From assembly GCF_018437235.1 (NCBI RefSeq), contig NZ_JAAMFJ010000001.1, positions 667,439 through 731,438 of the forward strand: a stretch of DNA of 64,000 nucleotides. The letters are read 5' to 3'. The notes under the pieces were generated by a model that saw nothing but the letters and a program-made list of their open reading frames with translations, made no database searches and was not told the origin of the DNA. Position numbers and translations under genes: made by a program. This DNA is from Fructobacillus papyrifericola. Lineage in GTDB: Bacteria > Bacillota > Bacilli > Lactobacillales > Lactobacillaceae. Shown here in pieces: positions 1-64,000 of this stretch (positions are counted from its first letter, which is position 1; every line of letters begins with the position of its first letter).

Positions 1-792
1 GTCGTAAGTCGTACCAACACCCAAGTCAACCATGATTTCGGTACAGTAACCAAATTGAATGTCTTCTGGGTTCAAGGATTCATCAGCCTGAGCACCAGCG
101 TGGAGCTTGGAAACCATCTGGTCCAATTCCGCGTTATCCGGTGCCTTCAAGTTATTTTCGTCAAAGGTTCCCAAGACAACTTCTGAAAAGCCAGACAAGA
201 CCATGACCAAGCCCTGGCCGCCGGAATCAACAACGCCGACTTCTTTCAAAACTGGCAAGAGGTCGGGCGTGGAGTCCAAAGCCTTTTGGGCAGCAGCCAT
301 CGTCTTTTCCATCAAGCTTGGCAAGTCATCACCTGCCGAAGCTGAACGGTCGGCTTCGGCAGCCGCCTCACGGATAACCGTCAGGATCGTTCCTTCGGTT
401 GGCTTCATCACGGACTTGTAGGCCACTTTGGCAGCTTCCATCAAGGCGTCGGCCATGTCGCGGGCGGACAAGTCATTCTTGTCGGCCATCGAATTAGCCA
501 TTCCACGGAAAATCTGGGACAAAATCACACCAGAGTTTCCACGGGCACCCATCAGAAGTCCCTTAGCCGTTGCCTTTGCAAGCAAGCCAACCGTTTGGTC
601 CTGTGATTCACGTTCGTATTCAGCACCGGAAGCCATGGACAAGGCCATGTTCGTTCCAGTATCCCCGTCAGGGACAGGGAAAACGTTTAATTTATTAATG
701 TTTTCCGCGTTAGCAGACAACTTGGCTGCGGCCGCGTTCACCATCTTCCCATAGACAAGGGGCGTAATGGTGGTAATTTTTTCTGCAGTCAT
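1..792 (-). CDS. fakA: Fatty acid kinase FakA / DAK2-domain protein YloV, N-terminal part
   Basis: The first 264 residues of a DhaL/DAK2-fold kinase are present; the C-terminal half lies beyond the window edge (family members are about 550 residues). FakA phosphorylates fatty acids held by FakB carriers for phospholipid synthesis. The Asp-rich Mg-ATP site is visible as FPVPDGDTGTNM at residues 38-49 (D42, D44), followed by MGARGNSGVILSQIFRG. The ATG at 792 is preceded by GAGG. The gene starts 6 nt after yloU ends, the usual yloU-yloV pairing in Firmicutes. Kinase function is inferred from family and context. Confidence 0.9.
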   Translation of the reverse strand, partial: MTAEKITTITPLVYGKMVNAAAAKLSANAENINKLNVFPVPDGDTGTNMALSMASGAEYERESQDQTVGLLAKATAKGLLMGARGNSGVILSQIFRGMANSMADKNDLSARDMADALMEAAKVAYKSVMKPTEGTILTVIREAAAEADRSASAGDDLPSLMEKTMAAAQKALDSTPDLLPVLKEVGVVDSGGQGLVMVLSGFSEVVLGTFDENNLKAPDNAELDQMVSKLHAGAQADESLNPEDIQFGYCTEIMVDLGVGTTYD

Positions 793-798
793 TTTACT

Positions 799-1185
799 TT
801 AATCCTCGGTTTCAATCCCTTGAACAATGACGTTCACTTCGGGTACTTGTAAGCCTAAGTATGCGTTTAGGTAATACTTCACACGGGCTTGAACCGAAGT
901 CGAAATGTCAGCCAACTTCATGCCGTGTTGAACCACGATGTAAACATCAATCGTTAGGCCTTTTTCGCCCTGGGAAACCACGACCCCACGGCCGTAGTTT
1001 TCGCGGTTCAAGATTTGGTTAACACCGTCTTTTAAAGCAGAGCGAGAAGCCATGCCAACCACACCGGGGTTAGCGATGGTTGCCCCACCGACAACGGAGG
1101 CAATGACATCGTTTTCAACTGTGACATCACCGTTCTTTGTTCGAATTTTAATTGCCATCACATAAGTCCATGAAGCATGTAGCAC
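799..1185 (-). CDS. yloU: Asp23/Gls24 family envelope stress protein YloU
   Basis: A small Asp23-family protein with the typical SVVGGATIANPGVVGMAS segment and a C-terminal NVIVQGIE. Family members are cytoplasmic or membrane-associated and linked to envelope stress; the exact role next to FakA is unknown. Two starts are possible. ATG at 1185 has GGAG 8 nt upstream and gives 128 residues. ATG at 1158 gives 119 residues beginning MAIKIRTKNG, which matches the start of homologues as I know them but lacks a visible ribosome-binding site. It is co-transcribed with fakA. Confidence 0.88.
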   Translation of the reverse strand: MLHASWTYVMAIKIRTKNGDVTVENDVIASVVGGATIANPGVVGMASRSALKDGVNQILNRENYGRGVVVSQGEKGLTIDVYIVVQHGMKLADISTSVQARVKYYLNAYLGLQVPEVNVIVQGIETED

Positions 1186-1275
1186 GCTCCACTTTTCCTT
1201 TCAAATTACTTATATCCTATTTTACCATGAGCGGGCAGAAAGCCCAACTTAGCGAAATTCTTTGCAAAGTCATGA

Positions 1276-1309
1276 AAAAATAAAAAAACCACCCAGTGGA
1301 GTGGTTTTT
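1276..1309 (-). terminator. Terminator of rpmB
   Basis: A 9-bp stem (1284-1292 with 1301-1309) with an 8-nt loop is followed on the minus strand by a run of T. It overlaps the rpmB stop codon, giving a monocistronic rpmB transcript. Confidence 0.85.
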
Positions 1310-1508
1310 AAACACGTTCGATTGAGCCGTTCTTAAGACCGGCCTTCAAAGTACGTGCAGTCAAGTAAACTTTCTTAGGTGCGGAACCGTTAATCTTAAC
1401 CGTTACCTTTTGCAAGTTTGGCTTCCAGCTACGACGACTTGAGTTCAAGGCGTGTGAACGTTGGTTACCAAAGCGGGTGCGTGCACCGTTAATTGCATCT
1501 TTTGCCAT
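1308..1508 (-). CDS. rpmB: 50S ribosomal protein L28
   Basis: A 66-residue basic protein beginning [20 protein letters not shown] and containing the L28 core [13 protein letters not shown] and [12 protein letters not shown]. It is a component of the large ribosomal subunit. No CxxC zinc-knuckle cysteines are seen, so this is the Cys-free form. AGGAGG stands just before the ATG. It has its own promoter (1567-1595) and terminator, opposite in position to the yloU-fakA pair as in many Firmicutes, although here all are on one strand. Confidence 0.96.
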
Positions 1509-1566
1509 GTGTGACCCTCCTATCCGAGCCGCACAGCGTGCCTGCTCTTCTTATCAACAATACATA

Positions 1567-1595
1567 ATTTTACCAGAGGGTTTCGACTTTGGCAA
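1567..1595 (-). promoter_or_regulatory. Promoter of rpmB
   Basis: On the minus strand TTGCCA (1590-1595), a 17-nt spacer and TAAAAT (1567-1572), with TGG before the -10 box. A leader of about 50 nt precedes the ATG. Confidence 0.75.
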
Positions 1596-1599
1596 GAAT

Positions 1600-1917
1600 T
1601 TAGGCGTATTTATGCAAAATTTCGCTCAATTGTTCTTTATTGTGAAAACCAGTTAACCGTTCAACGGCCTGACCGTCCTTCATCACAACCAGGGTCGGAA
1701 TTGCCCGAATCCCAAAGTTACCCGGCGTTTCCTTGTTTTCATCAACGTCAACCTTATAAAAGTCAATCTTTGAGAAACTACCGTCTTCCGCCAAAGCGTC
1801 TAGTACGGGTGACTGCATCTTGCATGGGCCACACCAAGTTGCCCAAAAGTCGGTAATGGAAACACCCGTCTTGGTCTTTTCCTCGAAATTTGCGTCTGTT
1901 AATGCTTCAACTGCCAT
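1600..1917 (-). CDS. trxA: Thioredoxin
   Basis: A 105-residue thioredoxin with the redox motif WCGPC at residues 28-32 and the cis-proline region RAIPT. It reduces protein disulfides and is a hydrogen donor for enzymes such as methionine sulfoxide reductases (msrA/msrB are in this window); it is recharged by thioredoxin reductase (trxB, also here). Its start codon overlaps the thiN stop as TAATG, so the two are translationally coupled. Confidence 0.95.
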   Translation of the reverse strand: MAVEALTDANFEEKTKTGVSITDFWATWCGPCKMQSPVLDALAEDGSFSKIDFYKVDVDENKETPGNFGIRAIPTLVVMKDGQAVERLTGFHNKEQLSEILHKYA

Positions 1918-2582
1918 TAGCTCCTCCTATCCGTTGACTGGGTGACCAGCACAATGCCCCGTTCAATGGAAACATGTACCAATTCCCCAACAAACTCATT
2001 TGATGAATACATAATACCGCTATTTTCCTTAATTGTCAAAGGATACTCAGCATCCAGAATCGAGAAATTATCGACTATACCTAATGGCATAAAACCCAAA
2101 TAATGGTGGCCGGGGAGTTTCTCCACAACGTTGTGTTCGGCATCCAAATAGCTGATGGTGTTTCGGCAATCCACAATGCTAAAACGGCCAACCAAAGAGG
2201 AAAAGCCGACCTGAGGAAGAAAACTATCCAGGAGTGGAATCGTCAAATTCGACAACTCATGATCCAAGCGACCACCGGTTGCCCCATACAAAACAATGTC
2301 ATCCGCCCCGGCCGCCATGGCGTAACGAACAGCTAAGGCCGTATCCGTGTAATCCTTGTGGGCCGGATAGGTCGTCATCTCACGTTCCTTTTGGTAGGCG
2401 ATCAAGCGCTGGCGCTCGTCATCAGACACCGAATCAAAATCACCAACGGCAAAGAGCGGCTCAATCCCCTCTTCCATCAAAAAAAGCGCCCCTCGGTCTG
2501 CACCAACCCAGTCACCGGGTTCTTTAAAGAGATCAGCTGGCCAGTTTTCCTTTGGGCCACCGGCTAAAATGTTAATTCGCAT
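1917..2582 (-). CDS. thiN: Thiamine pyrophosphokinase
   Basis: Transfers pyrophosphate from ATP to thiamine to make thiamine diphosphate, the cofactor of phosphoketolase in heterofermenters. The family motifs GADRGA, VGDFDSV and YGATGGRLDHELSN are present in order. The start is set at the ATG at 2582, five nt after GGAGG; the in-frame TTG upstream overlaps that site. It is the last-but-one gene of the priA-to-trxA series. The T-run of a terminator hairpin directly abuts its ribosome-binding site. Confidence 0.93.
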   Translation of the reverse strand: MRINILAGGPKENWPADLFKEPGDWVGADRGALFLMEEGIEPLFAVGDFDSVSDDERQRLIAYQKEREMTTYPAHKDYTDTALAVRYAMAAGADDIVLYGATGGRLDHELSNLTIPLLDSFLPQVGFSSLVGRFSIVDCRNTISYLDAEHNVVEKLPGHHYLGFMPLGIVDNFSILDAEYPLTIKENSGIMYSSNEFVGELVHVSIERGIVLVTQSTDRRS

Positions 2583-2592
2583 CGCATCCTCC

Positions 2593-2622
2593 AAAAAAAG
2601 CGGCCGAAATCATTCGGACCGC
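2593..2622 (-). terminator. Hairpin and T-run between rpe and thiN
   Basis: A GCGG-TCCGAA / TTCGG-CCGC stem is followed by seven T and then immediately by GGAGG of thiN. It can act as a terminator of rpe or as a partial attenuator of thiN-trxA. Confidence 0.75.
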
Positions 2623-2644
2623 CTTGGCCCAAGGGCCGTTTCAT

Positions 2645-3301
2645 TTACTTTGTAACATCCAAAAGGGTTTGAACCTTGGCTGCTGGATCCTTCTTGTCAT
2701 AGACATAAGAACCGGCAACAAAGACGTTGGCCCCGGCATCGGCCGTCAACTTGGCCGTTTCGTTGTTAATACCACCGTCAACTTCGATATCAAAGTCCAG
2801 GCCGAGTTCGTTCCGGTAGACAACCAATTCCTTAATCTTTTCCGTCATTTCTGGCAAGAAGGCCTGGCCACCAAAGCCAGGGTTAACCGTCATCACCAAA
2901 ACCTGGTCCACCATGCTCAAAGCGGGCACGATGGCCGAAACCGGCGTTCCGGGGTTAATGACAACTTCGGCCTTCACACCGGCCTTCTTAATCATCTGCA
3001 AGACGCGGTGAATGTGTGGCGTTGCTTCCACGTGAACCCCAATCAAGTCGGCCCCTGCTTCAGCCAAGGCCTCCACGTGGTTTTCCGGGTGAACAGCCAT
3101 CAAGTGAACGTCCAAGAACAGATTGGTAATTGGGCGCAATTGCTTGACCCAGGCTGGTCCATAGGCCATTGATGGGACAAAGGAGCCGTCCATCAAATCA
3201 ACGTGCAAGTACTTGGCACCGGCTTTTTCAACCAGGGCAACGTCCTCGCCCAACTTCGTTACGTCAGCGCTCAAAATCGATGGGGCAATAATTCCTGCCA
3301 T
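2645..3301 (-). CDS. rpe: Ribulose-phosphate 3-epimerase
   Basis: A 218-residue TIM-barrel enzyme that interconverts ribulose 5-phosphate and xylulose 5-phosphate, the step feeding phosphoketolase in heterolactic fermentation. Motifs in order: APSILSAD, HVDLMDGSFVPSMAYGP, DVHLMAVHPE, VNPGFGGQAFLP and DIEVDGGIN, which carry the metal-binding His/Asp residues. It follows rsgA by 34 nt, the usual Firmicute order rsgA-rpe-thiN. Confidence 0.96.
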   Translation of the reverse strand: MAGIIAPSILSADVTKLGEDVALVEKAGAKYLHVDLMDGSFVPSMAYGPAWVKQLRPITNLFLDVHLMAVHPENHVEALAEAGADLIGVHVEATPHIHRVLQMIKKAGVKAEVVINPGTPVSAIVPALSMVDQVLVMTVNPGFGGQAFLPEMTEKIKELVVYRNELGLDFDIEVDGGINNETAKLTADAGANVFVAGSYVYDKKDPAAKVQTLLDVTK

Positions 3302-3335
3302 GTTTCTTCCTCTTTCTAAAAATCCGTTTTATCAA

Positions 3336-4253
3336 CTAGTTCAAACGGTCCTGCTTCCACTTGGTCGCGTTTTTCTGATAGACCGGTCGTTTACCCTTAA
3401 TAATTTGGTAAAACAATTCATAGCTATTATACCGCTCGGTACTAATGGTGCCAAGCTCGACGGCCTCTTTGACCGCACAGCCAGGCTCGTTTAAGTGCGA
3501 GCAGGTCCGGAAGCGACAATTGACCGCCGCTTCACGAATTTCAGGGAAATAATCCCCCAATTCCTCCACGGGAAAGTCAAAGACTTCATAGGAGGAAAAG
3601 CCCGGGGTGTCGGCAATCAACGTTTGGTAGGCCGGCACTGGAATGAGTGACACTTGACGGGTCGTGTGCTTTCCACGGGAAAGAGCCTGGGAAACTTCAC
3701 CAACCGTCAGTTTCAACTCAGGTGCCAGCTGGTTTAACAGCGTGGACTTGCCCGCTCCGGTTTGGCCCATGGCAACGACAACTTGATCCTTTAACAGAGG
3801 GGTGAAGGCGGTCTTCAAATCATCACCGGCAAAGACGACCGGATAACCAATTTTCTCGTAAAGTCGCACTTTTTCCTTAAAGTCGGCTTGCTCCTTTTCA
3901 GAAAGCAAATCTAACTTTGAAAAGTAGAGGACGGGGTGGACTTTTTCAGCCTCTAAGGCAACCAACTGGCGATCAAGCAGGTTCTGTGAGAAGGCTGGCT
4001 CGACAACCGAGGTAACGACAATGGCTAAATCAACATTGGCCATCGGTGGCCGCACCAAGCTGTTCTCACGCTCATGCAGAGCCCAAATCAACCCCTCGCC
4101 GTTCTCGGACTCAAAGTCGGCCCAGTCGCCCACCAAGGGCTTCTGTCCGTTTTTACGGAACTGCCCCCGCGCCCGGGTCCGTTCAACCGTACCATCCTCG
4201 AGCATTAAATCATAATAACCGGCCAACGACCGTATAATCCGTCCTGTTTTCAT
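3336..4253 (-). CDS. rsgA: Ribosome small subunit-dependent GTPase RsgA
   Basis: A circularly permuted GTPase that acts in late 30S maturation. An N-terminal OB-fold is followed by the G4-like FSKLDL, the P-loop [14 protein letters not shown], and a C-terminal zinc site ([14 protein letters not shown]). Length is 305 residues, as expected. No Shine-Dalgarno sequence precedes the ATG; instead TATAAT ends 6 nt upstream, so the mRNA is probably leaderless and rsgA starts a new transcript after the prkC terminator. Confidence 0.95.
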
Positions 4254-4259
4254 AGGAAT

Positions 4260-4265
4260 ATTATA
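4260..4265 (-). promoter_or_regulatory. Extended -10 box of rsgA
   Basis: The minus strand reads ATGCTATAAT (TGn extended -10), with only ATTCCT before the ATG. A clear -35 box is not visible. Initiation at the usual distance would place the first base at or next to the start codon. Confidence 0.7.
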
Positions 4266-4293
4266 GCATGGGCACCCGTTTTCTAGGCAAAAG

Positions 4294-4319
4294 AAAAAGG
4301 ACCTTCAGAGGTCCTTTTT
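4294..4319 (-). terminator. Terminator of prkC
   Basis: A 10-bp perfect stem, AAAAAGGACC with its complement, around a 6-nt loop, two nt after the prkC stop codon. It separates the fmt-prkC unit from rsgA. Confidence 0.88.
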
Positions 4320-4320
4320 C

Positions 4321-6135
4321 TTAATTCGTCTTCATTGTCGAATTTGAACTCGAGCTACTTGCAGACGCAGCACTCGTTCCAGACGAGATCTTCAGTGTTA
4401 AAGTTTTATCAATCGTGAACTTTGAGCCAGCTGCTGGATCTTGTCCAACAATCGTGCCGCTTGGCTTATCCGAATCAACCACCGTAAAGGCCAAAGAAAC
4501 GTTGTTCTGGTTAGCCCAGTTCACAACGTCTGACTGCGAACGGTTCGTCAAGTCTGGCAAAGTCAGTGACTTGGGCCCCGTTGAAACCGTCAGCGTGATG
4601 GTTGTATCACCGGGGTCGACTTCTGATCCGGCATCAACGGACTGGCTGATGACTTGACCGGAAGGAACTGTCGTTGAATCCTCGGTCTTCTTCTTGACGG
4701 TGATGCCCTTGCTCGTCAACTGGTTGGCCGCCTTTGAATAATCCCAGCCGGTGTAATCAGAAATTGAAACCGTGTCGGTTCCAGAAGAAACCACCAGCTT
4801 AACCGATGACCCCTTCTTAACCGAACGGCCAACACCAGGGACGACTTTAATCACATCTCCCTTATCGATCGACTTGGAACTGGTCGAAGACGTGGATGAA
4901 ACCGACAGCCCGGCGTCTTCCAACTTACTCTTCGCATTGCTTTCGGTCATGTTAGCAACGTCTGGAACGGCCGTGTACATGTTACGAGCATAGGCATAGG
5001 CGCCGGCTGCTCCAGCGAAGACCAAGAGGATTAGAGCCAAGACCGCCCACTTCTTTTTCGAACGGTACTTAATGCCGTTCTTATCCAAGACTTCGCGAAC
5101 AAACTTCGGTGTTCGGTCAACCTGTTCGGCAATCTCCTTAACGGAATAGCCCTTCTGGCCAAAGTCGATAATCCGTTCTTCGACATCGTCCTTCGGCTCT
5201 TCTTCCCCATCCTCTAAATCATCTTCCACGAAGGGGTGACTATTCCAGTCCGGCGTCACCAACTTGGTTTCGTCAGAGGCTTCGGGAACGAAACGGCCCT
5301 CACCCGAGCGGCGCTTTGACAAAGCTGTCTTTAAATCATCAGCCATGTCTTCCGTTGAGAAGTAACGGTCCTTGGCATCCTTGGTCGTGGCCCGTAAAAT
5401 GACGTTTTCCAAGGGTTGTGGAATTTGTGGATCAAAGTCCTTAGCGTATGGCATCGGCACTTCGGCGTGCTGGTAGGCAATCCGGTCGGCCGTGTCGCCC
5501 TGGTAGGGCACCTGATTGGTCAATAGCTCATACAAGATGACGCCGAGGGCGTAAATGTCCGACTTTTCTGAGGCACTTTGCCCCCGGGTTACTTCCGGTG
5601 CCAGGTAGTGAATTGAGCCGATGACCGGTTCCTTGGTGGCTGGCTGGCCAAACTTATTTTGTGCCAGGGCAATGCCAAAGTCGGTGATCTTCACCTGACC
5701 ATGATCGTCAATCAAGATGTTTTGTGGCTTCAAGTCCCGGTGGATAATACCGGCCTTGTGGGCGGCCGTAACAGCGTCTAGGACCTGTTCCATAATATCG
5801 ACGACTTCCTGGTATGGAATTGGGAAGTGGGCCTTAATATAGCTCTTCAGGTCCATCCCCGAAACGTATTCCATGACTAAGTAGGGATTCCCTTCGGCTT
5901 CCCCGGCATCGTAGAGTTGGACGATGTGGTCGTTGACCAAAGTCGTCGCCGCCTTGGCCTCCTTTTGAAAGCGCTGCAAGGCTTCCGGCTGATCCTTAAT
6001 GTCAAAACGGATCATCTTCAGCGTCACATCACGCTTCAGGTAGGTATCATAGGCCTGGTACACGTTGGCCATGCCGCCCTCTCCGAGGGGGCGCATGATT
6101 TGGTAACGGTTATCAATCATCGTTCCCTTTTCCAT
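4321..6135 (-). CDS. prkC: Serine/threonine protein kinase with PASTA repeats (PrkC/StkP type)
   Basis: A 604-residue membrane kinase that senses peptidoglycan fragments or lipid II and phosphorylates division and wall proteins. The cytoplasmic kinase domain (about 10-270) has LGEGGMANVY, K40, HRDLKPQN (132-139), DFG (152-154) and APE. A linker follows, then a transmembrane helix (about 363-383), three PASTA repeats (about 388-585) and a Ser-rich tail. Residues 318-357 of the linker look like a helix-turn-helix segment (KGYSVKEIAEQVDRTPKFV), which is unusual. The start may instead be Met6 (6120), which also has a ribosome-binding site. It overlaps stp. Confidence 0.95.
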   Translation of the reverse strand: MEKGTMIDNRYQIMRPLGEGGMANVYQAYDTYLKRDVTLKMIRFDIKDQPEALQRFQKEAKAATTLVNDHIVQLYDAGEAEGNPYLVMEYVSGMDLKSYIKAHFPIPYQEVVDIMEQVLDAVTAAHKAGIIHRDLKPQNILIDDHGQVKITDFGIALAQNKFGQPATKEPVIGSIHYLAPEVTRGQSASEKSDIYALGVILYELLTNQVPYQGDTADRIAYQHAEVPMPYAKDFDPQIPQPLENVILRATTKDAKDRYFSTEDMADDLKTALSKRRSGEGRFVPEASDETKLVTPDWNSHPFVEDDLEDGEEEPKDDVEERIIDFGQKGYSVKEIAEQVDRTPKFVREVLDKNGIKYRSKKKWAVLALILLVFAGAAGAYAYARNMYTAVPDVANMTESNAKSKLEDAGLSVSSTSSTSSKSIDKGDVIKVVPGVGRSVKKGSSVKLVVSSGTDTVSISDYTGWDYSKAANQLTSKGITVKKKTEDSTTVPSGQVISQSVDAGSEVDPGDTTITLTVSTGPKSLTLPDLTNRSQSDVVNWANQNNVSLAFTVVDSDKPSGTIVGQDPAAGSKFTIDKTLTLKISSGTSAASASSSSSNSTMKTN

Positions 6136-7001
6136 TAGTCTAACCTTCCTTTCAATCGATCCTTTAAGACCAGTTCTTCCGCCTTTACCGGCTGATCGTT
6201 TTGGACCGTCAAACGCTGACCGGTCGAGGCCATGTGATCGGTCATGTTCGTCATTAACAAAGCGGTCACGTTGTCTGGCACTTGCCTAGCCACGGCGGCT
6301 TTCACCAAGGCCGATAGGCGCTCTGAGATATCTAGAACAGAACCCAGTGCCGGATTGTTCCCGGGGCGTTTGACCCCCGGTTGGATGATCGTCACCTGTT
6401 CGTCAATCGAGAGGACCTTTTCCAATCCATCCGACGTTAAGTAGAGCCAATCGGCTTCATCCGGTACAAAAGTCGTCCACTCCAAATCCAATTCCTTGTT
6501 CACACCCAAGTAGCGCGTCAGCGAATCGGCCTCTGGTAAATCCGGGTCAATTGGTTCACCAGACCGCCGCTCCAACTCGTTTTTCACCGTGTGATCAAAA
6601 GTCAGCTGCTTGGCCTGGTTATTCCGCAACAGGTAGGCCTTGGAATCACCGGCGTTCGCAACTAAGACCCGATCCGACAGGCAAACTGCCAATACCAAAG
6701 TCGTGGCCATCTGGCTCACTTCCTGATCGTGTTGCCCAACCAGAAGAATCGACTGATTGGCCAAATCGGCCTGGTGAATTAACCAGGCCTTGACCTTCGT
6801 TTCTTCGTCATAGGCCACTTGTTCCCAAGCGTGACCAAGGGTCTCGACAACCATTCGAGCGGCTTTTTTCGAGCCCTCTTGCGAAGCAACCCCGTCAGCA
6901 ACCAGCACTAAAGGATTGCCGGCGCGGTTATAAAAAGCGCCGACAGCGTCTTGATTGTCGGACCTGGCCGGTCCTTTGTCACTTTGGTAGGCAATTGCCA
7001 T
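6135..7001 (-). CDS. stp: PP2C-type Ser/Thr phosphatase (Stp/PrpC)
   Basis: Reverses PrkC phosphorylation. Visible PP2C motifs are ARSDNQDA, VADG, NAGDSKAYL, LTSDGL and DNVTALLM, carrying the metal-binding Asp residues. The usual DGMGGH of motif 2 is DGVASQEGS here, a divergence in the glycine pair next to the metal site. At 288 residues it is somewhat longer than the usual 245-250. The stop overlaps the prkC start, the standard stp-prkC pair. Confidence 0.93.
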   Translation of the reverse strand: MAIAYQSDKGPARSDNQDAVGAFYNRAGNPLVLVADGVASQEGSKKAARMVVETLGHAWEQVAYDEETKVKAWLIHQADLANQSILLVGQHDQEVSQMATTLVLAVCLSDRVLVANAGDSKAYLLRNNQAKQLTFDHTVKNELERRSGEPIDPDLPEADSLTRYLGVNKELDLEWTTFVPDEADWLYLTSDGLEKVLSIDEQVTIIQPGVKRPGNNPALGSVLDISERLSALVKAAVARQVPDNVTALLMTNMTDHMASTGQRLTVQNDQPVKAEELVLKDRLKGRLD

Positions 7002-7006
7002 AACTG

Positions 7007-8353
7007 CTAATCCTTTCTTTGAAAGGTGGCTACGTAAAAGCCATCAGTTTGATAATCATCTGGGTAAATCTTCAAGGCCAGCTCTTCCCGGTCAGCCTTC
7101 ACTCCCTTAGCCGTTTCGGTCTTCACCTGAACAAAGTCGGGCTGCTTAGCCAAAAAGGCCTTAACAACGGCGTCGTTCTCCTGATTTAAAATCGTACAAG
7201 TCGAGTAAACCAAGGTTCCGCCAACCGCTAACTTGGAAGCGGCCGCTTCCAAAATCGCTAACTGAAGGTCCGCCAAGTGCTGCACGTCAGCCATCGTTTT
7301 TTCATAGCGGATTTCCGGCTTTCGACGAAGGAGACCCAACCCGGAACAAGGGGCGTCGACCAAAATCCGGTCAAAGTTCCCCTCTAATTCCGTTGGAATC
7401 TTGCGTGCATCGAGCGCCATGGCATCAACCCGGTCAGCCAAGCCCAAGCGAGCCGCGTTTTGCGCAATTAGCTTGACCTTATGAGCGTGAATATCTAAGG
7501 CTGTTACCCGAGCTCCTTCGGGCAGTTCTTGGGCGATTTGAGTGGTCTTACCACCCGGGGCTGCCGCCGCATCCAAAACCGAGCGAACAGAATCATCGAT
7601 CTGCATCGCCTCAACCGGCAACATGGCCGATTCGTCTTGAACGGTTAAAAGGCCTTCTTTGTATGCCTTCGATGAGGCCACGTGGCCCCCGCTCACGACG
7701 AGGGCATCTGCGGCCAAAAGACCGTCACGAGCTTCATAGCCTTCGGCTTCCAAGGACTCGCGCACAACTTCCTTGTTTGCCTTCACCGTGTTTACGCGCA
7801 CCGACTGTTCTGGTGCGTGGTTCAAAGACTGCAAGATCTTGTCCGTTTTTTCACTGCCCAACTGCCGAATCAATTCGGTGACCAACCACTCGGGAACGGA
7901 ATAAACAATGCTCAAGCGCTTTGTTGGATCAGCAATCTTTTTTGGATCAGCTAAGCCCGTTCGGTCCATGTTGTGTAGGATAGCCGTCACAAACTTCGCC
8001 GTTCCAACGTTTCCAAGCGTCTTTGCAATTTCAATCGTTTCGTTAAAAAGGGCGTGCTTGGGAATTCGGTCCAATTCCTGCCACTGGTAAAGGGCTGTTA
8101 AGAGCAGTTCCTTTACCCAGTTTTCCAACTTCTTACCCTTCACAAAGGGCGCTAACCAGTACTCCAAGAGTAGGCGGTACTGAATCGTCCCATAAACCAG
8201 GGTGGTCAACAGCCCCTTATCGGCGTCCTTCAAGGGGTTGGCCTTGATAATTTGGTTTAATTGCAAGTTCGAATAGGCTCCGTTTTTGACTTTTGCTAAA
8301 GTCAATACCGCAAGCAAACGCGGGTTATCCGAATGAGTAATCTTTTTAGGCAT
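7007..8353 (-). CDS. rsmB: 16S rRNA (cytosine-967-C5)-methyltransferase RsmB
   Basis: An N-terminal NusB-like RNA-binding domain is followed by a SAM-dependent methyltransferase with DAAAAPGGKT (SAM loop), DAPCSGLG and YSTCTI, holding the two catalytic cysteines. The start is set at the ATG at 8353 (MPKKITHSDNPR), because GGAGAGG lies just before it; an upstream in-frame ATG would overlap fmt more deeply. It overlaps the end of fmt by 8 nt. Confidence 0.94.
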   Translation of the reverse strand: MPKKITHSDNPRLLAVLTLAKVKNGAYSNLQLNQIIKANPLKDADKGLLTTLVYGTIQYRLLLEYWLAPFVKGKKLENWVKELLLTALYQWQELDRIPKHALFNETIEIAKTLGNVGTAKFVTAILHNMDRTGLADPKKIADPTKRLSIVYSVPEWLVTELIRQLGSEKTDKILQSLNHAPEQSVRVNTVKANKEVVRESLEAEGYEARDGLLAADALVVSGGHVASSKAYKEGLLTVQDESAMLPVEAMQIDDSVRSVLDAAAAPGGKTTQIAQELPEGARVTALDIHAHKVKLIAQNAARLGLADRVDAMALDARKIPTELEGNFDRILVDAPCSGLGLLRRKPEIRYEKTMADVQHLADLQLAILEAAASKLAVGGTLVYSTCTILNQENDAVVKAFLAKQPDFVQVKTETAKGVKADREELALKIYPDDYQTDGFYVATFQRKD

Positions 8354-9317
8354 TCGCCTCTCCAATCGTAATCCAGGCATCCCCTTCAGCTAGGTGCTGG
8401 CCAGCCCCGTTCAAGAAGGCCGCGACATCCATCACGGCCTTACCGGCCGGTTGTAAACGTTCCACTGCCAGTTGGCTGCCACCGGCCGCCGCCACATGCA
8501 GCTCCTTTTTGTTCTTAAGGGTGATTACACCCGGCTTGGCCGTCGTCTTTTCAGCCAAGGGACGAACCTTAACGAACTTAATCGACTGGCCATCAGAAAG
8601 TGCGTGGGCCGGATGGGTTGGGTAGAGACCACGAATGTGCCAATCCAACTCCTGGGCCGTTTCCTGGTCAAAGTGCAGTTGTTGCTGTTCACGGGCGATG
8701 TTTGGTGAAAAAGTCACTTCCTCTTCCACCTGTGGTTGGCCAGTTAATTTACCAGCAGCAATCTTTTCTAAGTTCTCGGTAACAAGGGGCACCGCTGCAT
8801 CCCCTAACTTAGTAAACATGGTTCCGACGTTGTCTTCTTCAGTAATCGGCACCTTTACCACGTCCAAAACGTCCCCGGCATCCATCTTCTTAACCATGTA
8901 CATCAAGGAAACACCGGTTTCTCGATCGCCATTCATGATGGCGTAGTGAACCGGCGCACCCCCACGGTACTTTGGTAGCAGGGAGGCGTGGGCGTTGACC
9001 GCCCCGTACTTGGCTGCCTCTAAAAGCTTCGTTGGCAGGAACTGACCAAAGGCAGCCGTCACGATAAAGTCCGGTGCTAAGTCAATGACTTTGGCCATTT
9101 CTTCTGAACCAGAAATCTTTTCCGGTTGCAAAACGGGCAGGCCGAGTTTCTGTGCCGCTTCTTTGACTGGACTAGCCTTCAGCTGACGCTTGCGGCCAAA
9201 GGGGCGGTCGGGTTGCGTCACAACGGCTAAAACATCAAAGCGGTCGTCTGCCGCCAGTGCTTGCAGCGTTGGAACGGCAAATTGTGGGGTTCCCATAAAG
9301 ACAATTGATAAGGTCAT
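8346..9317 (-). CDS. fmt: Methionyl-tRNA formyltransferase
   Basis: Formylates initiator Met-tRNA with 10-formyl-THF. Motifs HASLLPKYRGGAPVHYAIM and KKMDAGDVL are typical, and the 323-residue length is normal with the C-terminal tRNA-binding domain. The ATG is preceded by GAGG. It follows priA by 133 nt but is separated by a terminator and its own -10 box, so fmt-rsmB-stp-prkC is probably a transcription unit. Confidence 0.96.
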   Translation of the reverse strand: MTLSIVFMGTPQFAVPTLQALAADDRFDVLAVVTQPDRPFGRKRQLKASPVKEAAQKLGLPVLQPEKISGSEEMAKVIDLAPDFIVTAAFGQFLPTKLLEAAKYGAVNAHASLLPKYRGGAPVHYAIMNGDRETGVSLMYMVKKMDAGDVLDVVKVPITEEDNVGTMFTKLGDAAVPLVTENLEKIAAGKLTGQPQVEEEVTFSPNIAREQQQLHFDQETAQELDWHIRGLYPTHPAHALSDGQSIKFVKVRPLAEKTTAKPGVITLKNKKELHVAAAGGSQLAVERLQPAGKAVMDVAAFLNGAGQHLAEGDAWITIGEANA

Positions 9318-9362
9318 GCTTTTTTACCTCACTGTGCTTTCTAAAAAGAATAAGTTAATCCT

Positions 9363-9368
9363 ATTATA
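9363..9368 (-). promoter_or_regulatory. -10 box of fmt promoter
   Basis: TTTGCTATAATAGG on the minus strand, 45 nt before the fmt ATG and after the priA terminator. No convincing -35 box is seen. Confidence 0.6.
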
Positions 9369-9380
9369 GCAAAAAGAAAG

Positions 9381-9424
9381 AAAAGGCCCAAAGGCAAGCC
9401 AGCAAGCAAACCTTTGGGTCTTTT
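9381..9424 (-). terminator. Terminator of priA
   Basis: A 14-bp stem (9381-9394 with 9411-9424, one G-U pair) about 25 nt after the priA stop, followed by a T-rich stretch. Confidence 0.85.
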
Positions 9425-9450
9425 CAATCAAATCGATTTTCAAATCAATT

Positions 9451-11871
9451 CTACATAAAGGAAACGGGGTCCCGGCGTACTTCCAGGGCAAAGTCCTTGT
9501 CCGCCTTCTGTGACCGATCAACTAAATCGCGGAGCAGTTCATCGGCCTCGTTTGGGTCCTTCATTTTTAAAATCATCTGGAAGAAATAGCGCCCCTTCAA
9601 CTTGGCAATTGAATGGGGTGACGGTCCCAGCAGCAAGACGTCTTCAGGCAAGCGCTTCTTGAGCCAGGCGGCAATCTTGGCCGTTTGCAGGGCGACTTTA
9701 TTCTCGTCAATGGCCGAACACTGAATCTGCACCGTGTAGAAATAGGGTGGAAATTCAGCGGCATGGCGAATGGCCATTTCCTGCCGGTAAAAGCCCTCAT
9801 AGTCGTGCTTTTGGGCATACTTCAGGGCGTAGTGTTCGGGGTTATAGGTCTGAATCACAACCTCCCCCTGCCGTTCGGCCCGTCCGGCCCGACCCGCCAC
9901 CTGCGTCAGCAGTTGAAAAGTCTTCTCCGAGGCCCGAAAGTCCGGCAAGCCCAAGCCCGTATCGGCATTCAAGACGCCAACCAAGGTCACGTCAGGAAAG
10001 TCCAGCCCCTTGGCAACCATTTGTGTGCCCAAGAGAATCTGGGCCTTCTTTTGGCCAAAGTCGGCCAGGGCCTTCGCCATCGCCCCCTTCTTGCGCGTCG
10101 TGTCCTGATCCAGACGAATCACGGGATAGTCGGGCATGAGCGCGGCCAGTTCGGTTTCGACTTTTTCAGTACCGGTTCCGTAATAGCGGATGCGATTGGA
10201 GCCACAGGCCGGACAGGTTTGCGGAATCGCTTCCTGGTAGCCACAGTAGTGGCACTTTAGCGTCAGGCTGTCCATGTGCAGGGTCATCGCCAGGTTACAG
10301 TTTGGATCTCGCGGCACAAAGCCGCAGTCCCGGCACATCACAAAGGATGAGAAACCCCGGCGATTTAGCATCAACACCGCCTGCTCGCCACGGTCTAGGA
10401 CCGTCTGCAGCTTCTCCAAAAGTGGCTTTGAAAAATTGGTATCGCCACGGTCCAGCTGTTCTTGTCGCATATCGACCACTGACACTTCCGGCAAAGTCGC
10501 CTGCGGATTAGCCCGCTTTGAAAGCGAGAGCAAGTCATAGACCCCCTTTTGTGCCCGGGCCCGGCTCTCCAAGGAAGGCGTTGCCGAACCCAAAACAACT
10601 GGCGCCTGGTGGTAGGCAGCACGCCAGAGGGCCACGTCCCGGCCCGAATAATGGGGATTTTCACTTTGACTGTAGGAAGTCTCGTGCTCCTCATCAACAA
10701 TAATTAAGCCAAGCTTAGTCAATGGTGCAAAGACCGCCGAACGGGCACCGACCACCACTTGGACTTTCCCCTCGTGAATCCGCCGCCACTCATCGTAGCG
10801 CTCACCTGTCGACAGTCCCGAATGCAGGAGAGCAGTTTTCTCACCGAAACGGTCTTCCACCCGCCTTTGCATCTGCGGGGTCAAAGCGATTTCTGGGACC
10901 AAAAAGAGCACCTGCTCGCCCCGGTCGATGACCTTCTGGGCAGCCTGCAAATAAACCTCGGTCTTCCCAGAACCGGTGATGCCTTCAAGCAAGAACACCT
11001 TGTCCTCTTGCTCGTCAATGGCCTTCGTAATTTGATCGTAGGCCACTTTTTGTTCGGCGTTCAAAGTCTTGACCCCATCGGCCTTTCCGGAAGCAATGGA
11101 AGCCGGCCGCCGTTTCACCTCAACTTGAACCTTTTGTAAGATGCCCTTTTTAACCGCCGCGTTTAGAGTAGCCAGCGACACATCCAGTTGCTCCAGCCAT
11201 TCTTTTTTGGAAAAGACTTGACCGGGGTGGGCCTCAGCAAAGGCTAAAATAACCCGCTGTTGTTTGGCCCCCTTCGTCAAAGTCGCCCCGATGTTTGAGA
11301 GCTCATCTAAATCATCGTTTGTTTGGAAAGCCAGCTCCGTCTTCACCCGACCCTGGTTTTCAATCACACTTTCGACCTCTAGCAAGCCAGCCTGTTGAAG
11401 GCGGTTAATGGCCCGCCAACCCTTAGCGGAAAAGTCCTTGGTTTGCACCAGTCGTTCCTGCTGCCCGTCCAGGTAGTCGACCCGATCAGCATCCGATAGA
11501 CCAGCTAAGGCCGTCAAACGCTTCCGGTAGGAAACCTTTAGCGAAGTGGGCAGCATCAAGGCCAGAAAGGTCACCCAAAAAGAGAAGTTCTTTTCGGCCA
11601 AGTCATGGGCCAAGTCCAAAAGTTCAGCAGATAGAACCGGCCGGTCATCCAAGACCGTTAAAACGTCTTTGACTTGGTCAATGCTCAAGTCATCCGGCAG
11701 CTTATCCGTCAAGCCCACCACGTAGCCTAGAACAGAGCGGTGCCCGAAGGCAACCAGCACCCGAACGCCAGGCTGAACCTCTTCTTGCAGCTCCGTTGGC
11801 ACTACGTAAGTGTAGGGCCGGTTCGTTTGCTGGGTTGGAACATCGACAACGATTTCTGCATACTGGCTCAT
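9451..11871 (-). CDS. priA: Primosomal protein N' (replication restart helicase PriA)
   Basis: An 806-residue superfamily 2 helicase that reloads the replicative helicase at stalled forks. After the N-terminal DNA-binding region come Walker A GITGSGKTEVYL, the DEEH box (IIVDEEHETSYSQ), the zinc-binding cysteine array (CRDCGFVPRDPNC, CHYCGYQ, CPACGS) and GTGTEK/QVAGRAGR helicase motifs. AAAGGAGGAG precedes the ATG. A possible -35 TTGACG lies near 11940 but no good -10 was found. Confidence 0.97.
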   Translation of the reverse strand: MSQYAEIVVDVPTQQTNRPYTYVVPTELQEEVQPGVRVLVAFGHRSVLGYVVGLTDKLPDDLSIDQVKDVLTVLDDRPVLSAELLDLAHDLAEKNFSFWVTFLALMLPTSLKVSYRKRLTALAGLSDADRVDYLDGQQERLVQTKDFSAKGWRAINRLQQAGLLEVESVIENQGRVKTELAFQTNDDLDELSNIGATLTKGAKQQRVILAFAEAHPGQVFSKKEWLEQLDVSLATLNAAVKKGILQKVQVEVKRRPASIASGKADGVKTLNAEQKVAYDQITKAIDEQEDKVFLLEGITGSGKTEVYLQAAQKVIDRGEQVLFLVPEIALTPQMQRRVEDRFGEKTALLHSGLSTGERYDEWRRIHEGKVQVVVGARSAVFAPLTKLGLIIVDEEHETSYSQSENPHYSGRDVALWRAAYHQAPVVLGSATPSLESRARAQKGVYDLLSLSKRANPQATLPEVSVVDMRQEQLDRGDTNFSKPLLEKLQTVLDRGEQAVLMLNRRGFSSFVMCRDCGFVPRDPNCNLAMTLHMDSLTLKCHYCGYQEAIPQTCPACGSNRIRYYGTGTEKVETELAALMPDYPVIRLDQDTTRKKGAMAKALADFGQKKAQILLGTQMVAKGLDFPDVTLVGVLNADTGLGLPDFRASEKTFQLLTQVAGRAGRAERQGEVVIQTYNPEHYALKYAQKHDYEGFYRQEMAIRHAAEFPPYFYTVQIQCSAIDENKVALQTAKIAAWLKKRLPEDVLLLGPSPHSIAKLKGRYFFQMILKMKDPNEADELLRDLVDRSQKADKDFALEVRRDPVSFM

Positions 11872-11971
11872 CAGGCACTCCTCCTTTCAAATGATTGAAA
11901 ACCTCTGCGATTTTTTCTACAAAACTGGTCATTTTTAGCCGCGTCAAGCCCATTCAAGAGCACCTTGAAGC

Positions 11972-11998
11972 GAAAAGGACCCACCATGTAGTAGGTCC
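11972..11998 (-). terminator. Terminator of nadR
   Basis: GGACCTAC and GTGGGTCC pair around a 6-nt loop on the minus strand, followed by TTTTCGCTTC, right after the nadR stop codon. Confidence 0.75.
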
Positions 11999-12003
11999 AC
12001 TAA

Positions 12004-13119
12004 CTAGACTTTGGTCAGGTTAACTCCAACTCGTTCTTCAATGATTTCAAGGGCCTGCAAATAGCGGGCATAGTAACCGGCCGGGTCATCTGAGCCACCC
12101 TTTCGGTCCAGTGAAACGGCCTTGTCAGCAAAGCCGTATTCTTGGATAACCTGCCAGAGGTTTTCGTCAAAGCGCTTTGAATCCGCATCGTCGGCTCCGT
12201 TGGACACCGCCACTTCCGGCGGAATAACCAGAATCAAGTCCAGCTCTTCTTCCCCAATCGTATTATCAAAGAGGAATTGCAGCTTGGCCGCATCTTCCTG
12301 GTCCAGCCAGGAGCGGGTTTCGGCCATCGTGACCATGGCGTCCGTGTCAAAAAAGGTCAAGCCGTTGTTGGCCGGAGAATTAATTTCAGCCGAATTGGCA
12401 TCGTATTGGCCTTGAATAATGCGGGAATAGTCCTTTAAGAGCAATTCGGAATCAAAGACGTTGGACTCTTCTTGATAAGTCCGTGAAAATTCAACGGAAA
12501 AAGGCGAGTTCGACGTTCGAGCTAAGCGCCTAGTCAATGTCGATTTCCCCGTTTGGGGTGCACCCACAACCAGAATCTTCTTAGCAAAATGCCGGCGGAA
12601 AACACGGTTAATGTAATCCCAGTTGGCCAAGGGATTCTTACGCACGGCCGTGGCCGACACCTTCAAAATCGTCCGGTCCATCAAGGAAACGGACCAGTGG
12701 CCATCGTTTGGCAAGAGTTTTTCCAACATTTCTTTATAATCGGCCTCGCCGGTATACAAGGTAATGTGGGCCTCGGGATTCGTAATGTTGCGCTTAATGG
12801 TTGAAGTCAGGCGATCCGTCCACTCCTGCCAGCCATTTGGCATTTGGGGAATGTCGTCTTCGTTGATGTAGTCGACTTTGATACTTTCTTCATCGTTAAA
12901 GGCTTCGCGCAGGTAGCGGAAGCGTTTCTCAACCGGCAGTCCAATTTGGTCGCCGCGGTCCCCGGTGTAACCAGAGGTAATCACAACCACCCCATCGTTT
13001 AGGGCAGCGGCCTTATAAATTTCGGCTTGGTGCCCAATGTGCATGGGCGCCAGGGTACCGAAAAAGACACCGATTTTATCGCCCGTAAGGTTTTCTTTGA
13101 CTAAGTTTGCTTTAACCAT
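12004..13119 (-). CDS. nadR: NadR-like NMN adenylyltransferase / ribosylnicotinamide kinase
   Basis: A bifunctional NAD salvage enzyme of 371 residues. The N-terminal nucleotidyltransferase has GTLAPMHIGHQ (HxGH) and VSATAVRKNP (ISTxxxR-like). The C-terminal kinase has a P-loop, GAPQTGKSTLTRR, and an Asp-rich catalytic segment (FFDTDAMVT). There is no N-terminal repressor domain, unlike the enterobacterial NadR. NAD salvage fits the fastidious, redox-limited metabolism of this group. TAGGAG precedes the ATG; it is a single-gene unit. Confidence 0.93.
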   Translation of the reverse strand: MVKANLVKENLTGDKIGVFFGTLAPMHIGHQAEIYKAAALNDGVVVITSGYTGDRGDQIGLPVEKRFRYLREAFNDEESIKVDYINEDDIPQMPNGWQEWTDRLTSTIKRNITNPEAHITLYTGEADYKEMLEKLLPNDGHWSVSLMDRTILKVSATAVRKNPLANWDYINRVFRRHFAKKILVVGAPQTGKSTLTRRLARTSNSPFSVEFSRTYQEESNVFDSELLLKDYSRIIQGQYDANSAEINSPANNGLTFFDTDAMVTMAETRSWLDQEDAAKLQFLFDNTIGEEELDLILVIPPEVAVSNGADDADSKRFDENLWQVIQEYGFADKAVSLDRKGGSDDPAGYYARYLQALEIIEERVGVNLTKV

Positions 13120-13163
13120 TTTCTCCTACCGAATTGACATGCTTTTCTGATGCAAGTAGTCCT

Positions 13164-13169
13164 ATTATA
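13164..13169 (-). promoter_or_regulatory. -10 box of nadR promoter
   Basis: GATATAATAGG on the minus strand 45 nt upstream of the nadR ATG; the -35 region (TTCTTT at 17 nt) is weak. Confidence 0.5.
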
Positions 13170-13275
13170 TCAAAGATGACTGCCCGAAAGAAAAGTCCCT
13201 TCCCCCAGTCCAGCTCGAACACCCTTCTCAATCAAAGTCTTTTTACGCCGTCACGTATTAATACGTTTCAAACAG

Positions 13276-13306
13276 AAAAAAAGCTACTCAGATTGAGTAA
13301 CTTTTT
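13276..13306 (-). terminator. Terminator after the DUF4097 gene
   Basis: AAAAAGTTACTCA and TGAGTAGCTTTTT pair around ATC on the minus strand and are followed by T residues. The rest of the 211-nt gap between this gene and nadR holds only the nadR promoter. Confidence 0.82.
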
Positions 13307-13330
13307 ATTTTTAGGCCAGCAGCCCATCGT

Positions 13331-14038
13331 TTAGGTCAGTGAAATGTCCCCGTTCAGGTTATTGAAGGCCATCGTTGCCTCGGCAGCGGGAACGTTTTGG
13401 TAATTCTTGGTCACGTTGATATCACCAAAATGGCTGTAGGTCTTCAACTTTGGCAGCGTTGACGACTGGACCCGAATATCGCCATTGCGATCACTAACGA
13501 GACCAGCACTGTTGACTTTGACTTCCGATAGCGTGATATCGCCGTTCACGTTAACCAAAACCAGTTGATCAACATGACTCTTTTGCACCTGCAAATCGCC
13601 GTTCAAATTCGCCAGGCTGACTTTCTGCAAGGTTACCTTTTCGGGAAGGGTCACCGTGATATGGTGGCGCTTACCATTTTTAATTCCGATGGTCCAACCG
13701 TTGCGTTCATCCCCGGTGACTTTGACAAAGCCATCGGTTGCAGAAACCGTAATATAGTTCTTTTCGGCTCGGTCGGCCGAAATGGCAAAGCGATCACCGG
13801 TCTTAACGGTCACATCGGCATCCTTCACCGACAGATCGAGCTGGGTCACGTTTTGCTTGCCAGAAGTAATTTGGTCCGGCGTTAAATCAACTTCTCCCTT
13901 ATCGTCTGCGTCAGACAGATAAACCGGTCCGTTGTTCCAGTAAATTTGGCCCGGAAAGCCATCCACTACAAAAGTCGTCACCATGAGGAGACCACCCAGG
14001 CAGATCAAGACAAGGCCAATCCAAATTTTCTTATTCAT
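13331..14038 (-). CDS. DUF4097 family membrane-anchored beta-helix protein (LiaG-like)
   Basis: 235 residues: a short cytoplasmic start, one hydrophobic segment (WIGLVLICLGGLLMVTTFVV, residues 5-24) and an extracellular repeat region rich in NGDI/NGDL turns, as in the right-handed beta-helix DUF4097 proteins such as LiaG. These often sit with HAAS/DUF1700 proteins and two-component or PadR regulators in envelope stress modules. Here no regulator is adjacent. The start overlaps the end of the upstream HAAS gene by 8 nt, so they are coupled. Ligand and exact function unknown. Confidence 0.85.
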   Translation of the reverse strand: MNKKIWIGLVLICLGGLLMVTTFVVDGFPGQIYWNNGPVYLSDADDKGEVDLTPDQITSGKQNVTQLDLSVKDADVTVKTGDRFAISADRAEKNYITVSATDGFVKVTGDERNGWTIGIKNGKRHHITVTLPEKVTLQKVSLANLNGDLQVQKSHVDQLVLVNVNGDITLSEVKVNSAGLVSDRNGDIRVQSSTLPKLKTYSHFGDINVTKNYQNVPAAEATMAFNNLNGDISLT

Positions 14039-14591
14039 TGCCCCGTCCCCCTCGTACGATTCGAAGAACTGTTTGAAAGAGTTGGCGGCTCCAGTCAGCA
14101 GACTTCATCGATAACAAAGTCGCCATCGGCGACCAAACCAAAACCAAGCCCAAAAACAAGAGGGCCAAGCCGATGTAAAAGGAACCACCAAAGAGGGATT
14201 GAGGAATAACCACGGCGCCGGCAATGCCGACAAAGGCCGCAACAAAGATGAAGGCCACCATGATCAGCCAAGAAATCAGCGTTGGCAGCCAAAGGATGAC
14301 CAAAACGACCAGGGCCATCAAAAAAGCCAAGGGCGCCTTTAAAAAGACAGCTCCCTTCGATTTCTCCTTTGGCGATGGCTCAGACGGAACACGCTGGTCA
14401 GCTGCACTTTCCAGTCCAGCCTGCTTACGAACCTTTTCAGCCAAGTCCCTAGGCTCACCCAAGGTCATTTGTGCTGACCAATCGTCTAAATGGTGCTTCT
14501 TCATATAATTGGCATAATGGTCCAACCATTTTGCCTGCTCGTTTTTTGGCAGGTCCTTTAAGGCCTGTTCGAGCTCGTTTAAATACGTCAT
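14031..14591 (-). CDS. HAAS/DUF1700 domain membrane protein
   Basis: The N-terminal 60 residues (MTYLNELEQALKDLPKNEQA and a GEPRDLAEKV segment) form the HAAS signalling helical domain. Three hydrophobic segments follow: about 80-104, 105-125 and 128-155. The C-terminus is basic. Family members relay envelope-stress signals together with DUF4097 proteins. A GGGAG sits before the ATG. It heads a two-gene unit with a 165-nt leader. Confidence 0.85.
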   Translation of the reverse strand: MTYLNELEQALKDLPKNEQAKWLDHYANYMKKHHLDDWSAQMTLGEPRDLAEKVRKQAGLESAADQRVPSEPSPKEKSKGAVFLKAPLAFLMALVVLVILWLPTLISWLIMVAFIFVAAFVGIAGAVVIPQSLFGGSFYIGLALLFLGLVLVWSPMATLLSMKSADWSRQLFQTVLRIVRGGRGNE

Positions 14592-14749
14592 GTGATTCTC
14601 CCGGCAGTCGATAGGCGCCTTCTGCAGTCTTTTGATTCAATCAAGACCAACCGAAAGAAGCCATTGCCGTCTAGGAATTTGGTTTTAGGCAAAGACTGCT
14701 TTCTAACCATCAACGGTCAGTAAAAGCAGCGCTAACATGGGCCCTTCCC
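14592..14749 (-). promoter_or_regulatory. 5' untranslated leader of the HAAS-DUF4097 unit
   Basis: About 160 nt between the promoter and the ATG. No known riboswitch is recognised. A perfect 9-bp complement (14624-14632 with 14691-14699, GCAGTCTTT) encloses 58 nt, and a short TTGATTGAATCAA palindrome lies next to it, so it may fold. Confidence 0.4.
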
Positions 14750-14755
14750 ATATCC

Positions 14756-14783
14756 ATTATAGGTTATCAACTGGTGAGAACAA
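14756..14783 (-). promoter_or_regulatory. Promoter of the HAAS-DUF4097 unit
   Basis: On the minus strand TTGTTC (14778-14783), 16 nt, TATAAT (14756-14761). Confidence 0.65.
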
Positions 14784-14803
14784 AATCTTTTCTAAAAAAG
14801 CCA

Positions 14804-14832
14804 ATAAAAAAGTCCCCACTGTGAGCGGAGAC
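14804..14832 (-). terminator. Terminator of msrA-msrB
   Basis: GTCTCC pairs with GGGGAC on the minus strand, followed by TTTTTTATT, eleven nt after the msrB stop. The rplS terminator at 33836 is almost the same sequence. Confidence 0.78.
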
Positions 14833-14842
14833 AGGAGAATTA

Positions 14843-15280
14843 TTATTTAAAAAGTGACAGGTACTTGCCGTAGCCTTCCTTTTCCATGTCTTCCTTTGGC
14901 ACAAAGCGCAGGGAAGCGGAATTGATGCAGTAACGCAAGCCCCCCTTATCCTTTGGCCCGTCAGGAAAGACGTGGCCCAAGTGGGAATCGGCATCGCGTG
15001 AACGAACTTCTGTCCGCGTCATGCCAAAGGAGTGGTCGGTGTTTTCTTGCAAGTCCGCATCGTCAATTCCCTTGGTAAAGGCCGGCCAACCGCAACCAGA
15101 ATCGTACTTGTCGGTTGAAGAGAAGAGCGGTTCACCGGAAACGACGTCCACGAAGATGCCGTCGTCCCACCACTGGTCATATTTACCAGTAAATGGCCGT
15201 TCCGTTCCGGCGTTTTGGGTCACTTCATATTGTTCAGGCGTCAAACGCGCCTTCAATTCTTCTTTACTTTCCTTTGTCAT
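14843..15280 (-). CDS. msrB: Peptide methionine (R)-S-oxide reductase
   Basis: 145 residues. Reduces the R-diastereomer of methionine sulfoxide in proteins. Motifs: [35 protein letters not shown] and the catalytic Cys in [13 protein letters not shown]. The two CxxC zinc pairs of some MsrB proteins are absent. Its start overlaps the msrA stop (ATGA-type), so the two enzymes are coupled and cover both sulfoxide stereoisomers; thioredoxin is the likely reductant. Confidence 0.96.
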
Positions 15281-15804
15281 TTTGCCTTATCCTCCCAATA
15301 CTGTGCCTGGTAACGCTTGCGTGGCGCCATCATCATGGCTTCACGCAAGGGATCCTTCTTATAAAAGTCCTGGTGGTACTCTTCGGCTTCATAGAAAGGC
15401 TTAGCGTCTTCAATCGTTGTCACGATTGGTCGGTCAAAACGACCGGAAGCCGCCAATTCCTTCTTGGATTCTTCGGCCACCTGGCGTTGCTCGGGTGAGT
15501 TCACGAAGATCACCGGACGGTAAGTGTCGCCACGGTCGGCAAACTGACCAGTGGCATCCGTTGGATCAGCCACTTGCCAGTAGAGATCAACGAGTTCCTT
15601 ATAGGAAATCACCTCTGGATCAAACCAGATTTTAACGGCTTCGGTATGACCGGTCGTGTGCGAGCACACTTCTTCATAAGTTGGGTTTGCCACGTGGCCG
15701 CCAGTGTAGCCAGAACGGACCTTCTTGATTCCAGGAAGGGAATCAAAGGGTTCCACCATGCACCAGAAACATCCACCTGCAAAAATTGCTGTATCTTCTG
15801 CCAT
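15277..15804 (-). CDS. msrA: Peptide methionine (S)-S-oxide reductase
   Basis: 175 residues with the catalytic motif GGCFWCM near the N-terminus (Cys in GCFWC) and [22 protein letters not shown]. Repairs oxidised methionine using thioredoxin. The AGGAGG ribosome-binding site lies inside the descending arm of a near-perfect hairpin (15807-15846) that also contains the -10 box of its own promoter, so translation from read-through mRNA should be blocked while mRNA started here should be free. Confidence 0.96.
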
Positions 15805-15806
15805 GT

Positions 15807-15853
15807 AAAAGACCTCCTAAGTACTATTGTACTCAGGAGGTCTTTTTCGTCAA
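15807..15853 (-). promoter_or_regulatory. msrA promoter embedded in an RBS-sequestering hairpin
   Basis: Minus strand: TTGACG (15848-15853), 16-nt spacer, TACAAT (15826-15831). The spacer and -10 box form the left arm and loop of an 18-bp stem (15829-15846 pairing with 15807-15824, one G-U, AATA loop) whose right arm is the AGGAGG of msrA. On the plus strand the stem is followed by TCG after four T, so it is at best a weak terminator there. Confidence 0.7.
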
Positions 15854-15907
15854 TGGTCTAGTTGAAATTTATTCCAAAGCAAGAACTCGTTAATAAAATT
15901 AGAAAGA

Positions 15908-16492
15908 TTAGATTTTACTCTCAATCCAGTCCCAAACTTCGTCTTTACCGGATTTCGTTACCGATGAAAAGAAACAAAAGTCTGAATTCTCCCCATCGTA
16001 TTCCACTGCTTTTTTGATGATCGACTCTGATTGGTTTAGTTTTCCACGAGCAATCTTATCGGCCTTGGTAGCCACAAGCAAAATCGGAATGTTGTAGTAG
16101 TTTAACCACTGGTACATCATGATGTCTTCTTCGCTTGGCTTATGCCTTGCATCAACCAAAGAAATCACCCCACGCAACTGCTTTCGTGACGTAATGTAAG
16201 TCTCGATCATTTGGCCAAAGGCTTCCCGTTTCTTCTTGGAAACCTTGGCATAACCATAACCAGGAACATCAACGAAGTACAGGGAATCCTCAACAGCGTA
16301 GAAGTTCAAAGTCTGCGTCTTACCAGGCTGACCCGAAGTCCGGGCAAAGTTTTTCCGGTTGATCAGCGTGTTGGTCAAAGAAGACTTGCCGACGTTTGAA
16401 CGGCCAACGAGGGCAAATTCTGGCCGGCCATCTTCCGGATACTGACTTGGCGACACGGCCGACATGACCATTTCAACGTTATGAACGTCCAT
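15908..16492 (-). CDS. engB: Ribosome biogenesis GTP-binding protein EngB/YsxC
   Basis: A 194-residue TRAFAC GTPase for 50S assembly. G1 [11 protein letters not shown]2 region [16 protein letters not shown]3 [11 protein letters not shown]4 TKADK. The start is three nt from the end of clpX, the standard clpX-engB operon. The AT-rich 103 nt before msrA contain no further gene. Confidence 0.96.
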
Positions 16493-16494
16493 CT

Positions 16495-17745
16495 TTAGTC
16501 CTTCTCTTTCGTCTTTAAGACCATCTTTGGTTCTTTACCGGATTCAACGGCGGCCTTTGTGATGATGACTTTTGAAACGTCATCGCGTGACGGAATTTCG
16601 TACATGACATCCTTCATCACGTTTTCAATAATCGAACGTAAGCCACGGGCCCCCGTTCCACGGGAAATGGCCAAGTCCGCCATCGCCTTCAAGGCCGCTG
16701 GCTGGAATTCCAGGTCAACCTGATCAAGACCAAGCAAGGCCTTATACTGTTTGACCAAGGCGTTTTTTGGCTGCGTTAGAATGTGGGTCAAGTCCTCAAC
16801 CGTCAGCTCGTCCAAGACTGTGATGATTGGCAAGCGACCAATAAATTCTGGAATCAAGCCAAACTTTGACAGGTCTTCAGGCTCCACGTTTTGCAGGATA
16901 TTGTCTTTACTCAAAGCTTCAGCGTTATCAGAAGAGGCGGAACCGAAGCCAATCACACGCTTTCCCAAACGTTCCTTAATGATGGTGTCCAAACCAGCAA
17001 AGGCCCCACCAACGATAAAGAGGATGTTGGTCGTATCGACTTGAATCAACTCCTGGTTAGGGTGCTTACGACCACCCTGTGGTGGCACGGAGGCAACTGT
17101 GCCTTCAAGCATCTTCAAGAGGGCCTGCTGAACTCCTTCCCCGGAAACATCTCGGGTAATCGAGACGTTTTCAGACTTTTTAGCGATCTTATCGATTTCA
17201 TCGACGTAAATAATACCGCGTTCCGCTGATTCGACGTCAAAATTAGCGGCTTGCAACAACTTCAAGAGAATGTTCTCCACGTCTTCACCGACGTAGCCAG
17301 CCTCCGTCAAAGTCGTCGCATCGGCAATGGCAAAGGGCACCTGGAGGATTTTTGCCAGCGACTGGGCCAAGTATGTCTTTCCCGAACCGGTTGGTCCAAG
17401 CAAGGCAATGTTTGACTTTTGCAGCTCCACATCCGTTGTCTTCAAGGCGTTTTCGTTAACACGCTTGTAGTGGTTGTAAACCGCAACGGCCAAAGTCTTC
17501 TTCGCGTCTTCTTGTCCGATCACATAATCACCGAGTGATTCCACGATTTCCTTTGGGGTTGGCAAGTCGATTTGCTCGTCCTTGGCTTCGACCGCCAATT
17601 CCTCTTTAATAATTTGTTCGGCCAGGTCCGTGCATTCGTTACAAATGTACAAACCGTCAGGACCAGCAACTAACTTCTTAACCTCGTCAGCACCCTTTCC
17701 ACAAAAAGAGCAGTGCACCATTGGTTCTTGATTTTGCTCAGCCAT
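16495..17745 (-). CDS. clpX: ATP-dependent protease ATP-binding subunit ClpX
   Basis: 416 residues. Unfolds substrates for ClpP. N-terminal C4 zinc-binding domain ([10 protein letters not shown]...[10 protein letters not shown]), Walker [13 protein letters not shown], Walker [10 protein letters not shown], the [13 protein letters not shown] segment, and the ClpP-contact loop VIGFG. AAAGGA precedes the ATG. The 102-nt gap to tig holds the tig terminator; no clean promoter was recognised for clpX. Confidence 0.97.
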
Positions 17746-17814
17746 AAGCCGTCCTTTCTATTGATGATCTGTCAAACCACTAAGCGGTCTAACGATTCGT
17801 CAAAGTCCTTCTAA

Positions 17815-17842
17815 GAAAAAAAGCCCGCTAGGGGCTTTTTTT
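17815..17842 (-). terminator. Terminator of tig
   Basis: AAAAAAAGCCC pairs with GGGCTTTTTTT around a short loop, immediately after the tig stop codon. Confidence 0.88.
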
Positions 17843-17847
17843 CACGT

Positions 17848-19140
17848 TTACTTTGCCTTGGCAGAAGAAACGATCTTTTCAACCGCTTGCTTCATGGCGA
17901 TGTCGTGCTTCAACAAAGCATCTGACAATGATTGCTTAACTTGTTCTTCAGAGATGTTGTACTGAGAAGCCAAGTCCTTCACTTCAGCAGCCACTTCTTC
18001 ATCTGAAGGTTGGAAGTCTTCCTTCTTGACGATGGCTTCCAAGACCAAGTTCGTCTTCACGCGCGTGTCGGCACCTTCAGCGAACTGTTCCTTCAATGAT
18101 TCTTCTGTTTGACCAGAGATTTGGAAGAACATTTGTGGTGAGATACCTTGTTGTTGCAATTGACCGAGGTATTGTTGCATTTGACGGTTCACGTCTTCAT
18201 CGATCATTGCTTGTGGAATGTCACCACCGACAACTTCGGCGTTCTTCACAGCGGCTTCAACGGCAGCGTCTTCGAAGGCGTCGTCAGCAGCTTGCTTACG
18301 AGCTTCTTCCAAGTTCTTCTTCGTCTTTTCCTTCAATTCAGCAAGGGTGTCAACGTCTTCGTCAACGTCCTTGGCAAATTCATCGTCCAATTCAGGCAAT
18401 GACTTGCGCTTAATTTCGTGAAGCTTAACTTCGAACAAGGCTTCCTTACCAGCCAAATCCTTTGCTTGGTATTCTTCTGGGAAGGTTACCTTCACGTCAA
18501 CGTCGTCACCGGCAACGTGACCAACCAATTGGTCTTCGAAGCCAGGGATGAATGAACCTGAACCGAGTTCAAGTGAGTAGTCCTTTGACTGGCCTCCTTC
18601 GAAGTGGTCACCGTCAACTGAACCGTCAAAGTCGATTACGACCGTGTCGCCGTTTTCTGCCTTGGTTCCTTCTTCTTGCAAGACCAATTCAGCCTGGTTT
18701 TCTTGCATGCGCTTGATTTCAGCATCAACGTCTTCGTCTGAAACCGTTGCGTCTTGCTTTTCAACAGTCAAGCCCGTGTAGTCACCCAACTTGATTTCTG
18801 GGGCAACGGCTACTTCGGCCTTCATTTCCCAGTCAGCACCCTTTTCCATTGAAACAGGGGCGATGTCGGGTTGTCCAACAACCGTGATACCAGCTTCTGC
18901 AACAGCAGCTTGGTAAGCGGCTGGCAAAACGATGTCCATCACGTCTTGGTACAAAGCTTCTTCACCGAACTTTTGCAAGAAAAGTGACATTGGCACCTTT
19001 CCCTTACGGAAGCCAGGAACCGCAATCTTGTTCTTGTTCTTTTCAAAAGCGGCCTTCAAACCCTTTTGTACATCCGCTTCTGCGATTGAAAATTCTAACG
19101 TACCACGGTTTGCATCCGCAGCTGCTGTCCATTTAGACAT
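17848..19140 (-). CDS. tig: Trigger factor
   Basis: 430 residues, a ribosome-bound chaperone and prolyl isomerase. The N-terminal ribosome-binding signature is PGFRKGKVPMS, the middle FKBP-type domain starts near GDTVVIDFDGSVDG, and the C-terminal region is helical and acidic. TTGGAGG precedes the ATG. It has its own promoter and terminator, and precedes clpX as in most Firmicutes. Confidence 0.97.
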   Translation of the reverse strand: MSKWTAAADANRGTLEFSIAEADVQKGLKAAFEKNKNKIAVPGFRKGKVPMSLFLQKFGEEALYQDVMDIVLPAAYQAAVAEAGITVVGQPDIAPVSMEKGADWEMKAEVAVAPEIKLGDYTGLTVEKQDATVSDEDVDAEIKRMQENQAELVLQEEGTKAENGDTVVIDFDGSVDGDHFEGGQSKDYSLELGSGSFIPGFEDQLVGHVAGDDVDVKVTFPEEYQAKDLAGKEALFEVKLHEIKRKSLPELDDEFAKDVDEDVDTLAELKEKTKKNLEEARKQAADDAFEDAAVEAAVKNAEVVGGDIPQAMIDEDVNRQMQQYLGQLQQQGISPQMFFQISGQTEESLKEQFAEGADTRVKTNLVLEAIVKKEDFQPSDEEVAAEVKDLASQYNISEEQVKQSLSDALLKHDIAMKQAVEKIVSSAKAK

Positions 19141-19171
19141 AGTAAATCCTCCAAGTCATTTCTTCCTATTA

Positions 19172-19200
19172 ATTTTAGACTAAATAGCCGATTATCACAA
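19172..19200 (-). promoter_or_regulatory. Promoter of tig
   Basis: Minus strand TTGTGA (19195-19200), 17 nt, TAAAAT (19172-19177), about 32 nt before the ATG. Confidence 0.7.
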
Positions 19201-19320
19201 GGTTAGAGCGGATGAAATTTAGAAAATATGGGGGATTTCCCTCTTTTTTTCTTTTTTTAATGTTGCTTTTGTCTTTCTTTGTTATCATAGTGAAAATATC
19301 AACGGCTAGAGAGAAGACGC

Positions 19321-19767
19321 ATGGTGAAAGCATTACTGAAAAAATACAACCGAATCATCCGATACCTGATCTTGGGCTTCGGGACATTTTTAGTAAACAT
19401 GTGGTCCTACGGCCTCATTTCCAAAGTCGCCAACTACTCCATTTCCTACACTCTGGCCTGGGCCATCGCCGTGCTCTTTGCCTACGTGACGAACCGACAG
19501 TGGGTCTTTAATTCTAAGGCCTCTGGTTTCCAGATCATTCCCGAAATCATCAATTACTACCTGTCGCGTGGGCTGACCTTCTGGCTTGGTCTGGTCATCA
19601 TGTGGATTGGCGTCCATCTGCTTTCCTTCAATGACTTTTACGTAAACATCGCCCGAAACGCCATGCTGCTCATCCCCAATTACTACTTGGCCAAGTTCTA
19701 CGTCTTTCGCGACAAGCAGCGGCAACTAGACAACGAAAGCCTGACTGAAGAGGAATTGGGCGAATAG
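19321..19767 (+). CDS. GtrA family membrane protein
   Basis: 148 residues with four hydrophobic segments (about 13-31, 37-56, 72-93, 101-120), conserved NRQWVF after the second, and a charged C-terminus. GtrA proteins are thought to flip or move lipid-linked sugars for wall polysaccharide or glycolipid modification. It stands alone on the plus strand, divergent from tig, with no glycosyltransferase nearby, so the substrate is unknown. A purine-rich GAGAGAAG precedes the ATG. Confidence 0.85.
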   Translation: MVKALLKKYNRIIRYLILGFGTFLVNMWSYGLISKVANYSISYTLAWAIAVLFAYVTNRQWVFNSKASGFQIIPEIINYYLSRGLTFWLGLVIMWIGVHLLSFNDFYVNIARNAMLLIPNYYLAKFYVFRDKQRQLDNESLTEEELGE

Positions 19768-19836
19768 CCTAATCGGATTCCCAATCTTCATAAAAAAGTC
19801 GCACGCCGTTCACCCCAACCATGCTATAATTTAGTC

Positions 19837-19957
19837 AGAAAAGGAGCCGCCCTACCAGACGGCTCCTCAGGACAAAGCCGCAAAGCGGTGACTGTCCTTT
19901 CTGGTTCATATAGAAATCGCCATACTCGGTCTAGTCATAAAGCGAGTATGGCTTTTT
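19837..19957 (+). ncRNA. Candidate small RNA with three hairpins
   Basis: An extended -10 (ATGCTATAAT, 19821-19830) starts a stretch of about 120 nt with no ORF and three stems: GGAGCCG/CGGCTCC (19843-19866), AGGACA..GCCGC/GCGGT..TGTCCT (19869-19898) and a 10-bp terminator (19919-19952) followed by TTTTT. It converges on the small ORF at 19959-20106 and shares the terminator region with it, the arrangement of type I antitoxin RNAs such as RatA. No -35 box is convincing and no Rfam family was recognised. Confidence 0.5.
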
Positions 19958-19958
19958 G

Positions 19959-20106
19959 TTAGTTTCCCTTCTTCTTACGTTTTGCCAACCAGTCCAGGTA
20001 TTGATGTAATTGTCCAAAGGAAACAACAACAATACAGACAGTCTGCAACATCAAGCAGAACTTCACCAGAATTTGCTACACCTTTCGTCATCTTGTTTTG
20101 TTCCAT
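19959..20106 (-). CDS. Possible small hydrophobic peptide gene, frame uncertain
   Basis: GGAGG stands 6 nt before ATG at 20106, which opens a 43-codon frame ending at 19975. A second frame, from ATG at 20051 (or GTG at 20066) to 19959, encodes MLQTVCIVVVSFGQLHQYLD and a lysine-rich tail (WLAKRKKKGN), which looks much more like a real small membrane peptide of the type I toxin kind. The good ribosome-binding site and the plausible protein are thus in different frames: a frameshift, a decayed gene or a chance pattern. Function not known. Confidence 0.35.
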
Positions 20107-20183
20107 AACGGTCCTCCACTTCGAATGATGAAAGGACAGCAACCAAATCGCTTCTTTGTCCTGCCCGTATCTTAACACAAATC

Positions 20184-20226
20184 AAAAGAGCGTAAAGCCG
20201 ACCAATTCGGGCTTTACGCTCTTTTT
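20184..20226. terminator. Bidirectional terminator
   Basis: A 14-bp stem, AAGAGCGTAAAGCC with its complement, with T residues on both sides. It can end pepV transcription (minus) and rightward transcription. The remaining gap 20227-20335 shows only a small CTAG-type hairpin near 20300. Confidence 0.8.
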
Positions 20227-20335
20227 AGACTCTTTTTATTAGCGTTGTCTAACAATCATCGAAGCAGCCAAAGATAAAATCAACAAAGGGTCCTTTCGCT
20301 AGTTCCTCTAGCGACTTTGGCATGCTTTTTTGAAA

Positions 20336-21751
20336 TTATTCAGGCAAGTTGGCCAATTCGACAATCGCCTGACCATAGATTCCCATGGAGCGAACCAAGT
20401 CGTCGACCAAGGCGAATTCGTTCACCTGGTGCATCGTCTCTGGTGAGTCTGGGAACAAAGCCCCAAAAGCCACCCCGCGTTCCATCAAGCGGCCGTAAGT
20501 TCCCCCACCGATGACTTGGTCATGGGCAGGCAGGCCTGTTTGGTCGTGGTAGATGGCAAGCAAAGTCTGCACAACCGGATCCTCGGGCGCCACGTAGTGC
20601 GGTACTTGCGCATGGCCGCCAATTTCGGCCTTGTGGGGCCAGTTCGAAACGGCATCGGCCAGTTGACCGCGGATAAAGTCGGGACTAATGCCCTTTGGAT
20701 AACGGAAGTTATAGTTGATGAAGGCCCCGTTTTCTTCATCGAAGCGGATGATGCCGACGTTCATTGACAAGGCGCCCATCACGTCATCTTCAAAGGCCAC
20801 GCCTAATTGACGACCAGTTGGGTCATCGTGTGACCAGGTGCCCAGGTAGGCCAAGAAGCCGGCAGCAGAACCACCAAAGTCGTACTGTTCCAAGAAGTGG
20901 GCCAGGTACGTTCCGGCGTTCTCACCGGTTTCGGGTAAGGAGCCGTGAACCTGCTTACCAATCACTTCAAAGGAAACTTCGTCGCCATCCAGGCTGACTT
21001 TTCCGTGAATCTGAGGGTGGGCCTTCAGATAGGCTTCGAAATCATCGTCCACCTTATCAAAGTCGAGCCCAACCACGGTTGCCCGGGCAACACCAGAGAC
21101 CATGTTCGTTCGCAAGCCGGATTCGAAGTTCAGCAACTGGGCCTTATCCCCATTCGTTCCAGCAGCGGTCACGTTCACCTGCACGTTTCCCTTTTCCCCG
21201 TTGATGATTGGGTATTCCGCATCGGGTGAGAAGCCAAAGGCTGGTGCTGGTTCGACTTCGAAGTAGCGGGTCATTCCCGTCCAGTCGTTTTCTTCATCAG
21301 TTCCAAAAATCAAGCGAACCCGGCGCTTCAAAGGCAAATCCAGATCGCGAATCATCTTGAAGGCGTAGTAAGCGGCCAATCCCGGTCCCTTGTCATCGGA
21401 AGCCCCACGGGCAATGACCTTACCGTCTTCGATTACTGCCGTAAAGGGATCGGTATCCCAGCCTTCACCGGCCGGCATCACATCGACGTGGGCCAACAAG
21501 GCAACGTATTCCTCGCTGTCCTTGGGACCAATTTCGATGTAGCCAACCACGTTATCAATGTTCTTAGTGGTGAAGCCGTCACGGTCCGCCAGTGACAAAA
21601 TGTGTTCCAAAGCCGCCTTTGGTCCAGGCCCCAGGGGCGCATCCTTGCTTGCCTTACTATCGTCACGCACGGAAGGAATGGCTAAATAGTCCGCCAAGTC
21701 CGCCAAGTAGGCGACCTCCTCTTCCTTTGCTTTCAACTGCCAATCGACCAT
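20336..21751 (-). CDS. pepV: Dipeptidase PepV (M20 family)
   Basis: 471 residues. A di-zinc aminoacyl dipeptidase that releases amino acids from imported dipeptides. Metal-site motifs: ALLAHVDVMPAGEGW, GASDDKGPGLAA, FGTDEENDWTG, and the C-terminal GGGTYGRLMERGVAF. GGAGG precedes the ATG. It is divergent from nnrD; TATAAT in the shared gap (about 21830, minus strand) is a good -10 candidate, and a 7-bp AAAAGTC hairpin lies in its leader. Confidence 0.95.
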   Translation of the reverse strand: MVDWQLKAKEEEVAYLADLADYLAIPSVRDDSKASKDAPLGPGPKAALEHILSLADRDGFTTKNIDNVVGYIEIGPKDSEEYVALLAHVDVMPAGEGWDTDPFTAVIEDGKVIARGASDDKGPGLAAYYAFKMIRDLDLPLKRRVRLIFGTDEENDWTGMTRYFEVEPAPAFGFSPDAEYPIINGEKGNVQVNVTAAGTNGDKAQLLNFESGLRTNMVSGVARATVVGLDFDKVDDDFEAYLKAHPQIHGKVSLDGDEVSFEVIGKQVHGSLPETGENAGTYLAHFLEQYDFGGSAAGFLAYLGTWSHDDPTGRQLGVAFEDDVMGALSMNVGIIRFDEENGAFINYNFRYPKGISPDFIRGQLADAVSNWPHKAEIGGHAQVPHYVAPEDPVVQTLLAIYHDQTGLPAHDQVIGGGTYGRLMERGVAFGALFPDSPETMHQVNEFALVDDLVRSMGIYGQAIVELANLPE

Positions 21752-21873
21752 GAAAATACCTCCGTTTATTTTCTCCGGAAAAGTCGTTCATGACTTTTTC
21801 ATAATTTTCTAATGATTTGATTTTAATTATACACAAGTCCGCGTTAAAATGTTTGCAGGAGGTCGAATTTTTT

Positions 21874-22734
21874 ATGATTAATTTATCGCACAATCTGGCA
21901 GCAAACATCATCACCCCCAGAAAGAAGGACAGCTTCAAGGGAAACTACGGTCACGTCTTGATCGTTGGTGGCAACGAAAACCTTGGCGGGGCAGTCATCA
22001 TGAACGCCCAGGCCGCCGTTCAATCCGGAGCTGGCCTAGTCACGGTCGCGACGGACATGAGCAATAAAACCGCCATTCACGCACGCCTGCCCGAAGTGAT
22101 GGTCATGGACTTTCGACAAGATTTAACAAAGGCCGTCCAAAAGGCCGACGTTGTCTTAATCGGCTCTGGCCTTGGTGAGGAACTCAGCGTCCTGCAGAAT
22201 GTCTTTGCCCAGATCAATGCCGAGCAAACCCTCATCATCGATGGTTCGGCCATTACCATGATGGCTGAGCACAACCTCTCCCTGCCCAATGCCCAAGTCG
22301 TCTTAACTCCCCACCAAATGGAGTGGCAACGCTTTGGTGAGGTGCCCATTGCAAACCAGAGCATGGAAGACGCCAATTGGGAAGCCCTCGTGAACATAAA
22401 ACCCGAACCAATTCTCGTTTTGAAATCTTCTGCCACCCAGGTATACTTGGAAGATGACATGTATCAACTGTCCATTGGTGGCCCCTACCAAGCAACAGGC
22501 GGGATGGGTGACACCTTAGCCGGCATGGTGGCCGGCTTTGCCGCCCAGTTCAAGCCTTTAGGGCCAGCCGTCTTGGCGGCCGTTTACTGCCACTCGGCCA
22601 TTGCCGAAGAACTTAGTAAAAAGGCCTACGTGACCCTGCCTTCAAAAATTGCTGAAGCCATCCCGGCCTTCATGCAACGGTTGGCAGAAGAGACTGTGGC
22701 AAAGGACCCGGTTGATACCAAACAAGAAGAGTAA
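21874..22734 (+). CDS. nnrD: ADP-dependent NAD(P)H-hydrate dehydratase
   Basis: 286 residues from the ATG at 21874, chosen because AGGAGG lies just upstream; an earlier in-frame ATG has none. A ribokinase-fold enzyme that dehydrates damaged NAD(P)H hydrates. Motifs: VGGNENLGGAVIMNAQAAVQSGAGLV, GSGLGEE, LTPHQMEW and ATGGMGDTLAGMVAG with the catalytic Asp in GMGD. The NnrE epimerase domain is not fused. It is followed by exoA after 26 nt. Confidence 0.93.
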   Translation: MINLSHNLAANIITPRKKDSFKGNYGHVLIVGGNENLGGAVIMNAQAAVQSGAGLVTVATDMSNKTAIHARLPEVMVMDFRQDLTKAVQKADVVLIGSGLGEELSVLQNVFAQINAEQTLIIDGSAITMMAEHNLSLPNAQVVLTPHQMEWQRFGEVPIANQSMEDANWEALVNIKPEPILVLKSSATQVYLEDDMYQLSIGGPYQATGGMGDTLAGMVAGFAAQFKPLGPAVLAAVYCHSAIAEELSKKAYVTLPSKIAEAIPAFMQRLAEETVAKDPVDTKQEE

Positions 22735-22760
22735 TTTTGACCAGAAGGAAGAGAAGGCAA

Positions 22761-23579
22761 ATGAAACTGATTTCCTGGAACATCGATTCCATTAACGCAG
22801 CCGTTGAACACAAGTCCGACCGCGGGCTCATGACCTGGGGCGTCCTTGAAGGGATTGCTGAGAAAAAGCCCGACGTCGTCGCCATTCAAGAAACCAAGTT
22901 AAAGGTTGACGGCTTAACTAAGAAGCAAAAAGAGGCCTTAGAAGGCCTCTTCCCTGGTTACCACTTCTACACCAATTCCTCTTCGGCCCGCAAGTCATAC
23001 GCCGGCACGATGTTGATGACAAAGGACGAACCGATCAAGGTTGACTATCCCAAAATTGGTGCGCCCGGTGAAATGGATCAGGAAGGCCGAATTGTGACGG
23101 CTGAATTTGCCAACTGCTTCGTTTCCACGGTCTACACGCCAAACGCTGGTGGCGAGCTCGCCCGCTTGGACGATCGGCAACTCTGGGATGACGCCTACCG
23201 GGCCTACATCAATTCATTGAATGAGCAAAAGCCGGTCATTTTCTCCGGGGACTTTAACGTTGCCCACGAAGAAATCGATTTGAAGCACCCAAACACCAAC
23301 CACCATTCGGCGGGCTTCACGGACGAAGAACGCTCGCACTTCACCCAGCTGCTTGACGCCGGCTACACCGACACGCTCCGTGCCGCCCACCCTGGCGAAG
23401 GAGACATCTATTCTTGGTGGGCCCAGCGCTCCAAGACTTCGAAGATTAACAACTCCGGTTGGCGGATTGACTACTATCTGGTATCAAACCGAATCGCTGA
23501 CAAGGTCCAAGATATCAAAGTCGTGGACACTGGTGCTCGCCAGGACCACGCCCCATTGGAATTGGATATTGAGTTATAA
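22761..23579 (+). CDS. exoA: Exodeoxyribonuclease III / AP endonuclease
   Basis: 272 residues, an EEP-family nuclease that incises at abasic sites. Motifs: SWNIDSINA, AIQETKLK (catalytic Glu), TVYTPNAG, GDFNVAHEEID, SWWAQRS, WRIDYYLVS and QDHAPLELDI. The start at 22761 is preceded by AAGGAAGAGAAGG. It shares a transcript with nnrD and ends at a strong terminator. Confidence 0.96.
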   Translation: MKLISWNIDSINAAVEHKSDRGLMTWGVLEGIAEKKPDVVAIQETKLKVDGLTKKQKEALEGLFPGYHFYTNSSSARKSYAGTMLMTKDEPIKVDYPKIGAPGEMDQEGRIVTAEFANCFVSTVYTPNAGGELARLDDRQLWDDAYRAYINSLNEQKPVIFSGDFNVAHEEIDLKHPNTNHHSAGFTDEERSHFTQLLDAGYTDTLRAAHPGEGDIYSWWAQRSKTSKINNSGWRIDYYLVSNRIADKVQDIKVVDTGARQDHAPLELDIEL

Positions 23580-23580
23580 A

Positions 23581-23616
23581 AAAAGAACGATAACAATTGT
23601 TATCGTTCTTTTTTTA
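23581..23616. terminator. Bidirectional terminator between exoA and the exonuclease gene
   Basis: AAAGAACGATAAC and its perfect complement around AATT, with T-runs on both sides; serves the convergent genes on either side. Confidence 0.9.
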
Positions 23617-23622
23617 TTTGAT

Positions 23623-24156
23623 TTACTTATACCGAACCGCTTCCTTGAGCGGTGCCGTTCCAAAGAGCTGACCCTGGCGAATCAAGATTTCAGCACAGGC
23701 GACGGCATCGGCCAGAGCATTGTGGTGGTTCTTTAAGGAGATGTCCAACGAAGCAGAAACCGTGTTCAACTTGTGGTTAGGCAAATCAGGCATTAACCGA
23801 CGGGACGTTTTTAACGTGTCCAAAACTTGGAAGTGCGCATCGGGCAGATCATAGTAGTCCAGGCAGGCCTTCAAGACCGACACGTCAAAGGTGGCGTTGT
23901 GCGCCACGACCAGCTTTTCTTCGGTAAAGAAAGGGGCAATCGTTGGCCAAATATCTTTAAAAGTCGGCGCATCGACAACGTCTTCTTCATAAATGCCGTG
24001 AATTTGGGAGTTACGGGCGGAAAAGGGCGTGTCTGGTTTGAGAAGCGTGTAAAACTGGTCAACGATTTCGTCGTTTCGAACCACGACCAAGGCCAGGGAA
24101 ACGGCTGAATGCCGTTGTCCCGAGGCCGTTTCAAAATCAATGGCAACAAAGTTCAT
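23623..24156 (-). CDS. DnaQ-like DEDDh 3'-5' exonuclease
   Basis: 177 residues. Motif I is AIDFETAS (DFE, residues 6-9), the middle motif is VVAHNATFDVSVL and the third HHNALADAVACAEI (H and D of ExoIII). Such stand-alone proteins resemble the epsilon subunit or DinG nuclease domain and act in proofreading or DNA/RNA turnover; the substrate cannot be told. The stop of the upstream acetyltransferase gene overlaps the start. Confidence 0.9.
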   Translation of the reverse strand: MNFVAIDFETASGQRHSAVSLALVVVRNDEIVDQFYTLLKPDTPFSARNSQIHGIYEEDVVDAPTFKDIWPTIAPFFTEEKLVVAHNATFDVSVLKACLDYYDLPDAHFQVLDTLKTSRRLMPDLPNHKLNTVSASLDISLKNHHNALADAVACAEILIRQGQLFGTAPLKEAVRYK

Positions 24157-24710
24157 AGTAAGGAAAGCTCCCTTCTTTCAAGTGTCGCCGTCCGACCGGT
24201 TGGCAATTTCACACTTTGCTCGGCACCGGCCACAATGGCAAAGCCCAGTTCATCATAAAGGTGCCGGGCGACTTGGTTTTTAACATCGACGTCCAACCAG
24301 AGGCGGTCGTAGCCGACTTTTTCAGACCAGTCGACCATGGCCTCAATTGTCGACCGACCCAGCCCCTGGTTTTGATAATCGGACAAGATGGCAATGCCTA
24401 GTTCGCCAGCAGCAATCGAACCAATCCCAACCGGGTAAGAAACCGCGGGATTATCTTCTGTGTCGGCCTTCGTTTCCGCTTCGGCCCAGACCAACCAAGT
24501 CTTAGCTGGCAAGTCGGCTTCGGCAGCCATTTCGTCTTCATCAATACTCTCGGACTGCTGTCGGGCTAGCTCGTCAGCTAGTTGAAAGGTGTCTGACTCC
24601 TGCTTCAAAACAGCCAATAGGTCCTGGGCCGCTTGTGCATGGGCCAAGTCGAGGGCCTTCAAGCTGTAGGACAGGGTCACTTCGTTTTCACCAGTCGCTT
24701 TTGCCATCAT
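24153..24710 (-). CDS. GNAT family acetyltransferase
   Basis: 185 residues. The acetyl-CoA site is QNQGLGRS and the C-terminal half (LWLDVDVKNQVARHLYDELGFAIV) is typical GNAT. An acidic insertion (about 55-70) is not usual. Its place after tsaE recalls RimI, but the sequence does not clearly match RimI, so the substrate is left open. It overlaps both neighbours by 4 nt. Confidence 0.85.
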   Translation of the reverse strand: MMAKATGENEVTLSYSLKALDLAHAQAAQDLLAVLKQESDTFQLADELARQQSESIDEDEMAAEADLPAKTWLVWAEAETKADTEDNPAVSYPVGIGSIAAGELGIAILSDYQNQGLGRSTIEAMVDWSEKVGYDRLWLDVDVKNQVARHLYDELGFAIVAGAEQSVKLPTGRTATLERRELSLL

Positions 24711-25162
24711 GATAGTCCCTCTTCGATTGCTTCGGCACGGCCCAAGCCCTTGACGGTGATTACCCGGTCGTTTTCCCCTCGGCCACCCCGTTCAAAAGTC
24801 ATTACCAGCCGATCGTTTGGCAATAGGTCCGCCATAAACTGCGGCCATTCAATCAAACTGACCCCGTCGGTCCCCAAATAATCCTCAAAACCCTGGTCAG
24901 CCGCACCAGATTCTTCCAAGCGGTAGGCATCAAAATGATACAAAGGAATCCGACCTGTCTCGTAAGTGTTCAGGATGTTAAAGGTCGGGCTCTTCACCCG
25001 ATCCGTGACCCCCAGGGCCTGAGCAAAGCCCTTTGTAAAAGTCGTCTTGCCAGCTCCCAGATCCCCGTTTAGGGTGATCACCAAGCCGGGCTTAGCCAAA
25101 GCGGCAATCTTTTCTGCCAGCGCCTGTGTCTGGGCTGGCTCAGTTGTTTCGTACTTTTTCAT
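24707..25162 (-). CDS. tsaE: tRNA threonylcarbamoyladenosine biosynthesis ATPase TsaE
   Basis: 151 residues from ATG 25162. Part of the TsaBDE complex that makes t6A37 in tRNA. P-loop GDLGAGKTTFTKGFA and the family signature YHFDAYRLEE and LIEWPQ. The start has no ribosome-binding site; TATAAT ends 7 nt upstream, implying a leaderless mRNA. A longer frame would begin inside the terminator of the upstream gene and is unlikely. Translationally linked to the acetyltransferase gene. Confidence 0.93.
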   Translation of the reverse strand: MKKYETTEPAQTQALAEKIAALAKPGLVITLNGDLGAGKTTFTKGFAQALGVTDRVKSPTFNILNTYETGRIPLYHFDAYRLEESGAADQGFEDYLGTDGVSLIEWPQFMADLLPNDRLVMTFERGGRGENDRVITVKGLGRAEAIEEGLS

Positions 25163-25169
25163 AACTCTT

Positions 25170-25175
25170 ATTATA
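25170..25175 (-). promoter_or_regulatory. Extended -10 box of tsaE
   Basis: ATGCTATAAT on the minus strand, the same ten bases as before rsgA, with AAGAGTT and then ATG. Confidence 0.7.
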
Positions 25176-25223
25176 GCATGGTCCTTTCCCAAACGGTCTG
25201 GACCAGCTCTGAAACATAGCAGC

Positions 25224-25250
25224 AAAAAAAGCAGGCATCGGCCTGCTTTT
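25224..25250 (-). terminator. Terminator after the small membrane protein gene
   Basis: AAAAGCAGGC/GCCTGCTTTT stem followed by seven T on the minus strand, touching the stop codon at 25250. Confidence 0.85.
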
Positions 25251-25561
25251 TAGAATAGATAAAGCGCAATCAAAATCAGCCCCGTTACACATAAGCGGAC
25301 CAGATGATGCTTTAAATGAAAATCGTGAAGAGAAAACCCGCGTGAAATCGCTAAGGCTTGATAAGCAATCAAAGAGACAGCCGCAATAACGGTAAAGTAA
25401 AACCAATTGCAAAGCACGCCCAGCAAAAGAATAACACTAACCATAATGTTTAACACATTTAGAAGCAATTGCCCTTTTTGATTCTTCTTTATCGATTGAG
25501 TTGTGGCCACTAACATTAAAACAGCGTAGATGGCAATTAAAATTCGTAAAGTAATTTCCAA
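25250..25561 (-). CDS. Small integral membrane protein of unknown function
   Basis: 103 residues with three or four hydrophobic segments (about 3-20, 34-50, 52-71, 85-103) and a basic loop SIKKNQKGQ after the first. I do not recognise a family. It follows queA by 14 nt and ends in a terminator, so it is probably the last gene of ruvB-queA-orf103. Composition is like its neighbours. Confidence 0.7.
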   Translation of the reverse strand: MEITLRILIAIYAVLMLVATTQSIKKNQKGQLLLNVLNIMVSVILLLGVLCNWFYFTVIAAVSLIAYQALAISRGFSLHDFHLKHHLVRLCVTGLILIALYLF

Positions 25562-25575
25562 AGTCGGATTCCTTT

Positions 25576-26637
25576 TTACTTATGCACAAACATCGCATCC
25601 CCGAAGGAGAAGAAACGGTACTTGTCTGTCACCGCGTGCTTGTAGGCGTTTAAAATGTTGTCACGGCCGGTAAAGGCGGCGACCAACATGACCAAAGTCG
25701 ACTTTGGCAAGTGGAAGTTGGTAATGAAGGCGTCAACAATCTGCCAGTCGTAGCCTGGCTTAATGAAGATGTCCGTCCAACCGGAATCGGCCTTCAATTC
25801 ACCCTGGAACTTGGTCCCAATCGTTTCCAAGGTTCGAATCGAGGTCGTTCCAGTGGCCACCACCCGGCCGCCATTGGCCCGCACCTTATTCAACTTGGCA
25901 GCCGCTTCTTCCGACAACTGGTAGAACTCCGAGTGCATCTTGTGGTCCTCGATGTTTTCCTCGTCCACCGGCCGGAAAGTTCCCAGCCCCACGTGCAAAG
26001 TCAGCTCCACCAATTCGACGCCCTTGTCTGCGACTTTTTGCAAAAGTTCCGGCGTCCAGTGAAGGCCAGCCGTTGGTGCCGCAGCCGACCCGTCAACCTT
26101 GGAATAAACGGTCTGGTAGCGTTCCTGATCGTCCAGCTTTTCTTTAATGTAAGGAGGCAGGGGCATCTCACCCAGTTCTTCCAAACGTTCCATGAAAATG
26201 CCCTGGTAAGTAAACTCGATGTAGCGGCCACCGTGGTCCAATTCCTTGACAATGGTGCCAGTCATCACCGGATTCTCCGGGTCATCGCCAAAGACAATGG
26301 TTGAACCAATCGGTGACTTCTTAGCGGGCTTGACCAGCACCTCCCAAACATCGTCATGATCTTGACGGAGCAAGAGCACTTCAGCGTGCCCCCCGGTTTG
26401 TGGCCGGATACCGTGCAAGCGAGCAGGCAAAACCCGGGAATTATTCATGACCAGGGCATCGCCTGGGTTCAAATAGTCAAAGATATCATAAAAATGCTTG
26501 TCTTCGTAAGCCCCCGTCAAAGCATTCAAAACGAGCAAACGAGATGACGAACGGTCCTTCAAGGGCGTTTGAGCAATCAGCTCTTCTGGCAAGTCATAGT
26601 CAAAGTCGGATAGTTGGTAATGTGGTGCATCCGTCAT
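25576..26637 (-). CDS. queA: S-adenosylmethionine:tRNA ribosyltransferase-isomerase
   Basis: 353 residues from ATG 26637 ([20 protein letters not shown]), preceded by AAAGGGGGAG; a longer frame has no site. Adds the epoxycyclopentane ring of queuosine precursor to tRNA. Motifs: [59 protein letters not shown] and [13 protein letters not shown]. It follows ruvB, a common pairing. Confidence 0.95.
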
Positions 26638-26650
26638 GGAAGCTCCCCCT

Positions 26651-27706
26651 TTAATTCTTATTCTCAAATGGGCGGCCAAGGTGCTCGTAGGCCGTTTCGG
26701 TCACGACCCGGCCCCGTGGTGTCCGCTTCAAAAAGCCAATCTGCAGCAGGTAGGGCTCGACCATCGATTCAATCGTGTCCTGCTCTTCGCCAATGTTGGC
26801 CGCAATGGTGGCCAGGCCAACCGGCCCCCCATTGTAGAGGTCGATCATTGACAAGAGCAACTTGTGGTCGGTTTCGTCCAGTCCCTTTTGGTCAACCCGC
26901 AACTTGTTTAGCGCCATGTCGACTAGTTCCGGTTCAATGGCCGACTGACCCGCCACTTGGGCAAAGTCGCGCACCCGCTTTAACAAGCGGTTGGCAATTC
27001 GCGGTGTCCCGCGCGAGCGCAGGGCAACGGCCAGAGCCCCCTCCTTTGTAATGGGGGCTTCAAAGATGGCCGCAGTCCGGCTGACAATCTCTGCCAGGTC
27101 TTCCGGTTCGTAATAGGCTAGCGAATTGATAATCCCAAAGCGGTCACGCAGCGGCTTTGACAACATGCCGGGCCGGGTCGTTGCCCCAACCAAGGTAAAG
27201 GGTGGCAGCGGGAAGTGCACCGCTCGGGCTGTCGGCCCCTGGCCGACCATGATGTCGATGTAGTAGTCTTCCATGGCCGAATAGAGCATTTCTTCGACGT
27301 TCATTGGCAGGCGGTGGATTTCATCGATGAACAGCACGTCGCCTGGTTCTAGGCCGTTTAAGAGAGCGACTAGGTCACCGCCCTTTTCAATGGCTGGCCC
27401 AGAAGCCGTCTTTAAATGAACACCCAATTCATTGGCGATAATCATCGCTAAGGTCGTTTTACCAAGGCCCGGTGGTCCAAACAGCAAGACGTGGTCCAAG
27501 GCCTCTTCTCGCATCTTAGCGGCCTGCAGATAAACCGATAGTTCATCCTTTAAGGCCTTTTGGCCAATGTATTCGGACAGCTTTTTTGGACGTAGTGACA
27601 GTTCGTCTTCTTGTTCCTCTTGGTTGGCCGAAGCGTCCTTCAAGAGTTCATCCGTTTCGTTTTGCCCTTCAAACCAGCTGTTAAATTGTGTGTTTTCGTC
27701 AGTCAT
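26651..27706 (-). CDS. ruvB: Holliday junction branch migration helicase RuvB
   Basis: 351 residues, AAA+ motor of RuvAB. Walker [13 protein letters not shown], Walker [10 protein letters not shown], sensor [18 protein letters not shown], and the C-terminal winged helix ending [16 protein letters not shown]. ruvA, usually directly upstream, is not here. The ATG lacks a good ribosome-binding site except AGGA at 3 nt; TATAAT ends 7 nt upstream, so it is probably leaderless. Confidence 0.97.
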
Positions 27707-27713
27707 TAGTCCT

Positions 27714-27719
27714 ATTATA
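27714..27719 (-). promoter_or_regulatory. -10 box of ruvB
   Basis: Minus strand CGCTATAAT followed by AGGACTA and ATG. No clear -35 box. Confidence 0.65.
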
Positions 27720-27764
27720 GCGTATTTCTCCTACTTTTTGAGGAAGCGCAAGACAGCTTTAACA

Positions 27765-27792
27765 AAATAAAAAAGTCGGTTCCCCGACTTTA
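27765..27792 (-). terminator. Terminator of the XTP pyrophosphatase gene
   Basis: AAAGTCGG and CCGACTTT pair around GGAA and are followed by TTTTATT. The stop codon TAA is the foot of the stem. Confidence 0.85.
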
Positions 27793-28395
27793 TTCGGCCA
27801 ACCAGGCCGGTAATTTCAACATTAATTCGTGTAAGGCACGGCCCCGGTGGGACACGTCGTTCTTTTCAGCCATCGTCATTTCGGCAAAGGTCTTCTCCGC
27901 TGGTGCGTAATAGAAAATTGGATCATAGCCAAAGGTCTCCTGGCCATCCCAATCCTCGGTGATGAAGCCGTCAACCCGGCCAGCCGCTTCCAAGTTGGCA
28001 CGCTTTGGTCCAACAACCACCATGACGGTTGTGAAAAAGGCCTCGCGATCAATATCGGTCTTACCAGAAAGTTTCGTCAAGACCTTGCGGTTGTTGGCTA
28101 CGTCGTCGTGGTCTCCGGCATAGCGGGCCGAAAAGACACCCGGCTCACCGTTCAAAGAAGGAATCGTGAGACCAGAATCATCGGCTAACACCAAGTCTTC
28201 TGGGTAGACTTTGGCAATTTCTTCGGCCTTTTTCGTGGCGTTTTCTAAAAACGTCTGCCCATCTTCGACCACGTCTGGTACTTCGGGTAAATCAGACAGG
28301 GACAAGACCTCGAGGGAGATTCCCGACTTCTTCAAGGCCGCTTTAATTTCGTCGACTTTGTGGGCGTTTTTACTGGCAATAATCAAGCGTGGCAT
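27790..28395 (-). CDS. rdgB: XTP/dITP diphosphatase (RdgB/HAM1)
   Basis: 201 residues. Removes non-canonical purine nucleotides (XTP, ITP) from the pool. Motifs: IASKNAHKVDEI, LADDSGLTIPSLNGEPGVFSARYAG, and SHRGRALHEL. It follows murI by 12 nt, the usual Gram-positive murI/racE-rdgB pair. Confidence 0.96.
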   Translation of the reverse strand: MPRLIIASKNAHKVDEIKAALKKSGISLEVLSLSDLPEVPDVVEDGQTFLENATKKAEEIAKVYPEDLVLADDSGLTIPSLNGEPGVFSARYAGDHDDVANNRKVLTKLSGKTDIDREAFFTTVMVVVGPKRANLEAAGRVDGFITEDWDGQETFGYDPIFYYAPAEKTFAEMTMAEKNDVSHRGRALHELMLKLPAWLAE

Positions 28396-28407
28396 ATGAT
28401 GTTATCC

Positions 28408-29238
28408 TCAGGCTTTCTCTTCAAGGGTTGTCAGTGGCAGGTGTTTGTATTGGAAGGGCCCATCTCCCAGCCAATTGTCAGCAATCGTCTGGAAGGTAGC
28501 AACCGGCCCTGTCGTATAAAGTTGATAAGTGGCAACTTTTTGGCTATTTTTCGACAGGAGGTCTTCTTCTTTTAGATACTTTGCCAGGTCTTTGGCAGTT
28601 GCCACCCCGGCGTCCACTAAGCGGACCCGATTGCCCACCGCTTCTTGAATAGCGGGGGTCAGCAGTGGAAAGTGGGTACAGCCGAGAATCAAGGTGTCAA
28701 TCCCGTCCTTATCAAAGGCCGCCAAGTGCTCTTTCACGGCTTCTTTGGCCTCTTTCGTTTGGTAACGGTTTTGCTCCACTAATTGGACAAAGTCCGGCTC
28801 CGCCTGGGCAAAGACCTGGGCTTTTGGCGAAAGCGCCCGAATCTCTTCTTGATAGCGGCCGGACTTGACCGTTCCTTCAGTGGCAATCAAACCAATCTTT
28901 TTTGACCGGCTAGCTTCAACCGCGGCTTTGGCCCCCGAATCAATCACCCCAATCACTGGGATGTTTAATTCGTCTTGCAGGACCGGTAGGGCACAGGCGG
29001 TCGCCGTATTGCAGGCAATCGCTAGGACTTTGACCTGGTGTTTCTCGACCAAGAAACGGGCGATTTGCCGACTGTAGTCAATCACCTCTTCGGGCGTTTT
29101 AGGTCCGTAAGGATTGCGGGCGTTGTCGCCGACAAAGACGATTGACTCTTCTGCCAGCAGGGCTTTGGCGGCCTTTAAGACCGTCAGGCCACCGATTCCA
29201 GAATCCATCATTCCAATTGCGTGTTCACGTTTTTCCAT
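28408..29238 (-). CDS. murI: Glutamate racemase
   Basis: 276 residues. Makes D-glutamate for peptidoglycan. Motifs: GMMDSGIGGLTVLKA, the catalytic cysteines in AIACNTATA and ILGCTHFPLL, and VIDSGAKAA. The -10 box GATAAT ends 7 nt before the ATG and AGAGG lies one nt before it, too close for normal use, so initiation is probably leaderless. Divergent from the DUF2507 gene. Confidence 0.96.
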   Translation of the reverse strand: MEKREHAIGMMDSGIGGLTVLKAAKALLAEESIVFVGDNARNPYGPKTPEEVIDYSRQIARFLVEKHQVKVLAIACNTATACALPVLQDELNIPVIGVIDSGAKAAVEASRSKKIGLIATEGTVKSGRYQEEIRALSPKAQVFAQAEPDFVQLVEQNRYQTKEAKEAVKEHLAAFDKDGIDTLILGCTHFPLLTPAIQEAVGNRVRLVDAGVATAKDLAKYLKEEDLLSKNSQKVATYQLYTTGPVATFQTIADNWLGDGPFQYKHLPLTTLEEKA

Positions 29239-29245
29239 ACCTCTT

Positions 29246-29273
29246 ATTATCGGATAAAGTCAAAAAAATGCAA
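29246..29273 (-). promoter_or_regulatory. Promoter of murI-rdgB
   Basis: Minus strand TTGCAT (29268-29273), 16 nt, GATAAT (29246-29251), then AAGAGGT and ATG. Confidence 0.68.
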
Positions 29274-29304
29274 GAGAGACTAAGTCGAAAGCCGCTCACT
29301 TTGA

Positions 29305-29310
29305 TATAAT
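29305..29310 (+). promoter_or_regulatory. -10 box of the DUF2507 gene
   Basis: TTTGATATAATAAC, 24 nt before the ATG; the -35 region is weak. Confidence 0.6.
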
Positions 29311-29334
29311 AACAAGAAGAAAGGATGTTTCTTT

Positions 29335-30171
29335 ATGCCAAACGCTCGCTCAAACCAAACAATCGGCTCAACACGGTCCGAAAACGCCTTTGCTTCGCTC
29401 CTCCTGCGGGATGGTTTGCTGCAAAACCTGTTGACCGACGACTATGCCAACATCACCTACTGGGCTGGAAAGGAACTGGCCCGTCAGTTCCCACTCGAAT
29501 CAATCGCTGAAATCACGGACTTTTTCGAAAAAGCCGGCTTCGGTGACTTGACCATCACCTACCAGGGTGAAGCCGAGCAACAGTGGGTCCTCTCCGGTCC
29601 CGTTGTAGCTGACCGTTTGGCCCTCAACCGCCAGGCCGACTTTTCTTTGGAAGCCGGCTTCCTCGCCCAACAAGTCGAATTGCAGTACGAGGCCGTTTCG
29701 GAAAGTTACTTCCAAGTCGTTAACCGAAAGCACGCCGTTACCATCACCATCATGGCCGACAGCGACCACAAGATTGATTCGCTAACGGCTTCTGAACAGG
29801 TTGGTCTCCGCGATCGTTTCTTCGATTTGATGGATGAAAAAACGGAAGCCGTCAACGAACAAATTGAAAACTCCGGTTCAATTAAGCCCGCTTCCGAATC
29901 ACACATGATTGACGAAGACGCCGCCGTTTCAGAAGCTGAAGCACTCAGTCAAACGGCCGTCAACAGCGTTTCTGAAATCGAAAAGAACAGTCAGAGTCAG
30001 CTCAGCCAGGCCGCTGCTGAAGAAAGCGTTGCCCAAGTGGCTGCTGACACAGAGGACGTCATGTTGGACGAAGAGGAACTGTCCGTCCAACAATCCATCA
30101 CCAACTCACTTCTTGCCTTTGATCCAAAGGCGAAGAAGCGCGGTGACTCCAAGACGGCCCTCGACTTTTAA
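29335..30171 (+). CDS. YslB/DUF2507 domain protein with long acidic C-terminal extension
   Basis: 278 residues. Residues about 14-145 match the DUF2507 (YslB) fold by recognisable segments: ITYWAGKELARQFPLESI, FFEKAGFGDL and SLEAGFLAQQVELQ. The family is about 150 residues and its role is unclear, though it often sits near murI or cell-division genes. Here a further 110 residues are Glu/Ser/Ala-rich and look disordered, with a conserved-looking end SLLAFDPKAKKRGDSKTALDF. AAAGGATG precedes the start. Single-gene unit. Confidence 0.82.
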   Translation: MPNARSNQTIGSTRSENAFASLLLRDGLLQNLLTDDYANITYWAGKELARQFPLESIAEITDFFEKAGFGDLTITYQGEAEQQWVLSGPVVADRLALNRQADFSLEAGFLAQQVELQYEAVSESYFQVVNRKHAVTITIMADSDHKIDSLTASEQVGLRDRFFDLMDEKTEAVNEQIENSGSIKPASESHMIDEDAAVSEAEALSQTAVNSVSEIEKNSQSQLSQAAAEESVAQVAADTEDVMLDEEELSVQQSITNSLLAFDPKAKKRGDSKTALDF

Positions 30172-30192
30172 AGCAATAAAAATGTTCCGAAT

Positions 30193-30225
30193 TAAAAAAA
30201 AACCCGTTTCGGGTGCTTTTTTATT
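30193..30225. terminator. Bidirectional terminator between the DUF2507 gene and cshB
   Basis: A-run, ACCCG/CGGGT stem and TTTTTT; T-runs on both strands serve the two convergent genes. Confidence 0.8.
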
Positions 30226-30261
30226 ATCCAAATCAGAGTGAAGTGCTCGTTAGCGGTCACC

Positions 30262-31623
30262 TTAATCCTGGCTCTTATTATTGCGACGAGTGTTCCGTCG
30301 TTCCTGACGTGCTTCAATTCGGCGGTCCATTTGTTGCTTGCGCTTCAAGTTATTCTTAATTTGGCGCTTGTAGCCTGGCTTGACCTTCTTTTTCTTCTTC
30401 TTGACCATGCCGACCATTTCAGGGTCGAGCTTTTTAGTCGTCGCCTGCCGTTGGTAACGCGCCTTGCGATCCTTAACATCGACAATGTCGTTGTTTTTAA
30501 TCTGCTTGTTTTGGAAAACAATCCCCAGCTTTTCAAGTTCGGCAATCTTGTTTTCTTCGTCTGGTCCATAGAGCGTGACCGCCGTTCCGGGCAGCCCGTT
30601 ACGACCAGTCCGGCCAACTCGGTGCACGAAGAACTCCAGTTCGCCAGGAACCCCGTCGTTAATGACGTGGGACACCCCTTCGATATCGATTCCACGGGCC
30701 GCCAAGTCAGTGGCAACCACGTATTGATAATCGAGGTGTAAAATCCCCTTCATCACCCGGCGTCGTTCACGGGGCGGAATGTCGCCGTGAATTTCGGCGA
30801 CTTTTAACCCTTGACCGCGCAAGTGAGCGGCCAGTTCCTTGACCCGTTCCTTGGTGTTTCCAAAGATCAGGGCCAGGTAAGGATTGAAGATTGACAACAG
30901 CTTATCGATCACTTCTTCCTTGTCCTTGGAACGGGTGGCAATCAACCAGTTATCAATGGTGTCAGCAATCGTTGCCGACGTTGGAATCGTGGTGAAAGCC
31001 GGGTTTTCCAAGTACTTACGCAAGAAGGGCTTGAGCTTTTCTGGCATGGTAGCCGAAAAGACCAGGGTCTGCAAATCCTTTGGCATGGCAGCTGCCAGAA
31101 AATCAACATCCGGCAAGAAACCCATGTCCAAAGTCATGTCGGCTTCATCGACGACCAAAGTCTTGGCCTGGTTCAAAACCAGCGAACCGGACTTGACCAA
31201 GTCGGATAAGCGACCCGGCGTTCCAACCACCAACTGTGGTTGGTGCTTTTCAAGTTGGCGAACCTGGCGGGCTTTGTCGGTACCACCAACGTATTCGACA
31301 ATCGACACCTTCTCCATGGCCATTGCTTCAGCAAAGGTACGGGCGGCTTTGGCAATTTGGGCAGCCAATTCACGTGAAGGAGTCGTAATGACGACTTGGG
31401 TCTTTTGGACACTTGGGTCCAAGTGGTTAAAAATCGGCACCAAGAAGGTGTGGGTTTTTCCCGAACCGGTTTGGGATTGACCAACCACATCCCCACCGCG
31501 CAAAACGGTTGGAATCAACTTCGCCTGAATTGGCGTTGGCTGGTCAAAGCCGATCTTTTTCAGTGCGGCAAGCACTTCCGGCTTTAAATTAAATTGGCCA
31601 AATTGTTGGCTTTCTTCTGACAT
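30262..31623 (-). CDS. cshB: DEAD-box RNA helicase, CshB-like
   Basis: 453 residues. Q-motif FDQPTPIQAKLIP, motif I SQTGSGKT, motif II VVDEADMT (DEAD), motif III SATMP, motif VI HRVGRTGRNG, and a strongly basic C-terminal tail rich in K and R from about residue 380. Acts in ribosome assembly and cold adaptation in related bacteria. Downstream of nrnA by 52 nt; a 6-bp ACTGGC hairpin lies in that gap. Confidence 0.93.
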   Translation of the reverse strand: MSEESQQFGQFNLKPEVLAALKKIGFDQPTPIQAKLIPTVLRGGDVVGQSQTGSGKTHTFLVPIFNHLDPSVQKTQVVITTPSRELAAQIAKAARTFAEAMAMEKVSIVEYVGGTDKARQVRQLEKHQPQLVVGTPGRLSDLVKSGSLVLNQAKTLVVDEADMTLDMGFLPDVDFLAAAMPKDLQTLVFSATMPEKLKPFLRKYLENPAFTTIPTSATIADTIDNWLIATRSKDKEEVIDKLLSIFNPYLALIFGNTKERVKELAAHLRGQGLKVAEIHGDIPPRERRRVMKGILHLDYQYVVATDLAARGIDIEGVSHVINDGVPGELEFFVHRVGRTGRNGLPGTAVTLYGPDEENKIAELEKLGIVFQNKQIKNNDIVDVKDRKARYQRQATTKKLDPEMVGMVKKKKKKVKPGYKRQIKNNLKRKQQMDRRIEARQERRNTRRNNKSQD

Positions 31624-31675
31624 GCTGTCCTAACTTTCTTTTTAGACTGGCGTAAGCCAGTGGCAGCTCGACTTT

Positions 31676-32638
31676 TTAAGACTGTTGCTTTAGGGCACTG
31701 TCCACGCGGTCGATGACTGCTTGAATTTGTTCTTTTCCATAAGCCCAGGCACCGGAAGCCAGTGGGTGTCCCCCACCGTCAAAGTCTTGGGCAATCTCGT
31801 TAATCACAATCGAACGGGAACGTAGGCGGACACGGTAGTCGCCGTTGTCCTGTTCTTCAAAAATGGCCCAGGCCTTCACTCGATCAATCCGCGACGGAAT
31901 CGAAACGGTGTAGGAAGTCCCGGCATCCCCCAAGTGGAAGGAGTCGAGCAAGTCCCGGTCCAAGACAACGTAGGCAAAGCCAGAGTCCAAAACGGTAATG
32001 TGCTGCATCACCCAGCCCGACAACTTAACGGCCGGCTCTGGCAAAGTCGTGATCTTCGTGTACATGGTCTGGTAGTCAAAGCCGTAGGCGACTAACTTAC
32101 CGGCCACGTCAAAGACGTCTTCGTTTAGGGAGTACATGAAGCGACCGGTATCCCCGATGATCCCGATGTAAAGAAAGCGGGCGGCTTCCTTGGTCATCTT
32201 CAATCCCTGGTCCTTCAACTGTTCGTAGAACTTGTAAATCAAAACGGCCGTCGCCGAAGCTTGATCGTCAACCCACTGCCAGTCACCGTAGGGCTCAACA
32301 TTGGGGTGGTGATCGATTTTGACAACCTCGAGGCCATTGCGCCAGCGTTGGTCATCCACCCGGGGATCGTTGGCCGTATCGACCACGATCACCAGGGCCT
32401 TCTTATAGGCGGCATCCGGTACGTCATCGGCAATGGGCTTGCCATCCCCAATCCAGGAAAGGCCGGGAATCTGCTTGCCGGCCGCATAAATCTTCTTCTC
32501 CGGAAAAGAGGCCTTCAAAATGGCCTGCAATCCCAACTGTGATCCGTAGGCGTCGGGATCAGGGCGTTGGTGCCGGTGAATGATAATCGTGTCGTAGCGC
32601 TTAATTTGTGAAAGAATGTCTTCTTGAATGCTTGCCAT
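31676..32638 (-). CDS. nrnA: DHH/DHHA1 phosphoesterase (NrnA-like nanoRNase)
   Basis: 320 residues. DHH motifs: IIHRHQRPDPDAYGSQLGL (motif I), VVDTAN (motif II), KIDHHPN (DHH motif III) and IGIIGDTGRFMYS; the C-terminal DHHA1 has DFDGGGHPLASGA. Family members degrade short oligoribonucleotides, pAp or pApA. Which of these it does is not visible. AGGATTAAG lies before the ATG and a TATAAT at about 32677 is a likely -10. Confidence 0.93.
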   Translation of the reverse strand: MASIQEDILSQIKRYDTIIIHRHQRPDPDAYGSQLGLQAILKASFPEKKIYAAGKQIPGLSWIGDGKPIADDVPDAAYKKALVIVVDTANDPRVDDQRWRNGLEVVKIDHHPNVEPYGDWQWVDDQASATAVLIYKFYEQLKDQGLKMTKEAARFLYIGIIGDTGRFMYSLNEDVFDVAGKLVAYGFDYQTMYTKITTLPEPAVKLSGWVMQHITVLDSGFAYVVLDRDLLDSFHLGDAGTSYTVSIPSRIDRVKAWAIFEEQDNGDYRVRLRSRSIVINEIAQDFDGGGHPLASGAWAYGKEQIQAVIDRVDSALKQQS

Positions 32639-32710
32639 GTCTTAATCCTGTCTTTTTACTATCTTCTATTATACCCCAGCCAGGCCGGCTGACGAAAGGG
32701 CAATCCCGGA

Positions 32711-33805
32711 CTAGAACTGGTCAAAGAGGGAGACGGCCTCGTATTTCTGCTCAATGATGTTTGAAAAAGTCAGCCCCAGTAAGCGAACGGAAAAGTCCTC
32801 CGGGTAGGCCTCATCAAAAATCAACATGGCCTGCCGGGTCATGAAGGCCGGATCCAAATCAAAGGTGCCGGCTAGGGTCAGTCCCTTCGTCTGGGTCTTA
32901 AAGTCGTCGTCGCGAATCTTGACAGTTAACGTCCGGCCCAAGAGCTTTTTCTTCTGCATGTTGGCCACGACTTTTTCAGCCAGGTCCTTGAAGGCGGCTT
33001 CGACTGCTTGGCGATCGTGGATGGCCAATTCAAAAGTCGACTCCTTACCAACCGATTGGCGGACGGACCGGTCTTTGACCGGGCTAAAATGCGTCGCCCG
33101 GGCCTGCCAGTACAAGACATCGCCGAAGGATCCGAAGTAAACCCGCAGGTCGTCTAAGGACATGGCCTTTAAATCCCGTCCGTCTTTCACACCCAGCTTT
33201 TCAAACTTTAACAGCGTCTTCTTCCCCACCCCACGAAAGTCCTTAATCGGTAGTTTCAACATAAAGTCTTCCGCTAGCTCGTGTGGGATCACCGTCACGC
33301 CGTTTGGCTTGTGGTGCTCGGAGCCGAGCTTGGCTAAGACTTTGTTGTAGGAAACACCTACGGAGCAAGTCAGCTTGGTTTCCTGCCAGATCCGGTGGCG
33401 GAGCTGGGCGGCTAAGGTCGGCGCAGCCATTTTATTCTCAGTCACGTCCAGGTAGGCCTCGTCTAGGGCCACCGGCTCAATGGTGTCGGTAAACTCGTGG
33501 AAAATGGCGTGAATTTGGCCAGATATCCGCCGGTACTTATCAAAGTCCGGGGCCACAAAGACCAGGTCCGGACAGGCCCGCTTAGCCTCAATCGACCCCA
33601 TGGCCGAATGAACGCCGGCCTTTCGAGCCACGTAATTGGCCGTGGCAATGACGCCATGACCGTGGTGCTTATCGGGATCTCGGCCAATTCCCAAAGGCAC
33701 TTTTCTCAAGGCCGGATTATCGCGCATCTCCACTTGGGCGTAGAAGGCGTCAATGTCGACGTGCAAGATTTTTCGATTGTCTTTGGCCTGCAAGAATTCG
33801 CTCAT
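32711..33805 (-). CDS. dinB: DNA polymerase IV
   Basis: 364 residues from ATG 33805 (MSEFLQAKDNRKILHVDIDAF), preceded by AAAGGAGG. Y-family translesion polymerase: ILHVDIDAFYAQVE, SVGVSYNKVLAKLGS, FRGVGKKTLLKFEKLG and the catalytic SLDEAYLD-type segment, here ALDEAYLDVTE. No SOS box was noticed at this gene. It lies just downstream of the rplS terminator, so some read-through is possible. Confidence 0.95.
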   Translation of the reverse strand: MSEFLQAKDNRKILHVDIDAFYAQVEMRDNPALRKVPLGIGRDPDKHHGHGVIATANYVARKAGVHSAMGSIEAKRACPDLVFVAPDFDKYRRISGQIHAIFHEFTDTIEPVALDEAYLDVTENKMAAPTLAAQLRHRIWQETKLTCSVGVSYNKVLAKLGSEHHKPNGVTVIPHELAEDFMLKLPIKDFRGVGKKTLLKFEKLGVKDGRDLKAMSLDDLRVYFGSFGDVLYWQARATHFSPVKDRSVRQSVGKESTFELAIHDRQAVEAAFKDLAEKVVANMQKKKLLGRTLTVKIRDDDFKTQTKGLTLAGTFDLDPAFMTRQAMLIFDEAYPEDFSVRLLGLTFSNIIEQKYEAVSLFDQF

Positions 33806-33835
33806 TGGCCCCTCCTTTCCCCTTCTCTTTGCAAA

Positions 33836-33866
33836 AGAAAAAGTCCCCACTGAACAGTGGAGACTT
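33836..33866 (-). terminator. Terminator of rplS
   Basis: GTCTCCACTG and CAGTGGGGAC pair on the minus strand and are followed by TTTTTC. Confidence 0.85.
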
Positions 33867-33876
33867 GAACTCGAAC

Positions 33877-34236
33877 TTAGACGTCGCGACGACGTTCCTT
33901 GATACGAGCTGCCTTACCTTGCAATGCACGCAAGTAGTAAAGCTTGGCGCGGCGAACTTGACCGAAGCGAGTAACTTCAATCTTGTCAACACGTGGTGAG
34001 TGTACTGGGAAAGTACGTTCCACACCAACACCAGAAGAGATCTTACGAACCGTGTAAGTGGCCTGGATTCCAGTTCCCTTACGCTTGATAACAACTCCTT
34101 CAAAGAGCTGAACACGTTCGCGAGTACCTTCAACGATTCGAGCGTGAACTCGAACAGTGTCCCCTGCACGGAATTCAGGAATATCGTTCCGCAATTGGGC
34201 TGAGGTAACTTTTTCTAACAAAATGTTTTGACGCAT
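33877..34236 (-). CDS. rplS: 50S ribosomal protein L19
   Basis: 119 residues with the family core [48 protein letters not shown] and [20 protein letters not shown]. Located at the 30S-50S interface. AGGAG precedes the ATG. Transcribed from its own strong promoter with an 80-nt leader; trmD and rimM, often upstream in other Firmicutes, are absent. Confidence 0.97.
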
Positions 34237-34317
34237 GTCATTCTCCTAATCGCCAATCTTATGCTTGCCGAACCGACTAGCGCACAGCGGATTACCGTTA
34301 ATTATGGCTTATTGCCT
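34237..34317 (-). promoter_or_regulatory. 5' leader of rplS, possible L19 leader
   Basis: About 80 nt without an ORF between promoter and ATG. Firmicute rplS genes often carry an autoregulatory L19 leader; the fold could not be confirmed by eye, so this rests mainly on position. Confidence 0.35.
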
Positions 34318-34323
34318 TTTACT

Positions 34324-34352
34324 AGTATAGCAAAGCCTGGCTTGTCTTGCAA
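34324..34352 (-). promoter_or_regulatory. Promoter of rplS
   Basis: Minus strand TTGCAA (34347-34352), 17 nt, TATACT (34324-34329), directly after the pgcA stop codon. Confidence 0.78.
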
Positions 34353-34359
34353 AGAAAAC

Positions 34360-36063
34360 TTAGCCTTGTACTCGTGCGGCCATTTCCTTTTCGTAGGCAG
34401 CCAACTTGGCATCAGCGGCCTGCTTTGAATCGGCCACCACACCCAAGTAGAGCTTCAGCTTTGGTTCCGTACCTGAAGGGCGAAGGGCGATCCATGAGCC
34501 ATCGGCCATCCAGTACTTCAAGACGTTAGCCTTTGGCTGTGGCATCTTCTTGACGGCCCCCGCACGGTCCACCTGTGTCTGGCTAGCAAAGTCCTGCGTA
34601 GCCAACACGAGTTCGTTGCCGACTTTTTCAAGCTTTTCGTCTCGGAACTTGGTCATCAAGTCGGCCATTTCCTGGTGACCGGAGACGCCTGGGAAGTTGT
34701 AGGCAATCGTCTTTTCTTCAAAGTAGCCAAATTCTTCGTACAAGGCGTTCAAGCCGTCCGCAAAGGACTGCCCCTTTTCCTTATAGAAGGCGGCCATTTC
34801 GGCAAAGAGCACCAAAGCCTGGATGGCATCCTTATCGTGGGCGAAAGGCTTGATTAGGTAACCGAAGGACTCTTCAAAGCCAAAGAGGTAGGTGTAATCC
34901 TTCTTTTCTTCAAAGCGATCAATCATGGCTGCGATGTACTTGAACCCAGTCAAGACGTCAAAGGTCGTTACGCCAAAGGACTTAGCAATCTCTGAAGCAA
35001 AACGGGAGGAAACAATCGAAGTCACAATGGCCCCGTTTTCTGGCAGGGTATTGGTTTTCTTCTTGGCCGTTAACAGGTAGTTCACCATCAAGGCGGCAAT
35101 TTGGTTCCCGGAAAGCACCTGGTAAGAACCATCGGCCAAGCGAACGGCTGCGCCCATGCGGTCGGCATCGGGATCGGTTGCCACGACCAGGTCGGCCGCT
35201 TCCTTCTTGGCGTATTCAATGGCTAATGACAAGGCAGCTGGATCTTCTGGGTTGGGCTTTTTAACCGTTGGGAAGTCCCCGTCCAGTTCCGCCTGTTCCT
35301 TCACCACCGTATAGTTGGTGAAGCCAGCTTGTTGGAGGGCCTTTTCACCAATGTACTGACCCGTTCCATGGAGGGGTGAGTAAACAAACTTCAGCGCCGC
35401 CCCTTCCTTTTTGATCAAGTCCCGGTCAACTGAAATGGTCTTCACTTCGGCCAAGTAGGCGTTGTCGACCAAGTCGTCAATGATTTGAACGTTGCTCTCT
35501 GCTTCATCCTTTTCAATGTTGAAGGGGTCTTCAATGGCGGCACGGGCGTCAATAACGGCCTGGACGGCTTCTGGAATCATCTGTCCGCCGTCTTCGCCAT
35601 AGACTTTGTAGCCGTTGTCTTCTTTTGGATTGTGCGAAGCCGTAATCATGATGCCGGCAAAGGCCTTCAGATTACGAACGGCAAAGGAAAGTTCCGGTGT
35701 TGGACGCAAAGAGGAGAAGCGGTAGACCTTGATTCCGTGTGCCGAAAGCACTTGGGAAGCCTCAATGGCAAATTCCGTTGAATGGTGGCGGGAATCAAAG
35801 GCAATCACAACCCCTCGGTCTTTTGCTGCCTGACCATTTTGATCAATGTATTCGGCCAGGGCCTCGGTGACTTTGGCAACCGTGACGACGTTGATTTGGT
35901 TTGGCCCAACGCCCATGTGGCCGCGCATCCCGGCCGTTCCAAAGGCCATGTCCTGGTAAAAGGCTTCTTCCACCTGGTTTTCGGGAAGGGCCTTTAACTC
36001 GGCTTCTAAATCGGCTGGCAAATCGGCTGCTTGCCACTTAGCGTAAGCTTCTTGGTAGGTCAT
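34360..36063 (-). CDS. pgcA: Phosphoglucomutase/phosphomannomutase (PgcA type)
   Basis: 567 residues of the alpha-phosphohexomutase family, interconverting glucose 6- and 1-phosphate and supplying GalU (also in this window) with glucose 1-phosphate. Phosphoserine loop GIMITASHNPKEDNGYK, metal loop DPDADRMG, sugar loop GFEESFGYL, phosphate-binding RPSGTEPKLKLYL. It lies 3 nt downstream of dedA. Confidence 0.95.
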   Translation of the reverse strand: MTYQEAYAKWQAADLPADLEAELKALPENQVEEAFYQDMAFGTAGMRGHMGVGPNQINVVTVAKVTEALAEYIDQNGQAAKDRGVVIAFDSRHHSTEFAIEASQVLSAHGIKVYRFSSLRPTPELSFAVRNLKAFAGIMITASHNPKEDNGYKVYGEDGGQMIPEAVQAVIDARAAIEDPFNIEKDEAESNVQIIDDLVDNAYLAEVKTISVDRDLIKKEGAALKFVYSPLHGTGQYIGEKALQQAGFTNYTVVKEQAELDGDFPTVKKPNPEDPAALSLAIEYAKKEAADLVVATDPDADRMGAAVRLADGSYQVLSGNQIAALMVNYLLTAKKKTNTLPENGAIVTSIVSSRFASEIAKSFGVTTFDVLTGFKYIAAMIDRFEEKKDYTYLFGFEESFGYLIKPFAHDKDAIQALVLFAEMAAFYKEKGQSFADGLNALYEEFGYFEEKTIAYNFPGVSGHQEMADLMTKFRDEKLEKVGNELVLATQDFASQTQVDRAGAVKKMPQPKANVLKYWMADGSWIALRPSGTEPKLKLYLGVVADSKQAADAKLAAYEKEMAARVQG

Positions 36064-36066
36064 TTC

Positions 36067-36744
36067 TCAGTCCTCTTCTTTCTCTTGGCTGGGTTTGGTA
36101 ATTAAGTTAATAATGAATTGGCGGAAGCGTGGCGACCGCAATACAAGAATGGCAACGATGACGGCTAAGGCAACGCCGATTGGCAAGACCCCGGCCGGTA
36201 ACGTCAGGTGGCCGAAGAAGTAGCCAATGGTGACCATGGCCGTTGCCCAAATAAAGGATGCCAAAGCCGACATGTGAAAGTAGGTCTTAAAGGGCAAGTT
36301 CAAGCGGTGGGCAGAAAGCGGCACAATCGTTCGGACAAAGGGCACAAAGCGGCCTAAGATAATGAAAAGCTGCCAGCGCTTAGGATTTAAGTTGGCCGTA
36401 ATTCTCTCGGTAAAGTCTTCATTGAGATGCCTTTTCACCCAAGGAATCTTATCGACCTGCTTGATCACCCAGGCCCCCAACCAGTAGTTGATGGAGTCAC
36501 CAATGGTGGAAGCCAGGGCAAAGAGCAGAAGCAAAATCGCGAATTCTTCTGGCGAATGGTGGCGCCCGGCTAGGCCGGCCGCCGTCATCACCAGTGCGTC
36601 ACCAGGGATAAAGCCGGTAACAATGCCGCCCGTTTCCACTAGAATCAGCAGAAAAAGAACCGTTAATTCAATTAATGAAAAATTCGCGTCAGCATGACCA
36701 ATGTGGGTCACCCAGTCCGCAAGTGCGCCAAAGGCTAATACCAT
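36067..36744 (-). CDS. DedA/SNARE-associated (VTT domain) membrane protein
   Basis: 225 residues with hydrophobic segments near 25-45, 50-70, 145-170 and 175-200. Family signatures: FIPGDALVMTAAGLAG, FIGDSINYWLG-like STIGDSINYWLGAW, and GRFVPFVRTIVPLSA. DedA proteins act in lipid carrier recycling or membrane homeostasis; some flip undecaprenyl phosphate. GGGGAG precedes the ATG. Confidence 0.9.
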   Translation of the reverse strand: MVLAFGALADWVTHIGHADANFSLIELTVLFLLILVETGGIVTGFIPGDALVMTAAGLAGRHHSPEEFAILLLLFALASTIGDSINYWLGAWVIKQVDKIPWVKRHLNEDFTERITANLNPKRWQLFIILGRFVPFVRTIVPLSAHRLNLPFKTYFHMSALASFIWATAMVTIGYFFGHLTLPAGVLPIGVALAVIVAILVLRSPRFRQFIINLITKPSQEKEED

Positions 36745-36860
36745 GTGTTACTCCCCTTTTTCGTTCCCTTGCTTTTTAACAAAGAAACTAAGTCAAAAGT
36801 CTTACCCCGATTTTAATTAAAGGAAATTAATTTAAAATAAAAGGCTTTTTACCTACTTCA

Positions 36861-36866
36861 ATTATA
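36861..36866 (-). promoter_or_regulatory. -10 box of dedA-pgcA promoter
   Basis: GGCGTATAATTG on the minus strand, 117 nt before the ATG of dedA; the leader between is A+T rich with no ORF seen. Confidence 0.5.
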
Positions 36867-37025
36867 CGCCAAGAAAGCCGCAAAGTCTGCCTTTGCAGGC
36901 GAATTTTTAAAAAAGAAGGAAATTTTCGAAAGGCTGAAGCTTTCCAAACAGAACGGACCCTTTGTTTAAAAGAAGCGGGCTTAACTGTTCATTATATAGG
37001 AGAAAAAAAGACTTTTTACCGTATA

Positions 37026-37121
37026 TTGCTCAATTATTATATAAAAGAATTAACAAATAATAGCGGTATTAAAGCAATTTACAAAAAGTTTATCTTTTCA
37101 CTTGACACAAGTTTGCTCAAT
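37026..37121 (+). repeat. Two TTGCTCAAT boxes upstream of the mannitol dehydrogenase gene
   Basis: TTGCTCAAT occurs at 37026-37034 and 37113-37121, each followed by an A/T stretch ending TTATTATA-like. The second copy lies between the -35 and -10 boxes. The 420-nt gap 36745-37164 is otherwise A+T rich with no gene. Confidence 0.5.
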
Positions 37122-37130
37122 GTTTATTAT
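37102..37130 (+). promoter_or_regulatory. Strong promoter of the mannitol dehydrogenase operon
   Basis: TTGACA (37102-37107), 17 nt, TATTAT (37125-37130): the best -35 box in the window. Confidence 0.85.
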
Positions 37131-37173
37131 ATATTGTGTAAAGTAAAACAAAGTTATTTGGAGGATGTTAATC

Positions 37174-38190
37174 ATGGAAGCACTTGTTTTAACTGGTAAG
37201 AAGCAATTGGAAATCAAGGACATTGAAAAGCCCGAAGTGAAGCCAAACGAAGTTTTGATTCACACGGCCTTTGCCGGTGTCTGTGGAACTGACCACGCCT
37301 TGTACGCTGGGGAACCTGGATCAGCCGATGCCGTTCCACCAATCGTCTTGGGACACGAAAACTCAGGTGTTGTGAAGGAAGTCGGCTCAGCCGTTACCAA
37401 CTTGAAGGTTGGCGACCGCGTCTCAGTTGACCCTAACATCTACTGTGGCCAGTGCAAGTTCTGCCACACGAACCGTCCAGAATTGTGTGAAAACCTTTCA
37501 GCCGTTGGTGTTACTCGCGACGGTGGTTTCGAAGAATACTTCACGGCACCTGCCGAAGTTGTTTACCCAATCCCTGACAACGTTGACTTGAAGTCCGCTG
37601 CCATCGTTGAACCAATTTCATGTGCCATTCACGGAATGAAGTTGTTGAAGCCATCCCCATACCAAAAGGCTTTGGTTATCGGAGACGGATTCATGGGTGA
37701 ATTGTTCGTTCAAATCTTGCAAGCCTACGGTATCCACCAAGTTGACTTGGCCGGAATCGTTGACGAAAAATTGAAGATGAACAAGGAACTCTTCGGCGTG
37801 AAGAACACCTTTAACACGAAGAACGGCGACAAGATTCCAGCATCCGAATACGACGTTGTGATCGAAGCCGTTGGTATGCCACAAACGCAAGAAGCAGCCG
37901 TTGAATCAGCTGCCCGTGGTGGTCAAGTTTTGATGTTTGGTGTCGGTGGTCCAGATGCTAAGTTCGAAATGAACACTTACGAAATCTTCCAAAAGGAATT
38001 GACGATTCAGGGTTCATTCATTAACCCGAACGCCTTCGAAGATTCATTGGCCTTGTTGTCATCAGGTAAGTTGAACATCAAGCCATTGATGTCACACGAA
38101 TTGACTTTGGCACAGGTTGACGACTTTGTTAACGGTAAGTTGGGCGTTGTCTCAAAGGCCGTTGTTAAAGTCGGTGGTGAAGAGGCCTAA
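37174..38190 (+). CDS. mdh: Zinc-dependent mannitol 2-dehydrogenase
   Basis: 338 residues from ATG 37174 (MEALVLTGKKQLEIKD), 9 nt after GGAGG. Reduces fructose to mannitol with NAD(P)H, regenerating NAD for heterofermentation; in fructophilic species fructose is the main electron acceptor. Medium-chain dehydrogenase motifs: CGTDHAL (catalytic Zn Cys), GHENSGVV, structural Zn cysteines in CGQCKFCHTNRPELC, and the nucleotide fold VIGDGFMGELF. Length and sequence closely match the Leuconostoc enzyme as I recall it. Codons are biased to TTG, GTT and ATC, a sign of high expression. Confidence 0.9.
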   Translation: MEALVLTGKKQLEIKDIEKPEVKPNEVLIHTAFAGVCGTDHALYAGEPGSADAVPPIVLGHENSGVVKEVGSAVTNLKVGDRVSVDPNIYCGQCKFCHTNRPELCENLSAVGVTRDGGFEEYFTAPAEVVYPIPDNVDLKSAAIVEPISCAIHGMKLLKPSPYQKALVIGDGFMGELFVQILQAYGIHQVDLAGIVDEKLKMNKELFGVKNTFNTKNGDKIPASEYDVVIEAVGMPQTQEAAVESAARGGQVLMFGVGGPDAKFEMNTYEIFQKELTIQGSFINPNAFEDSLALLSSGKLNIKPLMSHELTLAQVDDFVNGKLGVVSKAVVKVGGEEA

Positions 38191-38195
38191 CAATT

Positions 38196-38912
38196 ATGCA
38201 AAAAAGTAAACGTACCCTGGGCTGGGGAGTCTCCCTCGCCTACTTCGCCTTTTCGTTGGTGATTAATTCCATGGGAAACGTTTTGACCATCGCAACGAGC
38301 CAGAAGATTCACCCAGCCTTTCTGGGGTCCGCTTACTGGACGGCCGCTGAAAACGGTTGGAACATTTCCTTCATGGGCAATACCTCCTTTGGCTTGTCCA
38401 TCGTCTTCTTCGTTGTTGGTGTGATTATCGCCCTCTTGAACATGGTCTTGGACCGCAAGGTCGACTTGGTTCGCTTTATCGGGAACCTTGCCTTCATGGT
38501 GCCCTTCTCCATGTTGATTGGTGCCTTCTCCGACTGGTTCAACCGAATCATGCCCGAAGCCGATAACTTTGGTATGATGGTCCTATACGTTCTCTTGAAC
38601 TTCTTCGGGGTGGCCTTGATTGCCATTGCCATCTCCATCTACCAGCGGACAAACATTGTCTTGCACCCTGCCGATGACTTGATGCAGATCTTGCGCTTCA
38701 AGTACTTCAAGGGAAACGCCGGAATCGCCATGTGGGTGTCTTACATTCCACCAACGATTATCGGAGTGATTGCCTTGATTGCCGTGCCAGACTTTTCAAA
38801 CTACGGATTGGGAACGATTTTTGCCTTCCTCTTCCAAGGTAACATCACTGGCTGGGCCGATAAGAAGATTTTCACTGGATTAAAGCACCAGGGAATTGAA
38901 ATCATCGAGTAA
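38196..38912 (+). CDS. YczE/YitT-like integral membrane protein
   Basis: 238 residues with six probable membrane helices (about 9-28, 60-82, 91-108, 125-146, 178-198, 205-220) and an NSMGNVLTIAT segment near the first, typical of YczE/DUF6198 proteins. Function unknown. It starts 5 nt after mdh with a GAGG site, so it shares the strong promoter; an export or import role linked to fructose or mannitol is possible but not shown. Confidence 0.8.
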   Translation: MQKSKRTLGWGVSLAYFAFSLVINSMGNVLTIATSQKIHPAFLGSAYWTAAENGWNISFMGNTSFGLSIVFFVVGVIIALLNMVLDRKVDLVRFIGNLAFMVPFSMLIGAFSDWFNRIMPEADNFGMMVLYVLLNFFGVALIAIAISIYQRTNIVLHPADDLMQILRFKYFKGNAGIAMWVSYIPPTIIGVIALIAVPDFSNYGLGTIFAFLFQGNITGWADKKIFTGLKHQGIEIIE

Positions 38913-38948
38913 TGATTTTCCCAATAGATAAGTAAAGGAAGTGTTTTC

Positions 38949-39332
38949 ATGGCATTTACTGATTATTTTGACGACGTTCAACACATTGGTATTCCCACAA
39001 AGGACTTGGCCAAGGCCGAAAAGTTCTGGGAATCCCTTGGTTTCAAGAAGATCGGTGACTTTCCTTCAAACGAAGTCATCTTCATGAACCGTGGTCACTT
39101 GACCATCGAGACTTGGCATGATGAAAGTGCTACTGGTAAGCCAGGAGCCATCAACCACATCTCCATGAACACGACAGACGCTGACCAGGCTTTCAAAGAA
39201 GCAAAGGCAGCCGGCTTTGACCTGATTGATTCAGAAGTGCAGCACCTCCCCTTCTGGGATAAGGGCATTAAGTTCTTCAACATCAAGGGCCCTGATGCCG
39301 AAATCGTGGAATTCTGCGAAATCGTTAAATAA
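38949..39332 (+). CDS. VOC (glyoxalase/bleomycin resistance) family protein
   Basis: 127 residues with the paired beta-alpha-beta-beta-beta modules: DDVQHIGIPTKDLAKAEKFW at the N-terminus, HLTIETW, INHISMNTTDADQAFKEA, and the C-terminal Glu in AEIVEFCE. His12-like, Glu and His residues at the expected metal positions suggest a metal-dependent lyase or isomerase. Third gene of the mdh operon, AAGGAAG before the ATG. The substrate is unknown; a role with reactive aldehydes or ketoses fits the context. Confidence 0.82.
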   Translation: MAFTDYFDDVQHIGIPTKDLAKAEKFWESLGFKKIGDFPSNEVIFMNRGHLTIETWHDESATGKPGAINHISMNTTDADQAFKEAKAAGFDLIDSEVQHLPFWDKGIKFFNIKGPDAEIVEFCEIVK

Positions 39333-39343
39333 GCTTGTCAGAT

Positions 39344-39381
39344 AAAAAGCGTCCCGCCAACTAATGGCAGGACGCTTTTTT
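39344..39381. terminator. Bidirectional terminator after the mdh operon
   Basis: AAAAAGCGTCC..GCCA / TGGC..GGACGCTTTTTT stem; also ends transcription of the LepA-like gene on the minus strand. Confidence 0.88.
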
Positions 39382-39385
39382 ATAT

Positions 39386-41179
39386 TCATTCATTTAGTGA
39401 AAGCAGCGCGTTAAAAACTTCTTGTGGTAAGACAATATCAAGATGAGCTGCTGATCGCTTATTGACATTTTGACGGCGCAGTAAGGCCTGCTTTTTAGAG
39501 ACACTTCGCTGTTCCCCATTCACGGCAGCATTCTTGCGCAATGGGGGCACGTCAACACGGGCAAGGACTTTCCCTTCGACAAGTGCCTGAACTGGCATCG
39601 GGTATAAACGCCTTGGAATGGTCATCTTTAGTTCGTGCACCACCTTTTGCGTTAAAGCCGCCGCTTTTGACCGGTGCGTAACGAAAGCCAAAGCGTCGAC
39701 TTTGGCATAGTTAACCTGAACATCGACTTTCACCAAATCCGATTCTTCAAAGCCGATGGCTTTAGTCTGCAGACTAGCGTAACCATGTGTAATGGACTTC
39801 AATTGGTTGAAAAAGTCATAGGCGATCTCAGCCAGTGGTAATCGATAGGAAAGGCGAACACCGCCTGCTTGATCAACTAAGTCTGCAAAAGTCCCTCGGT
39901 ATCGTTCGGCCAATTTCATCACGGCATCCAGGTAGTCGCCCGGTGTATCAATAATACCAAGCACTATGGGCTCTTCTACTGATTCAATTTTTTCAAAACT
40001 AGGAAATTCAGCGGGATTTGTAACCGTGATTGCCTCTTTTTCCTGAACCTGACGGACTTGATAAGAAACGTTTGGTGCAGTCACAATGACTTCGATGCCA
40101 TATTCACTCGCCAGCCGTTCCTGAATAATCTGTAGATGAAAAACCCCTAAAAAGCCGACACGAAAACCGGGTCCCAGTGCTGCCGAATGCTCTTCTGCAA
40201 TGGTTAGCGCACTATCGTTCAGTTCAATCTTTAAGAGCGCCTCTTTCAAGGATAGATAATCATCCTTTGGGAAAATTCCGGCGTAGACGACCGGCTGCCG
40301 TTCTTGAAAGCCGCTTACCGCTTCCTGGCAACCCTTACTGGCACTGGTTAACGTATCACCAATTTTGACGAATTTAGGCTCCTTCAGGCCAGTGACGACA
40401 TAGCCAACCTCCCCGGCACTTAGCTGATTCGTCTTCGTTCGATCCGGCCGGTATACACCGACTTCTTTTGGTTGAAAACTCTTGTTGGTCGCCATGAACC
40501 GTAATGTTTGCCCAGCGTTCAGCTGGCCATCCACTACTCTGATTTGAGTAATCACACCCAAATAGGCATCGTATTCTGAATCGTAAACAAGGGCCTTTAA
40601 AGGACGATTTGAATCCCCCTTTGGCGAAGGTAATTCCTTGACGATTCCCTCTAGTAACTCAGGGACTCCCTGCCCCGTTTTGGCCGACACTTGATAAATT
40701 GTTTTCGACAGCAGCGTTGAATCCAATGCCATCAGTTCGTCATAAACACGGTCAACATCGGCTTGGGCTGAGTCGACTTTATTAATGACCGGAATCATCG
40801 GCAAGCCTAGGTCATGGGCCAGTCGCCAGTTGGCAACCGTTTGTGCCTGCACACCCTGCGTGGCATCCACGAGAAGCAAAACGCCATCAGTGGCGGCTAA
40901 ACTTTTACTCACCTCATAGGCAAAATCGACGTGTCCTGGTGTATCAATCAAATTTAACCGATAATTTTGACCGTCTTTTGCTCGATATTGAAGTTGTACC
41001 GTACGAGACTTAACCGTTACACCATGGGCTTGTTCAACCGATAATGAATCCAACAATTGAGGCGCCATTTCGCGTTTTGAAACGGTTCCCGTCAGTTCCA
41101 TCAGCCGGTCTGATAAAGTCGATTTCCCATGGTCAATGTGCGAAATAATCGCAAAATTTCGAATATATTTTTCTTGCAT
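39386..41179 (-). CDS. Divergent LepA/EF4-like translational GTPase
   Basis: 597 residues from ATG 41179 (MQEKYIRNFAIISHIDHGKS), chosen because GGAG lies 8 nt upstream. LepA domain order is kept: G1 HIDHGKSTLSDR, G3 DTPGHVDFAYEV, G4 NKVD. It departs from housekeeping LepA at key places. Switch I has VEQAHGVTVKSRTV where LepA has LERERGITIK, and the C-terminal domain has VPPLRKNAAVNGEQRSVSK in place of the usual YGGD-containing segment. It is probably a second, specialised LepA acting on stalled ribosomes. Regulation looks attenuated (see 41188-41277). Confidence 0.85.
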   Translation of the reverse strand: MQEKYIRNFAIISHIDHGKSTLSDRLMELTGTVSKREMAPQLLDSLSVEQAHGVTVKSRTVQLQYRAKDGQNYRLNLIDTPGHVDFAYEVSKSLAATDGVLLLVDATQGVQAQTVANWRLAHDLGLPMIPVINKVDSAQADVDRVYDELMALDSTLLSKTIYQVSAKTGQGVPELLEGIVKELPSPKGDSNRPLKALVYDSEYDAYLGVITQIRVVDGQLNAGQTLRFMATNKSFQPKEVGVYRPDRTKTNQLSAGEVGYVVTGLKEPKFVKIGDTLTSASKGCQEAVSGFQERQPVVYAGIFPKDDYLSLKEALLKIELNDSALTIAEEHSAALGPGFRVGFLGVFHLQIIQERLASEYGIEVIVTAPNVSYQVRQVQEKEAITVTNPAEFPSFEKIESVEEPIVLGIIDTPGDYLDAVMKLAERYRGTFADLVDQAGGVRLSYRLPLAEIAYDFFNQLKSITHGYASLQTKAIGFEESDLVKVDVQVNYAKVDALAFVTHRSKAAALTQKVVHELKMTIPRRLYPMPVQALVEGKVLARVDVPPLRKNAAVNGEQRSVSKKQALLRRQNVNKRSAAHLDIVLPQEVFNALLSLNE

Positions 41180-41187
41180 GTCAGTTT

Positions 41188-41277
41188 CTCCATTCATTTT
41201 AGCTTGCTTGAATGGCACTGATTAAATCAATTCCATTCGATGAGTTAGAATGGAAGTCCAATGAGTTGAATTGGCAT
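41188..41277 (-). promoter_or_regulatory. Candidate translational attenuator of the LepA-like gene
   Basis: Four alternating complementary segments on the minus strand: S1 TTCCATTC (41248-41255, inside the leader ORF), S2 GAATGGAA (41231-41238), S3 CCATTCA (41209-41215), S4 TGAATGG (41190-41196), which runs into GGAG, the ribosome-binding site. S1:S2 gives 8 perfect pairs, S3:S4 gives 7 and buries the site; S2:S3 gives 6 plus an inner TTGA/TCAG helix and frees it. This matches the erm leader scheme. Confidence 0.65.
41245..41277 (-). CDS. Leader peptide upstream of the LepA-like gene
   Basis: A ten-codon ORF, MPIQLIGLPF then TAA, with AAAGGAG five nt before its ATG, one of the best ribosome-binding sites in the region. 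Its last codons overlap segment S1 of the attenuator. A regulatory leader rather than a functional peptide is proposed; no homologue is recognised. Transcription may come from trxB read-through or from TATAAA just upstream. Confidence 0.55.
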   Translation of the reverse strand: MPIQLIGLPF

Positions 41278-41293
41278 AATCGCTCCTTTATAC

Positions 41294-41323
41294 AAAAGAA
41301 AAGCAACACGACGGCTGCTTTTC
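41294..41323 (-). terminator. Terminator of trxB
   Basis: GAAAAGCAGC and GTTGCTTTTC pair on the minus strand, followed by TTTTG; it lies just before the leader ORF. Confidence 0.78.
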
Positions 41324-41335
41324 AATAACTAAACA

Positions 41336-42280
41336 CTATTTCGCATCATCAAGGGCCGAAACATAGTTATAGGCCTCTTGACCAGCCAAACCACCATCAC
41401 CAATGGCCGTAGTGATTTGCCGCAGGTCTTTTACCAGAACATCTCCGGCAGCAAAGAGGCCAGGAACGACCGTTTCCAAGCGTTCGTTGGTCTTAATCCA
41501 GCCAGCCGGATCCGTAATGCCCATGTCCTTAAAGGCCGCCGTATTTGGCTTCAAGCCGATGTAAATAAAGACACCGGCCGTTTCAAAGGTAGAGGTCTCG
41601 CCCGTTTCATTGTTTTTCAAGTCAACGGATTGTACTTCTTCCCCATTCCCGTTAATTGCGGTAACGGAAGTGTTATAAACAAAGCGGATGTTTTCCTGCT
41701 TCTTCGCGCGGGCCTGCAGAATTGGCTGAGCCTTCAACTGGTCACCGCGAACAAAGATGGTCACGTCCTTGACGATGTTGGCCAGGTAAAGTCCCTCTTC
41801 CACAGCAGAGTCACCACCACCAACAACCGTGACAGATTCGCCCTTGAAGAAGGCGGCATCACAAACGGCACAGTAGGAAACACCTTTGCCCTGGTAATCC
41901 TCTTCGCCTGGCACACCCAAGTGCGTGTGCTCAGATCCGGTTGCAAGAATGACTGCAGGGGCCCTTAAATCGCCCATATCGGTGTGGACGACTTTGTCCT
42001 GATTGTCCAACACTTCGATGCCAGAAACGGCACCAAAGGCGTATTCAGCACCAAACTGCGTCGATGAAGCATACATTTTCTCGGCAAGGTCCGGTCCCAT
42101 GATGTTGTTATAACCCGGGTAGTTCTCAACTTCGGCCGTGTTGTTCATTTGGCCCCCGTAGATTCCCTGGTCGACCATGACCGTCTTTAATTCCGCACGG
42201 GAGGCGTAGGTTGCTGCCGTCATGCCGGCAGGTCCAGCACCAATGATGATGACGTCGTAGTTCTTCACTTCTTCAGCCAT
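41336..42280 (-). CDS. trxB: Thioredoxin-disulfide reductase
   Basis: 314 residues from ATG 42280, with GGAAAGGAG upstream. FAD site GAGPAGMTAATYASRAE, redox motif CAVCD (usual CATC), NADPH site VVGGGDSAVEEG, and the C-terminal AAGDV FAD motif. Recharges thioredoxin for MsrA/MsrB and ribonucleotide reductase. Gene order galU-trxB is the standard one here. Confidence 0.95.
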   Translation of the reverse strand: MAEEVKNYDVIIIGAGPAGMTAATYASRAELKTVMVDQGIYGGQMNNTAEVENYPGYNNIMGPDLAEKMYASSTQFGAEYAFGAVSGIEVLDNQDKVVHTDMGDLRAPAVILATGSEHTHLGVPGEEDYQGKGVSYCAVCDAAFFKGESVTVVGGGDSAVEEGLYLANIVKDVTIFVRGDQLKAQPILQARAKKQENIRFVYNTSVTAINGNGEEVQSVDLKNNETGETSTFETAGVFIYIGLKPNTAAFKDMGITDPAGWIKTNERLETVVPGLFAAGDVLVKDLRQITTAIGDGGLAGQEAYNYVSALDDAK

Positions 42281-42351
42281 AAGCACTCCTTTCCTTACTT
42301 GGATGATTCCTTGGTTCTTATTGTATATCTTAAAAATACATTTGTCTAATT

Positions 42352-42381
42352 AAAAAAAGAGGTGTCTAGACCTCTTTTTTA
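42352..42381 (-). terminator. Terminator of galU
   Basis: AAAAAAGAGGT and ACCTCTTTTTTT pair around a 6-nt loop immediately after the galU stop. Confidence 0.85.
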
Positions 42382-42382
42382 A

Positions 42383-43258
42383 TTACAACTTTGCCGCGAT
42401 TTCCTTGATGTAAGCACGCAGTTCATCTTTGACTTGTGGGTGCTTCAATCCGAATTCGATGTTTGTTTCCAAGAAACCAATCTTTGAACCGATGTCGTAA
42501 CGGTTACCCATGAACTTGTGGGCATACACGTGCTGACGGTTGTTCAAAGTATCGATGGCATCCGTCAATTGGATTTCACCACCCTTACCAGGCTTCGTGT
42601 TTTCCAATTCTTCAAAGATTTCAGGCGTCAAGAGGTAACGTCCGATGATGGCCAAATCAGAAGGGGCTTCTTCAGGCTTTGGCTTTTCAACAAAGGACTT
42701 CACACGGTAAAGACCGTCTTCTTTGACCTTGGCTGCAGGATCAATCACCCCGTATTCTGAAACACGGTCGTGAGGCACTTCCATAACGGCCAAAGTTGAT
42801 TCGCCGGTTTCGTTGTATCGTTCGATCAATTGCTTGGTCAACGGTACTTCGTCTTGCATCAAGTCATCGCCGAGCAAGACAACGAATGGTTCGTCGCCGA
42901 TGAAGCTCTTGGCAGTCAAGATGGCATCCCCAAGTCCCTTTGGACGTGACTGACGGATGAAGTACATGTTGATATCCGTCGTTTCTTCAACCAACTTCAA
43001 CAACTCAACCTTGTTCTTTTCACGCAAGTTGTTTTCCAATTCGGGGTTGGAATCGAAGTGGTCTTCGATGGAGCGCTTTGACTTTCCATCAACAATCACG
43101 ATGTCTTCGATACCAGAAGCAATGGCTTCACGAACAATGTATTCGATCGTTGGGGTATCAACAATTGGCAACATTTCCTTAGCAAGTGCCTTGGTAGCGG
43201 GCAAAAAACGCGTTCCCAAACCAGCTGCTGGGATAATGGCTTTACGTACAGGTTTCAT
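42383..43258 (-). CDS. galU: UTP-glucose-1-phosphate uridylyltransferase
   Basis: 291 residues. Makes UDP-glucose from glucose 1-phosphate for wall and exopolysaccharides. Motifs: [45 protein letters not shown] in [12 protein letters not shown], and [18 protein letters not shown] precedes the ATG. Last gene of yvlD-hprK-gpsA-galU; the 68-nt gap to gpsA has no terminator that I can see. Confidence 0.97.
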
Positions 43259-43326
43259 TCTATCCTACTTTCTTATCGGCCCGAAGAAACGGACCGTCGT
43301 TCTTTTCCATTATAGCAAAACTTTGC

Positions 43327-44337
43327 TTAATCTTCAGCTTTCAATGGCCTTGTCATCAAATCGTTAATTCCCTGATCGATGGTCTTGCCTTCGTAAATCA
43401 CTTGGTAGAGGGTTCTTGTGATTGGCAGGTCCAGGTCGTATTCCTTTTCAAAGTCAACAACGGCCTTAATCGTGTTCACACCCTCAATGACCATGCCCAT
43501 CTCCTCTTCGACTTGGGCTAAAGGCTTGCCGGATGCCAAGGCAACTCCGGCACGGTAGTTACGTGAATTTGGTGACATCCCCGTCACAATCAAATCTCCA
43601 ATACCGGCCAAGCCTAAGAAAGTCTCCGGTTCGGCACCTAGGGCCTGACCAACCTGGCGAATTTCAACCAAGCCCCGGGTGAGCAAGGCAGCCTGGGCGT
43701 TTGCCCCAAAGCCCTTGCCGATCAACATCCCCGATCCAATGGCGATGATGTTTTTCAAGGCACCACCGAGTTCCGAACCGACCAAGTCGGTATTCGTATA
43801 GGGACGGAAGTGGGCGTTGGCTAGGGCTTCCTGCAAGACTTTGGCAGCCGCAGGGTTCGTCGAACCAATTGAAATGGCCGTCAAGTCACCCTTGACCACG
43901 TCTTCGGCGTGGGAAGGACCAGAAATGACTGCCAAACCAGTGTAGGCTTCTGCAGGAACCTCTTCTGCAATCATTTGAGAAATCCGCAGGTGGGTCTTTT
44001 GCTCAAGGCCCTTTGCCGCATGGGCCAACACGACCTGCTGCTTGTTTTCATTAAGAATTCCCGCCAATTGTTTGGCTACTTCGCGAATGGCCTTAGTTGG
44101 CACAACGAAGAGCACAACGTCAGCCCCCTTCACAGCGGCCGCCATGTCAGCGGTGGCCTGAAGACGGTCATCCAACTTGGCCCCTGGCAAATAGCGCTCG
44201 TTTGTCTTTTGCCCGCTGATCTCTTTGGCTTGCTCAGCCTTGTGTGACCACATCATCACGTTTTGACCGTTTTTGGCCATCGTGTTTGCCAGCGCCGTTC
44301 CCCATGAACCGGCACCAAGGACTGCAATCTTAGTCAT
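43327..44337 (-). CDS. gpsA: NAD(P)H-dependent glycerol-3-phosphate dehydrogenase
   Basis: 336 residues from ATG 44337 (MTKIAVLGAGSWGTALA), with GAGG upstream; longer frames read back into hprK. Produces sn-glycerol 3-phosphate for lipids. Rossmann GAGSWGTALA, SGPSHAEDV, catalytic Lys in GGALKNIIAIGSG, and GLAGIGDLIVT. It overlaps hprK by 8 nt, leaving no room for lgt, which usually sits between them in lactobacilli. Confidence 0.96.
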   Translation of the reverse strand: MTKIAVLGAGSWGTALANTMAKNGQNVMMWSHKAEQAKEISGQKTNERYLPGAKLDDRLQATADMAAAVKGADVVLFVVPTKAIREVAKQLAGILNENKQQVVLAHAAKGLEQKTHLRISQMIAEEVPAEAYTGLAVISGPSHAEDVVKGDLTAISIGSTNPAAAKVLQEALANAHFRPYTNTDLVGSELGGALKNIIAIGSGMLIGKGFGANAQAALLTRGLVEIRQVGQALGAEPETFLGLAGIGDLIVTGMSPNSRNYRAGVALASGKPLAQVEEEMGMVIEGVNTIKAVVDFEKEYDLDLPITRTLYQVIYEGKTIDQGINDLMTRPLKAED

Positions 44338-45295
44338 GTTTCTTTTCCTCAGCATCTTCTTTTTGGTTTTCTTGGATGGCCTTATCCATTCGTTCTTGCA
44401 GGGTCTGCAAGGCATCGTAACCCATGCTTTGAGTACGGAACTTAACGGCGGCGGCATCAATGACAGAAGCCGTGTTTCGACCAGGCGTAACCGGTACGAC
44501 CATCTTCTTAATCTTGACCCCTAAAATATCCAAGGTCTCGTCTTCGTTACCCAGACGATCAAAGTTTTCTTCACCAATCTTACCGTTTGACAGGTGAATG
44601 TTTAGGCGAATGGAGGCGTGTGACCGAACGGAAACGGCTCCGTATACCTGTTGGACATCAATGATTCCAACACCACGGACTTCCATCAAATTACGCAAGA
44701 CCTCAGAGGGTTGACCAATCAAGCGTTGTTCGTCTTCTTGATGAATGTCGACACGGTCATCGGCAACCAGGCGGGCCTTGCCCTGCTGAATCAATTCGAG
44801 GGCCGATTCAGTCTTTCCAATCCCGGCATCCCCGGTAATCAGAACGCCCAGTCCGTGGACGTCAATCAAAACGCCGTGGACGGCTTGGCGGGGTGCCAAT
44901 TCCCCACCCAAGTAGTAGGTCATGTTGGACAGGATTTGAGAAGAAGTTAAGTGGGTGGTCAGAATTGGAATCTGGGCCTCTTCTGCCGCCTGCTTCAATT
45001 CATCAGCAATTGGTAAGTTTGTCGAAACGACGAAAGCCGGTGTCTTTTCATCGGCCATCTTTCGATAAACCATGAGCAATTCATCGTGGGACATCCGTTC
45101 TGAAAAGGACGTTTCCGTGATTCCCAGCAACTGCACTCGCTCCGGTGCGTAGTAAGTAAAGTAACCGGTCATTTCAAGGCCGGGACGAGAAATGTCAGCC
45201 GTTGAAATTGTCCGATTCAAATAGTCATGGCCGGATACAATCGTTAACCGTGTGTGGTCAACCAGGTCCTTCACTGTTACCTTTTTTACTGCCAT
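44330..45295 (-). CDS. hprK: HPr kinase/phosphorylase
   Basis: 321 residues. Phosphorylates HPr at Ser46 in response to glycolytic flux and controls carbon catabolite repression. N-terminal DRTGG-like domain, then P-loop GDAGIGKTESALEL, the signature LMEVRGVGIIDVQQVYGAVSV, and VPVTPGRNTASVIDAAAV. Notable in a group with a reduced PTS, where HPr may serve mainly regulation. One nt separates it from yvlD. Confidence 0.96.
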   Translation of the reverse strand: MAVKKVTVKDLVDHTRLTIVSGHDYLNRTISTADISRPGLEMTGYFTYYAPERVQLLGITETSFSERMSHDELLMVYRKMADEKTPAFVVSTNLPIADELKQAAEEAQIPILTTHLTSSQILSNMTYYLGGELAPRQAVHGVLIDVHGLGVLITGDAGIGKTESALELIQQGKARLVADDRVDIHQEDEQRLIGQPSEVLRNLMEVRGVGIIDVQQVYGAVSVRSHASIRLNIHLSNGKIGEENFDRLGNEDETLDILGVKIKKMVVPVTPGRNTASVIDAAAVKFRTQSMGYDALQTLQERMDKAIQENQKEDAEEKKHD

Positions 45296-45296
45296 C

Positions 45297-45653
45297 TTAC
45301 TGCCTCCTCATTTCAATTCGGGTTTGGTTCATGAAAACCAGGTTTGCAACGGTCATCAAAACGGCCACTAAGAAGGCCCACCAAAAGCTTTCAAAGGCAA
45401 AGCCAGGCACGAAGTAGGCCGTTAACTCCAACAAAGCGGCGTTGATGATCAATGAAAAAGTCCCGAGGCTAACAATCAGCAAGGGCAGGGCCAGAACCTT
45501 CAAGACCGGCTTTAACAAGCGGTTTAGGATGGTCAAGACGAGGGCGGCCACCGCCGCCACGGTCATGTTCTCTAAGATAAAGCCGTTTGGAAAAATTAGG
45601 GCACAGGCCAGGAAGACGGCCATGTTGACGGCCGTTTGCATGATAAAGCGCAT
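45297..45653 (-). CDS. YvlD/phage holin family 4 membrane protein
   Basis: 118 residues from ATG 45653, with AAGGAG upstream. Four hydrophobic segments: residues 3-20, 25-44, 51-72 and 84-107. The NRLLKPVLKVLALPL segment between the second and third is typical of YvlD proteins. Despite the name there is no phage context. It heads the hprK operon and may relate to envelope stress; its function is unknown. Confidence 0.83.
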   Translation of the reverse strand: MRFIMQTAVNMAVFLACALIFPNGFILENMTVAAVAALVLTILNRLLKPVLKVLALPLLIVSLGTFSLIINAALLELTAYFVPGFAFESFWWAFLVAVLMTVANLVFMNQTRIEMRRQ

Positions 45654-45684
45654 AGGCACTCCTTCAATTCGATTTCTTATCCCC

Positions 45685-45690
45685 ATTATA
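45685..45690 (-). promoter_or_regulatory. -10 box of the yvlD-hprK-gpsA-galU operon
   Basis: TTTGGTATAATGGGG on the minus strand, 32 nt before the yvlD ATG; TTAAGC 16 nt upstream is a moderate -35. Confidence 0.6.
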
Positions 45691-45724
45691 CCAAAGTCTA
45701 CTTATGGCTTAAATTAAAAGCAGT

Positions 45725-45751
45725 AAAAAAAGCCCTCAAACGGGCTTTTTG
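45725..45751 (-). terminator. Terminator of the pst-phoU operon
   Basis: AAAAAGCCC and GGGCTTTTT pair around a 6-nt loop, twelve nt after the phoU stop. Confidence 0.87.
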
Positions 45752-45763
45752 TGGAAAAATTCA

Positions 45764-46438
45764 TTAAATGAAGTAGTTATAACCAGGGTTCAATTCAATA
45801 ATCTTCCCCGTGCGCTTGTAGACAATCCATTCGGCAATGTCCGTCGTGTAATCACCAATACGCTTGACGTAACCGGCAATCACCAAGTAGTCAGCGGCTG
45901 AATCAACCAATTCAGGGTCTTCCTTCATCCCCTGCACGCAGTCCGTTCGGACTTTGGCAGCGGCGTTTGATAGCTGGTGGTTCTTTGCCGCAATGTTTTC
46001 GGCACCCAACGCATCGTTTTTAACGTAGTAGGCCATGACTTCCGAAACCATCGTGGCAACCAATTCACCCATTTCGCCCAATTGCTTTTCAATGGCCTTC
46101 ATGTGCTTGGTTCCCTTCACACGAATGGTTGAGGTCGCGATGTTGCGGGCCTGATCCCCCATCCGTTCCAGTACGGAAACGGCCTTCAAAATCGTCACGA
46201 TTTCGCGCAGGTCCGTTGTGACCGGCTGGTAAAGGGCGATCATTTCAAAGGTCTTCTTTTCCAAAGCCGCTTCCCGCTCGTTGATCTTGTAATCGTGATC
46301 AATGATCGTGCGGGCCCCTTCACGATCGTGCTTAATAAAGGATTGTACGGCCGCCTGAATGGTCTTGGCAACCAGTTCACCCATTTCAGTAAAGGATGAG
46401 TCCAAATCAGCTAATTCATCATCAAATAGTCGACGCAT
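45764..46438 (-). CDS. phoU: Phosphate transport regulator PhoU
   Basis: 224 residues of helical bundle with two PhoU repeats, each with a metal-site E/DxxxD pattern (TIIDHDYKINEREAALE; SVLERMGDQARNIA; KRIGDYTTDIAEW). Damps Pst uptake and phosphate signalling. Last gene of the pst operon, 45 nt after pstB; no phoP-phoR genes are in the window. Confidence 0.95.
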   Translation of the reverse strand: MRRLFDDELADLDSSFTEMGELVAKTIQAAVQSFIKHDREGARTIIDHDYKINEREAALEKKTFEMIALYQPVTTDLREIVTILKAVSVLERMGDQARNIATSTIRVKGTKHMKAIEKQLGEMGELVATMVSEVMAYYVKNDALGAENIAAKNHQLSNAAAKVRTDCVQGMKEDPELVDSAADYLVIAGYVKRIGDYTTDIAEWIVYKRTGKIIELNPGYNYFI

Positions 46439-46483
46439 CGCAATTTCCTTTCAATTTTAAAGCCAGTGGCTAAACAACTCTCA

Positions 46484-47251
46484 TTATCCGAAACGACCGG
46501 AGATGTAATCAGCGGTTTCTTGTTTTTTAGGATTGATGAAAATCTTTCGTGTATCCCCGACTTCGACCAAGTCGCCATTCATGAAGAAGGCGGTCCGGTC
46601 CGAAATTCGAGAAGCCTGTGACAGCGAGTGCGTCACGATAATCATGGCGTACTGGTCACGCAATTCCAAGAGGGTGTCTTCAATGTTGTGAGCCGAAACC
46701 GGATCCAAAGCAGAGGTCGGTTCATCTAACAACAAAAGGTCGGGCTGGGTAGCCAAGACACGGGCAATGGAGACACGCTGCTGCTGACCACCAGAAAGTC
46801 CCAGAGCAGACTTGCCCAGGTTATCCTTGACTTCTTCCCAGATGGAAGCCGCCTTCAAGGATTCCTCAACGGCCTTGTCCAACACCGCCTTATCCTTCAC
46901 CCCTGCAAGGCGCAAGCCGAAGGCCACGTTGTCATAGATGGAGAATGGGAAGGGGTTTGGTTGTTGGAAGACCATGCCAATCTTTTTGCGCAGTTCAACC
47001 GTATCGGTTGTTGGTGCGTAAATGTCTTGGCCCATGAAGTTAAAAGAGCCGGTCACAGTCACGTTGTCTTCCAAATCGTGCATGCGGTTTAAGGCACGCA
47101 GATAGGTCGACTTTCCGGAACCAGAGGGTCCGATTAAGGCCGTAATGCCCTTTTCTGGAAAGTCCAAGTCGATTCCGTGCAAGGCTTCCTTGTTACCATA
47201 CCAGAGCTTCACGTTGCTCGTTTCTAAGATTGTTTCATTTTCTTTTGTCAT
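46484..47251 (-). CDS. pstB: Phosphate ABC transporter ATP-binding protein, second copy
   Basis: 255 residues with Walker [19 protein letters not shown]-loop [16 protein letters not shown], signature [16 protein letters not shown], Walker [16 protein letters not shown]. The NRMHD and PNPFP features are typical of PstB. It overlaps the preceding pstB by 4 nt. Two adjacent pstB genes are common in Lactobacillales. Confidence 0.95.
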
Positions 47252-48090
47252 CCAAAATTACCTGAAATATAATCGTCGGTCAGCTTGACCTTTGGGCGAG
47301 TGAAAATCTTACGGGTCAGGTCGTACTCAATCACCTTCCCCTGGTGGAAGAAGGCCGTGTAATCCGAAATTCGAGCAGCCTGCTGCATGTTGTGCGTCAC
47401 GATGATAATCGTGTAGTACTGCTTCAACTCCAACAAAGTCTCTTCGAACTTGGCCGATGAAATTGGATCAAGGGCCGATGAGGGTTCGTCCAAGAGCAAA
47501 ATATCGGGCTTCAAGGCCAGGGCACGGGCAATCACCAAACGCTGGGCCTGACCACCTGAAAGGGCCAAGGCGGACTTGTTCAGTTCGTCTTTGACCTGGT
47601 CCCAGAGGGCCGCCTGCTTCAAAGTCGTCTCCACGATTTCATCCAGTTCCGCCTTCGTGTACTTACCACGACGGGTCAGAGGAAAGGTGATGTTGTCGTA
47701 AATTGACTTGGCAAAGGGGTTGGGCCGTTGGAAGACCATGCCGATGTGCCGACGCATTTCGTAAACGTCGATATCCTTGGAATTGATGTCCAAGCCCCGG
47801 TATAGAATCTTTCCGGTAACGTTGGCCACCCCGTCGTTCATGCGGTTCAGTGAGCGCAGGAAAGTCGACTTACCAGAACCAGAAGCCCCAATCAAAGAGG
47901 TAATCTTGTAGCGTTCAAAGGACAGGTCACCTTCTGAAAGGGCCAACTTTTCGCCGTAGTGGACCTGCAGGTCCTTTGTCGAAAGGGCGATTTCATGGCG
48001 GTCGCTATCCATTTGGTAGACAAAGCGTTCGGGCCGTGTATCCGAAATGAATTCGGATACTGGCTTTAATTCTTGACTTTTATCGGTCAT
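47248..48090 (-). CDS. pstB: Phosphate ABC transporter ATP-binding protein, first copy
   Basis: 280 residues, with a 30-residue N-terminal extension not in the second copy. Walker [19 protein letters not shown]-loop [16 protein letters not shown], signature [16 protein letters not shown], Walker [15 protein letters not shown]. Both copies probably pair with PstC-PstA as homo- or heterodimers. Confidence 0.95.
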
Positions 48091-48097
48091 GTTAACC

Positions 48098-48982
48098 TCA
48101 CGAATTCGTTAACTTCTTGTACAAAAGTGTGCCTAGTCGCCTTGCAGAGAAATTGAAGAGCAAAACAACAATGATCAAGACGGCCGAGGCGCCAGCTGAG
48201 ACAGCTGACAAATCCGGCATAATTCCCTCGGAATTAATCTTCCAGATGTGCACTGCCAAAGTTTCGGCTGGTCGGAATGGCGAAAGTGGTGACGCCATGT
48301 TAAAGGGATTCCAGTCGGTAAAGTCCAGGCTCGGTGCCGACTGTCCGGCCGTATAGATCAAAGCAGCCGCTTCACCAAAGACACGACCGGCAGAAATAAC
48401 GACACCGGTCACGATTGAGGGAACGGAGGCGGGCAAGATAATGTGCAAGACCGTTTCAAAGCGGGAAAGGCCAAGGGCCGCCCCGGCTTCACGCTGCAAG
48501 TTTGGAATCTGGCTCAATGACGTTTCAATCGACCGTGTCAAAATGGGCAGGTTGAAAATCGTTAAGGCAATCGCACCAGAAAGAATTGAAAAGCCTAAGT
48601 GAAACTTGACCACGAAAATCAAGAAGCCAAAGAGTCCAACAACAACGGATGGAAGTGATGACATCACTTCGATGGCCGTGCGGACAATGGTAATAAAGAG
48701 ACTTGGCTTCGCGTATTCATTCAAGTAAATCGCCGCCCCAAGGGCAATTGGGAAGGAAATCAGCATGGCTAAAATCAACAGGTAGAAGGAATTGAAGAGT
48801 TGTACACCAATTCCCCCACCGGCTTCAAAGGAGCGGGCCGGTGCCGTCAGAAAGTGCCAGGAAAGGTGTGGCAAGCCACGTACGAGGATAAAGGCAAGCA
48901 TGGCCACCAAAACCAAGGCCACGGAAGCGGCAATGGTATAAATGACGCCCGTGGCGACTTTATCAGCAGTCTTTGCATTCAT
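48098..48982 (-). CDS. pstA: Phosphate ABC transporter permease PstA
   Basis: 294 residues with six membrane helices and the EAA loop QREAGAALGLSRFETVLHIILPAS. Conserved LSWHFLTAPARSFEAGGGIG is typical PstA. Its start overlaps the pstC stop. Confidence 0.95.
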   Translation of the reverse strand: MNAKTADKVATGVIYTIAASVALVLVAMLAFILVRGLPHLSWHFLTAPARSFEAGGGIGVQLFNSFYLLILAMLISFPIALGAAIYLNEYAKPSLFITIVRTAIEVMSSLPSVVVGLFGFLIFVVKFHLGFSILSGAIALTIFNLPILTRSIETSLSQIPNLQREAGAALGLSRFETVLHIILPASVPSIVTGVVISAGRVFGEAAALIYTAGQSAPSLDFTDWNPFNMASPLSPFRPAETLAVHIWKINSEGIMPDLSAVSAGASAVLIIVVLLFNFSARRLGTLLYKKLTNS

Positions 48983-49905
48983 TATTTCATCTCTCCTTTA
49001 CGTCCAATCATGCGGATTAAGACATTAAAGATCAGTGACATTAGCAAGAGAATCATGGCCAGTGACCACAAAACGTTGTTTTGCAGTGAGCCCATGACCG
49101 TATTTCCAATGCCCATCGTCAACACGGATGTCAAAGTCGCAGCCGGTGAGACCAGGGAATCGGGCATGTTGGCCGCGTTTCCAATCACCATTTGAACGGC
49201 CAGCGCTTCACCAAAGGCCCGGGCCATTCCAAAGACAATGGCCGTCAAGATACCTGGAATGGCAGCCCGGAGCACGACTTTGTAAATCATCTGCCAGCGG
49301 GTCGCCCCAATGGCCAAAGCCGATTCACGGTAGTGCCGGGGCACCCCTTTTAGGGTGTCGACCGTCATGGAGGTAATCGTTGGCAAAATCATGACAAAGA
49401 GCACGATTGTTCCAGATAAGATCCCCAAACCGGTTCCGCCAAAGACGGAACGGATGGCCGGTACCACAACTGTCAAACCAATCACACCGTAAACAACGGA
49501 GGGAATTCCCACCAGGAGCTCGATGACCGGCTGCATAATCTTGGACCCACGCTTCTTGGCAATTTCGGTCATGAAAACCGCAGTCCCAATGGCAAAGGGA
49601 GTCGCGATAATGGCGGCCAAGAAAGTAACGGCTAGGGAGCCAACAATCAAAGGCAGTGCACCAACGCCGGGCAAGCCGGTTTTCTTATTGACCACGCTGG
49701 GATTCCAGTCAGTACCAAAAAGAAAGTGCGTAAGTGACACCTTGTTGGTTGTAAAAGTCGCAATCCCTCGTGTAATCACGAAGGCGAAAATGAGCACCAC
49801 AATGGCGGCAATCAAAATCAGTGCGGAGATCGAAATGAACTTACCAAAGCGATCCTGTTTCGTGGATAAGGAAGTTTTTTTAATTTTTTCAGTAATTAAA
49901 TCCAT
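48982..49905 (-). CDS. pstC: Phosphate ABC transporter permease PstC
   Basis: 307 residues with six membrane helices. FLFGTDWNPSVVNKKTGLPG and the EAA loop RESALAIGATRWQMIYKVVLRAA are typical of PstC. Forms the membrane channel with PstA. It begins 15 nt after pstS. Confidence 0.95.
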   Translation of the reverse strand: MDLITEKIKKTSLSTKQDRFGKFISISALILIAAIVVLIFAFVITRGIATFTTNKVSLTHFLFGTDWNPSVVNKKTGLPGVGALPLIVGSLAVTFLAAIIATPFAIGTAVFMTEIAKKRGSKIMQPVIELLVGIPSVVYGVIGLTVVVPAIRSVFGGTGLGILSGTIVLFVMILPTITSMTVDTLKGVPRHYRESALAIGATRWQMIYKVVLRAAIPGILTAIVFGMARAFGEALAVQMVIGNAANMPDSLVSPAATLTSVLTMGIGNTVMGSLQNNVLWSLAMILLLMSLIFNVLIRMIGRKGEMK

Positions 49906-49920
49906 TGTTCAGCATTCCCC

Positions 49921-50802
49921 TTATTTACGGGTGATCCGACCGTTCAGGTCACGATCAATCTGCATCTTTTGTACGGAGATATAGCCAAGCTTTTCAACGT
50001 ACTTCTTCTGGAAGGAAGAGGAGTTCATGTAGGACAAGAACTTGGCCGTGTCCCCAGTTGGCTTTCCCTTGGTGTAGATGTGCTCATAGGACCAAATTGG
50101 GTAAGTGCCGTTTTCAACGTTTTGGTCGGTTGCTTCTACCCCGTTGACTTTGACAGCCGTCACATCGCTTGAACGGTAGGCAAAGGCCACGTATGAAATG
50201 GCCCCAGGCGTGTTTTGCACGATTGACTTGACCATTCCGGATGAATCCTGTTCCTGGGCTTCCTTTGAGGTTGCACCATTCATTGCCCACTTTTCAAAAG
50301 CGGCACGGGTTCCAGAACCAGCAGCCCGGTTGACCAGCACAATCTTCTTGTCGGCACCACCAACCTGCTTCCAATTGGTAATTTTGCCAGTGAAAATCTC
50401 AGTTAGCTGGTTCAGTGTCAAATTGTCGACACCTACCTGCTTGTTAACGATTGGCATGATACCAACAACGGCAACCCGGTGGTCAACTAAGTCCTTCGTC
50501 GAAATCCCCTTTTTCTCCTCCGCATACAAATCGGAGTTACCAAGGGAAACGGCTCCCTGTGCAATTTGGGAGAGACCTGTTCCAGAACCGCCAGCTTGAA
50601 CGGTTACTGAAACTCCGGGATGTGACTTTTGAAAGTCCTCCCCGGCCGCTTCAACCAATGGTTGAAGGGCAGTCGATCCGACGGCGGTGATTGGCGCATT
50701 GTTTCCATTCTTATCCCGTGTTTGGTAAGCAAACACGAGGAGTCCAGCAATGAAAACGAGGACAAGGGTCGTAATCACGGCCCCACGATGCGATCTTTGC
50801 AT
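49921..50802 (-). CDS. pstS: Phosphate-binding protein PstS, membrane anchored
   Basis: 293 residues from ATG 50802 (MQRSHRGAVITTLVLVF), with a G-rich GTAGGGG upstream. Phosphate site segments: VGSTALQPL, AGGSGTGLSQIAQGAVSLGNSD and NRAAGSGTRAAFEKW. The N-terminal helix (about 8-26) is not followed by a lipobox cysteine, so the protein seems to be held by an uncleaved signal anchor instead of a lipid. First gene of the pst operon. Confidence 0.94.
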   Translation of the reverse strand: MQRSHRGAVITTLVLVFIAGLLVFAYQTRDKNGNNAPITAVGSTALQPLVEAAGEDFQKSHPGVSVTVQAGGSGTGLSQIAQGAVSLGNSDLYAEEKKGISTKDLVDHRVAVVGIMPIVNKQVGVDNLTLNQLTEIFTGKITNWKQVGGADKKIVLVNRAAGSGTRAAFEKWAMNGATSKEAQEQDSSGMVKSIVQNTPGAISYVAFAYRSSDVTAVKVNGVEATDQNVENGTYPIWSYEHIYTKGKPTGDTAKFLSYMNSSSFQKKYVEKLGYISVQKMQIDRDLNGRITRK

Positions 50803-50915
50803 GAGTGTTTTTTCCCCTACTGTGTGCAAAAGATAAACTAACAACAGAAAAAATGTTCCATAACTAAGCAGCGGATTTGTCAAAACAAAAATGTCGGTTA
50901 GAAAGGAACAAGGCC

Positions 50916-50921
50916 ATTATA
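50916..50921 (-). promoter_or_regulatory. Possible -10 box upstream of pstS
   Basis: TTGTTATAATGGCC on the minus strand just after the recA terminator, 114 nt before the pstS ATG. A second candidate, TTGACA, lies about 35 nt nearer but has no good -10. No Pho box could be assigned. Confidence 0.45.
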
Positions 50922-50922
50922 A

Positions 50923-50950
50923 CAAAAAAAAGCGTTTAACACGCTTTTTG
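50923..50950 (-). terminator. Terminator of recA
   Basis: AAAAAGCG and CGCTTTTT pair around TGTTAAA and are followed by more T. Confidence 0.83.
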
Positions 50951-50973
50951 AAAGTAAATTAATATCTTAATTT

Positions 50974-52083
50974 TTAGATAATTGGTTCATCCGTCAAGCC
51001 ATCGTCTTCGGCAGGCTTTCCTGCGTCCGTTTCATCAGGCCCAGCTTCAGTAGCAACCTCATCACCAATTCCGTATGCGTTTCGCACTTGACGGTACAAG
51101 TCTTCACGCAGTTCGGCATGTTCGGGATCATCGAGGTATTCCTTGGCCTTTTCACGACCTTGGCCAATTCGTTCCCCTTGGTAGGCATACCATGAACCAG
51201 CCTTGTCAATGATGTCTTGATCAACGGCCAAGTCAAGGATTTCACCAGTTTGTGAAATTCCCTTTCCATACATGATGTCCACTTCGGCCACCTTAAAGGG
51301 CGGAGCGACCTTGTTCTTGACAACCTTGACCTTGGTCAAGTTTCCCATGACGTCGGCCCCGTCTTTAATCTGCGTTGAACGGCGAACTTCCAGACGAACC
51401 GTTGAATAAAACTTCAGGGCACGACCACCGGGTGTCGTTTCTGGATTACCAAACATGACCCCGACCTTTTCACGAATCTGGTTAATGAAAATGGCAATCG
51501 TTCCCGTGCGATTCAAGGTTCCGGCCAACTTACGAAGGGCCTGGGACATCAAACGGGCCTGCAATCCAACGTGGGCATCCCCCATTTCCCCTTCGATTTC
51601 CACACGGGGAACCAGGGCGGCAACGGAATCGACCACGACCATGTCAACGGCACCGGACTGAACCAGGGCATCGGCAATTTCAAGTCCCTGTTCACCAGTG
51701 TCTGGCTGAGACAACAGCAATTCATCCTTCTTAACACCCAACGCTTCGGCGTACTTCACGTCCAATGCGTTTTCGGCATCGATGTAGGCAGCCGTTCCGC
51801 CGGCCTTTTGAATTTCGGCAACGGCGTGGAGAGCAATCGTCGTCTTACCAGATGATTCTGGTCCATAAACTTCGACAATTCGTCCCTTTGGGTAACCACC
51901 AACGCCAAGGGCCACGTCCAACTTAACGGAACCAGATGGTGAAGTGGCGATTTGTGTAGTTTGGTTATCAGCAAGGGTCATGATTGACCCCTTACCAAAA
52001 TTCTTTTCAATTTTTTTGAGCGCTTCGTTTAAGGCAGCCTGACGGCCGTCCTTCTTGTTATCACTCGTTTTCTTTGCAACCAT
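50974..52083 (-). CDS. recA: Recombinase RecA
   Basis: 369 residues. Strand exchange and LexA co-protease. Walker [14 protein letters not shown], Walker [34 protein letters not shown], and an acidic C-terminus ([16 protein letters not shown]). AAGGAG precedes the ATG. Has a 17-nt-spaced promoter with a perfect SOS box upstream. cinA, often before recA, is absent; rodZ-pgsA precede it as in Bacillus. Confidence 0.98.
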
Positions 52084-52109
52084 ATGAAAACTCCTTATCG
52101 TCTACCAAT

Positions 52110-52138
52110 AGTTTACGGATAACCGTTTTAAATTGCAA
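52110..52138 (-). promoter_or_regulatory. Promoter of recA
   Basis: Minus strand TTGCAA (52133-52138), 17 nt, TAAACT (52110-52115). Confidence 0.7.
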
Positions 52139-52146
52139 GATTTTTT

Positions 52147-52160
52147 CGAACATTTGTTCG
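52147..52160 (-). promoter_or_regulatory. LexA/DinR SOS box of recA
   Basis: CGAACAAATGTTCG on the minus strand matches the Gram-positive SOS consensus CGAACRNRYGTTYG at every position, 8 nt upstream of the recA -35 box. Confidence 0.85.
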
Positions 52161-52187
52161 CTTTATTTCCCCCTTTACCTAATGAAA

Positions 52188-52209
52188 CGAAAAAAGCGCT
52201 CATCGCGCT
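52188..52209 (-). terminator. Terminator of pgsA
   Basis: AGCGC and GCGCT pair around GATGA, followed by TTTTT on the minus strand, at the pgsA stop codon. Confidence 0.75.
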
Positions 52210-52784
52210 TATAGTCCGTCTGCAAAAACCGAGCGGTTTTGCCAGAAGTAATCGATTCCCGAATAGATTGTAAAGAAGACCGCAATGTAGAGCAGCACCT
52301 CGCCAATTGGAAAACCAAAACTAGCAAATGGCCAGTCCTTCAAGTAGAGGAAGAAGATGGCAAACATTTGCGAGAAGGTTTTGATCTTGCCAGGCCAAGC
52401 GGCCGCCAAGACCGTCCCGTTGTTTTCAACAACAAGGGTCCGCAAACCAGTCACGGCTAACTCACGGATGACAATCACCGTCGTGACCCAGGCGGGCACC
52501 TGCAAAAAGGCCGTCAGGTAAATCAGAGCCGTCATCACCAACAGCTTATCGGCCAAAGGGTCGAAGAACTTTCCAAAGTTGGTGACCAAGTTCTTTCGAC
52601 GAGCAATCTGTCCGTCTAAAAAGTCAGTTAGGCAGGCAATGGCAAAGACGATGGCCGCCAAGACCCAGTTCATGCTTGGTTCAGCCATGAAGAGGGCGTC
52701 GTCTTGGCCTGGCCAAGACAGCAAGAGAATAAAGACCGGAATTAAGACAATACGAAAAACCGTTAATTTGTTTGGTAAGTTCAT
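52209..52784 (-). CDS. pgsA: CDP-diacylglycerol-glycerol-3-phosphate 3-phosphatidyltransferase
   Basis: 191 residues, four to five membrane helices. First step of phosphatidylglycerol synthesis. The CDP-alcohol transferase motif is complete: DFLDGQIARRKNLVTNFGKFFDPLADK (D..DG..AR..G..D..D, split here for description). It follows rodZ by 10 nt. Confidence 0.95.
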   Translation of the reverse strand: MNLPNKLTVFRIVLIPVFILLLSWPGQDDALFMAEPSMNWVLAAIVFAIACLTDFLDGQIARRKNLVTNFGKFFDPLADKLLVMTALIYLTAFLQVPAWVTTVIVIRELAVTGLRTLVVENNGTVLAAAWPGKIKTFSQMFAIFFLYLKDWPFASFGFPIGEVLLYIAVFFTIYSGIDYFWQNRSVFADGL

Positions 52785-52794
52785 GACACTCCCC

Positions 52795-53649
52795 TTACTT
52801 GTTAAAGTTCAACAACACGTTCCAAACCGTCGAACCGTTTGGCAAGTTTGGCACATCAACGTGCGTGTTGTTAACCGTCATTGTGACGTGACTAATTTGT
52901 CCGGCCGCAATCGTAACGGCAGCCGTGTTAGCTGGCAGATCAACGGATTCTTCGGCATCCTTTGTGACCGTCTTGTTGAAGAGGACCTTCCCGGTTCCGT
53001 CCGTGACTTTGACCGTGCTATCGCCGTCCTGGCCCTTAATAACCAACTTGTGGCTCTGAGTCAAGGAGTTGGCCACGTTATAGGTGGTCTTCTTGTTGGT
53101 TGTATCCGTTTGAGGGTTTTCCAACTTAACGGCGTTTGCCGCAGAAGAGGAAGAGGTCGATGATGATGGTTGTGGAACAGACGATGAAGCAACCTGAACC
53201 GTGTCGTTCGAGGAGTTGCTTCCCCCGTTATTCACACGGGTCATCACAAACCAGGCAACCGCCAAAACCGCTAAGGCCAAAATCAAGAGCCAAATCTTTG
53301 GAATCCAACCACGGAAGCGGGACTTGAAAGTCTCGCTGTCGCTCACACCGGCTCGGACAATGCCGTCGTCATCGCGGTGGGCGTAGGACAAATCAGAGGA
53401 CACGTATGGATCAAAGTCCACCTCACCAAAGAGGTCGTCGGGATCCAAGCCAACCGCTGCGGCAAACTTCTTGGCAAAGGCCCGGGTATAGAAGGGACTG
53501 GGTAAAACATCCTGGTCGTCTTCTTCAATTGCCTTTAAAAACTTTGGCTGAATCTTCGTCATTTCGGCCAGTTGTTCAAAGGAGTAACCCTTCTTCTCCC
53601 TGGCGTCTTTCAATTCTTGCCGTACTTCACTCGTCAAATTTTCAACCAT
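52795..53649 (-). CDS. rodZ: RodZ-like helix-turn-helix membrane protein
   Basis: 284 residues. N-terminal Cro/XRE helix-turn-helix (about 8-70, LKDAREKKGYSFEQLAEMTK), a transmembrane helix (about 118-139), a Ser/Thr-rich linker and a DUF4115-like beta domain. RodZ links the MreB cytoskeleton to wall synthesis; mreBCD are in this window. Start overlaps the ymfH stop (TAATG). Confidence 0.92.
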   Translation of the reverse strand: MVENLTSEVRQELKDAREKKGYSFEQLAEMTKIQPKFLKAIEEDDQDVLPSPFYTRAFAKKFAAAVGLDPDDLFGEVDFDPYVSSDLSYAHRDDDGIVRAGVSDSETFKSRFRGWIPKIWLLILALAVLAVAWFVMTRVNNGGSNSSNDTVQVASSSVPQPSSSTSSSSAANAVKLENPQTDTTNKKTTYNVANSLTQSHKLVIKGQDGDSTVKVTDGTGKVLFNKTVTKDAEESVDLPANTAAVTIAAGQISHVTMTVNNTHVDVPNLPNGSTVWNVLLNFNK

Positions 53650-54917
53650 TATCTCAACTTCTTTAACGTAAATTGGGTCAAAGGACCCGGTTGTAACGCT
53701 GTTTTGGCATAGGCGATGACATCGCCATGCTCAAACCTTGCTAATATCTTCATTTTATCAAAGAGTGACAGCCCGTACAAGGCTAAATCATCGTCCAAAG
53801 CCAGTTGTTCCAAGCGGTCCTGCTGCATGCTGTTTTCGCCAATCAAGGCCCTTTTCAAAAGGTCAAAGTCACCCCCTGCTTCCTGGACAATCGCAATCAG
53901 ATTTGCCAAGCGCTTTTCAATCAGTTCGGCCTGATTTGAGACATCATCAGCAGAGGAGAAGAAGAGCAGGAAGGCGACACCGTCTAGCACCTGCACCTCG
54001 TAGTCAAAGTCGTCGCCCAAACGGCCCTCTTGATACTGCTTTTGATACCAGTCTGTCTGCTCACCGAAGGTCAGATCCAAGGCGATTTCGGCAAGTAGAC
54101 GCTGTTCAGTAAACGGCCTTCCGTCCACCAGAGGCAGCCGCTTCAAAAGGGCCAGCTTTTCTCGTTGCACCGCAGCCTTGGTACTCCCCTGCCGCCTTTG
54201 ATCTTGGGGCAGGCTCAGTTGTACCCCTGCAGGCACCGCTCCTTTTTTCAAGCCCAGCCTGGCCTGACTTTTTACAATCCAGTCTCTTAATTGGTCGGGC
54301 TCTTTTCCCGAAACAACGGTCAGGCTGAGGTTAGCGGGTTGGTAGAAGCGTGCGTGGACTTGGTAAAGCAGTTCGGCCGTAATCTCTTTCAAAGAAGCCG
54401 GCGTTCCCGCAATGTCGTCTGCCAGCGGACTCTTTTCAAAGGCAGTCTTCAAGACACCCTGGTAGAGGATTGAAAAGGGGTCGTCTTGATAACTGGCAAT
54501 CTCTTCTTCAATAATCCCCCGCTCGCGAGCGACCGTTTCTTCCGTAAAGTAGGGTTCTTGGACAAAATGCAGCAACAAATCCAGGGCCTTCTCAACCGAC
54601 TGGTTTGTCGAAAAATAATAGCAGGTCTGATCCATGGTCGTGAAGGCGTTGGCATCGGCCCCCAGGTTGGTAAAGTCAATCAAGACATCCCCACTTGGCT
54701 TATCAAAGAGCTTGTGCTCCAAAAAGTGGGCCGTACCGGCTGGCACGGCCTGCTTTTGCCCCCGGTCATCTTCATAGCTCGTCGACAGGGAGCCCATGGC
54801 AACGGAAAGGGCGGCCACGGTTTGTTCATAACCGGGTCTTTGAATGAGGTTAACCCGCAGGCCATCGGCCGTGTAAAAGCAGTCAACCGCTTCCTTTTGC
54901 TGATCTCGATTCATCAT
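53649..54917 (-). CDS. M16 family zinc protease YmfH
   Basis: 422 residues. The inverted zinc motif HxxEH is present as HFLEH (64-68), with the downstream Glu in EEEIASYQDD. Forms a pair with the YmfF-like protein from the next gene upstream, which overlaps by 4 nt. Such pairs process small peptides or signalling precursors in Firmicutes; the substrate is unknown. Confidence 0.92.
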   Translation of the reverse strand: MMNRDQQKEAVDCFYTADGLRVNLIQRPGYEQTVAALSVAMGSLSTSYEDDRGQKQAVPAGTAHFLEHKLFDKPSGDVLIDFTNLGADANAFTTMDQTCYYFSTNQSVEKALDLLLHFVQEPYFTEETVARERGIIEEEIASYQDDPFSILYQGVLKTAFEKSPLADDIAGTPASLKEITAELLYQVHARFYQPANLSLTVVSGKEPDQLRDWIVKSQARLGLKKGAVPAGVQLSLPQDQRRQGSTKAAVQREKLALLKRLPLVDGRPFTEQRLLAEIALDLTFGEQTDWYQKQYQEGRLGDDFDYEVQVLDGVAFLLFFSSADDVSNQAELIEKRLANLIAIVQEAGGDFDLLKRALIGENSMQQDRLEQLALDDDLALYGLSLFDKMKILARFEHGDVIAYAKTALQPGPLTQFTLKKLR

Positions 54918-56173
54918 TTGCCCTCCTCTTCTGCCATGATGAAGCTGTCGACTTTTTTAAGTTTAAAGGCAAAGTCCTGCAGGTCCGACGCACCGACACT
55001 GTCCAATGCTTTCAACAAGTCTTCTTCTGCCATTAAGCCCGGCAGAAGGCGTCGCAACAACCCCTCTTGGCTTTGGGCCTGCAGATCGTCTACCAACCTT
55101 AAACGGGCTGCTAAAACCGTTTTTTTGGCCTGATCAAAGGCTGCCGTTGAAAAGTCCCCCCGGGCAATCCGTTCCATTTGCTCATCGACTAAGCCAAGCA
55201 CTTCACGCGCACTGTCTTTTGCACACTCGCCTAAGACAGTCACCATTCCCAGGTCCCACTGTAGCCGGGAGGAAATTTGGTAGGCCAAGGAACGTTTCTC
55301 CCGAATTTCTGTAAAGAGTAAGGAAGCCGGACCGGCCCCCAAAAGGGCGTTAAAGATCAAGGCAACCGCCAAGTTCTGCTGTCCTTCTTCTAACTGGTAG
55401 TGAGCCAGTGTGACCGCCTGTTGAAAGTCGGCGTTTTCAAGCCAGGTCAACGGCCCTTTGCGCAACTCGGGCCGTTTGACTAAAAGCCCCCTGCTTGAAT
55501 TGTTTTTACGCTTCGGCCAGTCCTGCACAAAAGCAGCCACTTGCTCTTCACTCATTTCCCCGTGCACATAGAGCAGTCGATCGTCTTCTTCTACCATTTC
55601 CGCATAGGCCGCCTCGATATCTGCAACCGTCAGTGCAGCGACTTCGTCAACCCTACCCAAAATGGATTCACGGAGGGCCTGGTCGGCAAAAAGATGGGTC
55701 CGGGCTTCGTCTAGGGCCAAAGCGACTTTATCATCCTGACGGTTTAGGATTGCATGCTGCAGATTCTTTTTCTCGGCGGCTAATAGCTCAGGCTGCTCGA
55801 CCAAGCGCTGCCAGTTCTGGTTAAAAACCATCTCCTTAAAAAAGGTCATGGCAAGGTCGTCGATGCCTTGTTGACTGTCGGGCAAGCTGGACTTTTTTAC
55901 AAAGGAGAGGTTAAAAAGCAGCAGATTCAATTGGCCGTATGCCTGCACGCGCACTGAAAAGGAGGCACCGTAAAGGGCCATTAAGCGCTTCGCGACCGCC
56001 TGTTGTTTTTGGTAACGATTCGAAGAAACCGCCATTAAGTAGGATAAAAGCGCCCGGCGACTAGCCGCCCCCTCTTTTGCTTTCTGGACAAAGGCCAGCA
56101 TTACGGAATTGGTGTTAAATTTTTGGCTTTCATGCACGTTGAGCCATTGCAGCGCCCGTTTTTCTTCAACCAT
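54914..56173 (-). CDS. M16 family peptidase-like protein YmfF, no zinc motif
   Basis: 419 residues from ATG 56173 (MVEEKRALQWLNVHES), with AGGAG upstream. It aligns in layout with M16 proteins but the HxxEH motif is absent, so it is the probable non-catalytic partner of YmfH, like the alpha subunit of mitochondrial processing peptidase. It heads the ymfF-ymfH-rodZ-pgsA operon. A terminator hairpin ends right before its ribosome-binding site. Confidence 0.9.
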   Translation of the reverse strand: MVEEKRALQWLNVHESQKFNTNSVMLAFVQKAKEGAASRRALLSYLMAVSSNRYQKQQAVAKRLMALYGASFSVRVQAYGQLNLLLFNLSFVKKSSLPDSQQGIDDLAMTFFKEMVFNQNWQRLVEQPELLAAEKKNLQHAILNRQDDKVALALDEARTHLFADQALRESILGRVDEVAALTVADIEAAYAEMVEEDDRLLYVHGEMSEEQVAAFVQDWPKRKNNSSRGLLVKRPELRKGPLTWLENADFQQAVTLAHYQLEEGQQNLAVALIFNALLGAGPASLLFTEIREKRSLAYQISSRLQWDLGMVTVLGECAKDSAREVLGLVDEQMERIARGDFSTAAFDQAKKTVLAARLRLVDDLQAQSQEGLLRRLLPGLMAEEDLLKALDSVGASDLQDFAFKLKKVDSFIMAEEEGK

Positions 56174-56186
56174 TTTCACTTCTCCT

Positions 56187-56221
56187 AAAAAAGTCGCGTG
56201 CGGGACCAACCCGAACGCGAC
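56187..56221 (-). terminator. Terminator of the amino-acid ABC operon
   Basis: GTCGCGT..CGGG and CCCG..ACGCGAC pair on the minus strand, followed by six T and then directly AGGAG of ymfF. Confidence 0.85.
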
Positions 56222-56236
56222 CTGAGGTTATCTTCA

Positions 56237-57094
56237 TCATTTTAAGTCTTGACTGCTTTGACCAAACCAACGCTTTTCGAGCTCGGCTAAGTAACCGCTC
56301 TTTTCCAACTTGGCTAGCTGTTGGTTGACTGCCTTTTGCAGCCCCTTATCGCCCTTTCGGAAGGCGACGACGTCGTCTGAAATGGCAAAGTTACCGGTCA
56401 AAACTGCATAGTCATTTGGATTGGCCTGCTGCTTAATGTAGTAGCGAGCGTAATCCTCGTCGACCAAGAGTCCAGTGATTCGGTTGGCGTTCAAATCGGT
56501 AAAGGCCTTATCGAAGGTGTCATAGCCAACGGCTTTTTGCCCGGCAATGTATCGCTTCAAGACGTTCGGCTCATTATTCAAAGCCGTTTCACCGGAGGAA
56601 CCGGTTTGAACCCCGAGGACCTTACCGGCCATTTCGGCAAAGTCATGAACACCCGAGGACTTCTTCACCACCAGGGCTAATTGGGCCCGGTGGTAGGTGC
56701 TTGAAAAGGCAACCTGCTTGGCCCGCTCGGGGGTCTTCGTGTAACCGTTCCAGAGCGCATCAATGTTTCCGGTATTCAATTCGGTTTCCTTCATCGACCA
56801 ATCGATTGGCTGCCAGTTCACCTTAATACCCATGTTTGAAAAGACCTTTTCGGCCAAGTCAACATCAAAACCGACAATCTTACCCGAACTATCCCGGAAG
56901 CCCATTGGCACAAAGGTGTCGTCTAGGCCGATGGTAATCGACTTTTTCGCCTTGATTTCAGACCACTTGTCATCACGGGCCACGACTTTGCCGTTACTAG
57001 GCTTTAAGACCGTCACAAGGGTCAGGGCCAGCAGGGCGAAGAAGGCAAGAGCCACAAGGGAATTGACAATGATTTTCTTCTGCTTTGAAATCAT
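56237..57094 (-). CDS. hisX: Amino-acid (probably histidine) ABC transporter substrate-binding protein
   Basis: 285 residues of SBP family 3: KSITIGLDDTFVPMGFRD, GKIVGFDVDLAEKVF, GNIDALWNGYTKTPERA, VLGVQTGSSGETAL and DDVVAFRKGDK. An N-terminal hydrophobic segment (about 10-31) lacks a lipobox Cys, so it appears membrane anchored. Specificity is inferred from the tRNA-His type T-box before the operon. The name follows usage for T-box(His) transporters and is tentative. Confidence 0.85.
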   Translation of the reverse strand: MISKQKKIIVNSLVALAFFALLALTLVTVLKPSNGKVVARDDKWSEIKAKKSITIGLDDTFVPMGFRDSSGKIVGFDVDLAEKVFSNMGIKVNWQPIDWSMKETELNTGNIDALWNGYTKTPERAKQVAFSSTYHRAQLALVVKKSSGVHDFAEMAGKVLGVQTGSSGETALNNEPNVLKRYIAGQKAVGYDTFDKAFTDLNANRITGLLVDEDYARYYIKQQANPNDYAVLTGNFAISDDVVAFRKGDKGLQKAVNQQLAKLEKSGYLAELEKRWFGQSSQDLK

Positions 57095-57729
57095 CGCTTA
57101 ACCTCTTTTTCAAAGTCGAAGGTTTCATCGGCGACTTTATCAGCAAAGGGCAAGTCGTGGGTGACGACCAACTGGGACACCCCTTCTTTTTTCAGGGTTA
57201 ACATGACGTCGACCACCTGTTCCGTCGCCTTCTCATCGAGGCCAGAGGTTGGTTCATCGTAGGCGATGACCTGCGGATCCATGGCCAGGGCCCGGGCAAT
57301 GCCGACCCGCTGCTTTTGACCACCGGACAGTTGATAGGGATAGAGATCGGCCTGTTCGGACAAGCCCAGCTTAGTCAGTAAATCATTGGCCTTGGTCTCG
57401 GCATCCACCCGGTCCATCTTTTTAACCGTCAGCGGTGCCAGTAGAATGTTTTCCCGGACCGTCAAGTGTGGGAAAAGGTTGAAATCCTGAAAAATCAGCC
57501 CAATTTGGGAGGTAAAGGCTGGGTCTGAAATGGCATAGTCCTGCCCATCCATCGTCGCTTCACCAGACTGGGCCTCTTCCAACCCCGTTAAGGTCTTAAT
57601 CAGGGTCGTCTTACCGATTCCGGAAGGACCAAGAATGGCTAAAATCTCCCCGTCTTGAAGCGTCAGTGACAGGTCTTTAAAAATGACCTTATCCCCGTAC
57701 TGCTTGGATAACTTATCGATTTTAATCAT
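57091..57729 (-). CDS. hisZ: Amino-acid (probably histidine) ABC transporter ATPase
   Basis: 212 residues from ATG 57729, with GGAGG upstream. Walker A GPSGIGKTTLIKTL, signature LSGGQKQRVGIARALA, Walker B VIAYDEPTSGLDEKA, and switch His in VVTHDLPFA. Polar amino-acid importer subfamily. Its end overlaps the SBP start by 4 nt. Confidence 0.92.
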   Translation of the reverse strand: MIKIDKLSKQYGDKVIFKDLSLTLQDGEILAILGPSGIGKTTLIKTLTGLEEAQSGEATMDGQDYAISDPAFTSQIGLIFQDFNLFPHLTVRENILLAPLTVKKMDRVDAETKANDLLTKLGLSEQADLYPYQLSGGQKQRVGIARALAMDPQVIAYDEPTSGLDEKATEQVVDVMLTLKKEGVSQLVVTHDLPFADKVADETFDFEKEVKR

Positions 57730-57731
57730 GA

Positions 57732-58373
57732 TTACCTCCAAACGTTCAGGCGCTTTTCACTGGCCCGCAAAATGATGGTCACAACGGCCGTCATCAATAG
57801 GTAGAGCACACCAACAATCAAGTATGGAACCAGGGTCACGTCACGGGCAGCCGCAATCGAACCTGCACGGAGAATGTCGCCCAAACCAATGACGTAAATC
57901 AAGGAAGTGTCCTTGACTAGGTTTACGACTTCGTTACCAAAGGAAGGCACGACAATCTTAATAACCTGTGGCAAGACGACTTTGAAGAAGGTTTGCGTCT
58001 TTGACAAGCCGAGGACTTTGGCGGCATCAAACTGGCCCTGTGGCACGGACTGTAAGCCACCACGGAAGATTTCGGCCAAGTAGGCTGCGTAGTTGATGAT
58101 AAAGGCAAAGGCGGCCGATTCAAAGCGGCTGAAAGGCAAGCCTACCATGGCTAAGCCATAGTAGATGAAAATCAGCTGCAATAGCAAGGGCGTTCCCCGC
58201 ATAATCCAGATGTAGCCATTCACCAGCCAGCGAACGGTGAAGTAGGGTGACTTCATGGCCAAAGAGGCCAAGATTCCAAGTGGAATCGACCCAATAATCG
58301 TAATAAAGAAGACACCCAGTGTCATTTGTAAGCCGGACAAAATGCCGGGTAAGAAAGTCATTACATTTTCCAT
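57732..58373 (-). CDS. hisY: Amino-acid (probably histidine) ABC transporter permease
   Basis: 213 residues of the HisM/GlnP type with five membrane helices, the N-terminal GLQMTLGVFFITI segment and the EAA loop DAAKVLGLSKTQTFFKVVLPQV. First gene after the T-box leader; GGGAG precedes the ATG. A single permease gene implies a homodimeric channel. Confidence 0.92.
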   Translation of the reverse strand: MENVMTFLPGILSGLQMTLGVFFITIIGSIPLGILASLAMKSPYFTVRWLVNGYIWIMRGTPLLLQLIFIYYGLAMVGLPFSRFESAAFAFIINYAAYLAEIFRGGLQSVPQGQFDAAKVLGLSKTQTFFKVVLPQVIKIVVPSFGNEVVNLVKDTSLIYVIGLGDILRAGSIAAARDVTLVPYLIVGVLYLLMTAVVTIILRASEKRLNVWR

Positions 58374-58389
58374 CAGATACTCCCTTTTC

Positions 58390-58656
58390 GTTCAACAATA
58401 GAAAACGCCCTCCAAGCAAAGCTGCTTAGAGGGCGTTAAACGCGGTCCCACCTCATTGTTATTCGACCATCACTGGCCAAATCTCAAAACGTTTCTAAGA
58501 AACGTTCGTGCGTAACGGGCACAACCGATGTGCGCTACTATCATTTCACACACACACTCCTAGGGGTGTTTCACAGTGGTTCTCTACTTACTCGCAATCC
58601 CCGTAAGCTTCCTGAAAGAAGAAACACTGCTACTCGCCTAGTCAACGATTTATCTT
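58390..58656 (-). promoter_or_regulatory. T-box leader, features of a tRNA-His sensor
   Basis: The T-box core GGTGGGACCGCG is at about 58441-58453. The variable base of the bulge (TGGG) pairs with a C discriminator, which among bacterial tRNAs is a mark of tRNA-His (C73). Stem I is bounded by CTAGG/CCTAG with AGTAG on one side and TGAAACACC on the other, giving CAC (His) as specifier. A terminator stem AACGCCCTC../GAGGGCGTT with a T-run (58401-58437) overlaps the antiterminator. Confidence 0.88.
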
Positions 58657-58662
58657 GCTTTA

Positions 58663-58691
58663 ATTATAACGGCCCAAAGACGACTTTGCAA
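58663..58691 (-). promoter_or_regulatory. Promoter of the T-box operon
   Basis: Minus strand TTGCAA (58686-58691), 17 nt, TATAAT (58663-58668), directly after the mreD stop codon. Confidence 0.83.
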
Positions 58692-58693
58692 GC

Positions 58694-59218
58694 CTAGACC
58701 AGGCGCTGAAAAAGCGACCAGGCCGGGAAGTAGAAAATAGCAGCCATAATCAAGTTAAAGGCAGCCGTTGGCAAAACCAAGTAGACCACGAAGGACAGAA
58801 TGGACAGGTTGGCTGAACCAATCAACTGCCCAGCCACAAAGGTCACTAGCAAATAGACAATCTGACCAATCAACAAGAGCAAGAGCCCAGACATCATTCG
58901 TTCATCAAAATAGGGACGCAAGCGGTCCATGACAATGGTCGCCAGTAGAAAGGCCACCGTGTAAGTGCCGAGAATGCCCGTGTAAAAGATATCAAACAAC
59001 ACACCGAAGATTACAACGTAGCTGTAGTAGGGGATTTCTTTTTGAACACCGAACTGAATGGCGTAAAAAAGCCAAGTAAAAGTCAACATGGGCATGGCGT
59101 GGATTGGTTCCTTCATCAAGAAACCAAGCGAAGCGGCCAAGTTTCCGTCGACCAAAAAGAGAATCAACAGAATGATTGGAAAGATAAATTGAAAGCGAAT
59201 AAATTGCCAACCTGCCAT
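58694..59218 (-). CDS. mreD: Rod shape-determining protein MreD
   Basis: 174 residues with five or six hydrophobic segments; the VLFDIFYTGILGTYTVAFLL stretch is typical of MreD. Membrane partner of MreC in the elongation machinery. It starts directly after mreC. Confidence 0.9.
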   Translation of the reverse strand: MAGWQFIRFQFIFPIILLILFLVDGNLAASLGFLMKEPIHAMPMLTFTWLFYAIQFGVQKEIPYYSYVVIFGVLFDIFYTGILGTYTVAFLLATIVMDRLRPYFDERMMSGLLLLLIGQIVYLLVTFVAGQLIGSANLSILSFVVYLVLPTAAFNLIMAAIFYFPAWSLFQRLV

Positions 59219-60073
59219 TTAGGACTCCATACTACTCTTTGCAACGAGAACCGTTGCGATCTTTGAAAGGTCAGAAGAAGGCTCAATGTAGATCTTCTTT
59301 GACAAACCATACGAATCAGAGGTAACTTCCGAAATTTTACCAACCAAGAGGCCGGATGGCACCAGGCCACCAAGTCCTGAAGTAACCACCGTATCGCCCT
59401 TGTTCACGTTGGCCGAATTGGCAATTGAACTCATGACGAGCATCTTCTTATCCGCATCGTAATCGGTCACAATGCCGTTGGTATCACCGGAACCACCCTT
59501 GACGGTAATGGCGATTCGGTTCGTGTCTTCAGAAGTGTCTGAAATCAGGGTCACCTTTGAATTAACCGTGTTAACTTCGGTTACCAGACCGATAATGCCG
59601 GAATCACCCAGCACGGCCATCCCCTTTTTCACACCGGACTTGGCCCCCTTATCAATCACCAACTGTGAATTCCAGGTTGTTGGTGAACGAGAAGTCGTGA
59701 CGGCTGAAAGTGTTTCGTAATCCGTTAAGGACTTTTTCAAATCCAACTGCTTTTTCAAGGACTGGTTTTCCTCTTCAACGGTTTGCAACTTCACTTTGTT
59801 TTGTGCATAACCATCGACTTTGGCCTTTAAGGCCTTGTTTTCAGAAAAAGTGTTTAACAAGTTGGCTAAGGAATTGGCCCGTGTTCCAACGGCATTGGTT
59901 GGAATCGAGATGACTTTGGCAGCCCCACCCGTTAAGTCATTGACAACCCGTTGAAAGAACGGTGGGTTATTCGTCTTTTTTGACCACCAGTTCGAACCGG
60001 CGATTAAACCAACAACGACCAGAAAGCCAATCATCAGTAATACAATGGTCCGTGATGAAAAGATTTTACGCAT
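59219..60073 (-). CDS. mreC: Rod shape-determining protein MreC
   Basis: 284 residues from ATG 60073 with GGGAG upstream. N-terminal membrane helix (about 8-26), coiled coil (about 70-105, ALKAKVDGYAQNKVKLQTVEEE), then the beta-barrel domain with GMAVLGDSGIIGLVTEV. Scaffolds penicillin-binding proteins around MreB. Confidence 0.95.
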   Translation of the reverse strand: MRKIFSSRTIVLLMIGFLVVVGLIAGSNWWSKKTNNPPFFQRVVNDLTGGAAKVISIPTNAVGTRANSLANLLNTFSENKALKAKVDGYAQNKVKLQTVEEENQSLKKQLDLKKSLTDYETLSAVTTSRSPTTWNSQLVIDKGAKSGVKKGMAVLGDSGIIGLVTEVNTVNSKVTLISDTSEDTNRIAITVKGGSGDTNGIVTDYDADKKMLVMSSIANSANVNKGDTVVTSGLGGLVPSGLLVGKISEVTSDSYGLSKKIYIEPSSDLSKIATVLVAKSSMES

Positions 60074-60102
60074 ATTCAACTACTCCCTCTGCGCTGACAA
60101 AT

Positions 60103-60132
60103 AAAAGCGTAGCGCAAGCGCTACGCTTTTTT
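60103..60132 (-). terminator. Terminator between mreB and mreC
   Basis: AAAAGCGTAGCG and its perfect complement around a 4-nt loop. On the minus strand the stem is followed by a modest T-rich end, so it probably reduces rather than abolishes mreCD transcription from mreB. Confidence 0.75.
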
Positions 60133-60143
60133 AAAAAAGTTCA

Positions 60144-61151
60144 TTAGTTACGGCGCAAAATTTCAAGTGACTTGAGTGATTCACCAACACCCTTCACCAC
60201 TGCGTCCATTGGATCTTCCGCAACGATGACGGAAACCTTGGTAACCGATTCAATCATTTCGGGCAAGCCGCGCAACTGAGCGCCCCCACCGGTCAAAACC
60301 ATTCCGTGGTCGATGACATCGGCGGCGATTTCTGGTTGCGTTGATTCCAGCGTTTCACGAATGGCGTTAACCACTTCGTTCACGGGATCTTGAATGGCCT
60401 GGGCCACGTCGATGGCCTGTACTTCGATGGTCTTTGGCAAACCAGTCAACAGGTCACGACCACGCGCTTCAGAAGCAGGGATTTCCTTGGCGTCTTGCAA
60501 GGAAACCGTGCCAACTTCAATCTTCAACCGTTCGGCCGTCGTTTCACCGATGGCCAAGTTATAGTTGTTTCGAACAAAGGAAATGATGGCTTCGTTCAAC
60601 TTATCACCGGCAAAGCGAGTCGAACGTGATGACACAATTCCACCAAGTGAAATCGTGGCGACATCCGTCGTTCCCCCACCAAAGTCAACGACCATGGAAC
60701 CAGTTGGTTCCATAACTGGCAGACCCGCACCAATGGCAGCGGCAAAGGGTTCTTCCAATACGTAAGCATCGCGGGCACCAGCCACGCGAGCAGCGTCGAT
60801 GACGGCACGACGTTCAACGGCCGTAATCTTTGCGGGTACACCAAGCGTTACAAATGGCTTACCAACACGGCCACCCAAGGCCTTCTTCAAATAGTAAGAA
60901 ATCATGGCAACCGTCGTATCGTAATCGGCGATCACACCATCACGCATCGGACGGATTGCTGCGATGGATGCAGGGGTCCGGCCGAGCATAGCACGGGCTT
61001 CTTCTCCAACCGCGATAATTTCGTTTGTCTCAGTATTCCGAGCCACAACAGAAGGCTCGCGCAAAACGATTCCCTTACCTTCTACGTATACGTAAGTGTT
61101 GCTGGTTCCCAAGTCGATACCGACGTTATGTTGTCCAAAAGATAATGCCAC
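60144..61151 (-). CDS. mreB: Rod shape-determining protein MreB
   Basis: 335 residues starting at GTG 61151 (VALSFGQHNVGIDLGTSNTY), with GAGAGG 8 nt upstream; the TTG further back overlaps that site. Actin-like filament that guides lateral wall synthesis. Phosphate loops GIDLGTSNTYV and VDFGGGTTDVA, connect motif, and LTGGGAQLRGLPE. Extended -10 TGCTACAAT lies about 67 nt upstream. Confidence 0.97.
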   Translation of the reverse strand: MALSFGQHNVGIDLGTSNTYVYVEGKGIVLREPSVVARNTETNEIIAVGEEARAMLGRTPASIAAIRPMRDGVIADYDTTVAMISYYLKKALGGRVGKPFVTLGVPAKITAVERRAVIDAARVAGARDAYVLEEPFAAAIGAGLPVMEPTGSMVVDFGGGTTDVATISLGGIVSSRSTRFAGDKLNEAIISFVRNNYNLAIGETTAERLKIEVGTVSLQDAKEIPASEARGRDLLTGLPKTIEVQAIDVAQAIQDPVNEVVNAIRETLESTQPEIAADVIDHGMVLTGGGAQLRGLPEMIESVTKVSVIVAEDPMDAVVKGVGESLKSLEILRRN

Positions 61152-61217
61152 AATCTTGCCTCTCAATTAGGGCCAAGCCGCTAGCTGGCCATTTTTAGTT
61201 TTACTTTACTTGCTAAT

Positions 61218-61223
61218 ATTGTA
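61218..61223 (-). promoter_or_regulatory. Extended -10 box of mreB
   Basis: TTTGTGCTACAAT on the minus strand (TGn extended); TGTTCA 16 nt upstream is a weak -35. Confidence 0.5.
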
Positions 61224-61247
61224 GCACAAATCAAATTCTTGAACAGG

Positions 61248-61421
61248 CTATTTTGCCCGAACGTAAGTGACTTTTCCAGCCCGGTGAGCGATCCCGCGAA
61301 CCGTGTTCTGATAGGGAAAGGCCGACCAGGCTTTTTGAAAGTCTGGGAAGTTTTCGGGTTCGACCAAGATTTCGTCAATCTTTCCATCGCGTAGATTCAT
61401 TAGCGCTTCTTTATAATCCAT
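61248..61421 (-). CDS. 57-residue conserved-looking hypothetical protein
   Basis: MDYKEALMNLRDGKIDEILV followed by a soluble, mixed alpha/beta-like sequence ending GIAHRAGKVTYVRAK. The start at 61421 lies inside the last codons of miaA (11-nt overlap), with AAGGATG upstream, so it is probably translated by coupling. I do not recognise a family or function. It lies between miaA and mreB. Confidence 0.65.
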   Translation of the reverse strand: MDYKEALMNLRDGKIDEILVEPENFPDFQKAWSAFPYQNTVRGIAHRAGKVTYVRAK

Positions 61422-62343
61422 TTGCTGCATCCTTAATCCTTAAAAATTCACTGACTCGTTTTTGTGCGAGAGCGTCGGCTTTTTCGCCCTCAACCCATTC
61501 TAACCCATCAATTTGGTGCCGCCAGTAAGTGAGCTGTCGTTTGGCATAGCGCCTGGAATCTTGCTGAATGGCCGAAACAACCTCAGGCAAAGTCGCTCGC
61601 CCCTCAAAATACGGATAGAACTCCTTGTAGCCAATCCCCCGGCCGGCTTGTAATTTCAGACCACCCAGTTCATAGAGATGCCGAGCTTCTGTTTCCAAGC
61701 CAAGCGACAACATCTTTTCGACTCGCCCATTAATCCGTTCATAGAGTTTCTCCCGTGGCCAGTCAATGGCTAGAACACAGGCTTCGTACTGGGGCCTTTT
61801 CTCCGCGTCAGTAGCCTTCTTTTCCCCATGGCGCATAATCTGCAAGGCCCGTAAAACCCGGGATTTATTCTGCAAATCAACCCGTTCAAGCAAGCTTTGA
61901 TCAGCTCCAGCTTTCAGCTCAGCAACCAATTCGGCTAAGGGACGTTCTTCATCCTTTTTGACTTCCTCTTCGTTCGAGGGTGCAAAGTCCAGGGACTGCT
62001 GACCAAGCAGTGCCTTCACGTAAAAGCCAGTTCCGCCAACAACAATTGGCAGCTTCCCCCGACTTTGAATATCTTCGATTGCTTGATCCGCCGCCTTTAA
62101 AAAGTCCGCAACCGAAAAATCGGCTCGTTCGTCGACCAAATCCAATAGGTGTTGCGGACCCCTTTTTAATTCTTCAGAATCGGCTTTGGCGGTACCAATG
62201 TCCAGGTTTTGATAAACTTGCATGGAATCAGCCGATACCAGTTCACCATTAAAGCGATCAGCTAGGTTCATGGCTAGCCCTGTCTTACCAGAAGCTGTCG
62301 GGCCAGCAATCACCACTACTTTAGTTTTTTTCATCATAGTCAT
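61411..62343 (-). CDS. miaA: tRNA dimethylallyltransferase
   Basis: 310 residues. Adds the isopentenyl group to A37 of tRNAs reading UNN codons. P-loop AGPTASGKTGLAMNLA, DSMQVYQNLDIGTAK, VGGTGFYVKALL, GIGYKEFYPYF and the C-terminal KRQLTYWRHQ. The start could be Met1, Met3 or Met4; no clear ribosome-binding site is seen before any. Divergent from the DUF3042 gene. Confidence 0.95.
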   Translation of the reverse strand: MTMMKKTKVVVIAGPTASGKTGLAMNLADRFNGELVSADSMQVYQNLDIGTAKADSEELKRGPQHLLDLVDERADFSVADFLKAADQAIEDIQSRGKLPIVVGGTGFYVKALLGQQSLDFAPSNEEEVKKDEERPLAELVAELKAGADQSLLERVDLQNKSRVLRALQIMRHGEKKATDAEKRPQYEACVLAIDWPREKLYERINGRVEKMLSLGLETEARHLYELGGLKLQAGRGIGYKEFYPYFEGRATLPEVVSAIQQDSRRYAKRQLTYWRHQIDGLEWVEGEKADALAQKRVSEFLRIKDAANGL

Positions 62344-62358
62344 TTCTGGGCTACCCCG

Positions 62359-62387
62359 TTTACAAATTGGCTTGAATCAACGATAAT
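62359..62387 (+). promoter_or_regulatory. Promoter of the DUF3042 gene
   Basis: TTTACA (62359-62364), 17 nt, GATAAT (62382-62387). Confidence 0.72.
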
Positions 62388-62414
62388 AGACTCAAAGTAG
62401 AAAAGGAGAACATC

Positions 62415-62600
62415 ATGGCAAAGGGATTTAAAACTGGCGTGATTGCAGGTGTACTTGGTTCAGCCGTTGCGGCAGCCGCAACAGCATTCGGATACAAGAA
62501 GGCTGTGATTGCACCACAAGAACAAGCAGACGAACAATACGAAGAAGTTTCAAAGCAAGCCGTTCGCCGTTCAAAGGCAGCGCACCAATCACGTTTCTAA
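62415..62600 (+). CDS. DUF3042 family small membrane-associated protein
   Basis: 61 residues: a Gly/Ala-rich hydrophobic N-terminal helix (FKTGVIAGVLGSAVAAAATA) followed by a charged helical tail (PQEQADEQYEEVSK). This is the layout of DUF3042 proteins found throughout Lactobacillales next to miaA, as here. Function unknown. AAAGGAG precedes the ATG. It has its own promoter and a strong terminator. Confidence 0.85.
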   Translation: MAKGFKTGVIAGVLGSAVAAAATAFGYKKAVIAPQEQADEQYEEVSKQAVRRSKAAHQSRF

Positions 62601-62612
62601 TTCAGTGATGAA

Positions 62613-62649
62613 ATAAAAAGAATCGCTTTTACAAGCGATTCTTTTTATT
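62613..62649. terminator. Bidirectional terminator
   Basis: AAAAAGAATCGCTT and its complement around TTAC, with T-runs both ways; serves the DUF3042 gene and the convergent rhodanese-like gene. Confidence 0.88.
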
Positions 62650-62656
62650 TATGCCT

Positions 62657-63061
62657 TTATCGCTTTGCTCGTGCTACATATTGCCGGTAGCCACCAGCCA
62701 TCAAGAAGACCTGGTCTTTGGAAGCACCTTCCTTCTTCAAGCGTTTAGCAATGGCTGAAGCGGCTTGCAGAGTGTCACCATAAACGAAAATTGGTAAATC
62801 CTTACGCAATCCAGTCTTACCCTGGCTCAAAGCCATCGCCGGCATGTTCCGGGCCCCCTTCAAGTGCGAACGCTTAAAAGGTTCCTTTTCACGAACATCA
62901 ATTAACTGCGCGTTTTTAGCCTCTTGAACTGATTCAACGAACTTCGTTGCTTTCAGAACCGTTCCCCGCTGACGCGCCAACGTGTTTGTCAAAACAAAGG
63001 ACAAAACGTAGAAAACAAGAATAAAGAATAAAATCAGTGAAATAAAAGAAAATAGCTGCAT
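62657..63061 (-). CDS. Membrane-anchored rhodanese-like protein lacking the catalytic Cys
   Basis: 134 residues: an N-terminal transmembrane helix (about 4-27), then a rhodanese domain with the CH2A-like LIDVREKEPFKRSHLKGARNMP and end MAGGYRQYVARAK. At the active-site loop the sequence is IFVYGDTLQAAS: the usual catalytic Cys is replaced and no cysteine is present in the protein. Sulfurtransferase activity is therefore unlikely; a binding role is possible. Similar YqhL/YibN-type proteins occur in lactobacilli. Confidence 0.85.
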   Translation of the reverse strand: MQLFSFISLILFFILVFYVLSFVLTNTLARQRGTVLKATKFVESVQEAKNAQLIDVREKEPFKRSHLKGARNMPAMALSQGKTGLRKDLPIFVYGDTLQAASAIAKRLKKEGASKDQVFLMAGGYRQYVARAKR

Positions 63062-63090
63062 GAAGTCTCTCCAAAAAAGATAATATAGCC

Positions 63091-63120
63091 ATTATACCTG
63101 ACTTTATCCACTTTCGCCAA
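63091..63120 (-). promoter_or_regulatory. Promoter of the rhodanese-like gene
   Basis: Minus strand TTGGCG (63115-63120), 18 nt, TATAAT (63091-63096). Confidence 0.6.
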
Positions 63121-63125
63121 AGCAA

Positions 63126-63827
63126 TCAGGCCTTAGCAAAAATTTCGTTTACCTGTTGAATGGCATTTCCGGAAAAGAGCACCTCACCGTGCTCAGCTAA
63201 GAAGGAAGAAGACTGCTTAGCAAAGCGGCCATACTCCACTAAGGTGGCGAAAAAGGCGTTGAGTTCAGCAGAAGTCCAATCTAAATAGCGTGAATCAACC
63301 GACAAGAAATACTTACCTTGATAGCGGTAAATGACTGACTGTCCATCAAAGTGTTCCAAAACAGCCGTCAATGACAGGAGTGACTCGAATTGGTCAAGAA
63401 CGATCACATCGATTCGACCAGCAGCCATTGCGGGCTTCGTGGAAGATTTTGTCTGGTCTGTTTCTTGTAGGGCCTGTTTCTTTTCAAAGGAAAGATCGTC
63501 AATGGCCGAGATATCGTTTTCTTGTGCGTTCGCCATCTCCTCTTGTTCCTTTGCAATCGATTGCAAGAAGGAGCCAAAGGCCTCCTCATCATCTAAACGC
63601 GAAATAAAGAGTTCTAAGCCGTTTTGATTGGGAAGCACTTGAAAGGAAACCTTATCATTGTCGACAAAGTCCTGATCCGTGTCTAATTCAGACAAGATGT
63701 TATAAAAGAAATTTTCAATTTTGTTCCGGTCAGATAACAAATCGCGCACTGAAGTGCCACGGTCCTTCAAGTCGTCGTTTTCGACCATTACCCGAATGGT
63801 GTTATCGTTAATACGTTCCATTTCCAT
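63126..63827 (-). CDS. mecA: Adaptor protein MecA
   Basis: 233 residues. N-terminal substrate-binding part MEMERINDNTIRVMVENDDL with DRGTSVRDLLSDRNKIENFF, an acidic linker, and the C-terminal ClpC-binding domain. Delivers substrates to ClpC-ClpP and controls competence in relatives. AGAGG precedes the ATG. It lies just after an rRNA operon; the 71-nt gap to the rRNA terminator is A+T rich. Confidence 0.94.
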   Translation of the reverse strand: MEMERINDNTIRVMVENDDLKDRGTSVRDLLSDRNKIENFFYNILSELDTDQDFVDNDKVSFQVLPNQNGLELFISRLDDEEAFGSFLQSIAKEQEEMANAQENDISAIDDLSFEKKQALQETDQTKSSTKPAMAAGRIDVIVLDQFESLLSLTAVLEHFDGQSVIYRYQGKYFLSVDSRYLDWTSAELNAFFATLVEYGRFAKQSSSFLAEHGEVLFSGNAIQQVNEIFAKA

Positions 63828-63898
63828 CTGATCACCTCTGTTTCACCAGAAGACTACTTGAATTTCATCTAGTATTTATTACATTTTAAACAAAAACA

Positions 63899-63942
63899 AT
63901 AAAAAAAACAACAGCTGAACGTCATCGTTCTACTGTTGTTTA
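63899..63942 (-). terminator. Terminator of the rRNA operon
   Basis: AAACAACAG..AGAACG and CGTTC..CTGTTGTTT pair on the minus strand, followed by TTTTTTATTG, just after the 5S gene. Confidence 0.85.
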
Positions 63943-63952
63943 CTATGTACAG

Positions 63953-64000
63953 GCATCGCGTCGTCCTATCCTCGCAGCCAGCGTTCCGGCAACTACTTTT
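63953..64000 (-). rRNA. rrf: 5S ribosomal RNA, 3' part
   Basis: The minus strand reads GTAGTTGCCGG..., then CTGCGAGGATAGGACG, the conserved 3' third of bacterial 5S rRNA (GCGAGRRUAGGNCG). The 5' two-thirds lie beyond the window. The exact 3' end near 63953 is estimated. Confidence 0.85.

Follow-up and report, generated by a model that had tools for sequence, protein, structure and literature searches.

A probable stall-responsive translational attenuator preceding a second LepA (EF4) gene in Fructobacillus papyrifericola and related bacteria

The minus strand of a 64,000-nucleotide stretch of Fructobacillus papyrifericola DNA (positions 667,439 to 731,438 of contig NZ_JAAMFJ010000001.1, assembly GCF_018437235.1; hereafter, the window) carries a very short open reading frame (the leader), four segments of alternating sense and, downstream of these, a gene for a second member of the LepA/EF4 family of ribosomal GTPases, here called lepA2. 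In order of transcription, and numbered along the window, the features are as follows, with the evidence for each in brackets:

41336..42286, minus strand: upstream neighbour, a trxB-like (thioredoxin reductase-like) gene (ORF list; the name is our presumption from its sequence)
41298..41323, minus strand: terminator-like hairpin ending in a T-rich stretch, downstream of trxB and upstream of the leader (consensus match only; three such matches found, 1.7 expected)
41283..41289, minus strand: leader Shine-Dalgarno sequence AAAGGAG (sequence; a similar stretch also precedes the leader at the ten conserved loci)
41245..41277, minus strand: leader ORF MPIQLIGLPF*, core I-Q-L-I-G, ten codons and a TAA stop (sequence, relatives, pN/pS)
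41248..41255, minus strand: segment 1, TTCCATTC, the final codons of the leader (sequence; helix 1:2 covaries)
41231..41238, minus strand: segment 2, GAATGGAA, partner of segment 1 or of segment 3 (sequence, covariation, folding)
41209..41215, minus strand: segment 3, CCATTCA, partner of segment 2 or of segment 4 (sequence, covariation, folding)
41190..41196, minus strand: segment 4, TGAATGG, overlapping the lepA2 Shine-Dalgarno sequence (sequence; six core pairs with segment 3 possible in all ten sequences)
41188..41191, minus strand: lepA2 Shine-Dalgarno sequence GGAG (sequence)
39386..41179, minus strand: lepA2, 597 amino acids, the second LepA/EF4 of the genome (TIGR01393 match; paralogue of the other LepA)

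A preliminary description of this DNA had proposed a ten-codon leader, MPIQLIGLPF, with AAAGGAG 5 nt before its ATG (41277) and a gap of 65 nt to the following gene, together with four alternating segments, the last running into the GGAG of a LepA paralogue. The leader proved correct to the base, all four segments lie where they had been placed, and the downstream gene encodes a LepA-family GTPase by TIGR01393, with a separate LepA elsewhere in the genome. The 65 nt run from the leader to ATG 41179, a plausible start for lepA2 with GGAG standing 8 nt before it; the start given by the mechanical ORF list, GTG 41218, lies immediately ahead of segment 3 and is probably not the true one. A consensus scan found no promoter-like match between the hairpin at 41298..41323 and the leader, and lepA2 may therefore be reached by read-through from trxB, past the terminator-like hairpin. 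Comparison of the window with Rfam 15 at the gathering score gave no family match at the leader or segments, which disposes of a T-box as an explanation of the leader, and models from PADLOC-DB for anti-phage defence gave no match. The only Rfam match in the window was a T-box leader at 58426-58654 (minus strand, 112 bits), unrelated to the lepA2 leader.

The LepA2 protein scored 690 bits against TIGR01393 (cut-off 534) and has the GTP_EFTU, domain II, EFG_C and LepA_C domains; the other LepA of the genome, the housekeeping copy, is 45% identical to it. We defined the LepA2 group as copies at 51% identity or above (E 7e-188 or better), the match ranked immediately below them standing at 7e-172 and 47%, and so defined it occurs in 94 of 397 genomes of the host family, counting one row per genome. 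Six genomes (G143, G222, G271, G273, G294 and G344) gave two LepA matches each, with no row in the LepA2 group; the extra match may be a distinct further LepA or a duplicate. Comparison of 92 LepA2 proteins (two fragments dropped) with 28 ordinary LepA proteins—13 from other groups and 15 of the host family—yielded 47 positions satisfying our criterion for separating the two sets, 22 of them inside the 110-residue C-terminal domain. The catalytic histidine, reported as His81 in E. coli LepA (PMC4339808), is kept in all 92 LepA2 proteins, and the arginine of the switch I motif ERGITI is replaced by histidine in the same 92, the motif (residues 48-57) mostly reading AHGVTV. At the C-terminal tip (residues 545-580), ordinary LepA has Tyr-Gly-Gly (the 13 from other groups) or His-Thr-Gly (the 15 of the host family), and LepA2 mostly has Glu, Asp, Lys, Arg or nothing at all; LepA2 thus lacks both the ERGITI switch I and the Tyr/His-x-Gly tip of housekeeping LepA. 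The tip is reported to reach the peptidyl transferase centre in EF4, and we infer that the changes in switch I and tip may have given LepA2 a new function.

A script scanned the DNA upstream of all 94 LepA2 loci, and for 53 of them it was also printed; three loci were poor, one having only 83 nt of upstream DNA (G088) and two a match that begins inside the gene (G228, G311). Leader and segments were found together at ten of ten intact lepA2 loci—six in Fructobacillus, two in genus g39 and two in Nicoliella (g32)—so that the leader ORF and segments, whose absence from relatives had been named beforehand as refuting the idea, are in fact kept. Intact lepA2 is present in six of the 13 Fructobacillus genomes, each time behind a ten-codon leader with its own Shine-Dalgarno sequence (MPIQLIGLPF, MPIQLVGISF, MTIQLVGFSF in three genomes, and MTIQLVGIAF). 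The leader reads MAILLVGSQF in both g39 genomes and MSQIMLVGLSF or MNVIMLVGLSF in Nicoliella, its length being 10 or 11 residues across the ten conserved loci. In one other Fructobacillus genome (G007) the leader and segments 1-3 survive in front of a C-terminal fragment of lepA2 (G007:C1:20000-26000, about 3230-3500), probably a recent loss, and another (G005) has lepA2 split between frames, with a leader that ends after MTIILVG, none of the four segments and masked bases further upstream; the five remaining Fructobacillus genomes showed no LepA2.

The gene upstream is trxB-like in G000, G006 and G007. A GNAT gene takes this place in G003, G005, G009, G012, G050 and G082, and glyA in Nicoliella, and no open upstream gene was called in G001; the leader stays with lepA2 while these neighbours differ. 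A pattern of Shine-Dalgarno sequence, ATG and peptide core gave 32 matches in the 13 Fructobacillus genomes, and the reversed control pattern none. When 30 of the 32 matches were translated (one in G009 was already known from the upstream scan, and one on contig C7 of G012 was left out), seven of the pattern matches were the ten-codon leader, six before intact lepA2 and one (G007) before the remnant; the other translated matches comprised one ORF of 23 codons and ORFs of at least 59 codons, and no other short ORF of the leader type was found by this pattern in the 13 genomes.

This survey also bears on transcription attenuation, in which a hairpin between leader and lepA2 would terminate the transcript, as happens with HflXr and msrD. 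A terminator-like hairpin does stand immediately before the leader in the window, as it does at trxB-linked loci and at the broken locus of G005, but none was seen by eye in G009, G012 or g39. The consensus scan of the window found no terminator-like site between leader and lepA2, where one would be needed, and segment 4 runs into GGAG rather than into a run of U's, all of which makes termination a very improbable explanation.

To describe the arrangement of segments we used a strict rule: four 6-mers in order, each able to pair with its successor and the fourth lying no more than 22 nt from the start, with one G-U pair allowed per helix. The window passes with or without G-U pairs. Among dinucleotide shuffles of its 100 nt, 7 of 2000 passed, and 0 of 2000 once G-U pairs were disallowed, which bears out the initial impression that the arrangement is improbable by chance. 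Across genomes, six of the ten leader loci passed, against none of the 79 other lepA2 loci (three of them poor, the other 76 with the start correctly located and the upstream DNA complete) and none of 15 lepA1 loci; nor did any of five divergent or decayed leader loci pass, the four divergent ones (G113, G281, G327 and G337) included.

Covariation was measured on an alignment of ten sequences, in which 92.7% of 150 cells were paired for 1:2+3:4 and 95.7% of 70 cells for 2:3, figures that fell to 24-60% when the partner was slid by one to three columns. Double changes touched four pairs and eight cells in 1:2+3:4 (shuffled means 1.9 and 2.6; reached in 7/500 and 0/500 shuffles) and two pairs and five cells in 2:3 (shuffled means 1.1 and 1.4; reached in 134/500 and 1/500), these shuffle statistics being inflated by the relatedness of the rows. 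Counts of pair types were ordinary, with shuffles reaching them 231 times in 500 for 1:2+3:4 and 353 times in 500 for 2:3. Compensatory changes among relatives, which the preliminary description had suggested looking for, were accordingly seen in 1:2 and 2:3, the helices from which the covariation comes; helix 3:4 is nearly invariant. RNAalifold picked 1:2+3:4 unprompted.

The leader is constrained as a peptide as well as an RNA. For the core I-x-L-[VI]-G, pN/pS was 0.22 over ten sequences and 0.25 over 14, and the same bases read in the shifted frames (ten sequences) gave 0.64 and 1.46; judged by these ratios, the core is selected at the peptide level. Within it, all four glycine codons are used, leucine is encoded by five codons (CTT, TTA, CTA, CTC and TTG), the second position holds Q, L or M, and glycine is invariant in all 14. 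The divergent leaders—MDHIILLIGR (G113), MSTEILFIGTPAL (G281), MNRILLVGLIVV (G327) and MIMLVGYVL (G337)—keep the peptide core; at these loci (L049, L041, L090, L103) the pattern I-x-[LF]-[VI]-G stands before other hairpins. The +X+ motif of macrolide arrest (Arg/Lys-X-Arg/Lys) occurs in none of the 14 leaders, which speaks against a canonical macrolide-arrest leader. The four divergent loci suggest that the RNA elements change more quickly in evolution than the leader peptide.

Such constraint sits badly with the idea that the leader merely couples translation to lepA2, or allows re-initiation there, the hairpins being mRNA-stability elements. Leader and gene do lie close together and in the same direction at the loci read, and effects on mRNA stability have reportedly been published for erm; coupling, however, needs neither conserved peptide residues nor two mutually exclusive conserved pairings, and 65 nt is a long gap for re-initiation. 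We consider this explanation decidedly unlikely.

Predicted folding energy is ordinary (z -0.90 for the window; 36 of 200 shuffles did as well), and it is arrangement and conservation, not stability, that carry the case. In the idle minimum-free-energy (MFE) structure, with no ribosome present, all six 3:4 core pairs are predicted in nine of ten sequences (the exception is L013), and at least seven of the eight pairs of helix 1:2 in eight of ten, the two g39 sequences having half of them; in the window, pairing within GGAG is confined to its first two bases. A ribosome was mimicked by a script that removes the bases covered with codon 7 in the P site, which masks segment 1. Helix 2:3 then forms in six of ten sequences, and 3:4 persists as the MFE structure in the other four (L009, L011, L038, L039). 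The gain in predicted access to GGAG is large in the window (L001), from 0.26 to 0.70, and in L040, from 0.01 to 0.46, with 7/200 and 4/200 shuffles, respectively, reaching as high; it is 0.04-0.27 in seven sequences and -0.01 in L039. On predicted access, the original claim that 1:2+3:4 hides the ribosome-binding site and 2:3 exposes it has clear support in two of ten sequences, weak support in seven and none in one. With codon 9 in the P site, predicted access is lower than with codon 8 in nine of ten sequences (L009 and L013 were scored at AGGA inside segment 4), and in the divergent G113 and G327 the idle site is predicted to be open (0.79 and 0.85). The modelled energies, then, back an attenuator weakly. 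Their ordinariness is what might be expected of a chance similarity without function, a notion that we find scarcely credible given that conservation, covariation, peptide-level selection and the strict-rule counts all speak against it.

We placed the leader-bearing genes on a quick maximum-likelihood tree, built without bootstrap. The 14 leader-bearing LepA2 proteins required two label changes (shuffled mean 13.2; 0/500 as low), and 13 of them form one group (SH-aLRT 99), with G337 outside. Among the 79 leaderless lepA2 loci, 44 have a TetR-type regulator gene (Pfam TetR_N and TetR_C_34) upstream, within 400 nt or overlapping, and our scans found neither leader nor TetR-type gene at the remaining 35. 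A similar upstream gene, judged by eye, is present in G695, probably Enterococcus silesiacus. The TetR-preceded lepA2 genes of other lactobacilli, and probably that of E. silesiacus, thus belong to the same LepA2 subfamily and differ in having a regulator gene in the leader's place.

We think it likely that leader and segments together act as a translational attenuator that switches on LepA2 when a ribosome stalls on the leader; ribosome geometry, two exclusive pairings and a conserved peptide make stall-induced translational attenuation the best reading of the locus. Without stalling, ribosomes would clear the leader, 1:2 and 3:4 would pair and the lepA2 ribosome-binding site would be partly closed. 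The leading edge of a ribosome lies about 15 nt ahead of the P-site codon, and in the window segment 2 begins 39 nt past the first base of the leader, at which distance the edge touches segment 2 with codon 9 in the P site. A ribosome halted around codons 6-8 would cover segment 1 and leave segment 2 free, and 2:3 could therefore form, opening the lepA2 site.

Attenuators of the erm (ErmCL, ErmBL) and cat genes share with this locus a short leader led by its own Shine-Dalgarno sequence and four alternating segments, the last at the ribosome-binding site of the gene, as well as opening by a stalled ribosome, which is predicted here. Their targets are a methyltransferase and an acetyltransferase, whereas the target here is an EF4 paralogue, and the I-x-L-[VI]-G core is unlike the reported arrest motifs RLR or +X+, or MGIFSIFVIS of ErmCL. 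In Listeria, hflXr (lmo0762) likewise places the duplicate of a housekeeping ribosome GTPase under a leader-peptide attenuator: HflXr is described as a paralogue of the ribosome GTPase HflX controlled by a small-ORF attenuator, there with transcription attenuation and an RLR leader, in contrast to the predicted translational control, different GTPase and different leader of lepA2 (PMC6310831). MsrDL (MYLIFM), before msrD, is also a very short hydrophobic leader in front of a ribosome-acting factor; it is reported to stall at the stop codon and act on a terminator (PMC10314930), whereas the geometry of the lepA2 leader favours a halt before the stop. The label lepA2 is already in use for a gene of Weissella confusa, as is lepA_2 (lp_3120) for one of L. 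plantarum. In the open-licence literature we found neither a described attenuator for a LepA/EF4 gene nor a study of the regulation of lepA2 or lepA_2.

As to the trigger, we lean slightly towards a small molecule, acting on the peptidyl transferase centre or on the exit tunnel, as the cause of the halt. A drug is suggested by the erm-like logic, a ribosome GTPase as target, the hflXr precedent and the TetR-type regulators of relatives, which belong to a family that often senses small molecules. According to a review (PMC13410324), chloramphenicol stalls ribosomes when Ala, or to a lesser degree Ser, Gly or Thr, occupies the E site; as a guess, the invariant glycine would suit stalling of this type with codon 8 in the P site.

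The same attenuator might instead answer to something other than a drug—Leu or Ile shortage, cold, or general translation or redox stress—with LepA2 serving as a stress EF4. The leader core does contain Ile, Leu and Val, and LepA has been linked to ionic and temperature stress (PMC4342817); trxB is the neighbour in the window, and on Leuconostoc plasmids lepA2 has genes for a thioredoxin, an FAD-oxidoreductase and a metal sensor beside it. Against a stress trigger, the core leucine is read by five codons and position 2 by three different residues while the glycine never varies in 14 leaders, and the leader stays constant as neighbours change from locus to locus. Attenuators that sense amino-acid shortage, moreover, usually carry runs of one residue. 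We therefore hold a stress trigger to be possible but not probable.

Under a small-molecule trigger, LepA2 with its rebuilt, centre-facing tip would help halted ribosomes. Taken further, and still a tentative proposal, LepA2 would be a ribosome-protection factor built from EF4, with an intact GTPase, an altered switch I and a tip rebuilt toward the peptidyl transferase centre, made only when the I-x-L-V-G leader, of a new class, reports a ribosome halted by a drug or toxin and switched elsewhere by a TetR-type regulator responding to the same signal. Such a LepA2, a duplicated elongation factor, would stand to EF4 as Tet(M) stands to EF-G. LepA/EF4 is near-universal in bacteria and its loss is reported to give no distinct phenotype (PMC4342817). 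Its role is disputed, and a paralogue controlled by a stall sensor would tell when cells want an EF4-like activity, the leader-lepA2 element offering a cheap reporter with which to find its signal. If the trigger is an antibiotic, LepA2 would join HflXr as a further family of duplicated ribosome GTPases that have become inducible protection factors, carried by food- and bee-associated bacteria and by Leuconostoc plasmids.

The lepA2 gene of G327 lies on a plasmid of Leuconostoc lactis, and a 241-base stretch across its leader region has matches of 99.6-100% identity in 14 plasmid records out of 72,556. All 14 are from Leuconostoc, and 12 of them are typed as mobilizable. Leuconostoc plasmids, mostly from kimchi, carry the MNRILLVGLIVV leader with lepA2 (L250-L252), and genes for an HxlR-type regulator, a thioredoxin, an FAD-oxidoreductase and a metal-sensitive regulator lie near lepA2 on such plasmids. 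Among the matches listed, lepA2 falls in two pieces in 8 of 13 Leuconostoc rows and is therefore probably broken there. LepA2-like proteins at 55-58% identity were seen in Bifidobacterium, Bombiscardovia, Bacillus tropicus, Oenococcus oeni, Pediococcus and Enterococcus, and the naming of close relatives from such scattered genera suggests that lepA2 has spread horizontally; among them, upstream DNA was read for the Enterococcus member, G695. A broader contig search gave, among the matches listed (80 loci), one LepA2-like protein (58% identical), the rest being 42-47% identical; 13 of these 80 loci served as the outgroup LepA in the residue comparison. In phages, 119 records had matches, the best ten of the 119 being 42-47% identical.
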